This document shows, piece after piece, positions 1 through 50,868 of a stretch of 50,868 bases of DNA. The translations under genes and the position numbers were made by a program. Origin of the DNA: an uncultured Sulfurovum sp. (GTDB lineage Bacteria > Campylobacterota > Campylobacteria > Campylobacterales > Sulfurovaceae). How positions within the stretch are numbered: the first letter of the stretch is position 1; the number at the start of each line of letters is the position of its first letter. Location of the stretch: assembly GCA_902727935.1 (NCBI GenBank), contig CACVAX010000008.1, forward strand, positions 1 through 50,868, in the 5' to 3' direction. Under the pieces are notes generated by a model, which saw only the letters and a list, made by a program, of their open reading frames with translations, did no database searches and had not been told where the DNA came from.

Positions 1-145
1 CAAATATTGTTACTTTATTTTATTTAGTCATTTGAATACTCTTTTCAAATACTCAAATAATTAAACAAAATAGCTCTGTCTTTAAAAAATAGCTTAGACT
101 TCAGCTATTCTTTATAGGATGGTTTTAGTTAAAATGGAAGTTTAC

Positions 146-151
146 TATAAT
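146..151 (+). promoter_or_regulatory. candidate -10 box for the DUF2237 gene
   Basis: A consensus TATAAT lies about 130 bases before the DUF2237 start, in an AT-rich stretch with no clear -35 box, as is usual in Campylobacterota. The implied leader of about 120 bases contains an imperfect stem near 215-255 (ATGCTT pairing with AAGCAT). The rest of bases 1-280 shows only a 15-codon ATG frame that I do not consider a gene. Confidence 0.35.
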
Positions 152-280
152 ACTACTATGAAAAAAGATATAAGTATAAAAAGAGGGATATATAATCATC
201 ATTAGGCTTAATGCTTAAGATGCTTTTACGATAGATGAAGCATATCTTGCGTAAAATTAGACAAATAAAAAGGAGATTAA

Positions 281-649
281 ATGTTTAAACCACTCAATGT
301 TTTTAATGAACGCTTACAACCTTGTTCAAGAAAGCCTATGACGGGATTTTATAGAGATGGTTCTTGTAATTCGGGACTGGATAATCAAGGCAGACATACA
401 GTTTGTATTTTAGCAACAGATGAGTTTTTAGAATACTCTCGAAGAGTAGGAAACAACCTTTCAACACCCATGCCTCAATATGGCTTTGAAGGGGTAAAAG
501 CAGGGGACAAATGGTGTTTAGCAACAGGTAATTTTTTAAGAGCAATAGAGCATGGAAAAGCACCTAAAGTTTTTTTGGAATCTACACATATTGCTATTTT
601 GGAAGAGATAGACCTAGAAACACTTAAGGGTTATGCTGTTGAAGTATAA
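281..649 (+). CDS. DUF2237 family protein
   Basis: This small cytosolic protein of 122 residues matches the DUF2237 (COG3651) family, whose biochemical role is not established. The family signature is clear. An N-terminal NVF segment is followed by CSRKPMTGFYRDGSC (Cys15, Cys29), HTVCILATDEFLEYS (Cys42), then LSTPMPQYGFEGVKAGDKWC ending at Cys79, and a C-terminal ESTH motif near residue 100. The length is normal for the family and the protein looks complete. The ATG start is preceded by a strong AAAAAGGAG ribosome site. It stands alone: the next gene is on the opposite strand and separated by a repeat. The family assignment is confident but the function is unknown. Confidence 0.88.
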   Translation: MFKPLNVFNERLQPCSRKPMTGFYRDGSCNSGLDNQGRHTVCILATDEFLEYSRRVGNNLSTPMPQYGFEGVKAGDKWCLATGNFLRAIEHGKAPKVFLESTHIAILEEIDLETLKGYAVEV

Positions 650-658
650 TTTAAAATA

Positions 659-678
659 TTCACTTTTAAGTAATATAT
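659..678. repeat. left copy of a 20-bp direct repeat flanking a hypothetical gene
   Basis: The sequence TTCACTTTTAAGTAATATAT occurs here and again, identically, at 1409-1428. The two copies bracket the minus-strand gene 678-1379. This copy ends on the first base of that gene's stop codon. Confidence 0.8.
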
Positions 679-1379
679 TATCTTTCTTTAATATATATTG
701 AATCACAAAACCTAGAAAAGGTTTGAATTATTCTACTCATTCTATCATTAGAACGTAATTGAGAATAGGGTCGATTATCTTCATACCATAACAAATTAGG
801 AACATCTTTTCTTAAATGTGTATCTGCTGCTTTATTTTTGTTGTTTTGCTCCATAACATAGTAAAGAGCAGGGTAGTAGGTATATTCTTCAAAAGTAGAA
901 ATAACAACATCATAACTTTCATAGTTTTCAAGTACTTTATCTATAGTATGTTTCGCTAACTCAATGTCTTTTTCAAGTTTTTTACGAAGTATTATGGCTT
1001 GACTATCGGTTATTGCATTCTTTTCATCTTTTATTTCTTTTTCAAGTTCTACACGTGACTTGTTTTTCCATATTTCATATTCAGCTGGTAAGGCTTTACG
1101 AACTTTAAATGGGTCAAATATCTCTTTTTTCTTGTGTTTCATAGAAAGGGTGTATTTAAAAGCAGGATAATCTGGATTGATAATTTTAGCATAGTCATAA
1201 AAATGATTCTTCTTTTCTATATTACTTTGAATGTTATCAGTACGCACAATGAGTTCTAGTTTTAAAATATCAGTCAGTTGGCTTTGTGACAATAAATAAA
1301 GACTTACGCCTTTATATTCAATAGCTCTAGCTGTTTTAAGTATTTGGGTTAATTTATTTTGTACTTCAGTATATAGCAT
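678..1379 (-). CDS. hypothetical protein in a direct-repeat-bounded cassette
   Basis: I do not recognise this 233-residue protein. It is soluble, highly charged and Lys/Glu-rich, with a long predicted helical or coiled stretch around residues 100-150 and a Tyr-rich segment near residues 170-190. It has no signal peptide, membrane segment or known catalytic motif. It is alone on the minus strand between two plus-strand genes and is exactly bracketed by 20-bp direct repeats at 659-678 and 1409-1428, which suggests it arrived as a unit. An AGGAAAT-type ribosome site lies just before its ATG. It could be a phage- or plasmid-derived accessory gene, but nothing in the sequence gives a function. Confidence 0.6.
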   Translation of the reverse strand: MLYTEVQNKLTQILKTARAIEYKGVSLYLLSQSQLTDILKLELIVRTDNIQSNIEKKNHFYDYAKIINPDYPAFKYTLSMKHKKKEIFDPFKVRKALPAEYEIWKNKSRVELEKEIKDEKNAITDSQAIILRKKLEKDIELAKHTIDKVLENYESYDVVISTFEEYTYYPALYYVMEQNNKNKAADTHLRKDVPNLLWYEDNRPYSQLRSNDRMSRIIQTFSRFCDSIYIKER

Positions 1380-1408
1380 AATTTTTATTTCCTTTTTTTC
1401 TTATATTT

Positions 1409-1428
1409 TTCACTTTTAAGTAATATAT
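1409..1428. repeat. right copy of the 20-bp direct repeat
   Basis: Identical to bases 659-678 over 20 positions and in the same orientation. It lies about 30 bases upstream of the start of the minus-strand gene between the copies. The remaining bases up to 1577 are AT-rich and hold only the upstream region of the next plus-strand gene. Confidence 0.8.
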
Positions 1429-1577
1429 CATTTTTAAACTAAAAATAGAGCAAATAAACCCCAAAATATTCTACATCTACTTTTGATTAACATAATATTA
1501 ATTCTATAAAAAATATATGCTTTCTTCTAGCACTAAAAAATCAGCTATAATTCTAAAAACTAATCTAAGGTCTCTTT

Positions 1578-2501
1578 ATGTCCAAACACCCAACCCTACT
1601 ACAACAATTTCGTTCTTTTTGTTACCAAAATAATGCTCTAAGCCTTGAAAAAGCACTGGACTATTTTGCTGTTTTTGGTGGTATGGGTTGGCGAGTTGAT
1701 TTTAATAAATCTTTGGATGAACTTATTGTTAAAAAAATCTTAAATAATTATCGTTATATTCATGGTGATATAACTAAAATTACTCAAAGCAAAGAAATTC
1801 ATCATAAAATTTTAACAGCATTAGCTCTTGGAGACCGACGTGAACATGCTGCTTTTAAGAAAGCCCAAGTTGATCGAATACAAGGTGAAAAATCTATTGA
1901 TTTTCTTATAGCTAATGGTCTTCTAAAAATCGATAAATCGATTGAAAAACCTCTTAAAGACCATGAAAAAGTCTCTCCTAAACTTCTTTTTACTCAACCT
2001 TTTATGCGTTTTTGGTTTGCTATTATTTCTCCTAATTATAAAGGTATTAAAACTAATAATTATAGTGAATTTCATGAACGTTGGAATGAAATGAAATTAG
2101 AATTTACTAATCATATTTACCAACAGCTTTTTTTAGAATTAGTAAAAAAAACACATAATGAAAACTCTGATGATAGAATACTTCATATTGGCTCTTACTG
2201 GGACACGCAGGTAGAGATAGACCTTTTAGCTAAAACAAAAGCAGGTAAAATGATTGCTGGTACTTGTAGGTTTTCTAAGGCAAAAGCAAAAAAAAATGAA
2301 ATCACTAAGTTAGAAGAAAAATGTTACCAAGCAAAGCTTGATGTTAACACTTATGTTATTTTCTCAAAAAATAAATTTTCAACTGAATTAAAAAAACAAA
2401 AAAGTGAAACTTTAAATCTTTTTTCTCTAAATAACTTTCGTCATCTACTCTTGGAACTTAGTGAAAAAGACTTACTTGTTCATACAAATAAGAAATATTA
2501 A
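1578..2501 (+). CDS. DUF234-type protein without an ATPase domain
   Basis: This 307-residue protein resembles the C-terminal part of the DUF234 ATPases (archaeal-type ATPases followed by a winged helix and a PD-(D/E)XK-like fold). The segment LLFTQPFMRFWFAIISP (about residues 134-150) and the following helix are typical. The domain near residues 205-245 reads QVEIDLLAK then GTCRFSKAKAK, which matches the expected E-x-D and E-x-K strands except that the E-x-K positions are changed to T-C-R, so nuclease activity is doubtful. There is no P-loop, so the ATPase half is absent. The gene ends 16 bases before surE on the same strand, so they are probably cotranscribed. The family is moderately supported and the function unknown. 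Confidence 0.6.
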   Translation: MSKHPTLLQQFRSFCYQNNALSLEKALDYFAVFGGMGWRVDFNKSLDELIVKKILNNYRYIHGDITKITQSKEIHHKILTALALGDRREHAAFKKAQVDRIQGEKSIDFLIANGLLKIDKSIEKPLKDHEKVSPKLLFTQPFMRFWFAIISPNYKGIKTNNYSEFHERWNEMKLEFTNHIYQQLFLELVKKTHNENSDDRILHIGSYWDTQVEIDLLAKTKAGKMIAGTCRFSKAKAKKNEITKLEEKCYQAKLDVNTYVIFSKNKFSTELKKQKSETLNLFSLNNFRHLLLELSEKDLLVHTNKKY

Positions 2502-2517
2502 AAAAGGTATAATAAAA

Positions 2518-3306
2518 ATGTTAAATCCTAAAAGAATCTTAATAACCAATGATGATGGTTTTGACTCCCCTGCTCTATTAGCTCTTATAGATGCTCTTAA
2601 ACCGTTGGCTGATATCATCATTGTCGCCCCTACCCTTGAAAAATCTGCCTGTGGTCACTCACTCACACTGACTAAACCCTTGCGTTTTGTAGAAATAGAA
2701 CCAAACTTTTATAAATTAGATGATGGCACACCTACAGATTGTGTATTTTTAGCTTTACATAAAATCTATAATGAAAAAAATATGCCTGATCTTGTGGTTT
2801 CTGGTATAAATATCGGAGCAAATATGGGCGAAGACATTACCTATTCAGGAACAGCTTCAGGTGCTATGGAGGCTGTACTTCAAGGTGTTCCTGCCATTGC
2901 TATTTCACAAAATTTTTCTGATGACATGCGAGAAAAAAATGATTTTGACTATGCATTGGCAAAACAAAGTATACGTGTTTTAGTAGAAAAGATATTTAAA
3001 GGTTCTTTTCCCTTAGAGCCTCGTAAGTTTTTGAATGTAAATATTCCAGCTTTAAAACCTAGTGAATCCAAAGGCTTTAAAGTGACAAAAACAGGGAGTC
3101 GTGTCTATACAAATGATGCAGACTCACATATCAACCCAAGAGGGCAGGAATATTTTTGGATAGGACTGGTCAATCATGAGTGGCGTGAAACAAAAGGTCA
3201 AATGACAGATATCCAAGCTGTTAAAAATGGATATATCTCTTTAACTCCCATTCATCTCGATATGACCTCTCATAATGATATAGAAAGTTTAAAGAAATGG
3301 ATTTAA
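2518..3306 (+). CDS. surE: 5'/3'-nucleotidase SurE
   Basis: SurE is a metal-dependent phosphatase that removes phosphate from nucleoside monophosphates and is linked to stationary-phase survival. The 262-residue protein opens with the hallmark ILITNDDGFDSP, giving metal ligands Asp12 and Asp13. It has Ser43 in the APTLEKSACGHS loop, GTPTDC, and the Asn-bearing SGINIGANMGEDITYSGTAS motif near residues 97-116. The ATG at 2518 starts the conserved N-terminus; an in-frame GTG at 2461 would add 19 residues unlike the family and would overlap the upstream gene. The last 10 bases overlap tcdA, which implies translational coupling. The length is normal and the protein looks intact. Confidence 0.95.
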   Translation: MLNPKRILITNDDGFDSPALLALIDALKPLADIIIVAPTLEKSACGHSLTLTKPLRFVEIEPNFYKLDDGTPTDCVFLALHKIYNEKNMPDLVVSGINIGANMGEDITYSGTASGAMEAVLQGVPAIAISQNFSDDMREKNDFDYALAKQSIRVLVEKIFKGSFPLEPRKFLNVNIPALKPSESKGFKVTKTGSRVYTNDADSHINPRGQEYFWIGLVNHEWRETKGQMTDIQAVKNGYISLTPIHLDMTSHNDIESLKKWI

Positions 3307-3959
3307 ATAAAAATGAACTGCGTTTTCAACGTTGTGAACTTCTTTTTGGAATAGAAGATTTTGCCAAAATAAGAAAAGCTAAAATACTCATACTTGGTGT
3401 TGGTGGGGTTGGTTCTTATGCTTTGGACTGCTTATACCGTTCAGGAGTTTCAGACATAAGCATTGTAGACTATGATACTTATGATGAAAGTAATCAAAAC
3501 CGACAAATTGGTTCTGATGCTGTGGGTGAATATAAAGTAGAAGCATTGAAAAAGCTCTATCCTACTATAACTACGATTAATGAAAAAATGGATATTGCAT
3601 GGGTAGAAAATTTTAATTTTGAACCTTATGACTTAGTACTTGATGCTTCTGACACCACTAAAGTTAAAATAGAAGTAGCTAAAAGGTGCTATAAAAAACT
3701 GATTATGTCTTTTGGTTCAGCCAAGCGTTATGATAGTTCCAAAATAGAAGTGGCTTCTATTTGGAAGAGTCATGGAGATGCATTAGGTAGAAAAATACGA
3801 AATGAATTAAAAAAAGCTAAATTTAACAGAAACTTTACCGTTGTTTTCTCTCCTGAAGAAGACAAATGCAAAGAAAAAGGTTCATGTGTAGCTGTGACTG
3901 GAGCAACTGGACTAACAGTTTGCTCTGAAGCCATTAAAAGAATTTTAAAAGACAATTAA
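3297..3959 (+). CDS. tcdA: TcdA/CsdL-type tRNA threonylcarbamoyladenosine dehydratase (E1-like ThiF fold)
   Basis: TcdA cyclises t6A37 to ct6A in ANN-decoding tRNAs by an ATP-dependent, E1-like activation. The 220-residue protein has the nucleotide loop GVGGVGS (residues 34-40), the acidic strand IVDYD (Asp58) and the NQNRQ motif at 66-70, all typical of the ThiF/MoeB superfamily. VLDASDTTKVK near 115-125 is the variant of the DAIDxxxxK motif found in TcdA. The C-terminal GSCVAVTGATGLTVCSEAI also matches. It is slightly shorter than the E. coli protein. It overlaps surE by 10 bases and ends eight bases from the convergent PqiA-like gene. ThiF and MoeB are alternatives, but the C-terminus favours TcdA. 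Confidence 0.85.
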   Translation: MDLNKNELRFQRCELLFGIEDFAKIRKAKILILGVGGVGSYALDCLYRSGVSDISIVDYDTYDESNQNRQIGSDAVGEYKVEALKKLYPTITTINEKMDIAWVENFNFEPYDLVLDASDTTKVKIEVAKRCYKKLIMSFGSAKRYDSSKIEVASIWKSHGDALGRKIRNELKKAKFNRNFTVVFSPEEDKCKEKGSCVAVTGATGLTVCSEAIKRILKDN

Positions 3960-3966
3960 ATATTAA

Positions 3967-5241
3967 TCAATCTTCTCTATTTTTCCTATTTTTTTCAATA
4001 AGTATGGAAAGTACAAAGCTTGTAAAGACAAAACCTAAGAATAAAAAGAATCCTACTTCCAAATGTGTTCCATTAAAAGTAACAATATTAACTGGGTCAC
4101 CCTGTGTTTCAAGTTTTCTAAGTTCACTTTCCACTACTCCATCTAGCCCTAAATATGCCATAAACATTGACACTACCATGACATCAGCCATAGACCATTT
4201 GGTTGAATAAAGTGCAAAAAAACGTGTCACTATATTATTGCCCACTCTACCTAAAGAATAAAAATATAGCATACTTGCCATCAACTTTAATAATGGAAAA
4301 ATAATAGAAAACATTACCAATAACACACCTACAAATATCATTTTAGCTTCAGCAGATTCTAAAAGTAGTATAAGTAAATCGAAAATACTTTTAGACTGAA
4401 AAAATAAAATTTGATTTTCAAAAATAATAGGCTGTTCAAGTACTATGAAATAAAGTTTAGTAATCTTTGCTTCTATATCCAACATGGGCATCATAACGCC
4501 TGTAACAAGTAAACTTAAAGTAGTTGTGGCTAGGCTAAACAATGAGAGAGAATTTAGTACGCCTTGTAATATAACCAATAAAATAATAGCAGCTGCAATC
4601 AATAATATCTTTAGCATATGTGCATTCATCTTATTAGAATGATCTTGTATTTTTTGATCTAAAAGATTTGGTGAACTATATTTATCAAGTAATACATTAT
4701 ATTTTGACATATCAGTGGTAATTTTAAAAGTGCTTTTCATAAATTCTTTGAGTTTTTCTCTTAAGACTTTTTTTGCTCTTCTTTGATTTTCTGGTTTTTC
4801 TATTTCAACCATAACAGCCGATGTAAACTCTGGTACACGTTTATGTAAATCTTGAAAATCTATAATTGAATCGGTTATTATTTGTTTTGTTGACCCCATA
4901 ATGTTGTTAATAAAGCCATCTTCACCCTTGTTTCTCTCTTTAACAATGCGTTCTGTTTCAACGATAAGCGTATCAATGATGGTGTTAACATAACCTTCTA
5001 TTTCATCTCTATTGTCCAAGTTGAGTGCAAAATTATCTATTTTATCTTCTATAACTTCTGTAATTTTACTTGTCCATGCATCAGAATTAAACATTCCATA
5101 TTTTACAGAGTGAAGTTCAGCATAGTCATTTTTATAATTTTTAGATTCATTCCCAAACTTTATGAGTTCTATGGAAAAATGGATAAGTACAAATACTAAA
5201 AGTACCGAAATAATGGCTAACATACTTTGAACAATTTTCAT
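3967..5241 (-). CDS. PqiA-like integral membrane protein
   Basis: This is a 424-residue inner-membrane protein. One membrane segment lies near the N-terminus (about residues 5-25). It is followed by a long soluble, charged region to about residue 205, then three or four hydrophobic segments to the end. The C-terminal half carries the paraquat-inducible protein A pattern: FPLLKLMASMLYFYSLGRVG and then the WSMADVMVVSMFMAYLGLDG motif near residues 355-375. PqiA proteins belong to MCE-type envelope lipid transport systems, but no MCE-domain partner is seen here. The ATG at 5241 follows GGGAG by eight bases; a TTG 15 bases earlier is less likely. The large soluble insert before the PqiA domain is unusual. 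Confidence 0.7.
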   Translation of the reverse strand: MKIVQSMLAIISVLLVFVLIHFSIELIKFGNESKNYKNDYAELHSVKYGMFNSDAWTSKITEVIEDKIDNFALNLDNRDEIEGYVNTIIDTLIVETERIVKERNKGEDGFINNIMGSTKQIITDSIIDFQDLHKRVPEFTSAVMVEIEKPENQRRAKKVLREKLKEFMKSTFKITTDMSKYNVLLDKYSSPNLLDQKIQDHSNKMNAHMLKILLIAAAIILLVILQGVLNSLSLFSLATTTLSLLVTGVMMPMLDIEAKITKLYFIVLEQPIIFENQILFFQSKSIFDLLILLLESAEAKMIFVGVLLVMFSIIFPLLKLMASMLYFYSLGRVGNNIVTRFFALYSTKWSMADVMVVSMFMAYLGLDGVVESELRKLETQGDPVNIVTFNGTHLEVGFFLFLGFVFTSFVLSILIEKNRKNRED

Positions 5242-5315
5242 AAATAATACTCCCAAAATTTAATGAAATAAAATAGTTGGGATAAAAATATCCCAAGCTA
5301 ATATAATAAGAAAGC

Positions 5316-7262
5316 TTATCCTTTTTTAACAATCTCTTCAATAACCCCAACAATAGAAGGGTCTTCAAGTGTCGAAGTATCTTGTGTAATGGCTTCACCT
5401 TTAACAATGGAACGTAAAATTCTTCTCATAATCTTTCCTGAACGTGTTTTAGGCACATCAGGCACAAAAGCAATCGCATCACAAAGAGCAATAGCACCAA
5501 TCTCTTTTTTAATTACTTTGTTAATCTCAATTTTAAGTTCTTCACTTGCATCATTTTGATTTTTCAAAACAATATACGCAAAAATACCCTCACCTTTAAT
5601 CTCATGAGGTTTTCCAACAACAGCAACAGCAGCAACGGTGTCATGCTTTTTAATCGCAGCTTCAACTTCAGCCGTTCCCATTCTATGACCTGAAACATTA
5701 ATAACATCATCCGTTCTACCTGTAATGGTAATGTAGCCATCTTCAGCAATCATTGCACCGTCACCTGTAAAGTAAACTGCTTCACCCTCTTTTTTACAAT
5801 CTCCAAAATATGACTTTTTGAATCTATCGGGGTCATTCCAAATAGTTCTGATCATTGATGGCCAAGGTTTAGTAATACACATGAAACCTTTTTCACCTAC
5901 AGGTGTTGGTGTTCCATCTTCCTCAATAACTTCAGCAATAATTCCTGGAAGTGCAAAGGTAGCACACGCAGGTTTAATTGGTGTCGCTCCTGGTAATGGA
6001 GAAATCATATGTCCACCTGTTTCTGTTTGCCAGTAGGTATCGACAATAGCACATTTAGAGTTACCGACTACTTCATAATACCATTTCCATGCAGGTGGAT
6101 CAATTGGTTCACCAACTGTTCCAAGAACTCTTAGTTTAGATAAATCATATTTTGATGGCTCATCTTCACCTGTTTTATGCAGTAGTCTAATGGCTGTAGG
6201 TGCTGTATAAAATTGCGTAATGTTATGGTCTTGAACCATTCTCCACGCACGTCCAGCATTTGGATAGGTAGGAACACCCTCAAACATAACCGTTGTTCCC
6301 CCAGCTGCAAGAGGTCCATAAACAATATAGGTATGTCCTGTAATCCAACCAATGTCTGCTGTACACCAATAAACATCATTTTGACGTAAATCAAAGACCC
6401 ATTCCATGGTCATTTGAGCCCAAAGAATATAACCAGCTGTTGAATGTTGTACCCCTTTTGGTTTTCCTGTTGATCCTGATGTATAGAGTAAAAAAAGTGG
6501 ATCTTCTGATTCCATTGGTTCAAATGGACACTCTGCTACCTCATCATTAATAAGTGTATTATATTCATGGTCACGACCTTCTACCCAAGTTATCTCTTCA
6601 TTGTTTCTTTTGACAACCAAAACAGCTTCAATGCTCTCTCCTCCTTGACTTAAAGCTTCATCAACAACATTCTTAAGCATGTATGGCTTACCTTTTCTAT
6701 AAGCACCATCAGCTGTAATAACTACTTTAGCAGTAGCATCTTCAATTCTATCCTTTAAAGCCTCTGCTGAAAACCCACCAAAGACAATAGAATGAATTGC
6801 TCCAATACGAGTACATGCCAACATAGCATATGCTGCTTCTGGAATCATCGGCATATAAAGAATAACTCTGTCCCCTTTTTTTACACCAAACTTATTTTTA
6901 AGTAAATTTGCCATTTTATTAGTGCGTTCTGAAAGCTGTGCATAGGTAATATGTTCAACATCTCCCCTATCCCCTTCAAAAATAATGGCATTTTGTTCTG
7001 CCTTATCAGCTAAATGTCTATCAATACACTGGTTCGATACATTTAACTTACCATTTGAAAACCATTTATAAAAAGGTGCATTAGATTCGTCTAGTACTGT
7101 ATCATAAGGTTCTATCCAATCAATCTTTTCATCAGCAAAGCCTTTCCAGTACCCTTCATAGTCTTCTATCGCTCTGTTTTGTAATTCCCAATAGGCTTCC
7201 ATAGAGTTAATGGCTGCATCTTTAGCAAATTCTGGATTTGGATTAAATACTTGTTCTGACAT
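5316..7262 (-). CDS. acs: acetyl-CoA synthetase
   Basis: Acs converts acetate, ATP and CoA to acetyl-CoA via acetyl-AMP in the cytosol. The 648-residue length is typical. Visible motifs are the adenylation P-loop [11 protein letters not shown] at about residues 260-270, [11 protein letters not shown] near 409-419, FTGDGA near 500, and the C-terminal [14 protein letters not shown] near 600-615, whose lysine is the acetylation-regulated catalytic residue. The order and spacing match AMP-forming acetyl-CoA synthetases rather than propionyl-CoA synthetase. A ribosome site AAGGAAAG precedes the ATG. It is transcribed alone, between the PqiA-like gene and the amidase gene. Confidence 0.97.
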
Positions 7263-7342
7263 CTTTCTTTCCTTAATTTTTATTTTAAATTCATGGAAAA
7301 TAGTTTAACATAAAAAAGGCTAAATTTAAAAAAGAGTCCACA

Positions 7343-8443
7343 TTAATAGAGTCCATAGTATCGGTTAATCCCTTTTGCTACACCTTCCATTAAATTTATT
7401 TGATAATTAGAATTTTTTAACTTCTTTACTTCGGTCTTATTAGTTAGGTAACCTGTCTCGACCAAAACAGATGGAATCTTAGTAGAAACTAATACCCAAA
7501 AGTCTTTACGCTTTATTCCTTTATCATGTATAGTATATTGCTTGCTTACATGACTTAATACATTCCTATGTATTGCTCTGGCTAATTTCCCTGATTCTCT
7601 AAGCTTCCACCTACCTACCATCTTCCTATAGGCACTTTTAGAATAAACTTTCTTTCCACGATAAACAACTCTTTTCTTTCTAATCCGTTTAGAGTTCTTT
7701 AAACTAAGATAAAATACCTCTAAACCTTCATAGCGTACACCCTTTGTCTTTTTTCTAGGTGCTGCATTGGCATGGATAGAAACAAAAATAGAACCCTTGC
7801 GATTATAAACATAATCTGTACGTTGCTTTAAATTCATAAACTTGTCTCTGCTTCTTGTAAGTAATACCTTATAACCCATTTTTTGCAATATATTTTTCAA
7901 TTTTAGGGTCATGCTTAAAGTTAAATCTTTTTCACGTACAAACTTACTCGATGCACCAACATCTCTTCCCCCATGTCCTGCATCTAAGATAATTGTATGA
8001 TATTTTCTTTTAGCGTTATATCCATAAGCTAAATCTACTCTTGACTTTTTTTTATTTTTAGTTACTTTACTAAATGGTAAAAAAAGTGTTAACTTTCGTC
8101 CAGTAACTTTAAAGTCTCCTCGCATATAAGCTGTAGCTTCTATGACAACACGTAATATTCTTTTATTGTATTGAGCCATTCTAAAAGCTTGAACCCCTTT
8201 AGCTTTATAATGAGCAATATTTTTTGTATTGGGTAAAGCAGCATTTTCAATATCATACACATGCTTAACCATACCATTACCCTTAATTGTGAAATGCTTT
8301 ACTGTACCAAGAGGGTATTTAAATACCAAGTTTAATGATTTAAAAGAAAGAGCTGTATCACGCAAATAATTGTCTGTCTTAGCAAAAATATTAGAAGCAG
8401 TCATCATAAGTAAAATACTTAGAAGAAATATTTTTTTTGAAAT
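7343..8443 (-). CDS. amiC: N-acetylmuramoyl-L-alanine amidase (Amidase_3), probable ATT start
   Basis: This periplasmic zinc amidase cleaves the MurNAc-L-Ala bond of peptidoglycan, mainly during cell separation. The catalytic domain fills the C-terminal half, with zinc and catalytic motifs DAGHGG, the Glu in REKDLT, SIHANAA and the terminal VETGYLTN. An AMIN-like beta-rich domain precedes it. The first ATG (8407) falls in the middle of a signal peptide. The frame continues upstream with SKKIFLLSILLMM and reaches an ATT at 8443-8441, seven bases after a good AAAGGA site; no ATG, GTG or TTG fits. I therefore annotate from ATT, giving 366 residues with signal cleavage after SNIFA. The enzyme is confident; the start is inferred. 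Confidence 0.85.
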   Translation of the reverse strand: MSKKIFLLSILLMMTASNIFAKTDNYLRDTALSFKSLNLVFKYPLGTVKHFTIKGNGMVKHVYDIENAALPNTKNIAHYKAKGVQAFRMAQYNKRILRVVIEATAYMRGDFKVTGRKLTLFLPFSKVTKNKKKSRVDLAYGYNAKRKYHTIILDAGHGGRDVGASSKFVREKDLTLSMTLKLKNILQKMGYKVLLTRSRDKFMNLKQRTDYVYNRKGSIFVSIHANAAPRKKTKGVRYEGLEVFYLSLKNSKRIRKKRVVYRGKKVYSKSAYRKMVGRWKLRESGKLARAIHRNVLSHVSKQYTIHDKGIKRKDFWVLVSTKIPSVLVETGYLTNKTEVKKLKNSNYQINLMEGVAKGINRYYGLY

Positions 8444-8642
8444 AAGAAAATCCTTTAACTATTGCAATGTTTTAATAAATATAAATACTTTAAATTAAAA
8501 AATAATTTAAAGTATTTGCTTTATTTTTAAGAAAACAGTTTCTGTTTTTTATTTATCTTATTTCCTATCTCTTATTAAAATATTAAGAAAAATTATTAAG
8601 ATATTAATATAAAATGTACTAATTAACTTAAAGGATACAATT

Positions 8643-9350
8643 ATGTCAATAATACCTAAAAACATTTTTAATTTAAGTAGTAAAACTGATTATATCACTG
8701 CTTCCCAACTTGCAAAATTCTTTTCTATTGAAGCCAGACAACTGAATCAAATACTAACCAACATGAAATGGATAGAAAAAGAACACTACATTTGGTGGGT
8801 AGCCACAGATCTTGGAAAACAAAATGGAGCAATAGAACATACTGACCTAAAAAATAGAGTCCGTTATGTCTATTGGCACAAAAGTGTCATGCAAAATGAG
8901 CAACTTCTTGCTACAATTAAAAATACTATACGCTCCTATATTGAAAACAATCTTTATGAAGAGTTTATTAAAGAACAATTCCTAAGCCAAGGTTACACTG
9001 TTTGGCATCATGCTAAAGGTAAAACGCAACAAGACAAAAATAAAAACATTACTTTGGTCGCTAAAAAAAATAAAAAGATTCTACTTATTCATTGTCGTGA
9101 TAATCAACTTGATATCTCTGTAGAAGAGTTACAAAGTTTTCAACAACAACGAGACAATTTCAAAATAGACAACCCTGTTTTCGAAAATTATAATTTAAGT
9201 CTTCACTACAGCATGTCAGGATTTTTTTTAACTGAAGATGCTTATGAATATGTAGAAGAAAACCATGGAGACATTACCTATGAAGTGCTTAAAGGAAATT
9301 CTGATAACAATTGGATGGATTCCTTACTACTCAAAGAAAAATTAATTTAG
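8643..9350 (+). CDS. hypothetical protein: winged-helix-like N-terminus plus degenerate Mrr-like fold
   Basis: I do not recognise a named family for this 235-residue protein. Residues 17-55 (ITASQLAKFF to TDLGKQNGA) read like a helix-turn-helix of the type found in phage repressors. Residues 100-165 (EEFIKEQFLSQGYTVWHHA, then ITLVAKKNKKILLIHCRD) have the strand pattern of an Mrr-like PD-(D/E)XK domain. The expected catalytic Asp is Asn, and the Lys of the Q-C-K strand is Arg, so a nuclease would probably be inactive. There is no signal peptide. The start has an AAAGGA ribosome site. The gene overlaps the convergent ppk2 by four bases. The fold is inferred only from pattern. Confidence 0.6.
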   Translation: MSIIPKNIFNLSSKTDYITASQLAKFFSIEARQLNQILTNMKWIEKEHYIWWVATDLGKQNGAIEHTDLKNRVRYVYWHKSVMQNEQLLATIKNTIRSYIENNLYEEFIKEQFLSQGYTVWHHAKGKTQQDKNKNITLVAKKNKKILLIHCRDNQLDISVEELQSFQQQRDNFKIDNPVFENYNLSLHYSMSGFFLTEDAYEYVEENHGDITYEVLKGNSDNNWMDSLLLKEKLI

Positions 9351-10150
9351 TCATAAAAGCTTAATATCTTTTTATCAACCCCTTTAACTAAAGCATCATT
9401 AGGATTGTCATAATTAATATTACTTAATAAAAAACGAATCAAATTTAATCTGGCTCGTTTTTTGTCATTGGCATCAAGCATACACCATGGTGTATAATAG
9501 GTGCCTGATTTTTCAAACATCTTATCTCTAAGTTCGACATACTTATCATATTTCTGATGTGATTTATAATCCAATTCAGAAAGTTTCCAAGACTTCAAAG
9601 GATTCTCTTCTCGGTCTTTAATACGTTGTGCTTGTGTTTCATGTGAGATATTCAAATAAAATTTAAATATCATCACCCCATCATCTACCAACATTTTTTC
9701 AACTTCTGTTACTTGTTGGTAAAAAAGTTCATGCTCTTCTTGGGTACAAAAACCAAATACTTGTTCTATCCCTGCTCTATTGTACCATGACCTATCAAAA
9801 CAAACAATCTCTCCAGCATTGGGTATCTGTTTTAAATGACGTTGAAAATACCACTGCCCAATCTCTTTGGAATTAGGTTTAGAAAGAGCCACCGAACGGG
9901 CTTCACGAGGATTCCAAAAAGCATTTAGTGCTTTTATGGATGAAGATTTGCCTCCTGTGTCCATTCCTTCAAAAATAATAAGTAAACGTTTGTCATTATC
10001 TATGACCCATTTTTGAAGTTTCACCAATTCTAAATGAAGTTTGTCTAACTCTTCATGATAAAATTTTGTTTTTATTTTTCCATTACTTTTAAAAACTTTT
10101 TTAGCTTTTTTTTGATGTTCTGCCAATGCTTTTGTGTAGGTTACTTTCAT
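9347..10150 (-). CDS. ppk2: polyphosphate kinase 2 (PPK2)
   Basis: PPK2 enzymes use polyphosphate to phosphorylate GDP or ADP (or run in reverse), linking phosphate storage to nucleotide pools. This 267-residue, single-domain protein has Walker A GMDTGGKSSS at about residues 62-71, the lid-region arginines of NPREARSVAL, and Walker B CFDRSWYNRAG near 118-128. The length and the single domain fit class I PPK2, which mostly makes NTPs from NDPs. Two ATGs stand in tandem; the second (10150) is seven bases from AGGA and is preferred over 10153. The gene lies eight bases downstream of rmuC on the same strand but is closed by the convergent hypothetical gene. Confidence 0.93.
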   Translation of the reverse strand: MKVTYTKALAEHQKKAKKVFKSNGKIKTKFYHEELDKLHLELVKLQKWVIDNDKRLLIIFEGMDTGGKSSSIKALNAFWNPREARSVALSKPNSKEIGQWYFQRHLKQIPNAGEIVCFDRSWYNRAGIEQVFGFCTQEEHELFYQQVTEVEKMLVDDGVMIFKFYLNISHETQAQRIKDREENPLKSWKLSELDYKSHQKYDKYVELRDKMFEKSGTYYTPWCMLDANDKKRARLNLIRFLLSNINYDNPNDALVKGVDKKILSFYD

Positions 10151-10160
10151 CATTTATTCC

Positions 10161-11729
10161 TTAACTTAACTCTTTAGGTATCTCTTTGCTGGTTTTTGCA
10201 CCCATCTCTTTGAGTTGCTCTACTTGTCTTACAATATTACCTTTACCGTGACTCAAACGTTTTTTGGCTGATTCAAAAGAACCCTGTAGTGTATCAAATT
10301 GTCGAGATAGTTTAACCATATCATCTGAAAAACTTACAAACTTATCATACAAAGCTCCTGCACGGTTAGCTATCTCTTTGGCATTTTGAGTTTGTTTTTC
10401 ATATTTCCAGACATTTTCAATGGCACGTAACCCAATCAGTAAAGTGGTGGGACCAACTAAAAGAATCTGTTTTTTAAAAGCATTGTCATAAAGTGAGGGG
10501 TCATGCTCTAACGCTGTAGCCAATGCACCTTCAATGGGCACAAACATAAAAATAAAGTCTAAAGTATTAATACCAAGTAATTTGTCATAATTTTTTTCAG
10601 ATAAAGAACGGATATGGTTACGTATGGCTTGAATATGCTCTTTGAGATAGATTTCTTTTTTTGCTACATTACTTGTATTAATATACCTCTCATAAGCAAG
10701 TAAAGATGTTTTAGCATCAATGATTAAATCACGGTTATCAGGAAGATGCACCAAAACATCTGGACGATAATTTTTGCCTTCGTCATTGCGTAAAGGAACT
10801 TCACGTGTATATTCTACTCCTTTACGTAAACCAGAAGACTCTAAAACCTTTTCCAAAATCATTTCACCCCAAACACCTTGTTGCTTTTTTTCACCTTTAA
10901 GGGCATTGGTAAGGTTGATGGCATCTTGACTAATTTGCTGATTTAGTTCTTTAAGTGACATAATCTCTTGCTTTAACATGGCTCTATCTTTTGATTCATC
11001 TGTATATAAAGTATTGATTTGCTTTTTAAATTCAGATATTTGACTCTCCATAGGCTTAATGAGTGAGGATAAGTTTTCTTGACTTAATTTAGAAAACTCT
11101 TTGGAATTTCCTTCAAATACTTTGGCTGCTAATTGGGCAAACTCTTCTTTTATTTCACCTCGATGCTCTTGTAGCATTCGCATCTTTTCAGTATTTTGCT
11201 TTTGTTGCTCCATAACTTTTATTTCTGTTTCACGTACTTTGAGATGTAAGTTATTGTTTAAGTCCACTAAGTCTTCATTGCGTTTAATTAGAATCTTTTC
11301 ATTTTCTTCTTGTTTCATAAAATTTTGTTCAAGCAGTTCATAATGTACACTTAATTGCTCTAAGGCTGATGATTTTTCATGAAGGGACTTCATGTGTTCT
11401 TGTCCTTCATACACCATACGATCTTTAAGTCCTTCCACTCTGGATTCATAGTCTTTGATTTTATCTTTACTTTCAGAAAAATATTCAAGTTCTTTTTCTA
11501 AACCCATATTTTTAGAACGTTCTTCTTGAAAAGCTTCATAAAATTCACTCATACGCTCTTCTTTTGCATTGTCCACAGCTTTAGCTTGTTCTAAAATTGC
11601 CTCTAATTTAGAAATACGCGACATAAAAACCACAATAATTGTAGAGATTAAAATGGTAATTAATAAAAAAAGTCCAAGACCAATATAAAAAGAGTTTTCT
11701 GAAGGTACACCTGTAAATAAACTGTCCAA
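10161..11729 (-). CDS. rmuC: DNA recombination protein RmuC
   Basis: RmuC limits recombination at inverted repeats and is thought to act as a membrane-anchored nuclease-like protein. The 522-residue protein has an N-terminal membrane helix (about residues 14-35) and a long coiled coil to about residue 250. The RmuC core follows: GVWGEMILEKVLESSGLRKG, then DVLVHLPDNRDLIIDAKTSL, whose Asp and D-x-K are the PD-(D/E)XK-like residues. A TTG at 11735 overlaps the lolA stop (TTGA), but it sits almost on the AAAGG site. The second TTG at 11729 is six bases from it and is the better start. The gene forms an operon with lolA upstream. Confidence 0.93.
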   Translation of the reverse strand: MDSLFTGVPSENSFYIGLGLFLLITILISTIIVVFMSRISKLEAILEQAKAVDNAKEERMSEFYEAFQEERSKNMGLEKELEYFSESKDKIKDYESRVEGLKDRMVYEGQEHMKSLHEKSSALEQLSVHYELLEQNFMKQEENEKILIKRNEDLVDLNNNLHLKVRETEIKVMEQQKQNTEKMRMLQEHRGEIKEEFAQLAAKVFEGNSKEFSKLSQENLSSLIKPMESQISEFKKQINTLYTDESKDRAMLKQEIMSLKELNQQISQDAINLTNALKGEKKQQGVWGEMILEKVLESSGLRKGVEYTREVPLRNDEGKNYRPDVLVHLPDNRDLIIDAKTSLLAYERYINTSNVAKKEIYLKEHIQAIRNHIRSLSEKNYDKLLGINTLDFIFMFVPIEGALATALEHDPSLYDNAFKKQILLVGPTTLLIGLRAIENVWKYEKQTQNAKEIANRAGALYDKFVSFSDDMVKLSRQFDTLQGSFESAKKRLSHGKGNIVRQVEQLKEMGAKTSKEIPKELS

Positions 11730-11731
11730 AA

Positions 11732-12298
11732 TCAACCTTTAATAATATCATACATATTAGGTATTTTACACTCTAAGACACTATCATCTATATTGCTATT
11801 GTAATGCATGTTTTTAAATACTATTTTAACAGTGTTATCTAAACTGTCCACATACATAATTTGTTGAAGTTGTGTTTTTTTATCTAAAGTAATAAGATAT
11901 TCAATCTCTTTATACCTTGCTGTGTAATCTGTAGATGAAATTTTTTGAGCTATTTTTAAAATCTCATCCAAATTAATACCATCATCAATTAAATAATTAG
12001 AAACTTGTTCTAAATCATGGTCAACGACAATTAATTGGGTGCTATCGGTACAAACTTCTTTTTGTGTGGGTGCTGTGTATGTCCATTTAAAAACACTTCT
12101 ACTATAGCTAGTAGCCTCACCTAAGTCATTGGTAAATGTTTGTTCTAGGTTTTTAAAAAATAGAGTACCTTCATAGTTAATCACCTTTCCTTTGTCATTT
12201 TGAATACTTTGCTGAAAGTTGGTTTGAAAGTTTTGGGGTAAAGTAATATTGGCAGACAGAGTCAAACCCAATGCCAAAAGTGATAATAATAATTTCAT
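11732..12298 (-). CDS. lolA: outer-membrane lipoprotein carrier LolA
   Basis: LolA ferries lipoproteins across the periplasm from the LolCDE-type transporter to the outer membrane. The 188-residue protein has a short signal peptide (cleavage after about LTLSA, residue 16) and the LolA pattern: FQTNFQQSI early, then the YEGTLFFKN strand and FKWTYTAP near residues 70-77, where the family has an aromatic-rich W.Y..P segment. A large DGxxLDEIL helix follows. The length is at the low end of normal. The gene ends directly at rmuC. A LolC/E-like permease is encoded about 4 kb away beside secA, consistent with a functional Lol pathway spread over two operons. Confidence 0.85.
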   Translation of the reverse strand: MKLLLSLLALGLTLSANITLPQNFQTNFQQSIQNDKGKVINYEGTLFFKNLEQTFTNDLGEATSYSRSVFKWTYTAPTQKEVCTDSTQLIVVDHDLEQVSNYLIDDGINLDEILKIAQKISSTDYTARYKEIEYLITLDKKTQLQQIMYVDSLDNTVKIVFKNMHYNSNIDDSVLECKIPNMYDIIKG

Positions 12299-12387
12299 TT
12301 ATTCGATCCTTATAAGTAGTAAAAATATAGCAAAAGCACACTTCATGTGTGATTATGTTCTTAGTATTTTTACTAAAAATTGTGGAC

Positions 12388-12597
12388 TTATTTGTTGAGT
12401 TCTTCTTTTCCTCGTTGTTCCACCATCTTAATGCTCTCTAAGGCATTTTCTAAAATCTGTTTGGTGGTCTTCAAAGGCTGTACTCTTAAGTTGGTTTGTT
12501 TACGGTCAAACGATTCATCCATAAGGACACTCATCACCTCTTTTTCAAGTTCGGTATAAATCTCTTGTAATTTACTCTCTATAAATTCTACATTCAT
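12388..12597 (-). CDS. small conserved-looking helical protein
   Basis: This 69-residue soluble protein is predicted to be almost wholly alpha-helical, with an acidic N-terminus, a central RKQTNLRVQPLKTTKQILE segment and a charged C-terminus. I do not recognise a domain. It has a plausible ribosome site (GGTAAGAAA) and sits 18 bases after mogA on the same strand, upstream of lolA, which suggests it belongs to a mogA-x-lolA-rmuC transcription unit. No catalytic or metal-binding pattern is visible and the protein has no cysteines. It is probably a real gene given its spacing and codon pattern, but its function cannot be assigned. Confidence 0.65.
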   Translation of the reverse strand: MNVEFIESKLQEIYTELEKEVMSVLMDESFDRKQTNLRVQPLKTTKQILENALESIKMVEQRGKEELNK

Positions 12598-12615
12598 ATT
12601 TTCTTACCTTTTATT

Positions 12616-13149
12616 TTATTTATTTTTAGGTCTAAAAATTGTGATTACCTCTTCATTGGCTTCCATAAATCCACCACCAATAAGGTCAATACAATAAGGT
12701 ACAGCAGGAAAAACAGCATCTAAACATTCACGAATAGATTTTGGTTTACCAGGCAAGTTGATAATGAGTGAACCGTCACAGATACCTGCTGTTTGTCGTG
12801 ACAAAATGGCTGTAGGCACAAATTGTAAACTTACAGAACGCATCTGTTCACCAAAACCAGGTAGTAGTTTTTGACACACATTTTCAGTGGCTTCTGTTGT
12901 AACATCTCTAGGAGCTGGACCTGTTCCTCCTGTGGTAACAATAAGATCACAGTTATAATCTCGAGAGAGTTGAATGAGGGTTGTCTCAATGATTCCTTGT
13001 TCATCAGGAATACAACGGTATTCGTACTCACATTCGTTTAACAAATATGCTTTCATGGTATCCATAATGGCTACACCTGAAATATCTTCATAAATTCCTT
13101 GACTGGCTCTATCACTTGTGGTGACTACCCCAATTTTTATTTTATCCAT
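12616..13149 (-). CDS. mogA: molybdopterin adenylyltransferase MogA
   Basis: MogA adenylates molybdopterin before molybdate insertion, the penultimate step of molybdenum cofactor synthesis. The 177-residue length is typical. The N-terminal VVTTSDRASQGIYEDISG, the VTTGGTGPAPRDVTTEAT motif at about residues 69-88, and NLPGKPKSIRECLDAVFPA near 130-150 are diagnostic and separate MogA from MoaB and from the MoeA domain. The ATG has a GGAAAAAAG ribosome site. It is the first gene of the leftward mogA-lolA-rmuC cluster and diverges from secA across 125 bases that contain promoter-like AT-rich sequence with a TATAAT near 13181. Confidence 0.93.
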   Translation of the reverse strand: MDKIKIGVVTTSDRASQGIYEDISGVAIMDTMKAYLLNECEYEYRCIPDEQGIIETTLIQLSRDYNCDLIVTTGGTGPAPRDVTTEATENVCQKLLPGFGEQMRSVSLQFVPTAILSRQTAGICDGSLIINLPGKPKSIRECLDAVFPAVPYCIDLIGGGFMEANEEVITIFRPKNK

Positions 13150-13274
13150 CTTTTTTCCTCATTTAATCTATTGGGCGAATTATAATATATTGAACCTAAT
13201 AGCCAATAGCTAAACAACACTTACACATATTTTTGATAAAATAATCAGAATTTTAATACTAGGTTATAATAATA

Positions 13275-15884
13275 ATGTTAAAGATGATATTTGGTTCAAA
13301 GAATGACAAGGTCGTAAAAGGTTATTTAAAAAGAGCACAAAAAATTAATAAATTAGAAGATGAATATAAACAACTTAGTGATGATGAACTAAAAAATGCA
13401 TTTCAAGTACTAAGAACAGCTGTATTAGCTAATGAAAAAACTTTAGATGATGTTCTCAATGAATCTTTTGCGATTACAAGGGAAGCGAGTACTCGTGTAT
13501 TGGGTATGCGTCACCATGATGTTCAACTGGTAGGAGGAATGGTATTACACAATAATTCCATTGCAGAAATGAAAACAGGTGAAGGTAAAACACTTGTGGC
13601 AACCCTTGCTGTTGTTTTGAATGCCATGTTAGGTAAAGGGGTACATATTGTTACGGTCAATGACTATCTGGCTTCAAGAGACTCCCAAGAGATGGGTTTA
13701 CTCTACAATTTTTTAGGTTATACCGTTGGATGCCTTACCGATGAAATCTATGATGAGCAAGTCAAAAAAGCCCAATATGATTGTGACATTACCTATGGCA
13801 CAAACAATGAGTATGGTTTTGACTATTTACGTGACAACATGAAAACAAGAGCTCAAGAGAAAGTACAACGTGAACACTATTATGCAATTGTGGATGAGGT
13901 TGATTCTATCTTAATTGATGAAGCAAGAACTCCTCTTATTATCTCGGGTCCTGTTCAGCGTGACACTGTTCATTATGCTAAAGCTAATGAAATTGCCTTG
14001 CAAATGATTAAAGGTGAAAAAGTAGAAACCAAAGCTGGTGAACCTGAACAAACCACAGGCGACTTTTATGTCGATGAGAAAAACAAACAAGTGGTTATGA
14101 CTGAAGATGGACTTCAAAAAGCACAAGACCTTTTTGAAGTCGAAAACCTCTATTCGCTTGAAAATGCTTCTCTTTCTCATCACCTTGACCAAGCCATGAA
14201 AGCACAGTATCTTTTTGTAGAAGACATTGATTATGTTTCTCGTAATGGTGAAATTGTCATTGTAGATGAATTTACAGGGCGTTTAAGTGAAGGTCGTCGT
14301 TTTTCAGAAGGATTGCACCAAGCCATCGAAGCGAAAGAAGGGGTTGATGTCAAAGATGAGTCTCAAACTTTAGCTGAAATTACTTATCAAAACTACTTTA
14401 GAGGCTATGAAAAACTCGCAGGTATGACAGGTACAGCCCAAACAGAAGCAACAGAATTTGCTGAAATTTACAGCTTAGAAGTACTTTCCATTCCTACCAA
14501 CTTACCCATTGCTAGAAAAGATTTTAATGACCTTATTTATAACACGGAAAAAGAAAAACTTGATGCCGTGGCTAAAAAAGTTCAAGAATTACATACTTCT
14601 GGACAACCTGTACTTATTGGTACAGCATCTATTGAAAAATCAGAACTTGTTCACCAAAGATTAAAAGCTGCTAAAATTCCACATAACACCCTCAATGCTA
14701 AAAATCATGAAAATGAGGCACAGATTATTATGGAAGCTGGTAGAAAAGGAGCTGTAACGGTTGCTACGAACATGGCTGGACGTGGGGTCGATATTAAAGT
14801 AACTGATGAAATTAAAACACTTGGTGGGCTTTATATCTTAGGTACAGAGAGACATGAAAGTCGACGTATTGACAATCAATTACGTGGACGAAGTGGACGA
14901 CAAGGAGATGCTGGTGCATCACAATTTTACCTTTCACTCGATGATAATCTACTAAGAATTTTTGGTGGGGATAAAATCCGTAATATTATGAATAAATTGG
15001 GTGTTGAAGAAGGTGAATACATTGATTCAAAAATTGTAACACGTTCGGTAGAAAAAGCACAAACTAAAGTAGAAAACATGCACTATGAATCACGTAAGCA
15101 TGTCTTAGAGTATGATGATATTGCCAGTGAGCAACGAAAAGCTATTTATAAGTTTAGAAATAATCTTTTAGATGTGAACTATGACATAGATTCTAAAATC
15201 AAAGAGAACCGTTTGGAATATGTTGACCATGTTCTTGTGGAATCTGAAATTTATAATGGTGGAGCAGAAGAAGACTTTAACCTTGAAAAACTCATCAATA
15301 TTTTACGTGAAGAAGTCAACATTGAACTTGAACGTAGCACTTTAGAAGGAAAAGATTATGATGACCTTCATGATTTACTTTTAGAAGTACTTAGCGATAC
15401 TTACGAAGCTAAAATGTCTCCTCTTAATGATGAACAACGCTCTGAAGTACAAAGAATTCTTTACCTTCAAGTACTTGATCCACAATGGAGAGACCATCTT
15501 TATGAGATGGATGTTATGAAAACAGGAATTGGACTTAGAGGCTATAACCAAAAAGACCCATTAACAGAATATAAAAAAGATTCATACAACCTCTTTATGG
15601 GATTGGTAGAGCGTATTAAATATGAAGCTATTAAAGTTCTTCAAGTGGTGCAATTTAATTTTGAAGACCCAGCTGAAGAACAGGCTAAACTAGAAGCAAT
15701 GAAGGATGAATTAGAAGCCGACTTAGCCAATGCAAAAACAAATGAAGAAACAGATAACACTGCTGTAGCCGAACAAACTTTTGAAAAAAAACCAAAAAGA
15801 AATGAACCTTGTCCTTGTGGTTCAGGTAAAAAATATAAGCAATGTTGTGGGGTAAGTGGTCCTAAAAAAGGGTTGCTTGCTTAA
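13275..15884 (+). CDS. secA: preprotein translocase ATPase SecA
   Basis: SecA is the ATP-driven motor that pushes preproteins through SecYEG. The 869-residue protein is full length. Walker [13 protein letters not shown] lies at residues 99-110. DEVDS (DEAD-box-like) lies near 211, [15 protein letters not shown] in the preprotein cross-linking and helicase region, and GRGVDIKV and [11 protein letters not shown] in nucleotide-binding fold 2. The last 30 residues carry the zinc-binding [13 protein letters not shown] motif that binds SecB and lipids. The ATG at 13275 gives the usual MLKxIFGSKND N-terminus. A LolC/E-like permease follows 22 bases downstream in an operon, an arrangement I associate with Campylobacterota. 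Confidence 0.98.
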
Positions 15885-15905
15885 GCACAAAGGAAAACAG
15901 AAATA

Positions 15906-17141
15906 ATGGCTAGCAATAAAAACAATGTTTTTGTAAATAAGATAATTAAACACTATCTAAAATATGATAAAGATAATCCTTTTATCTTTATCTCTTCAAT
16001 TCTTTCTCTTTTAAGTGTTGCAGCTGGTGTAATGGTACTCATGTTAGCCATGGGCATTATGAATGGAACTCAAAAAGAATTTAAAAAACGTCTTTTTGTT
16101 ATGAACTATCCACTCACACTGATTCCCATTGGTTACCAGAATGTAAATGATGAACTCATTAGCCAACTCTCAAAAAAATTTCCAGAATTTATTTTTTCGC
16201 CCTATTACATTACCCATGTAGCCAGTAAAAGTGGTTATGGAGGTAGTGCTTCTCAACTTTATGGTGTGAACTTTGAACAAGAAGCAAAAATAAATGAAGT
16301 TTTTAAAAAAGCACTGGAAAATTCTATTTCAAGTCCAAGTAAATATAAACTTGTACTTGGAGAAACTGTTTTAGAAGAGTCCAGTCTGAAGCATGGCGAA
16401 AAACTTACCTTACTTTTTTTAAAAGGTGAAACCATTGGCTTTGGGACAATGCCAACACAAAAGCGTTTTATTATAGATGCAACTTTTAGTTCAGGTCTTA
16501 AAAATTATGACAAAGTACTCATGTATACCACTCATGAAGCTTTTCAAAAAGTTTTAAAACGTGAATCACATATTTATGATGGTATTCACATTTATTCTGC
16601 TAATGCAATGAATGATATTGAACGACTCAATAATTATCTTAAAAGCATTAATAAATATGAGGGCGTACGTGTTCAAGGTTGGTGGGAACAAAATGCTTCT
16701 TTCTTTGCAGCTATGGAAATGGAAAAGAAAGCACTTTTTTTAGTATTACTACTCATTATTTTAGTGGCAGCATTAAATATTATTTCGTCCTTACTGATGA
16801 CGGTTATGAGCCGTAGAACAGAAATTGCCTTTATGAAAACCTTAGGAGCTACCAGCAATGAGATAAGAAGTATCTTTTTTAAACTTGGAGCTATTATTGG
16901 TTTTGTGGGTATTTTTGTGGGAACATTTTTAGGATTGATTGGTATGTGGATTTTAACAACCTTCCCTATTATTCAACTTTCAGAAGATGTTTATGGTTTT
17001 ACAAAATTGCCTGTTGATTTAACGCTACTTGATTTTGTGCTTATTATTTTAGGAGCTATTGTGATTGTCATGACTTCTTCAATATATCCTGCCAAGAAAG
17101 CCTCATCAACAGACCCCTTAAAAGTTCTTAGAAATGAATAA
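15906..17141 (+). CDS. FtsX-like ABC permease, LolC/LolE family
   Basis: This 411-residue inner-membrane protein has the LolC/E topology. One membrane helix lies near residues 25-50 (LSVAAGVMVLMLAMGIM). A large periplasmic domain runs to about residue 270. Three C-terminal helices follow, including the FtsX signature LLLIILVAALNIISSLLMTVMSRRTEIAFMKTLGA, given here in description only over residues 280-315. It should extract lipoproteins from the inner membrane and hand them to LolA. Only one such permease is present in the window, consistent with the single-subunit LolF-type arrangement of many non-enterobacteria, and no LolD ATPase is adjacent. It is cotranscribed with secA and has a GGAAAACAG ribosome site. 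Confidence 0.85.
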   Translation: MASNKNNVFVNKIIKHYLKYDKDNPFIFISSILSLLSVAAGVMVLMLAMGIMNGTQKEFKKRLFVMNYPLTLIPIGYQNVNDELISQLSKKFPEFIFSPYYITHVASKSGYGGSASQLYGVNFEQEAKINEVFKKALENSISSPSKYKLVLGETVLEESSLKHGEKLTLLFLKGETIGFGTMPTQKRFIIDATFSSGLKNYDKVLMYTTHEAFQKVLKRESHIYDGIHIYSANAMNDIERLNNYLKSINKYEGVRVQGWWEQNASFFAAMEMEKKALFLVLLLIILVAALNIISSLLMTVMSRRTEIAFMKTLGATSNEIRSIFFKLGAIIGFVGIFVGTFLGLIGMWILTTFPIIQLSEDVYGFTKLPVDLTLLDFVLIILGAIVIVMTSSIYPAKKASSTDPLKVLRNE

Positions 17142-17146
17142 TAAAT

Positions 17147-17181
17147 TATTTTGAGAAATATTAACTATACTTCTCAAAAAT
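17147..17181. terminator. bidirectional terminator between convergent genes
   Basis: The arms TATTTTGAGAA and TTCTCAAAAATA pair with one bulge across a 13-base loop and carry T-runs on both strands. The hairpin covers the stop codon of the minus-strand CZB gene and lies just after the permease stop, so it can end both transcripts. Confidence 0.55.
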
Positions 17182-17619
17182 ATTTTCTTCAGCCATATTA
17201 ATTTTGGTTTCCATAATATTCAATTTTTTAATCAAAGTATCTGAAATTTTTTCCAAAGATTTCAGATACACATGCGCCCTATTTCTTTCATCTTCCGAAA
17301 CTTTTTTACCTTGGTTTAGTAGTTTTGAAAAAAAATTAAGATTAGATACATCAAAATAAATTCTAAAAATATTAAAATACTCTTCATGTAGATGATTGTG
17401 TAAATCTTCCAACTCTTTAACTGATTTATCATTAAAGATAGCCAACAGTATTTGACCATCAGAGTAGAACCATTGCCCAAATGCACAAGCATCAGGAGTC
17501 AAAGGTATGTCTTCTTCTTTAATTGCTAAACCATTCACTAAAGACTTTGCACGTTGTACCCATTGTACATGTGCCAAACGTGCTAAACGTATCTTATGGA
17601 TTATTTCATTCTTTTTCAA
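17161..17619 (-). CDS. stand-alone chemoreceptor zinc-binding (CZB) domain protein
   Basis: CZB domains bind zinc with a His/Cys set and sense zinc or hypochlorite, usually attached to chemoreceptors or diguanylate cyclases. This 152-residue protein is a CZB domain alone. It has the pattern AHVQW (His near residue 17), ACAFGQWF (Cys near 45) and LHNHLHEEYF (His pair near 75-79). No membrane segment, methyl-accepting helix or GGDEF domain is attached. Free-standing CZB proteins are common in Campylobacterota and may act on chemotaxis or c-di-GMP partners in trans. The gene is monocistronic, ends inside a shared terminator and has an AAGG-type ribosome site. Its signalling partner cannot be inferred from the neighbours. 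Confidence 0.8.
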   Translation of the reverse strand: MKKNEIIHKIRLARLAHVQWVQRAKSLVNGLAIKEEDIPLTPDACAFGQWFYSDGQILLAIFNDKSVKELEDLHNHLHEEYFNIFRIYFDVSNLNFFSKLLNQGKKVSEDERNRAHVYLKSLEKISDTLIKKLNIMETKINMAEENIFEKYS

Positions 17620-17675
17620 TTTAAAACCTTAAGTAAATATTAATATATTTTACTTTAATTTTTATTAATATTTAG

Positions 17676-19055
17676 TTAATAATATTTTAAGTTTTTTATA
17701 AAATTAATACCATCTTCTTTGCTTAATACTCTCCCTTCAACTTGTTCATTGTAAATAAGAGCCAGTAAATCTTTAAATTTCTTAGAAGGTGCATAGCCCA
17801 AATCAATTAAGTCACGCCCTTGTAATAAAGGGGTAATAGGTGTATTATAAACATCCAAACTTCTTGCTTTTTCTAATAACCAATCACCAGCTTCATAAAT
17901 ACCTTTTAAAGAGGCTTCGGTTGTTCTTCCTAAAAAGTCAGCTCTAGCAACGGTTACCAACTCTTCGATGTTTACCTTATTTGCCAATCTTCTAATGGTT
18001 GAATCTTTGGCTTTTCCTCTAAAATAAATAGACGGAGCTAAATGATGCTCTACTAAAGGAAGTAAAGATTCGATAAAGTCATGCTCATCCATTAATCGAT
18101 ACATCAATCTTTCAGTAGGTTCAATTCCAGCCAATTCATGACCAAGGGCAGAAATTTTTTCAGATGTTATTTGTGTATGAGTTGCTTTTCCTAAGTCATG
18201 AGAGAGAATAGCAAACATCATTTTTAAATCTTTTTTTTCATCTCCTATTAATAAAGTTACCATTTTATCAAGGCACATCAAAGTATGTGTCCACACATCC
18301 CCTTCTGGATGCCAAATAGGACTTTGAGGAACATCAATAAGTGCATATAGTTCTGGATAATATTTTTTAATAATACCTAATTTTCGCATTAGTTCAAAAC
18401 CCATAGAAGGTTTTTTAGCCTTTAATAACAGTTTTGTAAACTCGGCATAAACACGCTCTTTGGGTAATTCATCTAAGATACCTTGATGAACCATATTTTT
18501 ACAAAGTTCGAAAGTCTGTATGTCTAAAGTATATTGAAACCTAGCACAAAATTGTATAGCCCTATAAACACGTAAAGGATCTTCCACAAATGTTTGCGTA
18601 TTAATATGTCTTAACACTTTGTTTTTCATATCTATTTTAGCTCCAAATGGATCTAAAAATATTTGTTCTTGAACATCATAAGCCATTGCATTTACAGTAA
18701 AATCACGACGTAAGGCTGCTATTTCAAAACTTAAAGTCCCATTACAAGCAATATCAAAGCCTTTATGCCCTAAAGCTATTTTTTGTTCGGTTCTTGGAAA
18801 AGAAAAGTCATACTCTTCTCCTTCATAAACAAATTTAAGTACCCCAAAACTTTTACCTACTAAATTGACCGAACCATGTTTTGATAATATTATTTCTAAC
18901 TCATCTAAAGTCTTTAATCCATATACTTCTACATCATAATCTTTAATAGGAAGCTCTAAAAAATGGTCACGTACTGAACCTCCAACCACTAAGGCTTTTG
19001 CATTATATTTTAACAATTCATCTGAAATTATTTTAATAATAGATGGCAGTTTCAT
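17676..19055 (-). CDS. cca: CCA tRNA nucleotidyltransferase with HD domain
   Basis: This enzyme adds or repairs the 3'-CCA of tRNAs. Residues 20-45 hold the class II nucleotidyltransferase site LVVGGSVRDHFLEL with KDYDVEV (catalytic DxD). RRDFTVNAMAYD near 132 and EDPLRVYRAIQFCARF near 172 follow, the latter being the neck region. An HD phosphohydrolase domain with LSHDLGK near residue 288 follows, as in E. coli Cca. The total of 459 residues is typical of HD-bearing forms. A poly(A) polymerase cannot be excluded by sequence alone, but no second paralogue is seen in the window. The gene lies directly downstream of ppx/gppA, with its ribosome site inside the end of that gene. Confidence 0.92.
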   Translation of the reverse strand: MKLPSIIKIISDELLKYNAKALVVGGSVRDHFLELPIKDYDVEVYGLKTLDELEIILSKHGSVNLVGKSFGVLKFVYEGEEYDFSFPRTEQKIALGHKGFDIACNGTLSFEIAALRRDFTVNAMAYDVQEQIFLDPFGAKIDMKNKVLRHINTQTFVEDPLRVYRAIQFCARFQYTLDIQTFELCKNMVHQGILDELPKERVYAEFTKLLLKAKKPSMGFELMRKLGIIKKYYPELYALIDVPQSPIWHPEGDVWTHTLMCLDKMVTLLIGDEKKDLKMMFAILSHDLGKATHTQITSEKISALGHELAGIEPTERLMYRLMDEHDFIESLLPLVEHHLAPSIYFRGKAKDSTIRRLANKVNIEELVTVARADFLGRTTEASLKGIYEAGDWLLEKARSLDVYNTPITPLLQGRDLIDLGYAPSKKFKDLLALIYNEQVEGRVLSKEDGINFIKNLKYY

Positions 19056-19061
19056 AAGTTT

Positions 19062-19976
19062 TTAACCTTTAGAAGATTCATCAAATGCCACACCTTCACG
19101 AATGCCATCATCAATAACCATCGACTCTTTAAAACCTGATATCTTATAGATTTCATCATAAATCAATACACCCGAGGCAATCAAGTCATCACGACCAACC
19201 CCTACAGCTTTTACTTTTTCTTCTTTATTCATTGCCATTAATATTTTTAGATTATCAGCTAAATCTTTAACTGTGAGTACTGTACCGTGAATTTTTTTGG
19301 GATCATAAGTAGCATAATTCATGCCCTTTTTCATGGCTGCAATGGTGGTAGGTGTTCCTGCTGTTGCAATAAACAGTTCCACTTCTCCATAAGTTCTTAG
19401 TACTTCATCATAATACTCTTTCATTGTTTGCATCACCAAGGGAATGGCTTTAGCAATTTCATCTAAACTCTGATACTTTTGCGTTAGGGTTACAATGCCT
19501 ACTTGAAAACTTTTTGAAACATATTTATCTTCACCATAATAAAAAAGCATCTCGGTAGAACCACCTCCAATATCAACCAACATAAAATTTTTAGGGGTTT
19601 TGCCCAAATGTTCTAAACGATTTTGGGCTGCTTTGAGTGCATACTTGGCTTCTTCCACACCATCAATGACTTCAAATTCTATGCCTGTTTGCTTTGCAAT
19701 GCTTTTTAAAATTTCTAAACCATTTTTTGCTTGACGAATGGCTTCTGTCGTTACAGCTTTGACCCTGGAATCACTAAAATCTAAAACTTCTTTGGCTTCA
19801 TTAAGTGCTACCACCACTCTATTTAAGGCATCATCATTTATGCTACCTGTTTGTGCTAGACCATCAGCTGTTTTAACTGTTTTATGAAAAGTTCCTAAAC
19901 TCTCTTTGCTTTTCATATCCATTTTCAAAAGTCTTAAACTGTTTGAACCTAAATCAATGGCAATAATATTTTTCAT
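19062..19976 (-). CDS. ppx: Ppx/GppA family exopolyphosphatase or pppGpp phosphatase
   Basis: Members of this ASKHA-fold family hydrolyse polyphosphate ends or convert pppGpp to ppGpp. The 304-residue protein is the short form that lacks the C-terminal HD-like domain. It has the phosphate-1 loop IDLGSNSLRLLKMD at the N-terminus, VTTEAIRQAKNG near 83-94, MLVDIGGGSTEML (phosphate-2) near 138-150, and ATAGTPTTIAAMKKGM near 213. With ppk2 elsewhere in the window this gives both a user and a degrader of polyphosphate. The two substrates cannot be told apart from sequence alone. A strong GGGAGTGG ribosome site precedes the ATG, and the gene leads the ppx-cca unit, diverging from speA. Confidence 0.9.
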   Translation of the reverse strand: MKNIIAIDLGSNSLRLLKMDMKSKESLGTFHKTVKTADGLAQTGSINDDALNRVVVALNEAKEVLDFSDSRVKAVTTEAIRQAKNGLEILKSIAKQTGIEFEVIDGVEEAKYALKAAQNRLEHLGKTPKNFMLVDIGGGSTEMLFYYGEDKYVSKSFQVGIVTLTQKYQSLDEIAKAIPLVMQTMKEYYDEVLRTYGEVELFIATAGTPTTIAAMKKGMNYATYDPKKIHGTVLTVKDLADNLKILMAMNKEEKVKAVGVGRDDLIASGVLIYDEIYKISGFKESMVIDDGIREGVAFDESSKG

Positions 19977-20062
19977 TCCACTCCCTACTCTAAATCTTAG
20001 ATGAATTATATCTTTTCTATTTGGATATAATACTTTTTTAAAAAATCAATGGACATAACGCA

Positions 20063-21925
20063 ATGGAAACAAATTACGGTATTGATATTTGGGCAGATGA
20101 AAACTTTATTATTAAAGAAAACACGGTAAATATTAATCATAAAAATCAACCTTCGCTTCTTGAGATTACAAAAGTACTTAGAGAACAAGGTTATAGAGGA
20201 CCAATGCTACTTCGTTTTCCTCATCTTATTAAAAAACAAATCTCTACCCTTTATACCCAATTTAATAGAGCAAAAAAAGAGTTTAATTATCAAGGTAATT
20301 TTCAAGCTGTTTTTCCTCTCAAAGTTAATCAATATCCTAATTTTGTGAATTCACTCATGGAAGTATCTAAAGAATACAACTATGGACTAGAAGCTGGTTC
20401 AAAAGCTGAACTGATTATCGCCATGACACATACCCCACTTTCTGCACCCATTACAGTTAATGGATTTAAAGACAAAGAGATGATTTCTCTTTGTTTTATT
20501 GCTAGAGCCATGGGGCATGATATTACCATTACCATTGAAGGTTTAGGAGAACTTGAAACCATTATTCAAGTGAATACTGAGTTTAATCAAGAAGAAAAAA
20601 AAGCGATTACTCCTAAAATTGGGGTACGTATTCGTTTACACAGTTCAGGCATAGGTATTTGGGCAAAAAGTGGAGGCTATTCTTCTAAGTTTGGTCTCAC
20701 TTCCACGGAACTACTTGAAGCTTATGACCTTATGGCTAAATATGATTTATTAGCACAATTATGGATGGTACATTTTCATATTGGTTCACAAATGTCTGAA
20801 ATAAATCCTCTTAAAAAGGCTTTACGTGAAGCAGGTAATATTTATGCTGATTTAAAAAACCGTGGAGCATATGCCCTTTCTGCCATTAACATTGGTGGTG
20901 GTTTGGCTGTGGAATATGGTCAATATCCTCATAAGAAAGAGATAAACTACACACTAAGTGAGTTTGCCAATGATGTGGTTTTTTTGATTAAAGAAATTTC
21001 TAAAAATAAAAATATCGATGAACCTGATATCTTTACAGAGTCGGGTCGCTTTATTGCTGCTTCACATGCTGTGCTTATTGCACCTGTACTAGAACTTTTT
21101 TCACAAGATTATCAAGAAAAATCTTTACGTATTAAAGAGCAAAATCCCCCTCTTATTACAGAACTTAATGCCTTATGGAAAGACTTAAACCGTTGGAATG
21201 CGAGAGAGTATTTACATGATGCCTTAGACCATATGGAAAGCTTGTTAACTCTTTTTGATTTAGGTTACATAGACTTAGAAGATCGTTCAAATGCTGAAAT
21301 ATTGGTACATCTTATTATTAAAAAGTCTATTATACTTCTTTCTGATGGTTCACAAGAGTTATTAAAACTACAACATAAAATTCAAGAACGTTATTTGGTT
21401 AATTTTTCTGCGTTTCAGTCTTTAGCAGACTTTTGGGGATTAAAGCAACACTTCCCTGTCATGCCCATAGATAAACTTGTTACTAAAGCTACTAATCCAG
21501 CTACTCTTTGGGACATTACTTGTGACTCTGATGGGGAAATTCCTTTTGATGACAATGCACCTCTTTATTTACATGATGTAGACATTGATACTGAAGAGTA
21601 TTTTTTAGCTTTTTTTCTAACAGGTGCATATCAAGAAGTATTAGGAATGCAACACAATTTATTTACCCATCCAACAGAAGTCACGGTAGATTTTGATGAG
21701 GTAGGTAACTTTAGACTCTCTAAACTTATAGAAGCACAACACACCTTAGATATTTTAGATGACATTGACTATGATAAAAACTATTTAAACAAACAGCTTA
21801 AAACACAAATTCAAAGTTCTACGCTTATTGATAGCCAACAAAAAGAAGAACTCTTAGGAAAACTCTATTTATATTTAAATGAAAATAGTTACTTAAAAAC
21901 CATTATTGTCACAGAGAACCAATAA
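20063..21925 (+). CDS. speA: biosynthetic arginine decarboxylase SpeA
   Basis: SpeA is a PLP enzyme that decarboxylates arginine to agmatine, the first step of one polyamine route. The 620-residue protein carries the PLP lysine in FPLKVNQ (Lys87). Other marks are the glycine-rich phosphate-binding AINIGGGLAVEYG near residue 280, ESGRFIAASHA near 328, and the late WDITCDSDGEIP with the CD substrate-site pair near 500. It is of the large fold-III arginine decarboxylase type and slightly shorter than the E. coli enzyme. It has its own divergent promoter region opposite ppx. A carboxynorspermidine dehydrogenase about 6 kb away suggests that agmatine feeds carboxyspermidine-type spermidine synthesis. 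Confidence 0.96.
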   Translation: METNYGIDIWADENFIIKENTVNINHKNQPSLLEITKVLREQGYRGPMLLRFPHLIKKQISTLYTQFNRAKKEFNYQGNFQAVFPLKVNQYPNFVNSLMEVSKEYNYGLEAGSKAELIIAMTHTPLSAPITVNGFKDKEMISLCFIARAMGHDITITIEGLGELETIIQVNTEFNQEEKKAITPKIGVRIRLHSSGIGIWAKSGGYSSKFGLTSTELLEAYDLMAKYDLLAQLWMVHFHIGSQMSEINPLKKALREAGNIYADLKNRGAYALSAINIGGGLAVEYGQYPHKKEINYTLSEFANDVVFLIKEISKNKNIDEPDIFTESGRFIAASHAVLIAPVLELFSQDYQEKSLRIKEQNPPLITELNALWKDLNRWNAREYLHDALDHMESLLTLFDLGYIDLEDRSNAEILVHLIIKKSIILLSDGSQELLKLQHKIQERYLVNFSAFQSLADFWGLKQHFPVMPIDKLVTKATNPATLWDITCDSDGEIPFDDNAPLYLHDVDIDTEEYFLAFFLTGAYQEVLGMQHNLFTHPTEVTVDFDEVGNFRLSKLIEAQHTLDILDDIDYDKNYLNKQLKTQIQSSTLIDSQQKEELLGKLYLYLNENSYLKTIIVTENQ

Positions 21926-22056
21926 GTGATTTTAGAGAAACTCAACTTATTACACACAAAAAAATCTTTAGCAACAAATTCATTTTTTTACTTCTCTTTT
22001 TTCAGAAAAATATGCTTTAATATATCCCATATATTTTTAGCAAATAGGATCATACT

Positions 22057-23094
22057 ATGCCATTTGAAAACATCATAAATCTACAAGTTAGAGCATTTTT
22101 TTTTAACTCTGCTACCGACTATTTACCTTATTATAAAAACTTTGATATAACGCTTCATAGCACTGCAACCCTTTTGGAGGTTTTAGACAAAGTAAAATCA
22201 AAAAACCCTGATTTTTCGTTTCCTAATAAAAACATTATTTTGAAAGTAAATAACTTGGTTACTACAGCAGAAACTTTAGTGAGCGATGTGGTTCAAACTT
22301 TAGGTAAAGAACTTCAAATAGACCCTGCAACTTCTTACCGTTCCAATAATGGACTTATTTTAAATGATGATGATTTTATGCAAAGTTTTGAGCTTTTAGC
22401 ACCTTATGCTTCGGATGAAGATAAAGCTTACTATCAATCGCTCTATGCTCTTCATTATGCTTCTGAAACAAGCAACTATAACCGTCAATATATTGGTGAT
22501 GCCATTTTACTTTTAGCCTCTAAAATGATTAAAGATGGCAATGAAAACAAAGAAGAAATTTTAAAAACTATTTCAGATGAATATAATGGTATTCGATGCT
22601 GTGAATATGAAAATAACCTCTTAAATGGTGAAGACCATGAAGAAACCATTACAGCACTTAAAAAAATGATTACGCTTAAAGACACAGCTTCAGCATATGA
22701 TAAATGTAGTTTTGGAAAAAAAGATCACAATATAGATGTAGAAACTCTATCATTTTCAAATGTTGCACTCTATTCAGGGTCAAATAAAAATGATTTAGAA
22801 GAAGTTAGAACACTTATAAAAAAACATGCTGCTTCTTACATAGCATTTAATAGGTCAAGTAAACTCGCTGGTCAAACACTTATGGATACACATTTTGAGA
22901 TTGCGCATCAAAAAGCAGGAACAATGCTTTTAGATGCTGTTGACTCAGGAGCATCTGTTCTAGTTTGCATTAAACGTGATGTGACTATTTTTCAAGAAGC
23001 TCTTGCTTCTTGTGAAAGAGTTATGGGTAGAGACATTCGACTAAAAATCATCTCTGTTCATACACTCAAAGAATTATGTACTGCTACAGCATAA
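22057..23094 (+). CDS. DUF5644-like protein with cysteine-free SdhB-like and HdrB-like halves
   Basis: This 345-residue soluble protein looks like a Campylobacterota-type hypothetical, probably the DUF5644 family. Residues 1-90 read like the beta-grasp ferredoxin half of succinate/fumarate dehydrogenase iron-sulphur subunits (LQVRAFFFN, then LTTAETLVSDVV) but lack the cluster cysteines. A helical middle follows. The last 100 residues (HFEIAHQKAGTMLLDAVDSG, then ASVLVCIKRD) resemble the C-terminal fold of HdrB/SdhE CCG-type subunits, again without the CCG cysteines. It is therefore likely to have a structural or regulatory role rather than electron transfer. An AGGATC ribosome site supports the ATG. 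It is followed 13 bases later by a small gene on the same strand. The family name is uncertain. Confidence 0.65.
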   Translation: MPFENIINLQVRAFFFNSATDYLPYYKNFDITLHSTATLLEVLDKVKSKNPDFSFPNKNIILKVNNLVTTAETLVSDVVQTLGKELQIDPATSYRSNNGLILNDDDFMQSFELLAPYASDEDKAYYQSLYALHYASETSNYNRQYIGDAILLLASKMIKDGNENKEEILKTISDEYNGIRCCEYENNLLNGEDHEETITALKKMITLKDTASAYDKCSFGKKDHNIDVETLSFSNVALYSGSNKNDLEEVRTLIKKHAASYIAFNRSSKLAGQTLMDTHFEIAHQKAGTMLLDAVDSGASVLVCIKRDVTIFQEALASCERVMGRDIRLKIISVHTLKELCTATA

Positions 23095-23107
23095 GAAACA
23101 TTTGAAT

Positions 23108-23482
23108 ATGCCTATTAAAGAGATTAAATTAGACCTTATAAAAGCTTATTTAAGCAAAGAAAACATTAGAAAGTTACTCACTTTAGGAATTTATGATGTG
23201 TTAACAAGTAGTGACCAAAGGCTTAGATACAATATTGAGGTAAACAAAATTGAATTTGAAAAATCTCTTCAATTAGACTTTGAACTTATGCTTGAATATT
23301 GTGATATTCATGCAGAAAATGGAGACCATACACTAAAAAGGAAACACCTTAACTCTTCAAATAAAGCTTATTGCCAATTTTATAAATTTATATCTGACTA
23401 CGTAGATAAAAGAGAAGAACAAGAAACCTCAGAGAATCTAAGAAAAATGTTTGATTACTTTAAACCTGAAAGTTGCAAATAA
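23108..23482 (+). CDS. hypothetical protein
   Basis: I do not recognise this 124-residue soluble, charged protein. It is mainly helical, with scattered acidic clusters and single cysteines near residues 66 and 89, and ends FKPESCK. No signal peptide or known motif is visible. The ATG at 23108 is preferred to an upstream in-frame TTG at 23102. It follows the DUF5644-like gene by 13 bases, so the two are probably cotranscribed and may be functionally tied. It ends 39 bases before the convergent RNase T2 gene. Spacing and codon pattern make it a credible gene, but nothing gives a function. Confidence 0.6.
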   Translation: MPIKEIKLDLIKAYLSKENIRKLLTLGIYDVLTSSDQRLRYNIEVNKIEFEKSLQLDFELMLEYCDIHAENGDHTLKRKHLNSSNKAYCQFYKFISDYVDKREEQETSENLRKMFDYFKPESCK

Positions 23483-23521
23483 TCAAACATAGAACCTAAA
23501 CTATTGAGCCTCTATGAAACA

Positions 23522-24478
23522 CTAAAATCCAACAGCATCCACACGACCTTTATAACATCTACTTCTTGGTTCTTCTCCACCTTTAAATAACGCTTTTAAG
23601 TCTGTATTTCCAGAGCCTAAATGCAACCACAGTTCGGTAACCAAACCTTGTTTACAATTCATGGTTACATGCTCACCAGCACCTCTACCAAACTCTTTGT
23701 CAAAAACCTTACGAATCTCTTTTAAATTAACCATACGTCCAATATTTTGTTTAAAATACTGTTGTACTCTTGATGCATTAACTTGTGCTAGTAAAGCAAT
23801 AGAGTCATCATAATAATCGTCGGCTGAAGTTCCATAGCATGTACCATGCTTTATCCATTCATGTCGATGTAAATAAGAGTGGTAACCTGGCATAACGGTC
23901 GAAAGCTTAGAACGTGTATCACTATCTAGTACCAATTTGTCAAGACTATACCACTGTTTGTTTTTATCCATACCTACTTGTTTTTTTGAGACATCACAAT
24001 AAACATTATTTCGAGGTTGAGGCCAAAGTCCATGAAGTACAAATTCAAATGCACCAAACGATTTAGAATCCATTGACTTACACTCTTTTTTATATTGATG
24101 TGTCTGACAAAAAGCATTTTGCCATGAAATGGCTAAAAGGTTTTGTTTTGAAGTGCTTTTAGAGTTTGGTCTTTGATCTGAAAAAGTCTTTGTTTTTTGA
24201 AGCTCTTTTGTATTTGTACTATCAGAAAGACAAACTTCTTTTACCCAACGTTGAGCTACTCTTTCACCTTCTAAGAGTATAAGAGTTTGTCCTTTGTTTT
24301 TTTGTAAGACTCGATACTTTTTACCTGTTTCAAGTTGTACATCATTACTATTCATCGTACGCTTCATATTATTATAAGCTGGACATTCCAACATGGCTGT
24401 TTCATAAACTTTTGGTTTTTTTGCTATGAGGAGCAAAGGCAGTATAAGCATTAAAGCTATTGGTATTATTTTTTTCAT
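23522..24478 (-). CDS. secreted ribonuclease T2 family protein
   Basis: RNase T2 enzymes are secreted acid ribonucleases that cut through a 2',3'-cyclic phosphate. The 318-residue protein starts with a signal peptide (KKIIPIALMLILPLLLIA, residues 2-19). Residues 30-85 form an extra SH3-like beta domain, and the T2 domain begins near 115. Both active-site boxes are present: FVLHGLWPQ (His149) and HEWIKHGTC (His206, Glu207, His211). The likely disulphide cysteines are also present. The ATG at 24478 begins the signal peptide; longer readings of the frame would add about 85 residues without family character. The extra N-terminal domain is uncommon. It is convergent with the small gene upstream in coordinates and divergent from the CitE-like gene. 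Confidence 0.9.
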   Translation of the reverse strand: MKKIIPIALMLILPLLLIAKKPKVYETAMLECPAYNNMKRTMNSNDVQLETGKKYRVLQKNKGQTLILLEGERVAQRWVKEVCLSDSTNTKELQKTKTFSDQRPNSKSTSKQNLLAISWQNAFCQTHQYKKECKSMDSKSFGAFEFVLHGLWPQPRNNVYCDVSKKQVGMDKNKQWYSLDKLVLDSDTRSKLSTVMPGYHSYLHRHEWIKHGTCYGTSADDYYDDSIALLAQVNASRVQQYFKQNIGRMVNLKEIRKVFDKEFGRGAGEHVTMNCKQGLVTELWLHLGSGNTDLKALFKGGEEPRSRCYKGRVDAVGF

Positions 24479-24533
24479 ATAAATCCTTATATTTTGGATA
24501 TTATATTTTAAAAAAGTGAAAGTAGCATAAAAT

Positions 24534-25451
24534 ATGATATTTGACTCCCTAGATTTTATAGAAAAACTCTCAATAGATGAACGATTAGAACACTTAGGCA
24601 ATAAAAAGAAAAAACCTTGCAAAATAAAAAAATTTCGCTCAAACATGATGCTTAATCCCTTAAGGCTAAAACATTTAAATAAAATAGATACCCTACCTGC
24701 TGATATGATTACTTTAAATCTTGAAGATGCCATTGCTCCTAGTAGAAAAAAAGAAGCACTTTATAATATTGCTCTTTTTTTGTCCCATTTAGAGTATTCT
24801 AATGCTTTTATTATCGTTCGTACAAACCCTCTAGATGAAGGTGGACGAGAAGAGATAGAATTTTTAAATAATTTTTCATTTGATGCAGTTCGTGTTTCTA
24901 AGATTAGAAGTAAATATGATATTTTAGAAACAGATATATTACTTAAAAGTGAAATAGAGATACATATTTCACTTGAAACTAAAGAAGCTTTTCAGAACTT
25001 GGCTACTTTTTCAGGTATTGAGAGATTTACTACTGCCAACATAGGAATACTTGACTTACTTACATCATTAGCACTTCCACAGTCACTCGTAGAACGAGAC
25101 AACCCAACGATTCACTACATACTTTCTAAATTCCTAGTCGATTCTAAAATAGCTGGTGTAAACCCCACCTCTTTTATGTTTCAAGAGTACAAGGATGTAG
25201 AAGGTTTTGAAGCTTGGTGTAAACTAGAAAAGAAAATGGGTTTCACCACCAAAGCTTGTATGGGACCTCTACAAGTTGAGATAGCGAACAGAGTTTTTAG
25301 TGTGGATGAAGAGGCTTTAAAGCGTGCTAGGCATATTAAAAAGGTATTTGAAGCTTCATCCCAAAAAGGTGAAAACGGGTTTATGGATGAGAAGTATGGG
25401 TTTATAGATGAGCCTATTTATCGAGATGCTTTACTAGTGTTAAATAGCTAA
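24534..25451 (+). CDS. HpcH/HpaI aldolase / CitE-like lyase
   Basis: This 305-residue TIM-barrel protein belongs to the HpcH/HpaI-CitE superfamily (citrate lyase beta, malyl- or citramalyl-CoA lyases). Visible marks are [16 protein letters not shown] near residue 36, the metal-site NLEDAIAP near 62, [14 protein letters not shown] near 94-107 (Arg of the CoA or substrate site), a glutamate in [10 protein letters not shown], and the terminal [20 protein letters not shown] pattern. A KACIHPxQ in relatives is KACMGPLQ here. There are no citrate lyase alpha or gamma genes nearby, so a stand-alone CitE-like lyase is more likely than citrate fermentation. The substrate is unresolved. Its stop codon abuts the RM remnant on the other strand. 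Confidence 0.75.
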
Positions 25452-25851
25452 GGTTTATCTTTCTCTACTTGTTCCATCTTAGGAGCTTGTGGATGTAGTG
25501 GTGCATGTCGTCCACCTGCTTGAATGATAAATGATGGTTCATCCCAAGCCCTTACTCTATTTCGTGATTAAAAAGTTCACAGGCATCTCCATTAGAGTAA
25601 GTCTTATTTTTAGCAGAAAGTGCAGAGTCTTTTAAATCATTCCTAAAACCTACAAAAAAGAGTTGACCTCTATCATCTTCTATACCTCTTGACTTTCCTG
25701 CCTCACTCCAACTCTGACAATTGCTAAAGTTTTTTTCAAATGTTTCCCAAATTTCTTTGTCGTACTCATTTGCCCAAATGATTTTAAAACCTGCTTTTTC
25801 AAATCCAAGGTCTAAACCTCCTGCTCCTGAAAATAGGGATATTATGTCCAC
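25452..25851 (-). pseudogene. remnant of a HaeIII-type cytosine-5 DNA methyltransferase
   Basis: The reading frame from a GTG at 25851 gives motif [21 protein letters not shown], and [16 protein letters not shown], almost as in M.HaeIII. It then jumps straight to [20 protein letters not shown], losing motifs II-III and the PP before the catalytic Cys. It jumps again to VGFRNDL (motif VIII), then to a piece ending NHE, and meets a stop. In another frame from about 25558 down to 25452 the sequence reads [20 protein letters not shown], the block before motif IX in this family, and ends at the CitE gene boundary. At least four separate deletions are needed and motifs IX-X are absent. It is inactive by any reading. 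The HaeIII (GGCC) affinity is inferred. Confidence 0.85.
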
Positions 25852-25860
25852 CCAAACAAC

Positions 25861-27471
25861 CTAATACATATTTTCTATACTTAAGTTATTAAAACCCTCA
25901 TACTTCTGAAAAGACAAAAGATATAAACTTTTTAATATATTTTCATCAACCTCTTTTAGCTCTTTAAATACGGTGTTTTCAATACCTTCTTGCTGTATAT
26001 CTTCTAGGACATCATCCATCACTTCTGGTAAAGCTTCAACTAATTTTTTAAATGCTTCTTTTTCTCCTGTTACGATTTCATAGATTTTATCTTCTTCATT
26101 TTCAATATCAAATCCCTCATTAGGAACAATCCATTTAGATTTTTGAGTCTCCCTATGAACAATATATTTAAAGAAGTTTTGTTGAAAATATCCCAAAACA
26201 TTACTATTAGATTTATCCAATTGCCTCACTATTTCAGAATTAACAATCTCTTCAACAGTTTTTTTATACACTTTAGCATCAAAAGTTAACTTTATTGGGT
26301 CTATCAAATTACTATTAAACTTCTTTAAATTCATCGTAAAGCTATATTTCTCAATAGTCTCTTTTACATGAATATATAAATCTTCATCACTAATAAAACC
26401 TAAATTATACTTCTCCACTGACTTCTCCAATTTATCTAAATATTTTTTTATTGCTAATCCAACCTCTTTAGCCAAATTTACAGGAACAGCATTACCAATC
26501 TGTTTATACTGTTCTGCCATTGAACCCTCAAAGACCCATTCATCAGGAAAAGACTGAATTCTTGCATTTTCTCTAACACTAAAAGGTCTTAACTCATCAG
26601 GGTGACATCGTTCCGTCTGTTTTTGAGCAGGGGTACATAACACTGTTAACCCTGCTTCATCCCAAGATAATCGTCTTGCAATTCCAGTTCTACCCCCACC
26701 CATAAAATAGGTACTTTTCATATAATCTCTAGCTACATCATCAGGTAAATCACGCCAACAGCCACCTGCTTTTACATACTTTAAAACAGCTTTTTTCTTA
26801 TCATTATAAATAGCACAAGCAGATGAGGGGACATCTTGTAAAATATCTTTTAAAATTAGCTTTTTATCATGTGGTTTAGGAAAAGAAAAATCTTCTCCTA
26901 CTTGCTCTCTTATATCCTTTCTGATACCTATAATAATAATTCTTTGTCTCTTTTGAGCCACAGAATAATCCACAGAATTAAGAACTTTATATTGAACTAC
27001 ATAGCCAACCTCTTCAAAAACTTTTATCATTGTTTTTAGAGTTTGTCCTTTATCATGAGAAACCAAACCTTTTACATTTTCAGCAAAAAACATTTTAGGT
27101 TTTAACTCTTCTAAAATTTTAGCAAAATCATAAAAAAGTGTTCCTCGTATATCTTCCATACCTTGTCTATTTCCTGCATAAGAGAAAGATTGACAAGGAT
27201 ACCCACCAGAGAGTAAGTCTATCTCTTTATTACTTTGTAGATATTTGCCAATACCCTCTTGTGAAATTTTTTGAGTATCCCCTTCTATTACATTCCATTT
27301 AGGACGGTTAACTTTTAATGTTTTCACAGCCCATTTATTTATTTCTACAGTTACTTCCGTATTAAACCCTGCTTGTTCCAACCCTAAAGCCAAACCACCT
27401 GCACCTGCACCTGCAAAGAGTTCTACTACTGTATATTTAGAGGTATTATTTCTTTTTAATTTATTAATCAT
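25861..27471 (-). CDS. cytosine-5 DNA methyltransferase fused to a core-deleted Eco47II-type restriction endonuclease
   Basis: Residues 1-350 form a complete m5C methylase. Motif I is VVELFAGAGAGGLALGLEQA, GGYPCQSFSYAG carries catalytic Cys93, AENVKG is motif VI, and DYSVAQKRQRIIIIGIR is motif VIII. The recognition region contains TPAQKQTERCHPDE, followed by RENARIQSFPDEW and IGNAVP (motifs IX, X). The recognition-region block resembles GGWCC/GGNCC enzymes. From about residue 357 the chain continues as an Eco47II-type endonuclease: FISDEDLYIHVKETIEKY, DPIKLTFD, then GYFQQNFFKYI and the GFDIENEEDKIY strand. The next residues, EIVTGEKEAFKKLVEALP, belong to the family's C-terminal end, so the segment with the catalytic E-x-K is missing. 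The methylase is probably active and the nuclease dead. Family matches are from memory. Confidence 0.82.
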   Translation of the reverse strand: MINKLKRNNTSKYTVVELFAGAGAGGLALGLEQAGFNTEVTVEINKWAVKTLKVNRPKWNVIEGDTQKISQEGIGKYLQSNKEIDLLSGGYPCQSFSYAGNRQGMEDIRGTLFYDFAKILEELKPKMFFAENVKGLVSHDKGQTLKTMIKVFEEVGYVVQYKVLNSVDYSVAQKRQRIIIIGIRKDIREQVGEDFSFPKPHDKKLILKDILQDVPSSACAIYNDKKKAVLKYVKAGGCWRDLPDDVARDYMKSTYFMGGGRTGIARRLSWDEAGLTVLCTPAQKQTERCHPDELRPFSVRENARIQSFPDEWVFEGSMAEQYKQIGNAVPVNLAKEVGLAIKKYLDKLEKSVEKYNLGFISDEDLYIHVKETIEKYSFTMNLKKFNSNLIDPIKLTFDAKVYKKTVEEIVNSEIVRQLDKSNSNVLGYFQQNFFKYIVHRETQKSKWIVPNEGFDIENEEDKIYEIVTGEKEAFKKLVEALPEVMDDVLEDIQQEGIENTVFKELKEVDENILKSLYLLSFQKYEGFNNLSIENMY

Positions 27472-27671
27472 ATCTTCCTTAATGATTTATATTTTTTATC
27501 TATCGATACTTTAAAAACCAACAACTTACTATCATCATATTTATAAATATAATCAAAAATATTATAAGGCTTTTAAAATATTGGACATTTTTTCTCACTT
27601 ATTTTCAATAAACCTATTTTATCTAATAAGATGTAAATAACCATAGAAACATTTCAAATTGTCATACTATC

Positions 27672-27680
27672 TGTTATAAT
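27672..27680 (+). promoter_or_regulatory. extended -10 promoter of the carboxynorspermidine dehydrogenase gene
   Basis: TGTTATAAT is an extended -10 (TGn plus a perfect TATAAT at 27675-27680), 35 bases before the ATG at 27715. There is no convincing -35, as is usual for sigma-70 promoters in Campylobacterota. The rest of 27472-27714 is AT-rich upstream sequence shared with the divergent methylase gene. Confidence 0.6.
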
Positions 27681-27714
27681 TTCTAAAATAAAAATTTTAA
27701 ACAAAAGAGTCAAA

Positions 27715-28905
27715 ATGTCAAATAAAACCCTAATTATCGGTGCTGGTGGTGTTGGAAATGTTGTTGCTTTTAAATGTGCTATGAATGCCCAAACCTTTGG
27801 TGAGATCACCCTTGCAAGCCGTACAGTTTCTAAGTGTGATGCCATTGCTGCTAATGTTAAAGAACGCGTTGGTGTAGAGATTCAAACCTCATCTCTTGAT
27901 GCAGACTCTGTTCCTGAACTTATTGAACTCTTTAACAAGGTGAAACCAAATGTTGTTATAAACGTAGCACTGCCTTACCAAGACTTAACCATTATGGATG
28001 CTTGTGTAGCTTGTGGCATAGACTACCTTGACACAGCCAACTATGAACACCCTGACACAGCCAAGTTTGAGTACAAAGAGCAGTGGGCTAGAGATGATGA
28101 CTTTAAAAAAGCAAACATCATGGCACTTCTAGGTTCTGGTTTTGACCCTGGTGTGACCAATGTCTTTTGTGCTTATGCTCAGAAACACTACTTTGATGAG
28201 ATTCACACCATCGACATACTGGACTGTAATGCTGGTGACCATGGTTACCCTTTTGCGACGAACTTTAACCCTGAAATTAATCTACGTGAAGTATCTGCAA
28301 ATGGACGTTACTGGGAACACGGTAAATGGGTAGAAACAAAACCAATGGAAATCATGCAAGTTTGGGACTACCCAGAGGTAGGAGAGAAAGATTCTTACCT
28401 ACTCTACCATGAAGAGATGGAGTCACTTGTAAAACACATAAAAGGACTTAAACGCATAAGATTCTTTATGACCTTTGGAGAGAGTTACTTAACCCATATG
28501 AAATGTTTGGAAAATGTGGGAATGCTTGGCATTAAAGAAGTAGAGCATAAAGGAATGAAAATCGTTCCTATGGAGTTCCTATCTACACTACTACCTGACC
28601 CAGCAACACTGGGTGAACGAACCACTGGTAAAACAAACATTGGTATCTATGCTAAGGGAATCAAAGATGGCAAAGAAAAAACTATCTACATCTACCAAGT
28701 AAGCGACCATGAAAAATGTTATGAAGAAGTGATGAGTCAAGGTGTTTCCTATACTACAGGTGTACCAGCCATGATAGGGGCAAAACTTATGTTAGAAAAC
28801 AAATGGCAAAACAAAGGGGTTTATAACATGGAAGAGTTTAACCCTGATCCGTTTATGGAGGAGCTTATGGTTCAAGGGCTACCTTGGAAAATTATAAAAG
28901 AGTAA
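27715..28905 (+). CDS. carboxynorspermidine/carboxyspermidine dehydrogenase (saccharopine dehydrogenase-like)
   Basis: This NAD(P)H enzyme condenses aspartate beta-semialdehyde with putrescine or diaminopropane to give carboxyspermidine or carboxynorspermidine, the alternative spermidine pathway of Campylobacterota and vibrios. The 396-residue protein has the Rossmann motif IGAGGVGNVVAFKCA at the N-terminus, then LPYQDLTIMDACVACGIDYL, ALLGSGFDPGVTNVFCAYA and the LDCNAGDHGYPFATNFNPE block, which distinguish it from true saccharopine reductases. With speA in the same window it fits agmatine-derived putrescine going to spermidine; the partner decarboxylase (NspC) is not in the window. It is a single gene, closed by a hairpin shared with murA. 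Its codons are somewhat richer in C than its neighbours. Confidence 0.9.
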   Translation: MSNKTLIIGAGGVGNVVAFKCAMNAQTFGEITLASRTVSKCDAIAANVKERVGVEIQTSSLDADSVPELIELFNKVKPNVVINVALPYQDLTIMDACVACGIDYLDTANYEHPDTAKFEYKEQWARDDDFKKANIMALLGSGFDPGVTNVFCAYAQKHYFDEIHTIDILDCNAGDHGYPFATNFNPEINLREVSANGRYWEHGKWVETKPMEIMQVWDYPEVGEKDSYLLYHEEMESLVKHIKGLKRIRFFMTFGESYLTHMKCLENVGMLGIKEVEHKGMKIVPMEFLSTLLPDPATLGERTTGKTNIGIYAKGIKDGKEKTIYIYQVSDHEKCYEEVMSQGVSYTTGVPAMIGAKLMLENKWQNKGVYNMEEFNPDPFMEELMVQGLPWKIIKE

Positions 28906-28920
28906 TACCCTACTCTTTTA
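28895..28920. terminator. shared bidirectional terminator, perfect 10-bp stem
   Basis: The arms TAAAAGAGTA (28895-28904) and TACTCTTTTA (28911-28920) are perfectly complementary around a 6-base loop. Both convergent genes end in this hairpin. Each encodes a terminal Lys-Glu from the AAAGAG in its own strand, and the two stop codons lie at the stem-loop border. Confidence 0.65.
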
Positions 28921-30172
28921 AACGAGAAATTTTTGCTCCTAAAGTAGAAAGTTTTCCTTCTAAATTATCATAACCTCTATCTAAATGATAAATTCTATGA
29001 ACATTGGTTGTCCCTTTAGCTACTAAACCAGCTAAAACTAATGCTGAACTTGCACGTAAATCTGTTGCCATAACATCTGCACCATAAAGTTGTGCTACAG
29101 GTCTTATGGCTGCAACTGAACCTTTTAACCAAATGTCTGAACCTAAACGGTTAAGTTCTGAAACATGCATAAAACGGTTTTCAAACAATCGTTCTTCTAT
29201 TACCGACTCACCAATCGCCATCGTTGCTACTGCCATAAACTGTGCTTGCATGTCTGTTGGAAAACCTGGGTATTCAGTAGTAATGAGTGAAACAGGATTT
29301 AAACGGTTTGTTCCAGTAATGGTAATATCTGTTCCATCAACTTCAAAAGAACATCCCATAGCTTCAAGTTTATCTATAGAAGCTTCAATATGCGTAGCAT
29401 TTACTTTTTCAAGGGTAATGGTTGAATTAGTAATGGCTGCAGCACAAAGATACGTTCCTGCTTCAATTCTATCTGGAATAATATCTACCTCTTTAAATGT
29501 TAAAGGCTTTTGACCTGTACCTTCAATAATAATTTCGGAAGTACCTGTACCTTTAATCTCTACACCAGCATCCATTAACATATCACAAAGTTGAACTATC
29601 TCAGGCTCTTTAGCTGCATTGACAATGGTCGTTGTTCCATGCGCTAAAGCTGCTGCCATGAGTGTGTTTTCAGTACCACCAACGGTTATTTTATCAAATA
29701 CAATCTTTGCACCTTGTAAACCATTTGGTGCTTCTGCTCTTACATATCCTCCTTTAATCTCTATCTTTGCACCCATGGCTTCCATGGCTTTTAGGTGTAA
29801 ATCAATAGGACGTTGCCCAATGGCACAACCACCAGGTAAACTTACTTCACATTCACCAAAACGTGCCAAAAGTGGTCCAAGTACTAAGATAGAAGCACGC
29901 ATTTGTGAAACAATCTCATAAACTGCTTTGGTAGAATTCATTGTCCCATTGTTAATATCTGCTACCGTGTCGTTATGTTCAACCGTACCACCCAAAATAC
30001 CAAGTAGTTTGAGTAAAGTACGAATATCAACAACATTGGGTAAGTTTGTTAATTTAACAGGTTTGTCAGAAAGAATAGTAGCTGCAATGATTGGTAGTGC
30101 CGAGTTTTTAGCACCAGAGATTTGAATAGAACCAGAAAGCTTAGTTCCTCCAGTTATTTGTAAGTAATCCAT
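28910..30172 (-). CDS. murA: UDP-N-acetylglucosamine 1-carboxyvinyltransferase MurA
   Basis: MurA transfers enolpyruvate from PEP to UDP-GlcNAc, the first committed step of peptidoglycan synthesis. The 420-residue length is exact for the family. The N-terminal [20 protein letters not shown] contains the conserved Lys-Asn pair (Lys22, Asn23). [17 protein letters not shown] carries the catalytic Cys116, the form normally inhibited by fosfomycin (a resistant form would have Asp here). [18 protein letters not shown] and the terminal [11 protein letters not shown] motifs also match. The gene appears monocistronic, with its 3' end in the shared hairpin and a GGATATT ribosome site. No paralogue is visible in the window. 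Confidence 0.97.
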
Positions 30173-30287
30173 ATTTAATATCCATAATAAATTTATAAGA
30201 TAATTTTATCTAAAATAAGTTAAGTTCAGTATATAATAAAAATTGTATTGAAATACAAAAAATAAAATAAAAACATAAAGGAAATAA

Positions 30288-30623
30288 ATGCACATTGACT
30301 TAAGCCCAGAAGCACTTTTGGCTCAACTCGGTTACGCGACATCAACTAAATCTATAGAACAAATAAAAAGAACCATTGAAAATACAAAAGGTTTTGAAAA
30401 TTTTTCCAAGCACATTCTCTCTTTACATGATGAACTCGCTCACATAAAAGGCGTAGTTGCTCTTTCTAATTCTAAAGATGTATTTAAAATTAAAGGCAGT
30501 GAAGATACCTCAAAAGAGATTCAAGAAGAGTTTACAGAGCTTGTTAAACATTGGGCAAAAAAATATAAAATAAAAACAGAACAAGTAGGAAAAAAACCTA
30601 CGTACTACATTCTCGGTCAATAA
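30288..30623 (+). CDS. small conserved-looking protein upstream of a UvrD-like helicase
   Basis: This 111-residue soluble protein has no signal peptide. The N-terminal half is helical (LSPEALLAQLGYATSTKSIE, then TIENTKGFENFSKHILSLHD) and the C-terminal half is a charged segment ending in KPTYYILGQ. I do not recognise a named domain. It lies seven bases before the helicase gene on the same strand and has a good AAAGGAAAT ribosome site, so the two are almost certainly translated from one message. A role as a helicase accessory factor is guessed only from this linkage. The gene looks intact and its codon use matches its neighbours. Confidence 0.65.
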   Translation: MHIDLSPEALLAQLGYATSTKSIEQIKRTIENTKGFENFSKHILSLHDELAHIKGVVALSNSKDVFKIKGSEDTSKEIQEEFTELVKHWAKKYKIKTEQVGKKPTYYILGQ

Positions 30624-30630
30624 GGTCTAT

Positions 30631-32658
30631 ATGCCCCTTAGCACACTAAATGCAGAGCAGCTTTCTGCTGCTACTGCACCCATAGGAAACAACCTCATCA
30701 TTGCTTCTGCTGGAACAGGAAAAACATCTACCATTGTAGGGCGTATTGCCCATCTTTTACAAAATGGTACAGAACCCTCTAAAATATTACTTTTAACCTT
30801 CACCAATAAAGCAGCTGGAGAGATGTTAGCACGTGTTGGTCGCTATTATTCAGCAAGTATTGTTAATAAGATTGAATCAGGAACTTTTCATGCTGTCTCC
30901 TACCGTTGGCTCAAAGAACTAAATGCCAATGTGTCATTGAAGCAACCAGGAGAACTAAAAACCCTCTTTCGTTCAGTCTATGAAAAACGACAAATGAAAC
31001 GCTTAAACTTAGATACAGAACCTTTTTCAGCTACCTATCTTTATGAACAATACTCCCTTTATCAAAATGCTTCTTTAGAGGGTTTTGATATTTGGTTTAC
31101 AGACAAATATCCTGAGCATAAACCTCTAATTGATATTTATATGAATATTATAGATGACTTTGAAGAGACCAAAAACAAATATGGCTTTGTCTCCTTTAAT
31201 GATTTACTTTTAAAAATGAAAGCCCATCTTCATGAACATGGTCGTGACTTAGTAGAGGTACTAGTAGATGAATACCAAGATACCAATACTTTACAGTCAG
31301 CACTCATAGACTCTATGACACCGAAATCACTTTTTTGTGTGGGGGATTATGACCAAAGTATTTATGCTTTTAATGGTGCAAATATCCAAAACATTGCAAC
31401 TTTTGGAGAACGCTACCCTAATGCCACCGTGTTTACATTAGATAAAAACTATCGTTCATCAGGTAGTATTTTATCTCTTGCAAACCGTGTTATTGAGCGA
31501 AATGAGAGGATTTACCCTAAAAAGCTAGTTGTCACACGAAAAGGAAAAAATCAACCTCCTAAACTATTAATGCACAATGAACTTTTTGACCAATATCAAG
31601 CCATTGCTAAAAGTATTAAACATACCTATACCCCTACCAATGACATTGCTGTTATTTTTAGAAATAACGCCTCTGGCGATGGAATAGAAGCCTCTTTACG
31701 TGAAATGGGAATTCCTTCAAAACGAAAAGGAGGAAACAGTTTTTTTGAAGCCAAAGAAGTCAAATTTTTACTCGATGTCTGTTCACTCATTGTCAATCCA
31801 AAAGACATGATGGCATTTATTCATATTTTTGAATATGGAAAGAATATTGGTTCAGCTGTTGCCAAAGAGATGTTTGAATGCTTTAGACATTTTGGAGAAG
31901 GCAATCTATTTATAGGACTTATGCATCCAAGAGTACATACCTTACCAAAACTCAATCCTAATAAAAATATGCAACTCGGTCTTTTTGATGATGATGCTGA
32001 AATAGGCTCGATTACACGCTTTTCTAAAATACCAATGAGCGAAAAAATTCGTTCCCACCCTATTTTAAAGTATCCAAAACTTAGCCCTGATGGCTTAGAG
32101 TTTTTTAAAATGTATCATGAGTTTATAAGTTCTATTAATAATGTGAAACACCCCAAAAGTCTACTCGTTAAACTCATACAATCTCCTCTTTATGCTTTCT
32201 TAGTAGAACTCTTAGCCACCCAAAGAGGACGACTAAAATCTGGAGAGATTGACCAAGAACGCAAAAATTTAGCCAAAGAACGTATTGCTAGAAAAGCAAG
32301 ACTCTTAACCGACTTATCAACTCAATATAAAGAAATATCACGTTTTGTAAATGCCATGGTATTAGGTGGCAATGAACTAAGCGAAGGTGATGGGGTAAAT
32401 TTACTTAGTATTCATGCCTCTAAAGGTTTAGAGTTTACCGAAGTGTATGTAGTAGATTTAATGGACGGACGTTTTCCCAATACCAAACTTATGAGTAAAG
32501 GTGGAAGCTTAGATGAAGAACGAAGGCTATTTTATGTGGCTGTGACACGAGCTAAAGAAAAGCTCTATCTATCGTTTGCCAAACATGACAGAGTAAAAAA
32601 GTTAGATTTTAAACCTTCTCCCTTTCTCTATGAAGCCAAAATGTTAAAAGAAAGCTAA
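30631..32658 (+). CDS. UvrD/Rep family superfamily 1A DNA helicase
   Basis: This is a 3'-5' DNA translocase or helicase of the UvrD/Rep/PcrA type, for repair or replication restart. The 675-residue protein starts LNAEQLSAATAPIGNNLIIA, leading to Walker A ASAGTGKTST at residues 25-34. Motif Ia LLTFTNKAAGEML, motif II VLVDEYQDTN near 212-221, motif III VGDYDQSIYAFNGA, motif IV NYRSSGSIL, motif V LLSIHASKGLEFTEVYV and motif VI EERRLFYVAVTRAKEKLYL follow in order. It is shorter than E. coli UvrD and has a shortened C-terminus, as in Campylobacterota. A small protein is encoded immediately upstream. Rep and UvrD cannot be told apart from this alone. Confidence 0.93.
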   Translation: MPLSTLNAEQLSAATAPIGNNLIIASAGTGKTSTIVGRIAHLLQNGTEPSKILLLTFTNKAAGEMLARVGRYYSASIVNKIESGTFHAVSYRWLKELNANVSLKQPGELKTLFRSVYEKRQMKRLNLDTEPFSATYLYEQYSLYQNASLEGFDIWFTDKYPEHKPLIDIYMNIIDDFEETKNKYGFVSFNDLLLKMKAHLHEHGRDLVEVLVDEYQDTNTLQSALIDSMTPKSLFCVGDYDQSIYAFNGANIQNIATFGERYPNATVFTLDKNYRSSGSILSLANRVIERNERIYPKKLVVTRKGKNQPPKLLMHNELFDQYQAIAKSIKHTYTPTNDIAVIFRNNASGDGIEASLREMGIPSKRKGGNSFFEAKEVKFLLDVCSLIVNPKDMMAFIHIFEYGKNIGSAVAKEMFECFRHFGEGNLFIGLMHPRVHTLPKLNPNKNMQLGLFDDDAEIGSITRFSKIPMSEKIRSHPILKYPKLSPDGLEFFKMYHEFISSINNVKHPKSLLVKLIQSPLYAFLVELLATQRGRLKSGEIDQERKNLAKERIARKARLLTDLSTQYKEISRFVNAMVLGGNELSEGDGVNLLSIHASKGLEFTEVYVVDLMDGRFPNTKLMSKGGSLDEERRLFYVAVTRAKEKLYLSFAKHDRVKKLDFKPSPFLYEAKMLKES

Positions 32659-32665
32659 TTTTTAA

Positions 32666-33916
32666 CTAATAGTCTATGTTGAAAATTTTAGCAATTATGG
32701 CTACCTTATCAGAATTCTCTGTTTCTGTTGAATCTTTACGCAAATTTTGTGTGGCATTATGTAAAAAATGCTTAAACATCTGTTCTGCCATTTTTTGCAT
32801 ATTTTCTTCATATTCAGCAGGTACAAATTTCTTTTTAATGGCACGTTGAAGTTCTTTTTCTATAGACTCTTTGGCTTGTAATCGCATGTCACGAATAACT
32901 GGTTCAATAGAGGAGGCTTTAAGCCATATATAAAATTCATCCTTAAACCTTAGCACAATATCCTTTGCCTTTATGGCTTCTTCTTGCTTCATGGCATAGT
33001 TTTCGTTTGAAATGGTTTTTAAGTCATCAATTCTAAAAAGTGTTAAGTTTGCTAAACCCATATCACCAATGTCTCTAGGGATTGCCATATCAAACCAAAC
33101 CCTATCAAAATTAGCATTCTCAATCATACGTGGCTGAATAATAGGTTCTTTAGAGGAAGTGGCTGAAAATAATAAACGATAACGGTTAATATATTTAGCT
33201 AAATTCTCCACACTTTCTGCTTTAACATTTTCACCCAATTCTTCAGCAATTTTTTGCGTTTTTTCTAAATCTCTTCCCAATAAAAGTACATCACATCCTA
33301 AGCGTAGAAGATTTTTAGCTGCAATTTTACCCATTTCTCCAGCACCAATAATTACCCCACGCATTCCTGAAATATTATCTCCATATATCTTATAAGCCTG
33401 TGCAACAGCTACCGAAGCAATGGAGATAGGACTTTCTGATATTTTCGTAATGTTTCTCACTTCTGCTGCACACTTTAGTGCATAAATCAGTACAGCCCTA
33501 AGTTTTGTTCCAGCTGATTTGTTTTGGTCGGAAAACTTAAAAGCTTCTTTTACCTGTCCTGTAATTTGAGATTCACCAATCACCAAAGAATCCAAAGAAG
33601 AAACCACTGAAAAAATATGAATAATCGCCTCTTCATCATCATAACGTCGTCCTGAAGACTTTAATCTATAAAAATCTACCTGAGACCTTTTACTAAGTAA
33701 TCCTAAGACAGTATGATACGCAGAAAAATTATCAGAAGTTGCTACCACAATTTCGACCCTGTTACAAGTTGACACCACATAAGCTTCATGTATAAATTTA
33801 AACTCTACCAATTCATTTAAAAAACTTCGTTTCTCTTGTGCATCATTGAAAGCTAACTCTTCACGTAAGGACTGCTCACAATTATGATGATTAAAAGAGA
33901 GAACTTGATAATACAT
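32666..33916 (-). CDS. hemA: glutamyl-tRNA reductase HemA
   Basis: HemA reduces glutamyl-tRNA(Glu) to glutamate-1-semialdehyde with NADPH, the first step of C5 tetrapyrrole synthesis. The 416-residue protein has the catalytic VVSTCNRVEIVV motif with nucleophile Cys51, the VIGESQITGQVKEAF block near 112-126, the Rossmann GVIIGAGEMGKIAAKNLL near 187-204, and a C-terminal helical dimerisation region. The acidic catalytic-domain loop LVIGESQ and the substrate arginine in SCN-R match. It ends the unit begun by the polyprenyl synthase gene (one base separates them), with its ribosome site at the end of that gene, and it is convergent with the helicase gene. Confidence 0.97.
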   Translation of the reverse strand: MYYQVLSFNHHNCEQSLREELAFNDAQEKRSFLNELVEFKFIHEAYVVSTCNRVEIVVATSDNFSAYHTVLGLLSKRSQVDFYRLKSSGRRYDDEEAIIHIFSVVSSLDSLVIGESQITGQVKEAFKFSDQNKSAGTKLRAVLIYALKCAAEVRNITKISESPISIASVAVAQAYKIYGDNISGMRGVIIGAGEMGKIAAKNLLRLGCDVLLLGRDLEKTQKIAEELGENVKAESVENLAKYINRYRLLFSATSSKEPIIQPRMIENANFDRVWFDMAIPRDIGDMGLANLTLFRIDDLKTISNENYAMKQEEAIKAKDIVLRFKDEFYIWLKASSIEPVIRDMRLQAKESIEKELQRAIKKKFVPAEYEENMQKMAEQMFKHFLHNATQNLRKDSTETENSDKVAIIAKIFNIDY

Positions 33917-33917
33917 T

Positions 33918-34817
33918 TTAAAACTTTCTTTCTATCATTGCTTTAGCAATATTAGATAAATCTTTTTCACCCAAAGATTCCATAAGCTCTATAGCCTCAT
34001 CCACAAGTACCTTAGCTTCAAGATATGATTTTTCGATAATACCATACTTTTTCATGGCAGCTTTAATCCACCCTGCTTCTTCCTTACTTAAATGCTTTCT
34101 ATGTAAAGAGATTAAAAAAACTCTGTCTTCTTGGGCTAATTTTTCATATAAATAAATATATGGTAAAGTTACTTTTCCTTCAACAAAATCATGTAAAGCT
34201 GGTTTACCCAAAGTTTTAGAATCTTCGGTAATATCTAAAATATCATCAATCATCTGAAAAGCAAGTCCTAAATTATGTCCATATTGACGGTATGCATTAC
34301 GATTTTTCCCAACTAAAATGGCTGCAGATTCAGCAGAAGCTTCCATCAGAGAAGCTGTTTTTTGATAAAGCATTTTTAAATATGCATCACGATTGGTATG
34401 AAAAACTTTAGAAAGTTGCACATCAGCCAATTCACCCAGACTTAACTGTACAACAGCATTAGAGATAACTCTAGCTACCAAAGGAGAAATACTATTGAGT
34501 TCAAAAAAAGCTTTTGAATAAAGGATATCTCCCATCATAATGGCTGTTTTATTACCTTCAGAAACATTTACAGAGACTTTTCCACGTCTTGTATTCGCAT
34601 CATCAATAACATCATCATGCAATAAACTCGCTGCATGTATCATCTCTACGGTTGCAGCAGTCTTAACAACTTTTAAAGAAGACCCAGCAATTTTTAAAAT
34701 TAATTTTGTTCTTAGCCTTTTACCATGTGGTAAATTTCTATAAAGCTTGGAGACATACTGGTCATCTAGTTCACTTATATACTGTTCTATTTTTCTTTCA
34801 ACGGCATTTACCACCAT
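33918..34817 (-). CDS. ispB: long-chain trans-polyprenyl diphosphate synthase
   Basis: This enzyme condenses isopentenyl diphosphate units onto an allylic primer to make the side chain of menaquinone (or of other lipid quinones). The 299-residue protein has the first Asp-rich motif LLHDDVIDDANTRRG (residues 66-80), HGKRLRTKL for substrate binding near 31-39, a KTASLMEASAESAAILVG helix, and the second Asp-rich motif FQMIDDILDITED near residue 190. The residues before the first motif (ASLLHDD) suggest a long-chain, heptaprenyl or octaprenyl, product rather than geranyl or farnesyl. It is shorter than E. coli IspB by about 20 residues. The gene is cotranscribed with hemA. Confidence 0.87.
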   Translation of the reverse strand: MVVNAVERKIEQYISELDDQYVSKLYRNLPHGKRLRTKLILKIAGSSLKVVKTAATVEMIHAASLLHDDVIDDANTRRGKVSVNVSEGNKTAIMMGDILYSKAFFELNSISPLVARVISNAVVQLSLGELADVQLSKVFHTNRDAYLKMLYQKTASLMEASAESAAILVGKNRNAYRQYGHNLGLAFQMIDDILDITEDSKTLGKPALHDFVEGKVTLPYIYLYEKLAQEDRVFLISLHRKHLSKEEAGWIKAAMKKYGIIEKSYLEAKVLVDEAIELMESLGEKDLSNIAKAMIERKF

Positions 34818-34880
34818 TTAATCCTTAATGATTTTTGTATGTAATAATTCAAAAAGATTATACCTTCATACTCATTAAAA

Positions 34881-34906
34881 TCTCAACGAAGTACGCTCTC
34901 AACGAA
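34881..34906. repeat. 10-bp direct repeat upstream of the cytochrome gene
   Basis: TCTCAACGAA occurs at 34881-34890 and 34897-34906, a 16-base period. It lies in the non-coding stretch between the divergent polyprenyl synthase and cytochrome genes. Tandem half-sites with this spacing could be a regulator site, but I see no known regulator motif. Confidence 0.45.
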
Positions 34907-35007
34907 CTAGTTGATGCGATTATAAGTAAAAAAATGATTATTTTTACTTATATTTTCCAAGATTTTTCATAATTTCTACACAATTAAGCTATACTATTAT
35001 CATAGGG

Positions 35008-35071
35008 CTTGACCACACCTAAGAGTAATTTAAAATATTTATTGTTAAAATACTTATTAGTTTTGGTCAAG
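35008..35071 (+). promoter_or_regulatory. sigma-70-like promoter of the cytochrome c gene with flanking inverted repeat
   Basis: TTGACC (35009-35014) and TAAAAT (35031-35036), 16 bases apart, make a fair sigma-70 promoter about 60 bases before the coding region. The -35 box lies inside CTTGACCA (35008-35015). The reverse complement TGGTCAAG is at 35064-35071, in the leader. Two identical half-sites around the transcription start could form an operator. The spacing would allow looping or a long stem in the message. Confidence 0.5.
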
Positions 35072-35101
35072 TACCAATTTTAAAAACTACGGAGAAACAA
35101 T

Positions 35102-35395
35102 ATGATTAAACAAAGCATAATCACAATAGCAACACTAGGACTACTTTCAGTAACAGCATCAGCAGAGTTCAGTGAAGCTGGTTGTATAGGTTGTCACGGA
35201 GCAAATTTTGAAAAAGCTGCAATGGGTAAATCTAAAATCGTTAAAGATATGACAGCAGAAGAAATTATAACTTCACTTAACGGTTATAAAGATGGTACTT
35301 ATGGTGGTCCAATGAAGGCTATTATGAAAGGTCAAGCAAACTCAATGTCTGAAGATGATATTAAAGCATTTGCTGAAAAACACGGAAAAAAATAG
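35102..35395 (+). CDS. small periplasmic cytochrome c (c553-like)
   Basis: This 97-residue precursor has a signal peptide ending about TASA (residue 21) and a mature class I cytochrome c of about 76 residues. The haem site is CIGCH (Cys28, Cys31, His32) and the likely sixth ligand is the Met of ANSMSED near residue 82. It resembles the cytochrome c553 family that shuttles electrons to terminal oxidases or reductases in Campylobacterota. The ATG has a GGAG ribosome site six bases away. It is monocistronic, with a promoter at 35009-35036 and a hairpin after the stop. Its small size and single haem leave the redox partner open. Confidence 0.9.
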   Translation: MIKQSIITIATLGLLSVTASAEFSEAGCIGCHGANFEKAAMGKSKIVKDMTAEEIITSLNGYKDGTYGGPMKAIMKGQANSMSEDDIKAFAEKHGKK

Positions 35396-35403
35396 TTTTT
35401 CTT

Positions 35404-35424
35404 TTCCCATCTTTTTGATGGGAA
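35404..35424 (+). terminator. candidate terminator after the cytochrome gene
   Basis: TTCCCATC and GATGGGAA form an 8-bp perfect stem with a 5-base loop. A T-run (35435-35441) follows after a 10-base gap, longer than ideal. The hairpin lies 9 bases after the stop codon, before the convergent efflux operon. Confidence 0.5.
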
Positions 35425-35455
35425 GTTAGCAGTATTTTTTTAGTATCTATTCGTA

Positions 35456-38400
35456 TTAACCTTCCTTATCATACCCCCACCCATACAAAATAGGCAGAAT
35501 AATCAAAGTCAAAATCGTAGAACTTGCTAAACCATTAACAACCACAATGGCAAGAGGTCGTTGTATCTCAGAGCCTAATCCAGTTGCAAATAGTAATGGT
35601 ATAAGTCCAAAAGAAGTTAACGCTGTCATCAGCACAGGGCGTAAACGTTTTACAGCACCTTCAACCACAGCCTCTTTTACAGCCACGCCTTGTGCTACTA
35701 AATAATTAAAGTAATTCATCATAACTACCCCATTTAACATGGCTATTCCAAGTAAAGCAATAAACCCAACCGATGCTGGAACAGAGAGATACTCACCCGA
35801 AAAATAGAGTCCTGCAAACCCTCCAATAAGGGCTAAAGGCACATTCATAAAAACCATAACAGCTTGAAGCAATGAACTAAAAGAGACAAAAAGCAAAATA
35901 AAAACTAAAAAAAGTGCAATAGGCACAATAATAAGTAGTCTATCTGAAGCACGTTGTTGATTTTCAAACTCGCCTCCATAACTAAGGTAATACCCTGCTG
36001 GGAGTTTAACATTTTGAGTAATTTTAGCTTTTACCTCATCGACAAAGCCAACCAAGTCTCGACCTTCAACATTACTCTGTACCACTGTTTTTCTATAACC
36101 ATTCTCATGCTCTATCTGCACAGCACCACTGGTCTCTTTAAAGGTCACCAAAGTGCTTAAAGAAACACTTTGACCGTTCGCCAATGGATAGTAGAGTTTA
36201 GAGAGCTTACCAAGAGAGTTTTGTAAATCATACTCTCCTTTGACCACCAAATCAACACGTCGCATTCCTTCTTGGATAATGCCTACAGATGTACCACTTA
36301 CCATCGTATTTAAAAACTGATTTAAGTCATCTTGACTAATATCATGATAACCCATAAGCTTTTGATTAAATTTTAATTCATAATAAGCAACCCCTTCGTT
36401 TGCTTTTTTATAAACATCCGAGCTTCCTTTAGTCGCTTCTAAAATAGTTTTTATCTCTTCGGCTATGCTCTCGAGTTGAGCATGATTACTTCCAAAAACA
36501 TCAACAGCCAAGTCACCTCTAACGCCTGTTAACATTTCAGAAACACGCATCTCAATGGGTTGGGTAAATCCTGCTTCTATTCCTACCATTTCATCTAAGA
36601 CTTTACGTATTTTTCCAATGATGAACTCTTTAGAAGGTTCTCGCCACTCCTCTTTGGGTTTAAGCACCAAAAAAGTATCGGTGTCATTTAAACTCATGGG
36701 GTCAAGTCCTAACTCATCACTTCCTGTTCTGGCAATAATATCTTGTATCTCAGGAACAGCTTTCATTAGTTTTCGTTGTAGTTTTAAGTTCAGAACACGG
36801 CTCTCATCCAAAGAGATAGAAGGTAACATCTCTACCCCAATAATAATGCTCCCCTCATCCATGGTTGGCATAAATGTTTTTCCTGTCTGTGAAGCCAAAT
36901 AGAGTGACCCAGAAAACAGTACCAATACTAGTGCCATAACTGTTTTTGAAAAACGAATTGAAAACACAAGTACAGGACGATAAAGCTTAATGAGTACCCG
37001 TACCAACCATGACTCTTTGTCTGGACGTTTTGTTAAGATAAATGAACTCAGAACTGGAATTAATGTCAACGCTAAAACCAATGAAGAGAAAAGTGCAAAG
37101 ACAATACTGAGTGCCACAGGAGCAAAAAGTTTACCTTCTAATCCTTCCAGTGTTAACAATGGCATAAACACAATGATAATAATTAAAACCCCTGAAGCAA
37201 TGGAAGGAGCCATGGCAATGGCAGCGTTATGAATAATCTCTAATTTACTCTGTTCCTCTTTTTCAGGGTTTCCAAGTTCTGCTGTAATGTGTTCCACCAT
37301 AACCACAGCAGAATCTACCAGCATTCCTATGGCAATGGCAAGTCCTCCCAAACTCATAAGGTTTGCAGAGAGTCCAAAGTATTGCATGGCAATAAAACTC
37401 ATAAGCAGTGCAAAAGGTAAAATGATGGCTACAGCAAAGGCTGAAGCTAAGTTTCCCAACATCAAAAGCAGTACCACTATAATAAAAATAACAGCTTGAA
37501 ACAAGGCTTTCTTTACCGTGCCTGTGGCTTCATTAACTAAATCAGTTCTATCATAAAAAATATCTATGCTTGTACCTTTTGGCAACATGGTCTCTATAGT
37601 TTTCAGCTCAGACTTAACCTCATCTAAAACCGTTTCAACATTCACCCCTTTAAGTCCTAAAACCAAACCTTGTACGGCTTCACCTTCACCATTTTTCGTT
37701 ACAAAACCAGCACGGGTAATGTGACCTATCTTAACAATCGCCACATCAGCAATGGTGATGACTCGGTTCTCACTCTTTCCTACCGACAAAGCAGCAATGT
37801 CATCTAAACCTTTGAGCTTTCCAACACTACGTACTAAAATCGACTCTACCCCTTTAGAGACACGCCCTGCTCCTCCATTTTGATTATTGGCTTCAAGCGT
37901 TTTAAAAATATCATCTAAAGAAACACCCAAAAGTCGCATGGCATTTAAATTAGGCACAACTTCATAAGTTTTTACCTTTCCACCCAAGGCATTAAGTTCT
38001 GCTACCCCTGAAACAGCACGAATCTTAGGAGTAATAATCCAATCTAAAAGACTGCGTTTTTCGGTTAACGACAAAGTATCAGACTCAATGGTAAACATTA
38101 AAATATCACTCAATGGTGTAGAGATAGGGGCTAATCCACCTTCAATATTTGAAGGTAACTCATCCACAATGCTACTCAATCTCTCACCCACTTGCTGTCT
38201 AGCCCAATAGATATCCACACCCTCTTCAAAGTCAATGGTAATGTCACATAAACCATACTTAGAAATAGAACGCATAATGGTCTGTCCTGGAATTCCTACC
38301 ATGTTCATCTCAATGGGAATGGTAATACGTGACTCTATCTCTGAAGGGGTCATTCCATTGGATTTCATAATTATCTTTACTTGTGTGGGAGATATATCAG

Positions 38401-38515
38401 GGAAAGCATCAATGGGTAGTTCTTTATAAGACTTTATCCCAAAGCCTAAAATAACCAACGCTAAAATAAGTATAAAAGCACGTTGAGAAAGGGCAAAGCT
38501 AATGAGCTTATTCAT
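35456..38515 (-). CDS. heavy-metal efflux RND transporter, CzcA/CusA family
   Basis: This is the inner-membrane pump of a tripartite metal exporter, driven by proton flow. The 1019-residue protein has the RND plan of 12 membrane helices and two large periplasmic loops. The start is typical (VILGFGIKSYKELPIDAFPD) and helix 4 carries GMLVDSAVVMVEHI, a heavy-metal-efflux (HME) type motif. It does not match exactly either the Zn/Co form (DFGxxVDG) or the Cu/Ag form (GAMVDAA), so the metal is not settled. Of three tandem starts (GTG, ATG, ATG), the ATG at 38515 is best spaced from GGAGG. It overlaps the adaptor gene by eight bases. It is the last gene of the operon. Confidence 0.9.
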   Translation of the reverse strand: MNKLISFALSQRAFILILALVILGFGIKSYKELPIDAFPDISPTQVKIIMKSNGMTPSEIESRITIPIEMNMVGIPGQTIMRSISKYGLCDITIDFEEGVDIYWARQQVGERLSSIVDELPSNIEGGLAPISTPLSDILMFTIESDTLSLTEKRSLLDWIITPKIRAVSGVAELNALGGKVKTYEVVPNLNAMRLLGVSLDDIFKTLEANNQNGGAGRVSKGVESILVRSVGKLKGLDDIAALSVGKSENRVITIADVAIVKIGHITRAGFVTKNGEGEAVQGLVLGLKGVNVETVLDEVKSELKTIETMLPKGTSIDIFYDRTDLVNEATGTVKKALFQAVIFIIVVLLLMLGNLASAFAVAIILPFALLMSFIAMQYFGLSANLMSLGGLAIAIGMLVDSAVVMVEHITAELGNPEKEEQSKLEIIHNAAIAMAPSIASGVLIIIIVFMPLLTLEGLEGKLFAPVALSIVFALFSSLVLALTLIPVLSSFILTKRPDKESWLVRVLIKLYRPVLVFSIRFSKTVMALVLVLFSGSLYLASQTGKTFMPTMDEGSIIIGVEMLPSISLDESRVLNLKLQRKLMKAVPEIQDIIARTGSDELGLDPMSLNDTDTFLVLKPKEEWREPSKEFIIGKIRKVLDEMVGIEAGFTQPIEMRVSEMLTGVRGDLAVDVFGSNHAQLESIAEEIKTILEATKGSSDVYKKANEGVAYYELKFNQKLMGYHDISQDDLNQFLNTMVSGTSVGIIQEGMRRVDLVVKGEYDLQNSLGKLSKLYYPLANGQSVSLSTLVTFKETSGAVQIEHENGYRKTVVQSNVEGRDLVGFVDEVKAKITQNVKLPAGYYLSYGGEFENQQRASDRLLIIVPIALFLVFILLFVSFSSLLQAVMVFMNVPLALIGGFAGLYFSGEYLSVPASVGFIALLGIAMLNGVVMMNYFNYLVAQGVAVKEAVVEGAVKRLRPVLMTALTSFGLIPLLFATGLGSEIQRPLAIVVVNGLASSTILTLIILPILYGWGYDKEG

Positions 38516-39611
38516 CATCACCCTCCATTAGTGCTTTTAAGATAGCCAAAGAAGTAGTAGCCATGGGCATTTGAAGTTTTGCATCATCTTCTAAATAATA
38601 GTAGTTGCCTACCTCACCCAAAATTTTTACTTTTAAAGCTTCATAGCCACGCTCATTTTTTATAAACACAACATTATGACCTTCATGATTAATCACTGAC
38701 TCTTTAGCAACCTTTAATGTCTTACTCTCCATACTTAAAATGGCATTGTCCCTTAGTCCTGAAAGACAACGTGCTTCTTTGGGAACGGAGAAACGTACTT
38801 TTTGTGTTTGATTAATAGGATTTATGGTTGGAGCATGGAGTAAAAGTTTACTTTCAAAAGTCTCTCCATTAAATTGAATCTGCACGTTTTGTCCCTCTTT
38901 TAAATGCTTAGACTGCTGAGCCAATATGTCTGTTTCCAGCCATAATTCACCTTTTTTAAGAATCACAAAGAGTATGTCTGAGGCTGTGGTGCTTTTACCC
39001 AACCTAACATTCAGTTCAAGTAACTGTCCACTTACTTCAGCATAAATAGGAATGGTTTGCGAAATTTTAAATTCATTTGCCAATTTTTGTATCATCTGAT
39101 TAGATGCACCATAACCTTTTAAAAGTGCTTTAGACGCATTCACTTTACTCTTACGTGCTTTATAATCAGCATTGGCTGTAATACACTCTTTTTTAGGAAT
39201 AATCTCTTCACGACAAAGACGGTTCTTCCGATTCAGCATTTGTTGGTAATGGTTTAACTCAATACTCTCTTCAATAAACTGCTGTTGAATCGCAATCCAA
39301 TCCTGACCGGTTACTTCAGCTAAAAGTTGCCCTTTTTCAATGCTATCATAAGAAGCAACATGCAACTTTTTAACTTGTGCTTCAAATGCCAAAGTAACAC
39401 TATAAAGATTTTGAGGAGGTGTTACCACTTCTGCCATAAACTCACCTAGAGGTAAAAAGTTTGAGCTTTTTGCCACCTTGGTTTTTATCTGCCAGTCTTG
39501 CTCTTGTTCTTGTGTTAAAGTAATTGTGTTTGCTTCTAGTATAAACACACTCAATGTGAGTCCCCAAAGTAACCTTTTTATTAGTAACCTTTTTATTAAT
39601 AATTGTTTCAT
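38508..39611 (-). CDS. RND efflux periplasmic adaptor (CusB/CzcB-like membrane fusion protein)
   Basis: This 367-residue protein links the RND pump to the outer-membrane channel. A signal peptide (residues 1-28) is followed by a barrel-sandwich part (LAFEAQVKKLHVASYDSIEK and later IPIYAEVSGQLLELNVRLG), a helical hairpin between them, and a beta-barrel domain. It lacks a His-rich N-terminal metal-binding extension. The n-region of the signal peptide is odd: LLIKR is encoded twice by a perfect 15-bp tandem repeat at 39569-39598. The start ATG overlaps the stop of the channel gene by one base (TAATG) and the end overlaps the pump gene, so all three are translationally coupled. Confidence 0.88.
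   Translation of the reverse strand: MKQLLIKRLLIKRLLWGLTLSVFILEANTITLTQEQEQDWQIKTKVAKSSNFLPLGEFMAEVVTPPQNLYSVTLAFEAQVKKLHVASYDSIEKGQLLAEVTGQDWIAIQQQFIEESIELNHYQQMLNRKNRLCREEIIPKKECITANADYKARKSKVNASKALLKGYGASNQMIQKLANEFKISQTIPIYAEVSGQLLELNVRLGKSTTASDILFVILKKGELWLETDILAQQSKHLKEGQNVQIQFNGETFESKLLLHAPTINPINQTQKVRFSVPKEARCLSGLRDNAILSMESKTLKVAKESVINHEGHNVVFIKNERGYEALKVKILGEVGNYYYLEDDAKLQMPMATTSLAILKALMEGDDE
39569..39598 (-). repeat. 15-bp perfect tandem duplication in the adaptor signal peptide
   Basis: Two adjacent identical 15-bp units (39569-39583 and 39584-39598; coding strand TAATAAAAAGGTTAC) add five residues, LLIKR, to the positive n-region of the signal peptide. Being a multiple of three, copy-number slippage would keep the frame. 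Confidence 0.8.
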
Positions 39612-40792
39612 TATCTTGTCTCCTTTATTTCGCTAATACTATAAAGCTGAAATAGCGTAGCATAGTATGTTTTTTGTTTTTCCAATAATTCTTGCTGTAA
39701 AGTATGCAGTTTATGTTGACTTAACAAGTACTCTAAAACCGAACTCTCTGCATAGTCATAACTTTTTTTCATAAGAGGTAATAAATTGTTTTTATACTCA
39801 TCAATATTTTGCTCTTGGGCTACGATGCTTCTAAAATTACGACTTAAACGCGATTTTAAAAGCTCTGTTTCATACTTTTTATCAGCTATATTCTGTTCAT
39901 TTTGAAGTGCTAGGGCAGAACTTTGATACATTAAGGCAGCTCTTTCATTTTGTGATTTATTACTCGATAAGTTTAAAGGAATAGAAACCCCAAGGGTATA
40001 AATATCAGTCTCTAACTCTTTACTATACGCCATTGAGACCTCTATGGATTCTAGCTTTTTAGCATAACGCTTTAAACCTACTTGCGTACTTTCAATACGT
40101 TTATCATGGGCTTTTTGAGAAATTTGAAAACTATCTGTTTCTAATGACAGTTCTTGAACAATGGGGTAAGTATCTTGACAAGAGAGCATTTCATTATTAT
40201 CAAGGGTGGTCAACGAAAGCAATTGTACTCTTGAACTCTCTTCTTCTCTGCTTAAATTATCCAAGCTAATTTTCAATCTATTTTTTTCAAATTTTAATTG
40301 AAGTAGCTCTGTTTTAGCGATTTCTCCATATTTAAATGCTTTTTTCTTTTTGACATAGAGTTTTGTCATATTGTTATAACTTTCTTGAAAACTTCTTACA
40401 TATTTAACATCTAAACAATATTGATGATAAAGGTTTTTAAGACGATTATCAAAACTAACCAAATATTTTTCTTGTTCTATAAGATGAGCTTCATTGTTCA
40501 GTCTATTTTGTTTTTGTTCTAAGCTTTGAATGTTTCCAAGTTTAAACTCTTTGGAAAGAGAAACTTCATGTTCATAACCTGAAATGCCTATACCGTTGGC
40601 TCTAGCCAATGATTGATTATAGGTCAATGGGTTTGTTTGGGTATCAGCTAAATTTTTAGAAGCTAACGCACGTCCTTCTTTTTCAATGGCTTGATTCATT
40701 AAGTTTTTTTGTGTGGCATTGTCTAAAATATCATTTAAATTAACGGCATACAGTATGCCAAACAGCAAGGGGATCATTAGTAAATATTTCAT
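39611..40792 (-). CDS. TolC-family outer-membrane efflux channel (CzcC-like)
   Basis: This 393-residue protein is the outer-membrane exit duct of the metal pump. It has a signal peptide (KYLLMIPLLFGILYA, residues 2-16), then the long alternating helical repeats and AEI-rich segments typical of outer-membrane efflux proteins, such as YGEIAKTELLQLKFEKNRLK near residue 148 and YAESSVLEYLLSQHKL near 355. It is about 60 residues shorter than E. coli TolC but within the CzcC/CusC range. The ATG at 40792 lies six bases after AGGA and opens the signal peptide; an in-frame ATG 18 bases earlier is less likely. It is the second gene of the operon, 66 bases after the small leader gene. Confidence 0.87.
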   Translation of the reverse strand: MKYLLMIPLLFGILYAVNLNDILDNATQKNLMNQAIEKEGRALASKNLADTQTNPLTYNQSLARANGIGISGYEHEVSLSKEFKLGNIQSLEQKQNRLNNEAHLIEQEKYLVSFDNRLKNLYHQYCLDVKYVRSFQESYNNMTKLYVKKKKAFKYGEIAKTELLQLKFEKNRLKISLDNLSREEESSRVQLLSLTTLDNNEMLSCQDTYPIVQELSLETDSFQISQKAHDKRIESTQVGLKRYAKKLESIEVSMAYSKELETDIYTLGVSIPLNLSSNKSQNERAALMYQSSALALQNEQNIADKKYETELLKSRLSRNFRSIVAQEQNIDEYKNNLLPLMKKSYDYAESSVLEYLLSQHKLHTLQQELLEKQKTYYATLFQLYSISEIKETR

Positions 40793-40858
40793 AAAAATTC
40801 CTATCATCATCTAAAGGTAAATTGTTAAATCTAAGGCTAAAATGGGTGAGATAAAAAG

Positions 40859-41158
40859 TTAGGCTATTGGTGGCTTCAGTGATGTTTTATAAATACTTGT
40901 AGGAGGAATAATCTGAACAAAAGTTAGCGTCATTTGAAGGGGATTAATAGATTGGGTATGAAACTCATATAAAATTGCTGTAAAATGAAAATTTTCATGT
41001 AAATCAGACACTTTACTGCAACATTCATTCTTATCTATTTCTACAACTTCATGGACAAGCCTGTCACAACTCATAATTTGATTAGAGATAAATAAATCAT
41101 GCGAAATATTAAAAAATAATGCAAAAAGTAGCATAGAAAAAACAAATCTTGATTTCAA
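40859..41158 (-). CDS. small exported protein leading the metal efflux operon
   Basis: This 99-residue protein has a signal peptide (KSRFVFSMLLFALFFNIS, residues 2-19) and a short mature part with four cysteines or cysteine pairs (MSCDR, NECCSK) and several histidines (SHDLF, LHENFHF, EFHTQ). I see no named domain. Its position as first gene of the tricomponent operon and its Cys/His content resemble the small CzcI-like proteins that precede RND pumps and bind or sense metal, which is inference only. The TTG at 41158 is chosen because AAAAGG lies seven bases before it and it begins the signal peptide. An in-frame ATG at 41227 would add 23 residues without signal character. Confidence 0.55.
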   Translation of the reverse strand: MKSRFVFSMLLFALFFNISHDLFISNQIMSCDRLVHEVVEIDKNECCSKVSDLHENFHFTAILYEFHTQSINPLQMTLTFVQIIPPTSIYKTSLKPPIA

Positions 41159-41310
41159 AACACAACCTTTTCTTTTGTTAGATAAGATAGTATAGCATAG
41201 ATATTTTATACCAAACATTTCACTCATTGGTAAAAAACTAGAATCAACATATTTTAATTTAAATTAAGTTAGCATTAAACATTACGAAATGATTAAAAAA
41301 GGAATTTCTA

Positions 41311-42285
41311 ATGAAAAAGCTACTTACTTTACTCCTACTAAGCTACATGTTATTTGCCCAAAATATTGCCCATACCATTCCTAAAGCTTTACAAAAAAAG
41401 CTTTGTGAGCAACTGGCAAATAATGCCAATCGTTGTGATACTGGCTCAACCCTTGACTACTACACCCATGCCAATTTAAACAATGGAAGTTTATTACTCT
41501 TTGTTTACCTTAATGACCATCAACAACAAAGCAATAAAATACGAAGTGCTGTTCCCATCATCGTTGACCATCTTGGTCGTTGGATTTCTACCATTGGCGA
41601 CAACAGTATTTCTGAAGATATTGAATCCATTCATCAAGACCCTCATGGAAATATTTGGGTACGTACCATGTGGCATATAGAAGGGGTTTCTCCTGCCTAT
41701 TATCATAGTAAAAATGGACTCCAATGGAAACAAACCATTCTTCCAGCTAACCGTAATGTTGATTGTTGTTTTGAATATGTAGACAAACCTATTTTTCTTT
41801 TTGACAGTATTACTTTAACCTTTAGAAATACAGACAATACCATTGTAAAATCATGGTCAAGTGATTATGTCAGTGCCATGAGCAATAAGCCTTTTTGGCA
41901 ACCTTTAACCAGCCCACCAAAAACCAATATAGAAAATATCCCTGATACCCGTTGGCAAGTCAGTAAAAGTAATCATAAAATCACTTTTTTGAATACTTTT
42001 ACTAACAAAAAAATCTTTCTTCCTTTGCAATATAACGCGACTAAAAACATCTATCAAATTCAAGTGGCTGCTTACATTCAAAAAAGTGCAGCACTTACTG
42101 GTCAAAAATCTTTAAAAAATATTCCCTATACCAGCTATATCGTAAGTGATAAAAAATACAATAAATTACGCATAGGAAAATTTACAACGTTCAAACAAGC
42201 CAAAGCTGTTTTACGAAATTTAAAAAAGAAATATCCAAAAAATAAAGCCATTCAAAATGGATTTATCTTAAAGTCTAAACCATAA
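41311..42285 (+). CDS. exported protein with C-terminal SPOR domain
   Basis: This 324-residue protein has a signal peptide (residues 1-17, KKLLTLLLLSYMLFA). The middle region (about 20-245) does not match a family I know. Residues 250-320 form a SPOR domain (YQIQVAAYIQ, SYIVSDKKYNKLRIGKFTTF, AVLRNLKKKYPK), which binds denuded septal peptidoglycan glycans. It is therefore likely a periplasmic or envelope protein near the division site. The middle carries repeated Trp/His motifs (DPHGNIWVRTMWHIEG), which suggest a beta-propeller-like two-component sensor fragment, though too short for a full propeller. It stands alone between the efflux operon and the helicase, with a good AAAGGAAT ribosome site. 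Confidence 0.7.
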   Translation: MKKLLTLLLLSYMLFAQNIAHTIPKALQKKLCEQLANNANRCDTGSTLDYYTHANLNNGSLLLFVYLNDHQQQSNKIRSAVPIIVDHLGRWISTIGDNSISEDIESIHQDPHGNIWVRTMWHIEGVSPAYYHSKNGLQWKQTILPANRNVDCCFEYVDKPIFLFDSITLTFRNTDNTIVKSWSSDYVSAMSNKPFWQPLTSPPKTNIENIPDTRWQVSKSNHKITFLNTFTNKKIFLPLQYNATKNIYQIQVAAYIQKSAALTGQKSLKNIPYTSYIVSDKKYNKLRIGKFTTFKQAKAVLRNLKKKYPKNKAIQNGFILKSKP

Positions 42286-42329
42286 TAAATGAGTGGCTAT
42301 AATACAACAAATTAACAAAAGGTAGCCAT

Positions 42330-43658
42330 GTGAGTGATGTCGATTTGGTTTTACACCATCTAAAAAATAACAATGTTTTTCTAACAGGTGGTGCTGGTGT
42401 AGGAAAAAGTTATACCACCACTGAAATCATTCGTCTTTATCGAATCCAAACAGATGAACAGATAGTCGCACTGGGGTCTACAGGTGTGTCTGCCGTGAAC
42501 ATTGGTGGTTTTACCATTCATAGTTTTTTTGTTTTTGGTATCTCTAACAACTTTGAAGAACTGGATCTTCATGACAAACGTTCACGTTCAAGACTCTCAG
42601 AACTCAAAAAAATCCTCAAAGCTACTGACCTCATCATCATCGATGAAATTTCCATGGTCTCTTCAAACATGATGGAAATGATAAGCTACCGTTTAAGCTC
42701 CATGGGCTACTTGGGTAAACTCCTTTTTGTAGGAGATTTCTTCCAACTTCCACCTGTAAAAAAATTTGGACAAAACAATCATAATAATAACCTTTTTGAA
42801 GAAAAACTCTATGCTTTTGAGTCAAATGCATGGAAAATCTTTTCCCCTGTGGTCATTGAACTCAGCAAAATGAAACGTACTACTGATGCAGAATTCACGC
42901 ACATACTGCACAAAGTTCGTGTAGGTCAATGTGACCTAGAAGTCACCAACTACATGTTACGATTAGCCAACAACCACATAAAAGACCAAAACCCAACCAT
43001 GCTCTTTGGACGTAATGCCGAAGTAAACTCTACCAACAAGGCAAGATTAGCAGCCATAGAAGCTGAAGAGCATCTTCTTTTTGCCACTTTTGAAGAACAT
43101 CATGGAAAAATCCATGAAAAGCGTCTAGCCTCTTGGAAAAACATGCTGCCTGTAGAAGAGCAACTCATTTTAAAAGTGGGTGTTCCAGTACTCTTCACCA
43201 TTAACAAGTGGGGAAAATACGCCAATGGTGAACGAGGAATAATTCAAAAAATAGAAGAAGACCACATCATTGTTAAAAAAGAAGAGATATATGTCCGTGT
43301 AGAACGACATGACTTTGACCTACTGGAAATGAAAAGTGATGACAAAGGAAAAGTAGAATCCATAAAAGTAGCCACCATGTCACAGTTTCCACTAAAACTA
43401 GCCTATGCCGTCACCATTCACAAAAGCCAAGGAATGAGCATCAACAACTTAGTGTGTAATATCGACAATATCTTTGCACCCAGTCAATTTTACGTGGCTA
43501 TTTCAAGGGCCATAAACCCTAAAAATTTACGCTTAGATTTTAACAGAGGTAATTTAACAGGATATTTACACAACATAATAAAAGTAGACCAACGTGTGGT
43601 TGAGTATTACACAAAACTTGGTCAAAGCTATATAACAAATGAAGAACTACCTTTTTGA
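42330..43658 (+). CDS. Pif1/RecD-like superfamily 1B helicase
   Basis: This 442-residue ATPase begins with Walker A VFLTGGAGVGKSYTTTEII (about residues 16-34), followed by GSTGVSAVNIGGFTIHSFF (Pif1 motif Ia) and LIIIDEISMVSSNMMEMI (Walker B, near 97-114). Later come FVGDFFQLPPVKK (motif III), AYAVTIHKSQGMSI (motif V) and YVAISRAINPKNLRL (motif VI). This set is diagnostic for Pif1-type 5'-3' helicases, including bacterial ones that unwind G-quadruplex or R-loop substrates. It is close in length to Bacteroides Pif1. The start is a GTG with AAAGG 8 bases before it; the overlapping ATGTGA is not used. It is monocistronic and convergent with the beta-lactamase gene. Confidence 0.92.
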   Translation: MSDVDLVLHHLKNNNVFLTGGAGVGKSYTTTEIIRLYRIQTDEQIVALGSTGVSAVNIGGFTIHSFFVFGISNNFEELDLHDKRSRSRLSELKKILKATDLIIIDEISMVSSNMMEMISYRLSSMGYLGKLLFVGDFFQLPPVKKFGQNNHNNNLFEEKLYAFESNAWKIFSPVVIELSKMKRTTDAEFTHILHKVRVGQCDLEVTNYMLRLANNHIKDQNPTMLFGRNAEVNSTNKARLAAIEAEEHLLFATFEEHHGKIHEKRLASWKNMLPVEEQLILKVGVPVLFTINKWGKYANGERGIIQKIEEDHIIVKKEEIYVRVERHDFDLLEMKSDDKGKVESIKVATMSQFPLKLAYAVTIHKSQGMSINNLVCNIDNIFAPSQFYVAISRAINPKNLRLDFNRGNLTGYLHNIIKVDQRVVEYYTKLGQSYITNEELPF

Positions 43659-43680
43659 AAAAACATCTTCATATTTTATT

Positions 43681-44433
43681 TTATAAAATATACAATACCT
43701 TTAACGCTTCAAATAACACTTCTTTTCGATATGAGAGTTGTGTGTTGTTAATGTCCATATTGAGAGCGAAAAACCAAACATCTTCTTTGGTTTCAACATA
43801 GCCAATGTACCAACCAAGACCATTTGAAAACCCTGTTTTGACCCTCATGGTATAATTTTTATTTTTTTCTATAACCAATATCTCTTTGGTAAAATCAAGG
43901 TGTTTTTGATGAAAAGGAAGCTCATTACGGTACAACTTTTTTAAAAATTCTACTTGTTCTCGTGCCGAAATTTTTAACTCACTGTTGAGCCAAAAAGTAC
44001 TTTTCTCTAAGCCTGTTTTACCATTGCCATAATTCATCTGTTTTAAATAGTTTAAATAAGTATCATTAGTAATGACATTAGCAAATTGTTGATAACACCA
44101 AACACAAGAGACAGCAATGGCACTTTGTAAAGTCTGGTCTTTGTTCCATGCCTCATACGTTCTTATTTTCTCATCCCATTTAATGTTCTCATCTTGGGTC
44201 ACTACCTGTTCTTCTAAGGCAATTAACGTATGTGCAATTTTGAATGTTGAGGCAGGAGTAAAGCGTTTTTCGGCTCTTGGCATATTGTAGCTATACTCTT
44301 TATCATGAAGCGAAGATATAAGAAGTGTGCCGTTTAAATCTTTTGCTTCAAAAATACTTTTTATTGGTATATCATTGGCAAAAAGAGCGTGCATTAAAAG
44401 TGTAAAAAGCAAAATGGTTTTTAGAGGATACAT
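43681..44433 (-). CDS. class D (OXA-type) beta-lactamase
   Basis: This 250-residue periplasmic serine hydrolase has all class D motifs. A signal peptide ends near LFAN (residue 20). STFK lies at 62-65 with nucleophile Ser62 and carbamylatable Lys65. SCV is at 109-111, YGN at 134-136 and RVKTGFSN around residue 204. The family Trp near 148 (STFWLN) is also present. It should hydrolyse penicillins, as the intrinsic OXA enzymes of Campylobacter and relatives do. The exact subfamily is not identifiable. A 38-codon open frame lies 19 bases upstream on the same strand and is probably cotranscribed. The gene shows no mobile element on either side, so it is likely resident. Confidence 0.92.
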   Translation of the reverse strand: MYPLKTILLFTLLMHALFANDIPIKSIFEAKDLNGTLLISSLHDKEYSYNMPRAEKRFTPASTFKIAHTLIALEEQVVTQDENIKWDEKIRTYEAWNKDQTLQSAIAVSCVWCYQQFANVITNDTYLNYLKQMNYGNGKTGLEKSTFWLNSELKISAREQVEFLKKLYRNELPFHQKHLDFTKEILVIEKNKNYTMRVKTGFSNGLGWYIGYVETKEDVWFFALNMDINNTQLSYRKEVLFEALKVLYIL

Positions 44434-44451
44434 CTGTCTACGCCACTTTAA

Positions 44452-44568
44452 CTAATTCCCTCTCATAAAATCATCGTTTTCATCTACTTTAATTCTATCA
44501 CAATGTTTCGTGGTTGAAAATGCGAAGATAAAGAGAATCCAGTCCCAAGTTTTTGATAAGTATTTCAT
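44452..44568 (-). CDS. 38-residue small protein upstream of the beta-lactamase
   Basis: A short open frame of 38 codons, MKYLSKTWDWILFIFAFSTT then KHCDRIKVDENDD, has a near-perfect AAAGGA ribosome site five bases before its ATG. It ends 19 bases before the beta-lactamase start on the same strand. The first half is hydrophobic and aromatic, long enough for one membrane helix (about residues 8-19), and the rest is acidic. No homologue is known to me. The strong ribosome site, ATG start, stop placement and operon position support a real gene over chance. It could be a small membrane protein or a translated leader that controls the downstream enzyme. Confidence 0.55.
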   Translation of the reverse strand: MKYLSKTWDWILFIFAFSTTKHCDRIKVDENDDFMRGN

Positions 44569-44634
44569 TGTAGTCCTTTAGGTGTAAAAGTTTTTTAATT
44601 ATATTCTAAAAAGGGTCAAGCATTAATTAAAGAC

Positions 44635-46185
44635 CTAAACCTTATAAAAAATCCTAATAGCTCCTAATGCAAATAAAACCAAAGCAATCTCTTTTAAATT
44701 TTTATCATATATCAAAACAAAAAAACCACTCACTACTAATACAAAGCCTTGCAATAATGGACGCAGGTACTCTTTAATCTCTTTGGCTATCCATGTAAGT
44801 TGGTCTTTTGAGGCGTTGATGCTTATTTCACCTTGTGCCATCTTTTGTACCGAGGTTTGTAGGTCTTGTAGAAAAAATGGGGTGTTTTTAATCCCTGCTT
44901 CAACTTTTTCTCTCAACCCTTCTTTTGCCCCTAAAGCTTTGGGAATGTTCTCTTGGAGTATGGGTAAAATGTCTTTGATACCGTTGAAGTTTTCAATGTA
45001 CGTTGTTCCTAAACCCTCTATAATGGCACTGACCCGTAAAATATAGATGGCATCACTTGGGAGTTTAAACGGTAGGTCTTTAGTCGATGAAAGTACATCA
45101 AATGCCAGTTGTTGCATGGATTCGCTGTTGAGGTTGTCGTTGGAAAAGATGGCAAACATTTTAGAGGTAAATTCTGCCAGTTCAGCTGTGGGTGCTTCAT
45201 AGGCGATTGTCCCTAAGCGTTTGTTGGCTGAGATATAGAGTTCATAGTTTTGTTCATTGGCTGCTTTGATGAGTTCTATAATGGCGATACGGGTATCGTT
45301 TGGAACACGTTTGACCATACCAAAATCTAGTAAAATAAGTTCACCACTTTTTGAAACCAACAAATTTCCAGGATGGGGATCGGCATGAAAGTACCCCTCT
45401 ATGAGCATCTGTTGGGTGTAAAAACTCACCAATTTACCAATAAGAGCTTTAAAATCAATGTCATACTCTAAAAGCTTTTCTTTGTTGTCAAAACGAAACC
45501 CTTCTTCAAAACTCATAACCAAGGCTTCATTACTACAAAACGCTTCATAGGGTTTTGGAAACCTTATACCACTGTTTTTATAGACTTCTGAAAAGTTTTG
45601 TAGGTTTTGAAGTTCATGGTTAAAAGAGACTTCTTGCAGAATCATTTTAGAAAATTCGCTTACCACAGCGTCGATGGAGTTTTTGGTGTAGGTAGAAAAA
45701 AGAGGTTGAAAAAGATTGTTAAAAAAACCAATAATACGAATGTCAGCTTTGACTTGTTTGCTAATGTTGTAACGTAAAAGTTTAACGGCTACTTGGGTAT
45801 TGTCTGGTAGTGTTGCACGGTGAACTTGTCCTACCGAAGCAGAGGCAATGGGTGTTTCATCAAAGGTTTTAAACGTTGTTTTATCTTGAAAAGCTTTGTT
45901 GTAAACCTTTTGAAACTCTTCATGGTTCATGGGTGGGAGTTGGTCGTGAAGTTCTTTGAGTTCTACTAGGTAGCGTTCAGGAAAAAAGTCTGAACGGGTG
46001 GCTAAAACTTGGGCAAGTTTAATAAAACTCGCCCCCAAAGTAATAACACTCTTTTTGAGAGCAAGAGGTTCTAACGGTTTAATCCCCCAAAACTGCTCTT
46101 TACGTTTTATAATCAAGTAGAGCGTTAACATAAATGCAAAAACAGCATAGACCCGTTTGGGGCTATAATATTTTAGTGTTTTGAT
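44635..46185 (-). CDS. UbiB/ABC1-family atypical kinase, probable ATC start
   Basis: UbiB-like proteins are membrane-tethered, protein-kinase-like ATPases linked to quinone synthesis and lipid export. The signature region reads FIKLAQVLATRSDFFP, with an alanine where the family's KxGQ has glycine. It continues with PIASASVGQVHRA (Ala-rich loop), HADPHPGNLL (catalytic Asp and Asn) and LILLDFGMVK (metal Asp). A C-terminal hydrophobic helix pair ends the chain. The first ATG (46131) has no ribosome site and cuts a membrane segment. The frame runs on upstream through KTLKYYSPKRVYAVFAF to an ATC at 46185-46183, six bases after GAGGA, which I annotate as start (516 residues). It overlaps the phasin-like gene by 13 bases. 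Confidence 0.82.
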   Translation of the reverse strand: MKTLKYYSPKRVYAVFAFMLTLYLIIKRKEQFWGIKPLEPLALKKSVITLGASFIKLAQVLATRSDFFPERYLVELKELHDQLPPMNHEEFQKVYNKAFQDKTTFKTFDETPIASASVGQVHRATLPDNTQVAVKLLRYNISKQVKADIRIIGFFNNLFQPLFSTYTKNSIDAVVSEFSKMILQEVSFNHELQNLQNFSEVYKNSGIRFPKPYEAFCSNEALVMSFEEGFRFDNKEKLLEYDIDFKALIGKLVSFYTQQMLIEGYFHADPHPGNLLVSKSGELILLDFGMVKRVPNDTRIAIIELIKAANEQNYELYISANKRLGTIAYEAPTAELAEFTSKMFAIFSNDNLNSESMQQLAFDVLSSTKDLPFKLPSDAIYILRVSAIIEGLGTTYIENFNGIKDILPILQENIPKALGAKEGLREKVEAGIKNTPFFLQDLQTSVQKMAQGEISINASKDQLTWIAKEIKEYLRPLLQGFVLVVSGFFVLIYDKNLKEIALVLFALGAIRIFYKV

Positions 46186-46445
46186 GTTAAATCCTCTTTG
46201 AGTTTTTCAATGTCTGCTTTGGTGGCTAACCCCAACTCGTTAATAACTTCTTTAAGGGCATCTTTCATCGCTTCTTTAATGCGTTCTTCTTCTTCTTTGC
46301 CTTTGGTTTCAATAGATTCTAAAAAAGTTTTTGCATCATCGGTTTTTATTTTACCATTCTCTTCCATTTTTTTGACTTCTTCTTCAACTTTTTCTTTAAA
46401 AAGTGTCGCTGCACCTATTCCTGTGTAAAGTAGTTTTTCTAACAT
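46173..46445 (-). CDS. phasin-like small coiled-coil protein
   Basis: This 90-residue protein has a short hydrophobic stretch near residues 5-17 (LLYTGIGAATLF) and a long, highly charged helix (KEKVEEEVKKMEENGKI to the end) with heptad-like spacing, as in PhaF/PhaI-type phasin family proteins that coat or organise polymer granules. The family call rests on this pattern only. It overlaps the UbiB-like gene by 13 bases and leads the pair, so the two are translationally coupled. The start ATG has AAGGACAC before it. Upstream, bases 46446-46649 are an AT-rich divergent promoter region with no other feature. Confidence 0.6.
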   Translation of the reverse strand: MLEKLLYTGIGAATLFKEKVEEEVKKMEENGKIKTDDAKTFLESIETKGKEEEERIKEAMKDALKEVINELGLATKADIEKLKEDLTSKH

Positions 46446-46649
46446 GATGTGTCCTTGTTTTAATTTTCCTTATTATAACGCTCTTTTTTGTTTATTGGTA
46501 GGGTGATTTTAGTAGGTTTATGATTTTTTTATTATTGGTAAAATTACTTATAAATAAATAATCACATAGACTACTTATCCTATTTAAGACTAAAATTTAT
46601 GAACATAAAGTACAATTGATTTAGATTGTAGGGATGGAGTAAAGATAAA

Positions 46650-49600
46650 ATGAGTTCAAGTTTTTTCACCAATGAAGAGGAAAATACGCTCAAAAATAGA
46701 ATTAATTCTATTTTGAAAAAAGATAAAAATATTGAATATTTAGATTTTTTAATTGGGTATTTTCGGATTACAGGCTTTGATAAGATATCAGATAATCTTA
46801 ATGCGATTAAACACACGCGTATTTTGGTGGGGATTAATGCTGATAGAAACAGTTATGATGCCTCACAACTTATTCAAAAGTTTGCCAAGGAGCAGGTGGA
46901 TATTTATCATGAAGAGCCATTAGAGCTTAAAGAGTATGTTAATTTTGAATCTATGAAAAACCTTATTGTTTCAAAAAAGATAGAAATTCGTATTTCGGCT
47001 GATAAAAATGTGCATTCTAAAATGTATCTTATGCGAGATGGGGGAGCGTTGAACCATGCCCAAAAAGAGCAAGAGTATCAAGGTCGGGTGATTATTGGCT
47101 CGTCTAATCTGACGCACAATGGTTTGGAAGCGAATACTGAAATTAATGCTGAACTTAAAGATGATAAAAGTTTAAAAGATGCTGTTACTGTTTTTGAAAA
47201 ACTTTGGAAAACATCGGTTGAATTGAGTGAAGAAGATTTTGATAGGGATATCTTTTCTAAGCTCAAAAAGCCAATGGAAGAAGAGATTTCTAAAGTTCTT
47301 ACACCTTATGAACTCTATATTAAACTACTCATCGAACATTTTGGAAAACGGATAGATTTTATAGAAGATGAGACGATTTTTGTGCCTAAAGAGTACAAAA
47401 AACTCTCGTATCAGGTAGAAGCTGTCAATGATGGTATTGCAAAACTTGCAGAGCATAAGGGGTTCTTTTTATCCGATGTGGTGGGGCTTGGTAAAACGGT
47501 GGTGGTGGCAATGCTTATTAAAAAGCTAAAAGCTACCTTTAAAAAGAGGGTGTTGGTGGTGATTCCTCCTGCTGTGCGTGTTCAATGGGAAGATACCTTT
47601 AAAGAGTTTGATATAGAGTGTTGTGATATTGTCTCTTTGGCAAAATTGGGAGGGGTAAAGGCTTCTAAGTATGAATTGGTAGTGGTGGATGAATCTCATA
47701 AGTTTAAAAACAGAGAGTCGCAACGCTACAAACAGCTCTATGAAATTTGTTTAAATAAAAAGGTCATTTTACTTTCGGCAACCCCTCAAAACAATACACC
47801 AAGTGACCTTTACAATCAGATTGCTCTTTTTCAAAATGTTAAAAATTCAACGCTTTCACAGTGTCGAAATTTACAGAGTTTTTTTGATAAAAAAGAGCAA
47901 GAGTATAAAAAAATTATCAATTCAGAGAATGGTATTGATGAATTGGCACTTAAAGCCTTATCTGAAGCCATACGCGACAAAGTTATACGCACCATTATGA
48001 TACGGCGTACCCGTTATGACATAGAGCATCATGATATGTACAAAGTAGACATAGAAGAACAAGGGCTTTCTATGCCTAAGGTTAACGAACCTACAGAGCA
48101 TGAGTATAAACTAGAGGGTGACTTAGGAACTACTTTTGATGAGACAGCAACGAAGATTACTCAAAAATTAAACTATTCCCGATTTAATGCACTCTCTTAT
48201 TTAACAAAAGAGGCACGAGCCAAGCATTACCCTAAAGAGAGTCCCAATATTTTTGAGAAAAACCCTCTTTCAGGGATTATGAAAACCCTACTGATTAAAC
48301 GTTTTGAAAGTTCCTTTTCTGCCTTTAAAATCTCTATAGCACGACATGAAAAACGTTATAAAGCATTTATAGAAAACTTTGACAACGATATTATCTACCT
48401 TGGAGAGAAAGCCACCGATATTTTAGATTATGATGAAGAGCAAGATGGGGACTATGAAGCCTTTATACAAAGGCTTATTGCATTAAAGAGGGTAAAAAAA
48501 CTGAAACGTTCAGATTTTAAAAAGAATTTTGAGTTGGATTTAAAGTCTGATTATAATATTTTTAAAGAGCTTGTTAAAAAGTGGAAGAAAGTAAATGTTG
48601 ACCCTAAGTTAGAGAAGTTTAAAGAGGTACTCAAAGATGATAAAGGTAAAAAGATTGTTATTTTTACGGAGTCGGTGGATACCCTTAAATATTTGCAAAA
48701 AAACTTGGAATCGGAGGCTTTAGCCCCGAACAACACGAGGCTAAAGCCATCGCTTCCTAGTAAAACACTCTTTATTAGCAGTCAAAACCGAGAAGAGAAA
48801 AAGCAGGTTATTAAAGAAAATTTTGATGCGAATTATAAGAACCAAAAGAGTGATTACAACATCATTGTGACCACCGATACTTTAGCCGAGGGTATTAACC
48901 TGCATCGGAGTAACATTATTTATAATTACGATATTCCTTGGAATGCTACCAAACTTATTCAACGTATTGGTCGGGTGAATCGTATTGGGACACAGGCTAA
49001 ATTTATTCATATTCATAACTTTAAACCTGCTTCGCATATTGATAAACTCATCGAGCTTTCTCAAAAAGCGTTTGTAAAGCTTCAGTCGTCGCATACCATG
49101 ATGGGAGAGGACAATCAGATTTATACCCAAAACGAAACGGTGGGTTCGGTAAATCTTTTTGAATCGTATGAACAAGCGTCAAGTGAACGTGATGAAGAGC
49201 TGGACTACCTAGAAGAGCTACGAAGCTTTAGAGAAGCCCAACCCAAAGTATTTCAAGCCATAAAAGAGCTGGAGCAAGGCTTAAGCCTAACACGAGAAGG
49301 AAGCCACCATAGTGCTTATGTGCTGTTAGATATTAATGGTCATAAAAATTATGTTTCTGTGGATGAACAGGGTACAAAGCCTATTTCGTTTATGGAGACA
49401 GCCGAGGTCTTTAGAGCTAAGGTTGATGAGGTAGCTTTAAAAAGCCCTAAAGAAGAAATAGAAGAGCGTATTAAAAAGGCTATTGCTTACTTTGAAAAGC
49501 AAGAGAAAGAGCAGAAGCAAGATAAGGCAGAGGGTAGAGTAGATGACGTTGTAGCTCAAAAAGCAATAGCTCATCTTAAAGGTTGGTTAAAACAAAAACT

Positions 49601-49820
49601 TTTAGATAGAAAGTTGTTTAAAAGTTATAGAGAAGCCATTGTTAATGGAACATTAGGAAGTATTTCAGTGAGTAAGATAAATGAGCTTTATAAACACTCT
49701 GATGATGAAATAAAAGAAAAATTATTAACTATAATTAGAGTAAAAAAAGTAGAAGAGAAATTGTTTGATGAAAACTTGATTATTCATCCCGTTTTATCAA
49801 CGCTTTTTACACAAGGATAA
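46650..49820 (+). CDS. PLD-nuclease/SNF2-helicase fusion (restriction-type)
   Basis: Residues 1-200 hold a phospholipase-D-type nuclease with one HKD motif, VHSKMYLMRD (121-130), and the matching GSSNLTHNGLEANTEIN. The rest is an SF2 SNF2-like helicase: Walker A VVGLGKTVVV (278-287), VVVDESHKFK (DESH at 347-350), LLSATPQNNTPSDLYNQ (376 on), VIFTESVDTLKYLQKN, TTDTLAEGINLHR, and the RIGRVNRIG arginine finger box. The combination recalls ATP-dependent restriction systems such as NgoAVII or CglI, there split between genes and here fused. About 20 residues near 689-708, encoded by a REP-like palindrome, are inserted before the KTLFISSQNREEKK strand. The ATG has GGAGTAAAG before it. It is followed after three bases by the broken methylase. 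Confidence 0.82.
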   Translation: MSSSFFTNEEENTLKNRINSILKKDKNIEYLDFLIGYFRITGFDKISDNLNAIKHTRILVGINADRNSYDASQLIQKFAKEQVDIYHEEPLELKEYVNFESMKNLIVSKKIEIRISADKNVHSKMYLMRDGGALNHAQKEQEYQGRVIIGSSNLTHNGLEANTEINAELKDDKSLKDAVTVFEKLWKTSVELSEEDFDRDIFSKLKKPMEEEISKVLTPYELYIKLLIEHFGKRIDFIEDETIFVPKEYKKLSYQVEAVNDGIAKLAEHKGFFLSDVVGLGKTVVVAMLIKKLKATFKKRVLVVIPPAVRVQWEDTFKEFDIECCDIVSLAKLGGVKASKYELVVVDESHKFKNRESQRYKQLYEICLNKKVILLSATPQNNTPSDLYNQIALFQNVKNSTLSQCRNLQSFFDKKEQEYKKIINSENGIDELALKALSEAIRDKVIRTIMIRRTRYDIEHHDMYKVDIEEQGLSMPKVNEPTEHEYKLEGDLGTTFDETATKITQKLNYSRFNALSYLTKEARAKHYPKESPNIFEKNPLSGIMKTLLIKRFESSFSAFKISIARHEKRYKAFIENFDNDIIYLGEKATDILDYDEEQDGDYEAFIQRLIALKRVKKLKRSDFKKNFELDLKSDYNIFKELVKKWKKVNVDPKLEKFKEVLKDDKGKKIVIFTESVDTLKYLQKNLESEALAPNNTRLKPSLPSKTLFISSQNREEKKQVIKENFDANYKNQKSDYNIIVTTDTLAEGINLHRSNIIYNYDIPWNATKLIQRIGRVNRIGTQAKFIHIHNFKPASHIDKLIELSQKAFVKLQSSHTMMGEDNQIYTQNETVGSVNLFESYEQASSERDEELDYLEELRSFREAQPKVFQAIKELEQGLSLTREGSHHSAYVLLDINGHKNYVSVDEQGTKPISFMETAEVFRAKVDEVALKSPKEEIEERIKKAIAYFEKQEKEQKQDKAEGRVDDVVAQKAIAHLKGWLKQKLLDRKLFKSYREAIVNGTLGSISVSKINELYKHSDDEIKEKLLTIIRVKKVEEKLFDENLIIHPVLSTLFTQG
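48716..48748 (+). repeat. REP-like palindrome inserted in frame in the helicase gene
   Basis: GGCTTTAGCC (48716-48725) and its reverse complement GGCTAAAGCC (48739-48748) form a perfect 10-bp stem with a 13-base loop. The flank on the other strand reads GGAAGCGATGGCTTTAGCC, like the head of REP elements mobilised by REP-associated tyrosine transposases. It is GC-rich against an AT-rich gene and is translated into a Pro/Asn/Ser-rich insert. Confidence 0.7.
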
Positions 49821-49823
49821 AAA

Positions 49824-50081
49824 ATGGATTTAGAGTTTTTAGGAAAGAAGTTTGATGAAGATGTTTTTAGTAATTTTGTTGAAACAACCTTTGAAGAGTT
49901 TGAAACGGCTGATACAGCCTATAACAGTGAAAATTTAAGCGATGAAGATAAACAACACATAGTCGAATACAAAGTTTTAGGTGAGGCGTGGTTGTCGGAT
50001 GATAATGAGATAGGTTTTTTGTTGTTAAAGTCTGCAACCAAAGAGATAGAAACTAAACAACTACCGTCTACAAGACGGTAG
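49824..50081 (+). pseudogene. N-terminal fragment of a Type IIG-like methylase/specificity protein
   Basis: This 85-codon frame begins DLEFLGKKFDEDVFSNFVE and includes VEYKVLGEAWLSDDNEIGFL then LLLKSATKEIE. It looks like the start of an Eco57I/Type IIG RM protein, and its last 9 codons run into the left arm of the hairpin at 50051-50091 and stop there. It starts 3 bases after the helicase stop, so the two genes were designed as an operon. No methylase motif (NPPY or the AdoMet-binding FxGxG) is present. It is probably a broken gene piece rather than a small protein. Evidence for the family is weaker than for the downstream piece. Confidence 0.5.
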
Positions 50082-50091
50082 TTGTTTAGTT
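50051..50091. repeat. perfect 19-bp inverted repeat at a gene breakpoint
   Basis: AACTAAACAACTACCGTCT (50051-50069) pairs perfectly with AGACGGTAGTTGTTTAGTT (50073-50091) across a 3-base ACA loop. It contains the stop of the upstream fragment and the TTG start of the downstream one. Such a long perfect hairpin within what should be a continuous coding region suggests a palindromic insertion or a rearrangement scar. Confidence 0.9.
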
Positions 50092-50813
50092 ATTGTGATG
50101 TTGGAGAAAAATATAAAAAAGATGACAACTTATTAGAGTTTATTTCTAAAAAAGGATTTGAATATACTCAAAGTGATTTGAATTTGGATAACTTTTCTTT
50201 TTTATCTCCACAAGAGTTAAAAATTAAAAAACAGATAGAGAATATTGGAACACCACTAAAAGATTGGGATATAAAAATAAGTTATGGAATTAAAACAGGT
50301 TTTAATGAAGCATTTATCATTGATACTAAAACAAAAGATGAATTAATAGCAAAAGATAAAAAAAGTGAAGAGATAATAAAACCACTTCTAAATGGAAGAG
50401 ATGTAAAAAAGTATAAATATAAATGGAATAATAATTGGTTGATTTTTCTTAGAGCTGAAAATAATATTGAGGATTATCCAGCAATTAAAGAGCATATGAA
50501 CAAATATAAAAATAAATTAGAAAAAAGAAGTTCTTTTAAAAAGTGGTATAGTATTCAAGGTGAACTGAAAAAAGAAACTTATCAGAATTTAGAAAATGAT
50601 AAAATTATATTAATGGAACTTTCAGATGCTCAAACATTTACATTAGATACAAATAATTTTTATATAAATAAAACTTTATATTTTATCAGTGGTCAAAACC
50701 TTAAATACTTATTAGCATTCTTAAATTCTAAAATAATCTTTTTTTCTTACTCCACGACAGAAAATCATTCGTTCTTAAGAAAAGCACGTTTGAGTAAGCC
50801 AATCAGAATATGA
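50082..50813 (+). pseudogene. C-terminal target-recognition part of a Type IIG-like methylase, truncated
   Basis: The 243-codon frame begins inside the hairpin's right arm (TTG) and contains a recognisable TaqI-like specificity domain: NIGTPLKDWDIKISYGIKTG (about residues 55-74), EAFIIDTKTKDELI, SEEIIKPLLNGRDVKKYKYK (about 94-113) and the NLKYLLAFLNSKIIFFSYS helix near 207-225. Past that point the frame runs into unrelated sequence and stops, where a minus-strand gene enters. The methyltransferase core with NPPY is absent between the two pieces, so more than 500 residues have probably been lost. As a result the specificity half is unable to modify DNA. The call to the Type IIG class rests on the recognition-domain pattern. 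Confidence 0.6.
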
Positions 50814-50868
50814 AATTCTTGTTTTTTAAGAGAAACATTGACCAAGACATTTTTTAACCATTCTAATC
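50765..50868 (-). CDS. C-terminal end of a gene entering from the right edge
   Basis: On the minus strand the last 104 bases of the window read as an open frame ending in TGA at 50765, with translated tail LEWLKNVLVNVSLKKQ then EFHILIGLLKRAFLKNE. The start is outside the window. The tail is helical and basic, as in many transposases or winged-helix regulators, but no motif identifies it. Its stop falls a few bases beyond the point where the methylase sequence stops making family sense, which would fit an inserted element. Length is too short to exclude chance. Confidence 0.35.
   Translation of the reverse strand, partial: LEWLKNVLVNVSLKKQEFHILIGLLKRAFLKNE

Follow-up and report, generated by a model that had tools for sequence, protein, structure and literature searches.

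A probably recently inactivated composite type II restriction–modification island in an uncultured Sulfurovum sp.

When a DNA methylase is joined in one reading frame to a broken restriction endonuclease, is the product an orphan methylase in the making, or one remnant within a decaying restriction–modification (RM) system? This question is raised by a stretch of 50,868 nt (hereafter the window), which is an entire contig in the draft genome of an uncultured Sulfurovum sp. (60 contigs, 84.6 % complete, 5.8 % contaminated). The original prediction, made from these letters, was of a complete m5C methylase running into an Eco47II-type endonuclease that had lost its catalytic core, potentially marking a route from RM system to orphan methylase. 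The analysis presented here points instead to a locus that is most likely a recently inactivated composite type II RM island that now does nothing, with no nuclease and probably no methylation.

The nearest relatives found for the locus belong to the Campylobacterota. The closest, G163, served as the reference for comparisons of the methylase (M1) and endonuclease (R). Of the named records that contain this gene, the nearest is JALVXC010000152.1 (Campylobacteraceae bacterium isolate M10), and its M1 and R are identical to the G163 proteins. The features of the locus, including a second methylase remnant (M2), are collected in Table 1.

Table 1. Features of the fused frame, the adjoining methylase remnant and the flanking genes, in window coordinates
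Feature	Position	Strand	Basis or detail
Fused ORF, 536 aa	25861..27471	minus	0 internal stops
M1, m5C DNA methyltransferase part, residues 1–351	26419..27471	minus	Full PF00145 match
Motif I with extra GCAGGT unit (FAGAGAGG vs FAGAGG)	27395..27417	minus	Alignment and degenerate pattern search
TCA codon at the place of the G163 M1 stop TAA	26419..26421	minus	DNA alignment and junction table of 47 loci
R N-terminal part (R-N), R residues 1–113	26080..26418	minus	PF09553 profile 1–104
204-bp deletion junction (approximate coordinates)	26076..26088	minus	DNA alignment with G163
R C-terminal part (R-C), from R residue 182, with stop codon	25861..26079	minus	PF09553 profile 173–201 and alignments
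M2 remnant, HaeIII/NgoPII-like m5C methyltransferase, GGCC type	25454..25851	minus	PF00145 fragments; copies in G172 and C27 compared by DNA alignment and anchor measurements
Left-flanking HpcH/HpaI-family lyase gene, convergent and also the neighbour in G172	24534..25451	plus	PF03328 and synteny
Right flank, carboxynorspermidine synthase-like (nspC)	27715..28905	plus	NF043000, 400.6 bits, under its cut-off of 800

As predicted, M1 and R form a single frame, uninterrupted from end to end. The TCA codon stands directly before the GTG start of R, and both this former start and a GGAG a few bases upstream have been retained. The fusion is separate from the deletion that removed the endonuclease core, as nine relatives possess fusions that are full length in both halves, whilst the nearest relative is unfused and has a stop at the site of the sense codon. 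Amongst 99 distinct M1 loci, M1 and R share one open frame in 13, are separate in 62, and 24 have no R. For this count R was taken to be beside M1 when ≤400 nt downstream on the same strand, and the integrity of M1 was no criterion; the 24 therefore take in a locus with R approximately 1 kb further on (L140), three with R on the other strand (L120, L137 and L152) and one at a contig end (L112). These close M1 relatives with no Eco47II-type R within that distance (L113, L114, L118, L121, L124 and others) come mostly from Bacillota, judging from the titles of the records. Both halves are full length in nine of the 13 fusions (L007, L019, L022, L045, L069, L074, L075, L077 and L089), the other four being the present locus, G178 with its broken R, L096, which is cut by a contig end, and L076, which harbours a full R and an M1 frameshifted further up. 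In a tree of 33 M1 proteins (those at least 66 % identical to that of G163 with R beside them, plus three Bacillota-like rows, and including the frameshifted L076 on its long branch), the fused state amounts to five changes, at least four of them on starred branches, and the sister, G163, is unfused. M–R fusion is thus a recurrent condition, and on its own it leaves neither domain incomplete. As the junction table demonstrates that the R start codon is kept in most fused frames, R may still be made separately in such arrangements.

With regard to the endonuclease, its assignment to the Eco47II type was borne out when the whole protein scored 128.3 bits with PF09553 (RE_Eco47II), for which the curated cut-off is 25.9; this is not a chance similarity. 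The alignment takes the form of two stretches in the same frame, with residues 357–464 of the fused ORF covering profile positions 1–104 and the C-terminal stretch covering 173–201 of 202, and E-x-K is absent. The junction was correctly placed, with NEEDKIY passing directly into the EIVTGEKEAF block, and the deletion is indeed in frame. Its size had been underestimated at 50–60 residues: compared with the full R of G163, 68 codons are gone (204 bp, R residues 114–181). What remains of the N-terminal part is 94 % identical to G163 over R residues 1–113. The missing part holds E115, K117, N118–N124, E151, K155, R177 and R178, all invariant in 25 full-length R proteins, and it spans E-x-K along with almost all of the central beta-sheet in the predicted fold. 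Thus D104 is kept, whilst E115, K117 and the strands up to residue 180 are missing, and the original conclusion that no working PD-(D/E)XK nuclease is left stands, the active site having been assigned from conservation and an EcoO109I-like fold. A sequence search of the PDB for relatives of R returned none, the single match being a chance one (E-value 0.78). In the structural model, the longest helix is predicted to sit within the retained N-terminal part. The deletion junction lies inside an imperfect 13-bp direct repeat, which in G163 reads GATAGAATCTATG / GATAAATTTTATG. Within this genome (84.6 % complete) the fused ORF is the sole PF09553 gene found, and so, as for a solitary methylase, no functional cognate endonuclease is present in the sequence recovered.

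The methylase part matches PF00145 over residues 13–343 (profile 1–324 of 324, E-value 8.2e-89) and is 95 % identical to M1 of G163 over 338 columns. Its domain is full length and retains motifs IV (PCQ), VI (ENV), VIII and X (GNAVP), as expected of a PF00145 member. Motif I apart, none of 126 near-invariant positions (≥97 % conserved in 43 other M1 proteins) is violated. By Pfam, then, the methylase is complete, as had been claimed, but its motif I is longer by two residues than in any of those 43 proteins, a feature that the earlier reading had overlooked. The motif I loop of m5C methylases holds SAM. Here it reads FAGAGAGGL rather than the usual FAGAGGL, with a third GCAGGT unit present as a 6-bp tandem duplication, and the uninterrupted F-x-G-x-G-G of active forms is accordingly lacking. 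A degenerate DNA pattern for FAGAGAGG was found in one of 175 family genomes, namely this one, and a six-frame scan of the collected loci returned the longer motif only from copies of the window, alongside 172 normal motifs (overlapping loci being counted repeatedly). When M.HhaI and M.HaeIII are aligned with M1, each shows a gap of two residues at this point. Due to this insertion in the SAM-binding motif, methylation by M1, which from its association with an Eco47II-family R would be of the GGNCC type, is probably lost or weak.

The main rival to decay is that M1 still methylates GGNCC despite its longer loop, with the R remnant an inert C-terminal tail, so that the locus would now encode an active orphan methylase. 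The preservation of every other near-invariant position is in keeping with this, as is a dN/dS of 0.10 for M1 against G163, and in two relatives, G013 and G178, a dead R is accompanied by an M1 whose motif I is normal. Set against this are the two residues inserted into the very glycine loop that holds SAM, which none of the 43 other M1 proteins shares, and the exclusivity of the exact FAGAGAGG motif, seen in no other family genome and in neither M.HhaI nor M.HaeIII. On balance, an active M1 is considered unlikely.

Loss of R is not confined to this genome. A PF09553 match occurs in 35 of 175 genomes of the family and in 29 of 398 from the order; with eight genomes common to both sets, the total is 56. 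A hand count of rows places R as full length in 42, cut by a contig end in six (G097, G020, G103, G084, G078 and G194), a weak partial match in two (G480 and G488) and broken in six (the present genome, G013, G015, G148, G178 and G260). In G013 (L051 5148–6480), R residues 1–32 are joined in frame to 123–151, followed by unrelated DNA, and M1 is open with a normal motif I. In G178 (L080), M1 is fused to R residues 1–72 with the rest of R out of frame, and M1 is again open with a normal motif I. In G015 (L050 7531–7797), the two ends of R share a single 99-codon frame from which the core is missing, with no M1 alongside, whilst R is broken by frameshift in G260 (L079) and G148 (L048); the R of G148 begins near a contig end, yet its frame changes at the active site. 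On sequence grounds, G013 and G178 are cleaner cases than the present locus of an RM system turning into a lone methylase. The proposed route to an orphan methylase thus receives independent support from these two genomes, in which R was lost and M kept.

The opposite state also occurs. In G271 (L076) and in Sulfurospirillum sp. W8 (L165), a full-length R is fused to the end of a frameshifted M1, which has LCQ for PCQ and FTGAGG for FAGAGG. An M1 can thus be broken, in assembled sequence at any rate, whilst the adjoining R looks intact, and this renders the order of loss uncertain. A live GGNCC endonuclease deprived of its methylase should cut a chromosome that has such sites; for this reason R would be expected to have been lost first or jointly, and in the present locus its death probably preceded, or coincided with, any inactivation of M1. 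Doubt over the order leaves the standing of the decay reading unchanged, since that reading does not rest on it.

The number of target sites was also considered. The window has 10 GGNCC sites, with GGCC occurring 3 times against 45 expected and GGWCC 9 times against 29. Site avoidance as a trace of past activity was rejected, as CCGG (1 against 12 expected), GCGC (3 against 16) and CCWGG (12 against 28) are depleted too, making the effect nonspecific in the window. GGCC fell under expectation in all 11 other samples (10 relatives and contig C27 of this genome), and GGWCC was not under expectation in G028 and G168. Amongst the samples, GGNCC depletion looks specific only in G049 (L058; 55 % G+C, full-length R), for which 15.5 kb contained 2 GGWCC against 26 expected and 6 GGSCC against 21, with CCGG and GCGC at expectation.

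Next to the fused frame lies M2, which had been overlooked in the earlier reading. It carries net internal deletions of 81, 198, 69 and 40 bp, with a stop after the last of these, and at its 3′ end approximately 236 nt of coding sequence are absent, as far as the point where the convergent lyase gene has its stop codon. What is left is fragments rather than a complete PF00145 domain. At the same site in the sister genome G172, between the same lyase and nspC, one contig (L209) possesses a complete RE_NgoPII (PF09521) gene and M2, whilst another (L208) has an AbiTii-domain ORF and M2. The pieces of M2 are 86–87 % identical in DNA to the G172 copies and 77 % to that of G163. Taken with the content of the G172 site, this makes M2 look resident, and the M1–R cassette look brought in beside it; the first bases before M2 resemble those of G163, which suggests an exchange at the M2 start. 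The order M1–R–M2 is also found in G012, G163, G207 and L109. In G163, M2 is damaged too (L044 1985–2560), with 24 bp gone near the 5′ end and a frame that stops after 192 codons in unrelated sequence, M1 and R being full length. The content of the lyase–nspC interval varies between RE_NgoPII with a methylase, an AbiTii-domain ORF with a methylase and a broken M1–R–M2 (L209 2066–3934, L208 1301–3180 and window 25452–27714, respectively), and it looks like a hot spot for defence genes. No recent mobile source was seen in plasmid and phage collections by tblastn; such an origin was rejected, as ≥80 % query coverage was reached in only five plasmid records, at 48–54 % identity, and in no phage record. 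The nspC gene is present in 28 of 34 genus genomes. In this genome bin a second nspC–murA contig exists (L213 1188–3923, G000:C37), with 90 and 93 % protein identity to the window's copies, as does a further m5C methylase whose match is split between two frames, one of the two pieces containing a stop (G000:C12:29773–30955; L174, L175).

The second nspC–murA contig means that the bin may mix two strains or species, and this, along with the fragmented, incomplete and partly contaminated state of the draft, lends something to the possibility that the deletions and the duplication are products of assembly or strain mixture and exist in no cell. Such an artefact is nonetheless improbable. The gene order speA-...-RNase T2-lyase-[RM]-nspC is common to this locus and G172, the junction repeats of at most 13 bp would be too short to mislead the usual assemblers, and similar lesions recur in the assemblies of other genomes.

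Whether the remnants are still under selection was assessed against G163, for which dN/dS is 0.10 in M1, 0.04 in R-N and 0.22 in R-C. When changes were split by branch using six outgroups, with unassigned changes excluded, M1 had 8N/20S on the window branch and 6N/24S on that of G163, R-N had 3N/11S and 3N/12S, and R-C had 6N/5S and 8N/3S, with many replacements on both. By these two measures, replacements are not in excess on the window branch, and no relaxation of selection is seen in the R remnants. The losses are thus either recent, or the remnants are still selected; a recent loss requires no new function, and from these sequence comparisons the R losses look recent. Counting against decay, M1 and the R remnants have no stop codon and appear to be under purifying selection, which would also fit a product that is kept. 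Deletions catalogued in the locus and its kin are in frame in seven of nine cases (R, 204 bp; M2, 81, 198 and 69 bp; G163 M2, 24 bp; G013 R, 270 bp; and G015 R) and out of frame in two (M2, 40 bp; and G178 R), in a list drawn up post hoc that leaves out the frameshifts of G260, G148 and G271. Selection for in-frame deletions was considered and rejected: P is 0.008 if one third are expected in frame, but 0.04–0.12 under the measured in-phase share of short repeats. Such repeats are in phase about half the time in these coding sequences, so that selection for a product is unnecessary to account for mostly in-frame deletions. An origin from direct repeats is clear for R, apparent by eye for two of the M2 deletions, and weak for the other two.

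It is against this background that a selected fusion protein has to be judged, in which the tail would be kept as a dimerising or DNA-binding module acting on the methylase or on gene expression. By the model, the tail would retain helices from either end of R, those of the N-terminal part including the longest; its frame is kept, with the low replacement count in R-N noted above, and G015 has independently arrived at both R ends in one small frame with the core absent. In EcoO109I, long helices are described as entering the minor groove (PMC7337904), and R helix 55–85 is, by analogy, a candidate counterpart. The same counts are, however, accounted for by low divergence since the loss, in-phase deletions are to be expected about half the time, and kin have lost R by frameshift (G260 and G148) or out of frame (G178); the modelled remnant would, moreover, be devoid of nearly all of the sheet. 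A retained function of this sort is very improbable. Equally hard to credit is a broader scheme in which Campylobacterota Eco47II-type M–R pairs repeatedly fuse and then shed the R catalytic core only, the helical DNA-binding or dimerising tail alters the methylase, and the 6-bp repeat of motif I serves as a slippage-driven, reversible setting of its activity.

The preferred reading, of a composite island recently inactivated, runs as follows. As the sequence shows, an Eco47II-type M1–R cassette, GGNCC-type by family, lies beside an NgoPII/HaeIII-type M2 of the GGCC type that is reduced to remains, and the corresponding site of the sister genome G172 carries an intact NgoPII system. A sense codon at the M1 stop site makes one frame of M1 and R; R has lost 204 bp between two short direct repeats, so that both E-x-K and the sheet at the core are gone; the SAM-binding motif of M1 contains a duplicated 6-bp tandem unit; and M2 has suffered four internal deletions and a 3′ truncation. 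All of these changes are probably the product of ordinary slippage and of deletion between short repeats, in genes that selection no longer maintains.

It is disputed whether solitary methylases originate mostly by RM decay, and the family described here bears on this question. Oliveira et al. 2014 concluded that solitary methylases seldom arise within species from the decay of whole RM systems; the origin of lone methylases through R loss, proposed in earlier work cited there, is disputed (PMC4176335). The family includes six genomes with R losses as well as relatives in which R is full length, and M1 is open in some of the former but altered in others, so that both the order and the rate of loss can be followed. 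The present locus also carries a warning, in that a methylase found next to a dead R, even if complete by Pfam, is not necessarily active as an orphan.

With regard to known systems, the parts of this locus are familiar; what is new is this example of their combination, for which a close and intact relative exists. That relative, the Eco47II-type (GGNCC) system of G163 and JALVXC010000152.1 (PF00145 with PF09553), has the same gene order and M–R junction. It differs from the present locus in the stop that separates M1 from R, in its full R, which includes E-x-K, and in its normal motif I. An Eco47II-type pair is likewise reported for Metamycoplasma hominis, where strain-specific deletions affect other RM genes (PMC10305163). 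Fused R–M polypeptides are classed as type IIC, and an engineered Eco29kI fusion is reported to work (PMC3039593). As here, its head-to-tail RM genes became one polypeptide through few point changes; in contrast, it is laboratory-made, places R before M and is described as keeping both activities, whilst the present R is dead and M1 altered. The fused ORF does hold both domains in one chain, as in type IIC, but its R domain is incomplete and, the endonuclease core being missing, it would not have both activities. The literature searched listed no naturally occurring fusion between an m5C methylase and a nuclease of the Eco47II type. Natural fusions do occur amongst the relatives, such as G207 (L069, 605-codon frame), G499 (L077, 602) and G168 (L022, 618), which similarly form one M–R frame and in most cases keep the R start; in contrast to the present locus, nine have both halves at full length, and G207 also differs in having a complete M2 downstream. 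By its modelled fold, an intact R would resemble EcoO109I (1wte; PD-(D/E)XK, RGGNCCY), with which it would share the core of its target, and to which published work ties AvaII (PD-(D/E)XK, GGWCC; PMC7337904); compared with both enzymes, the fused ORF has neither the sheet nor the E-x-K strand. Lastly, the NgoPII system of G172 (L209; RE_NgoPII PF09521 with a GGCC methylase) occupies the same site between the same neighbours, with about 86 % DNA identity to the M2 remnant, whilst in the present locus RE_NgoPII is absent beside M2, M2 is broken, and the M1–R cassette stands in its place.
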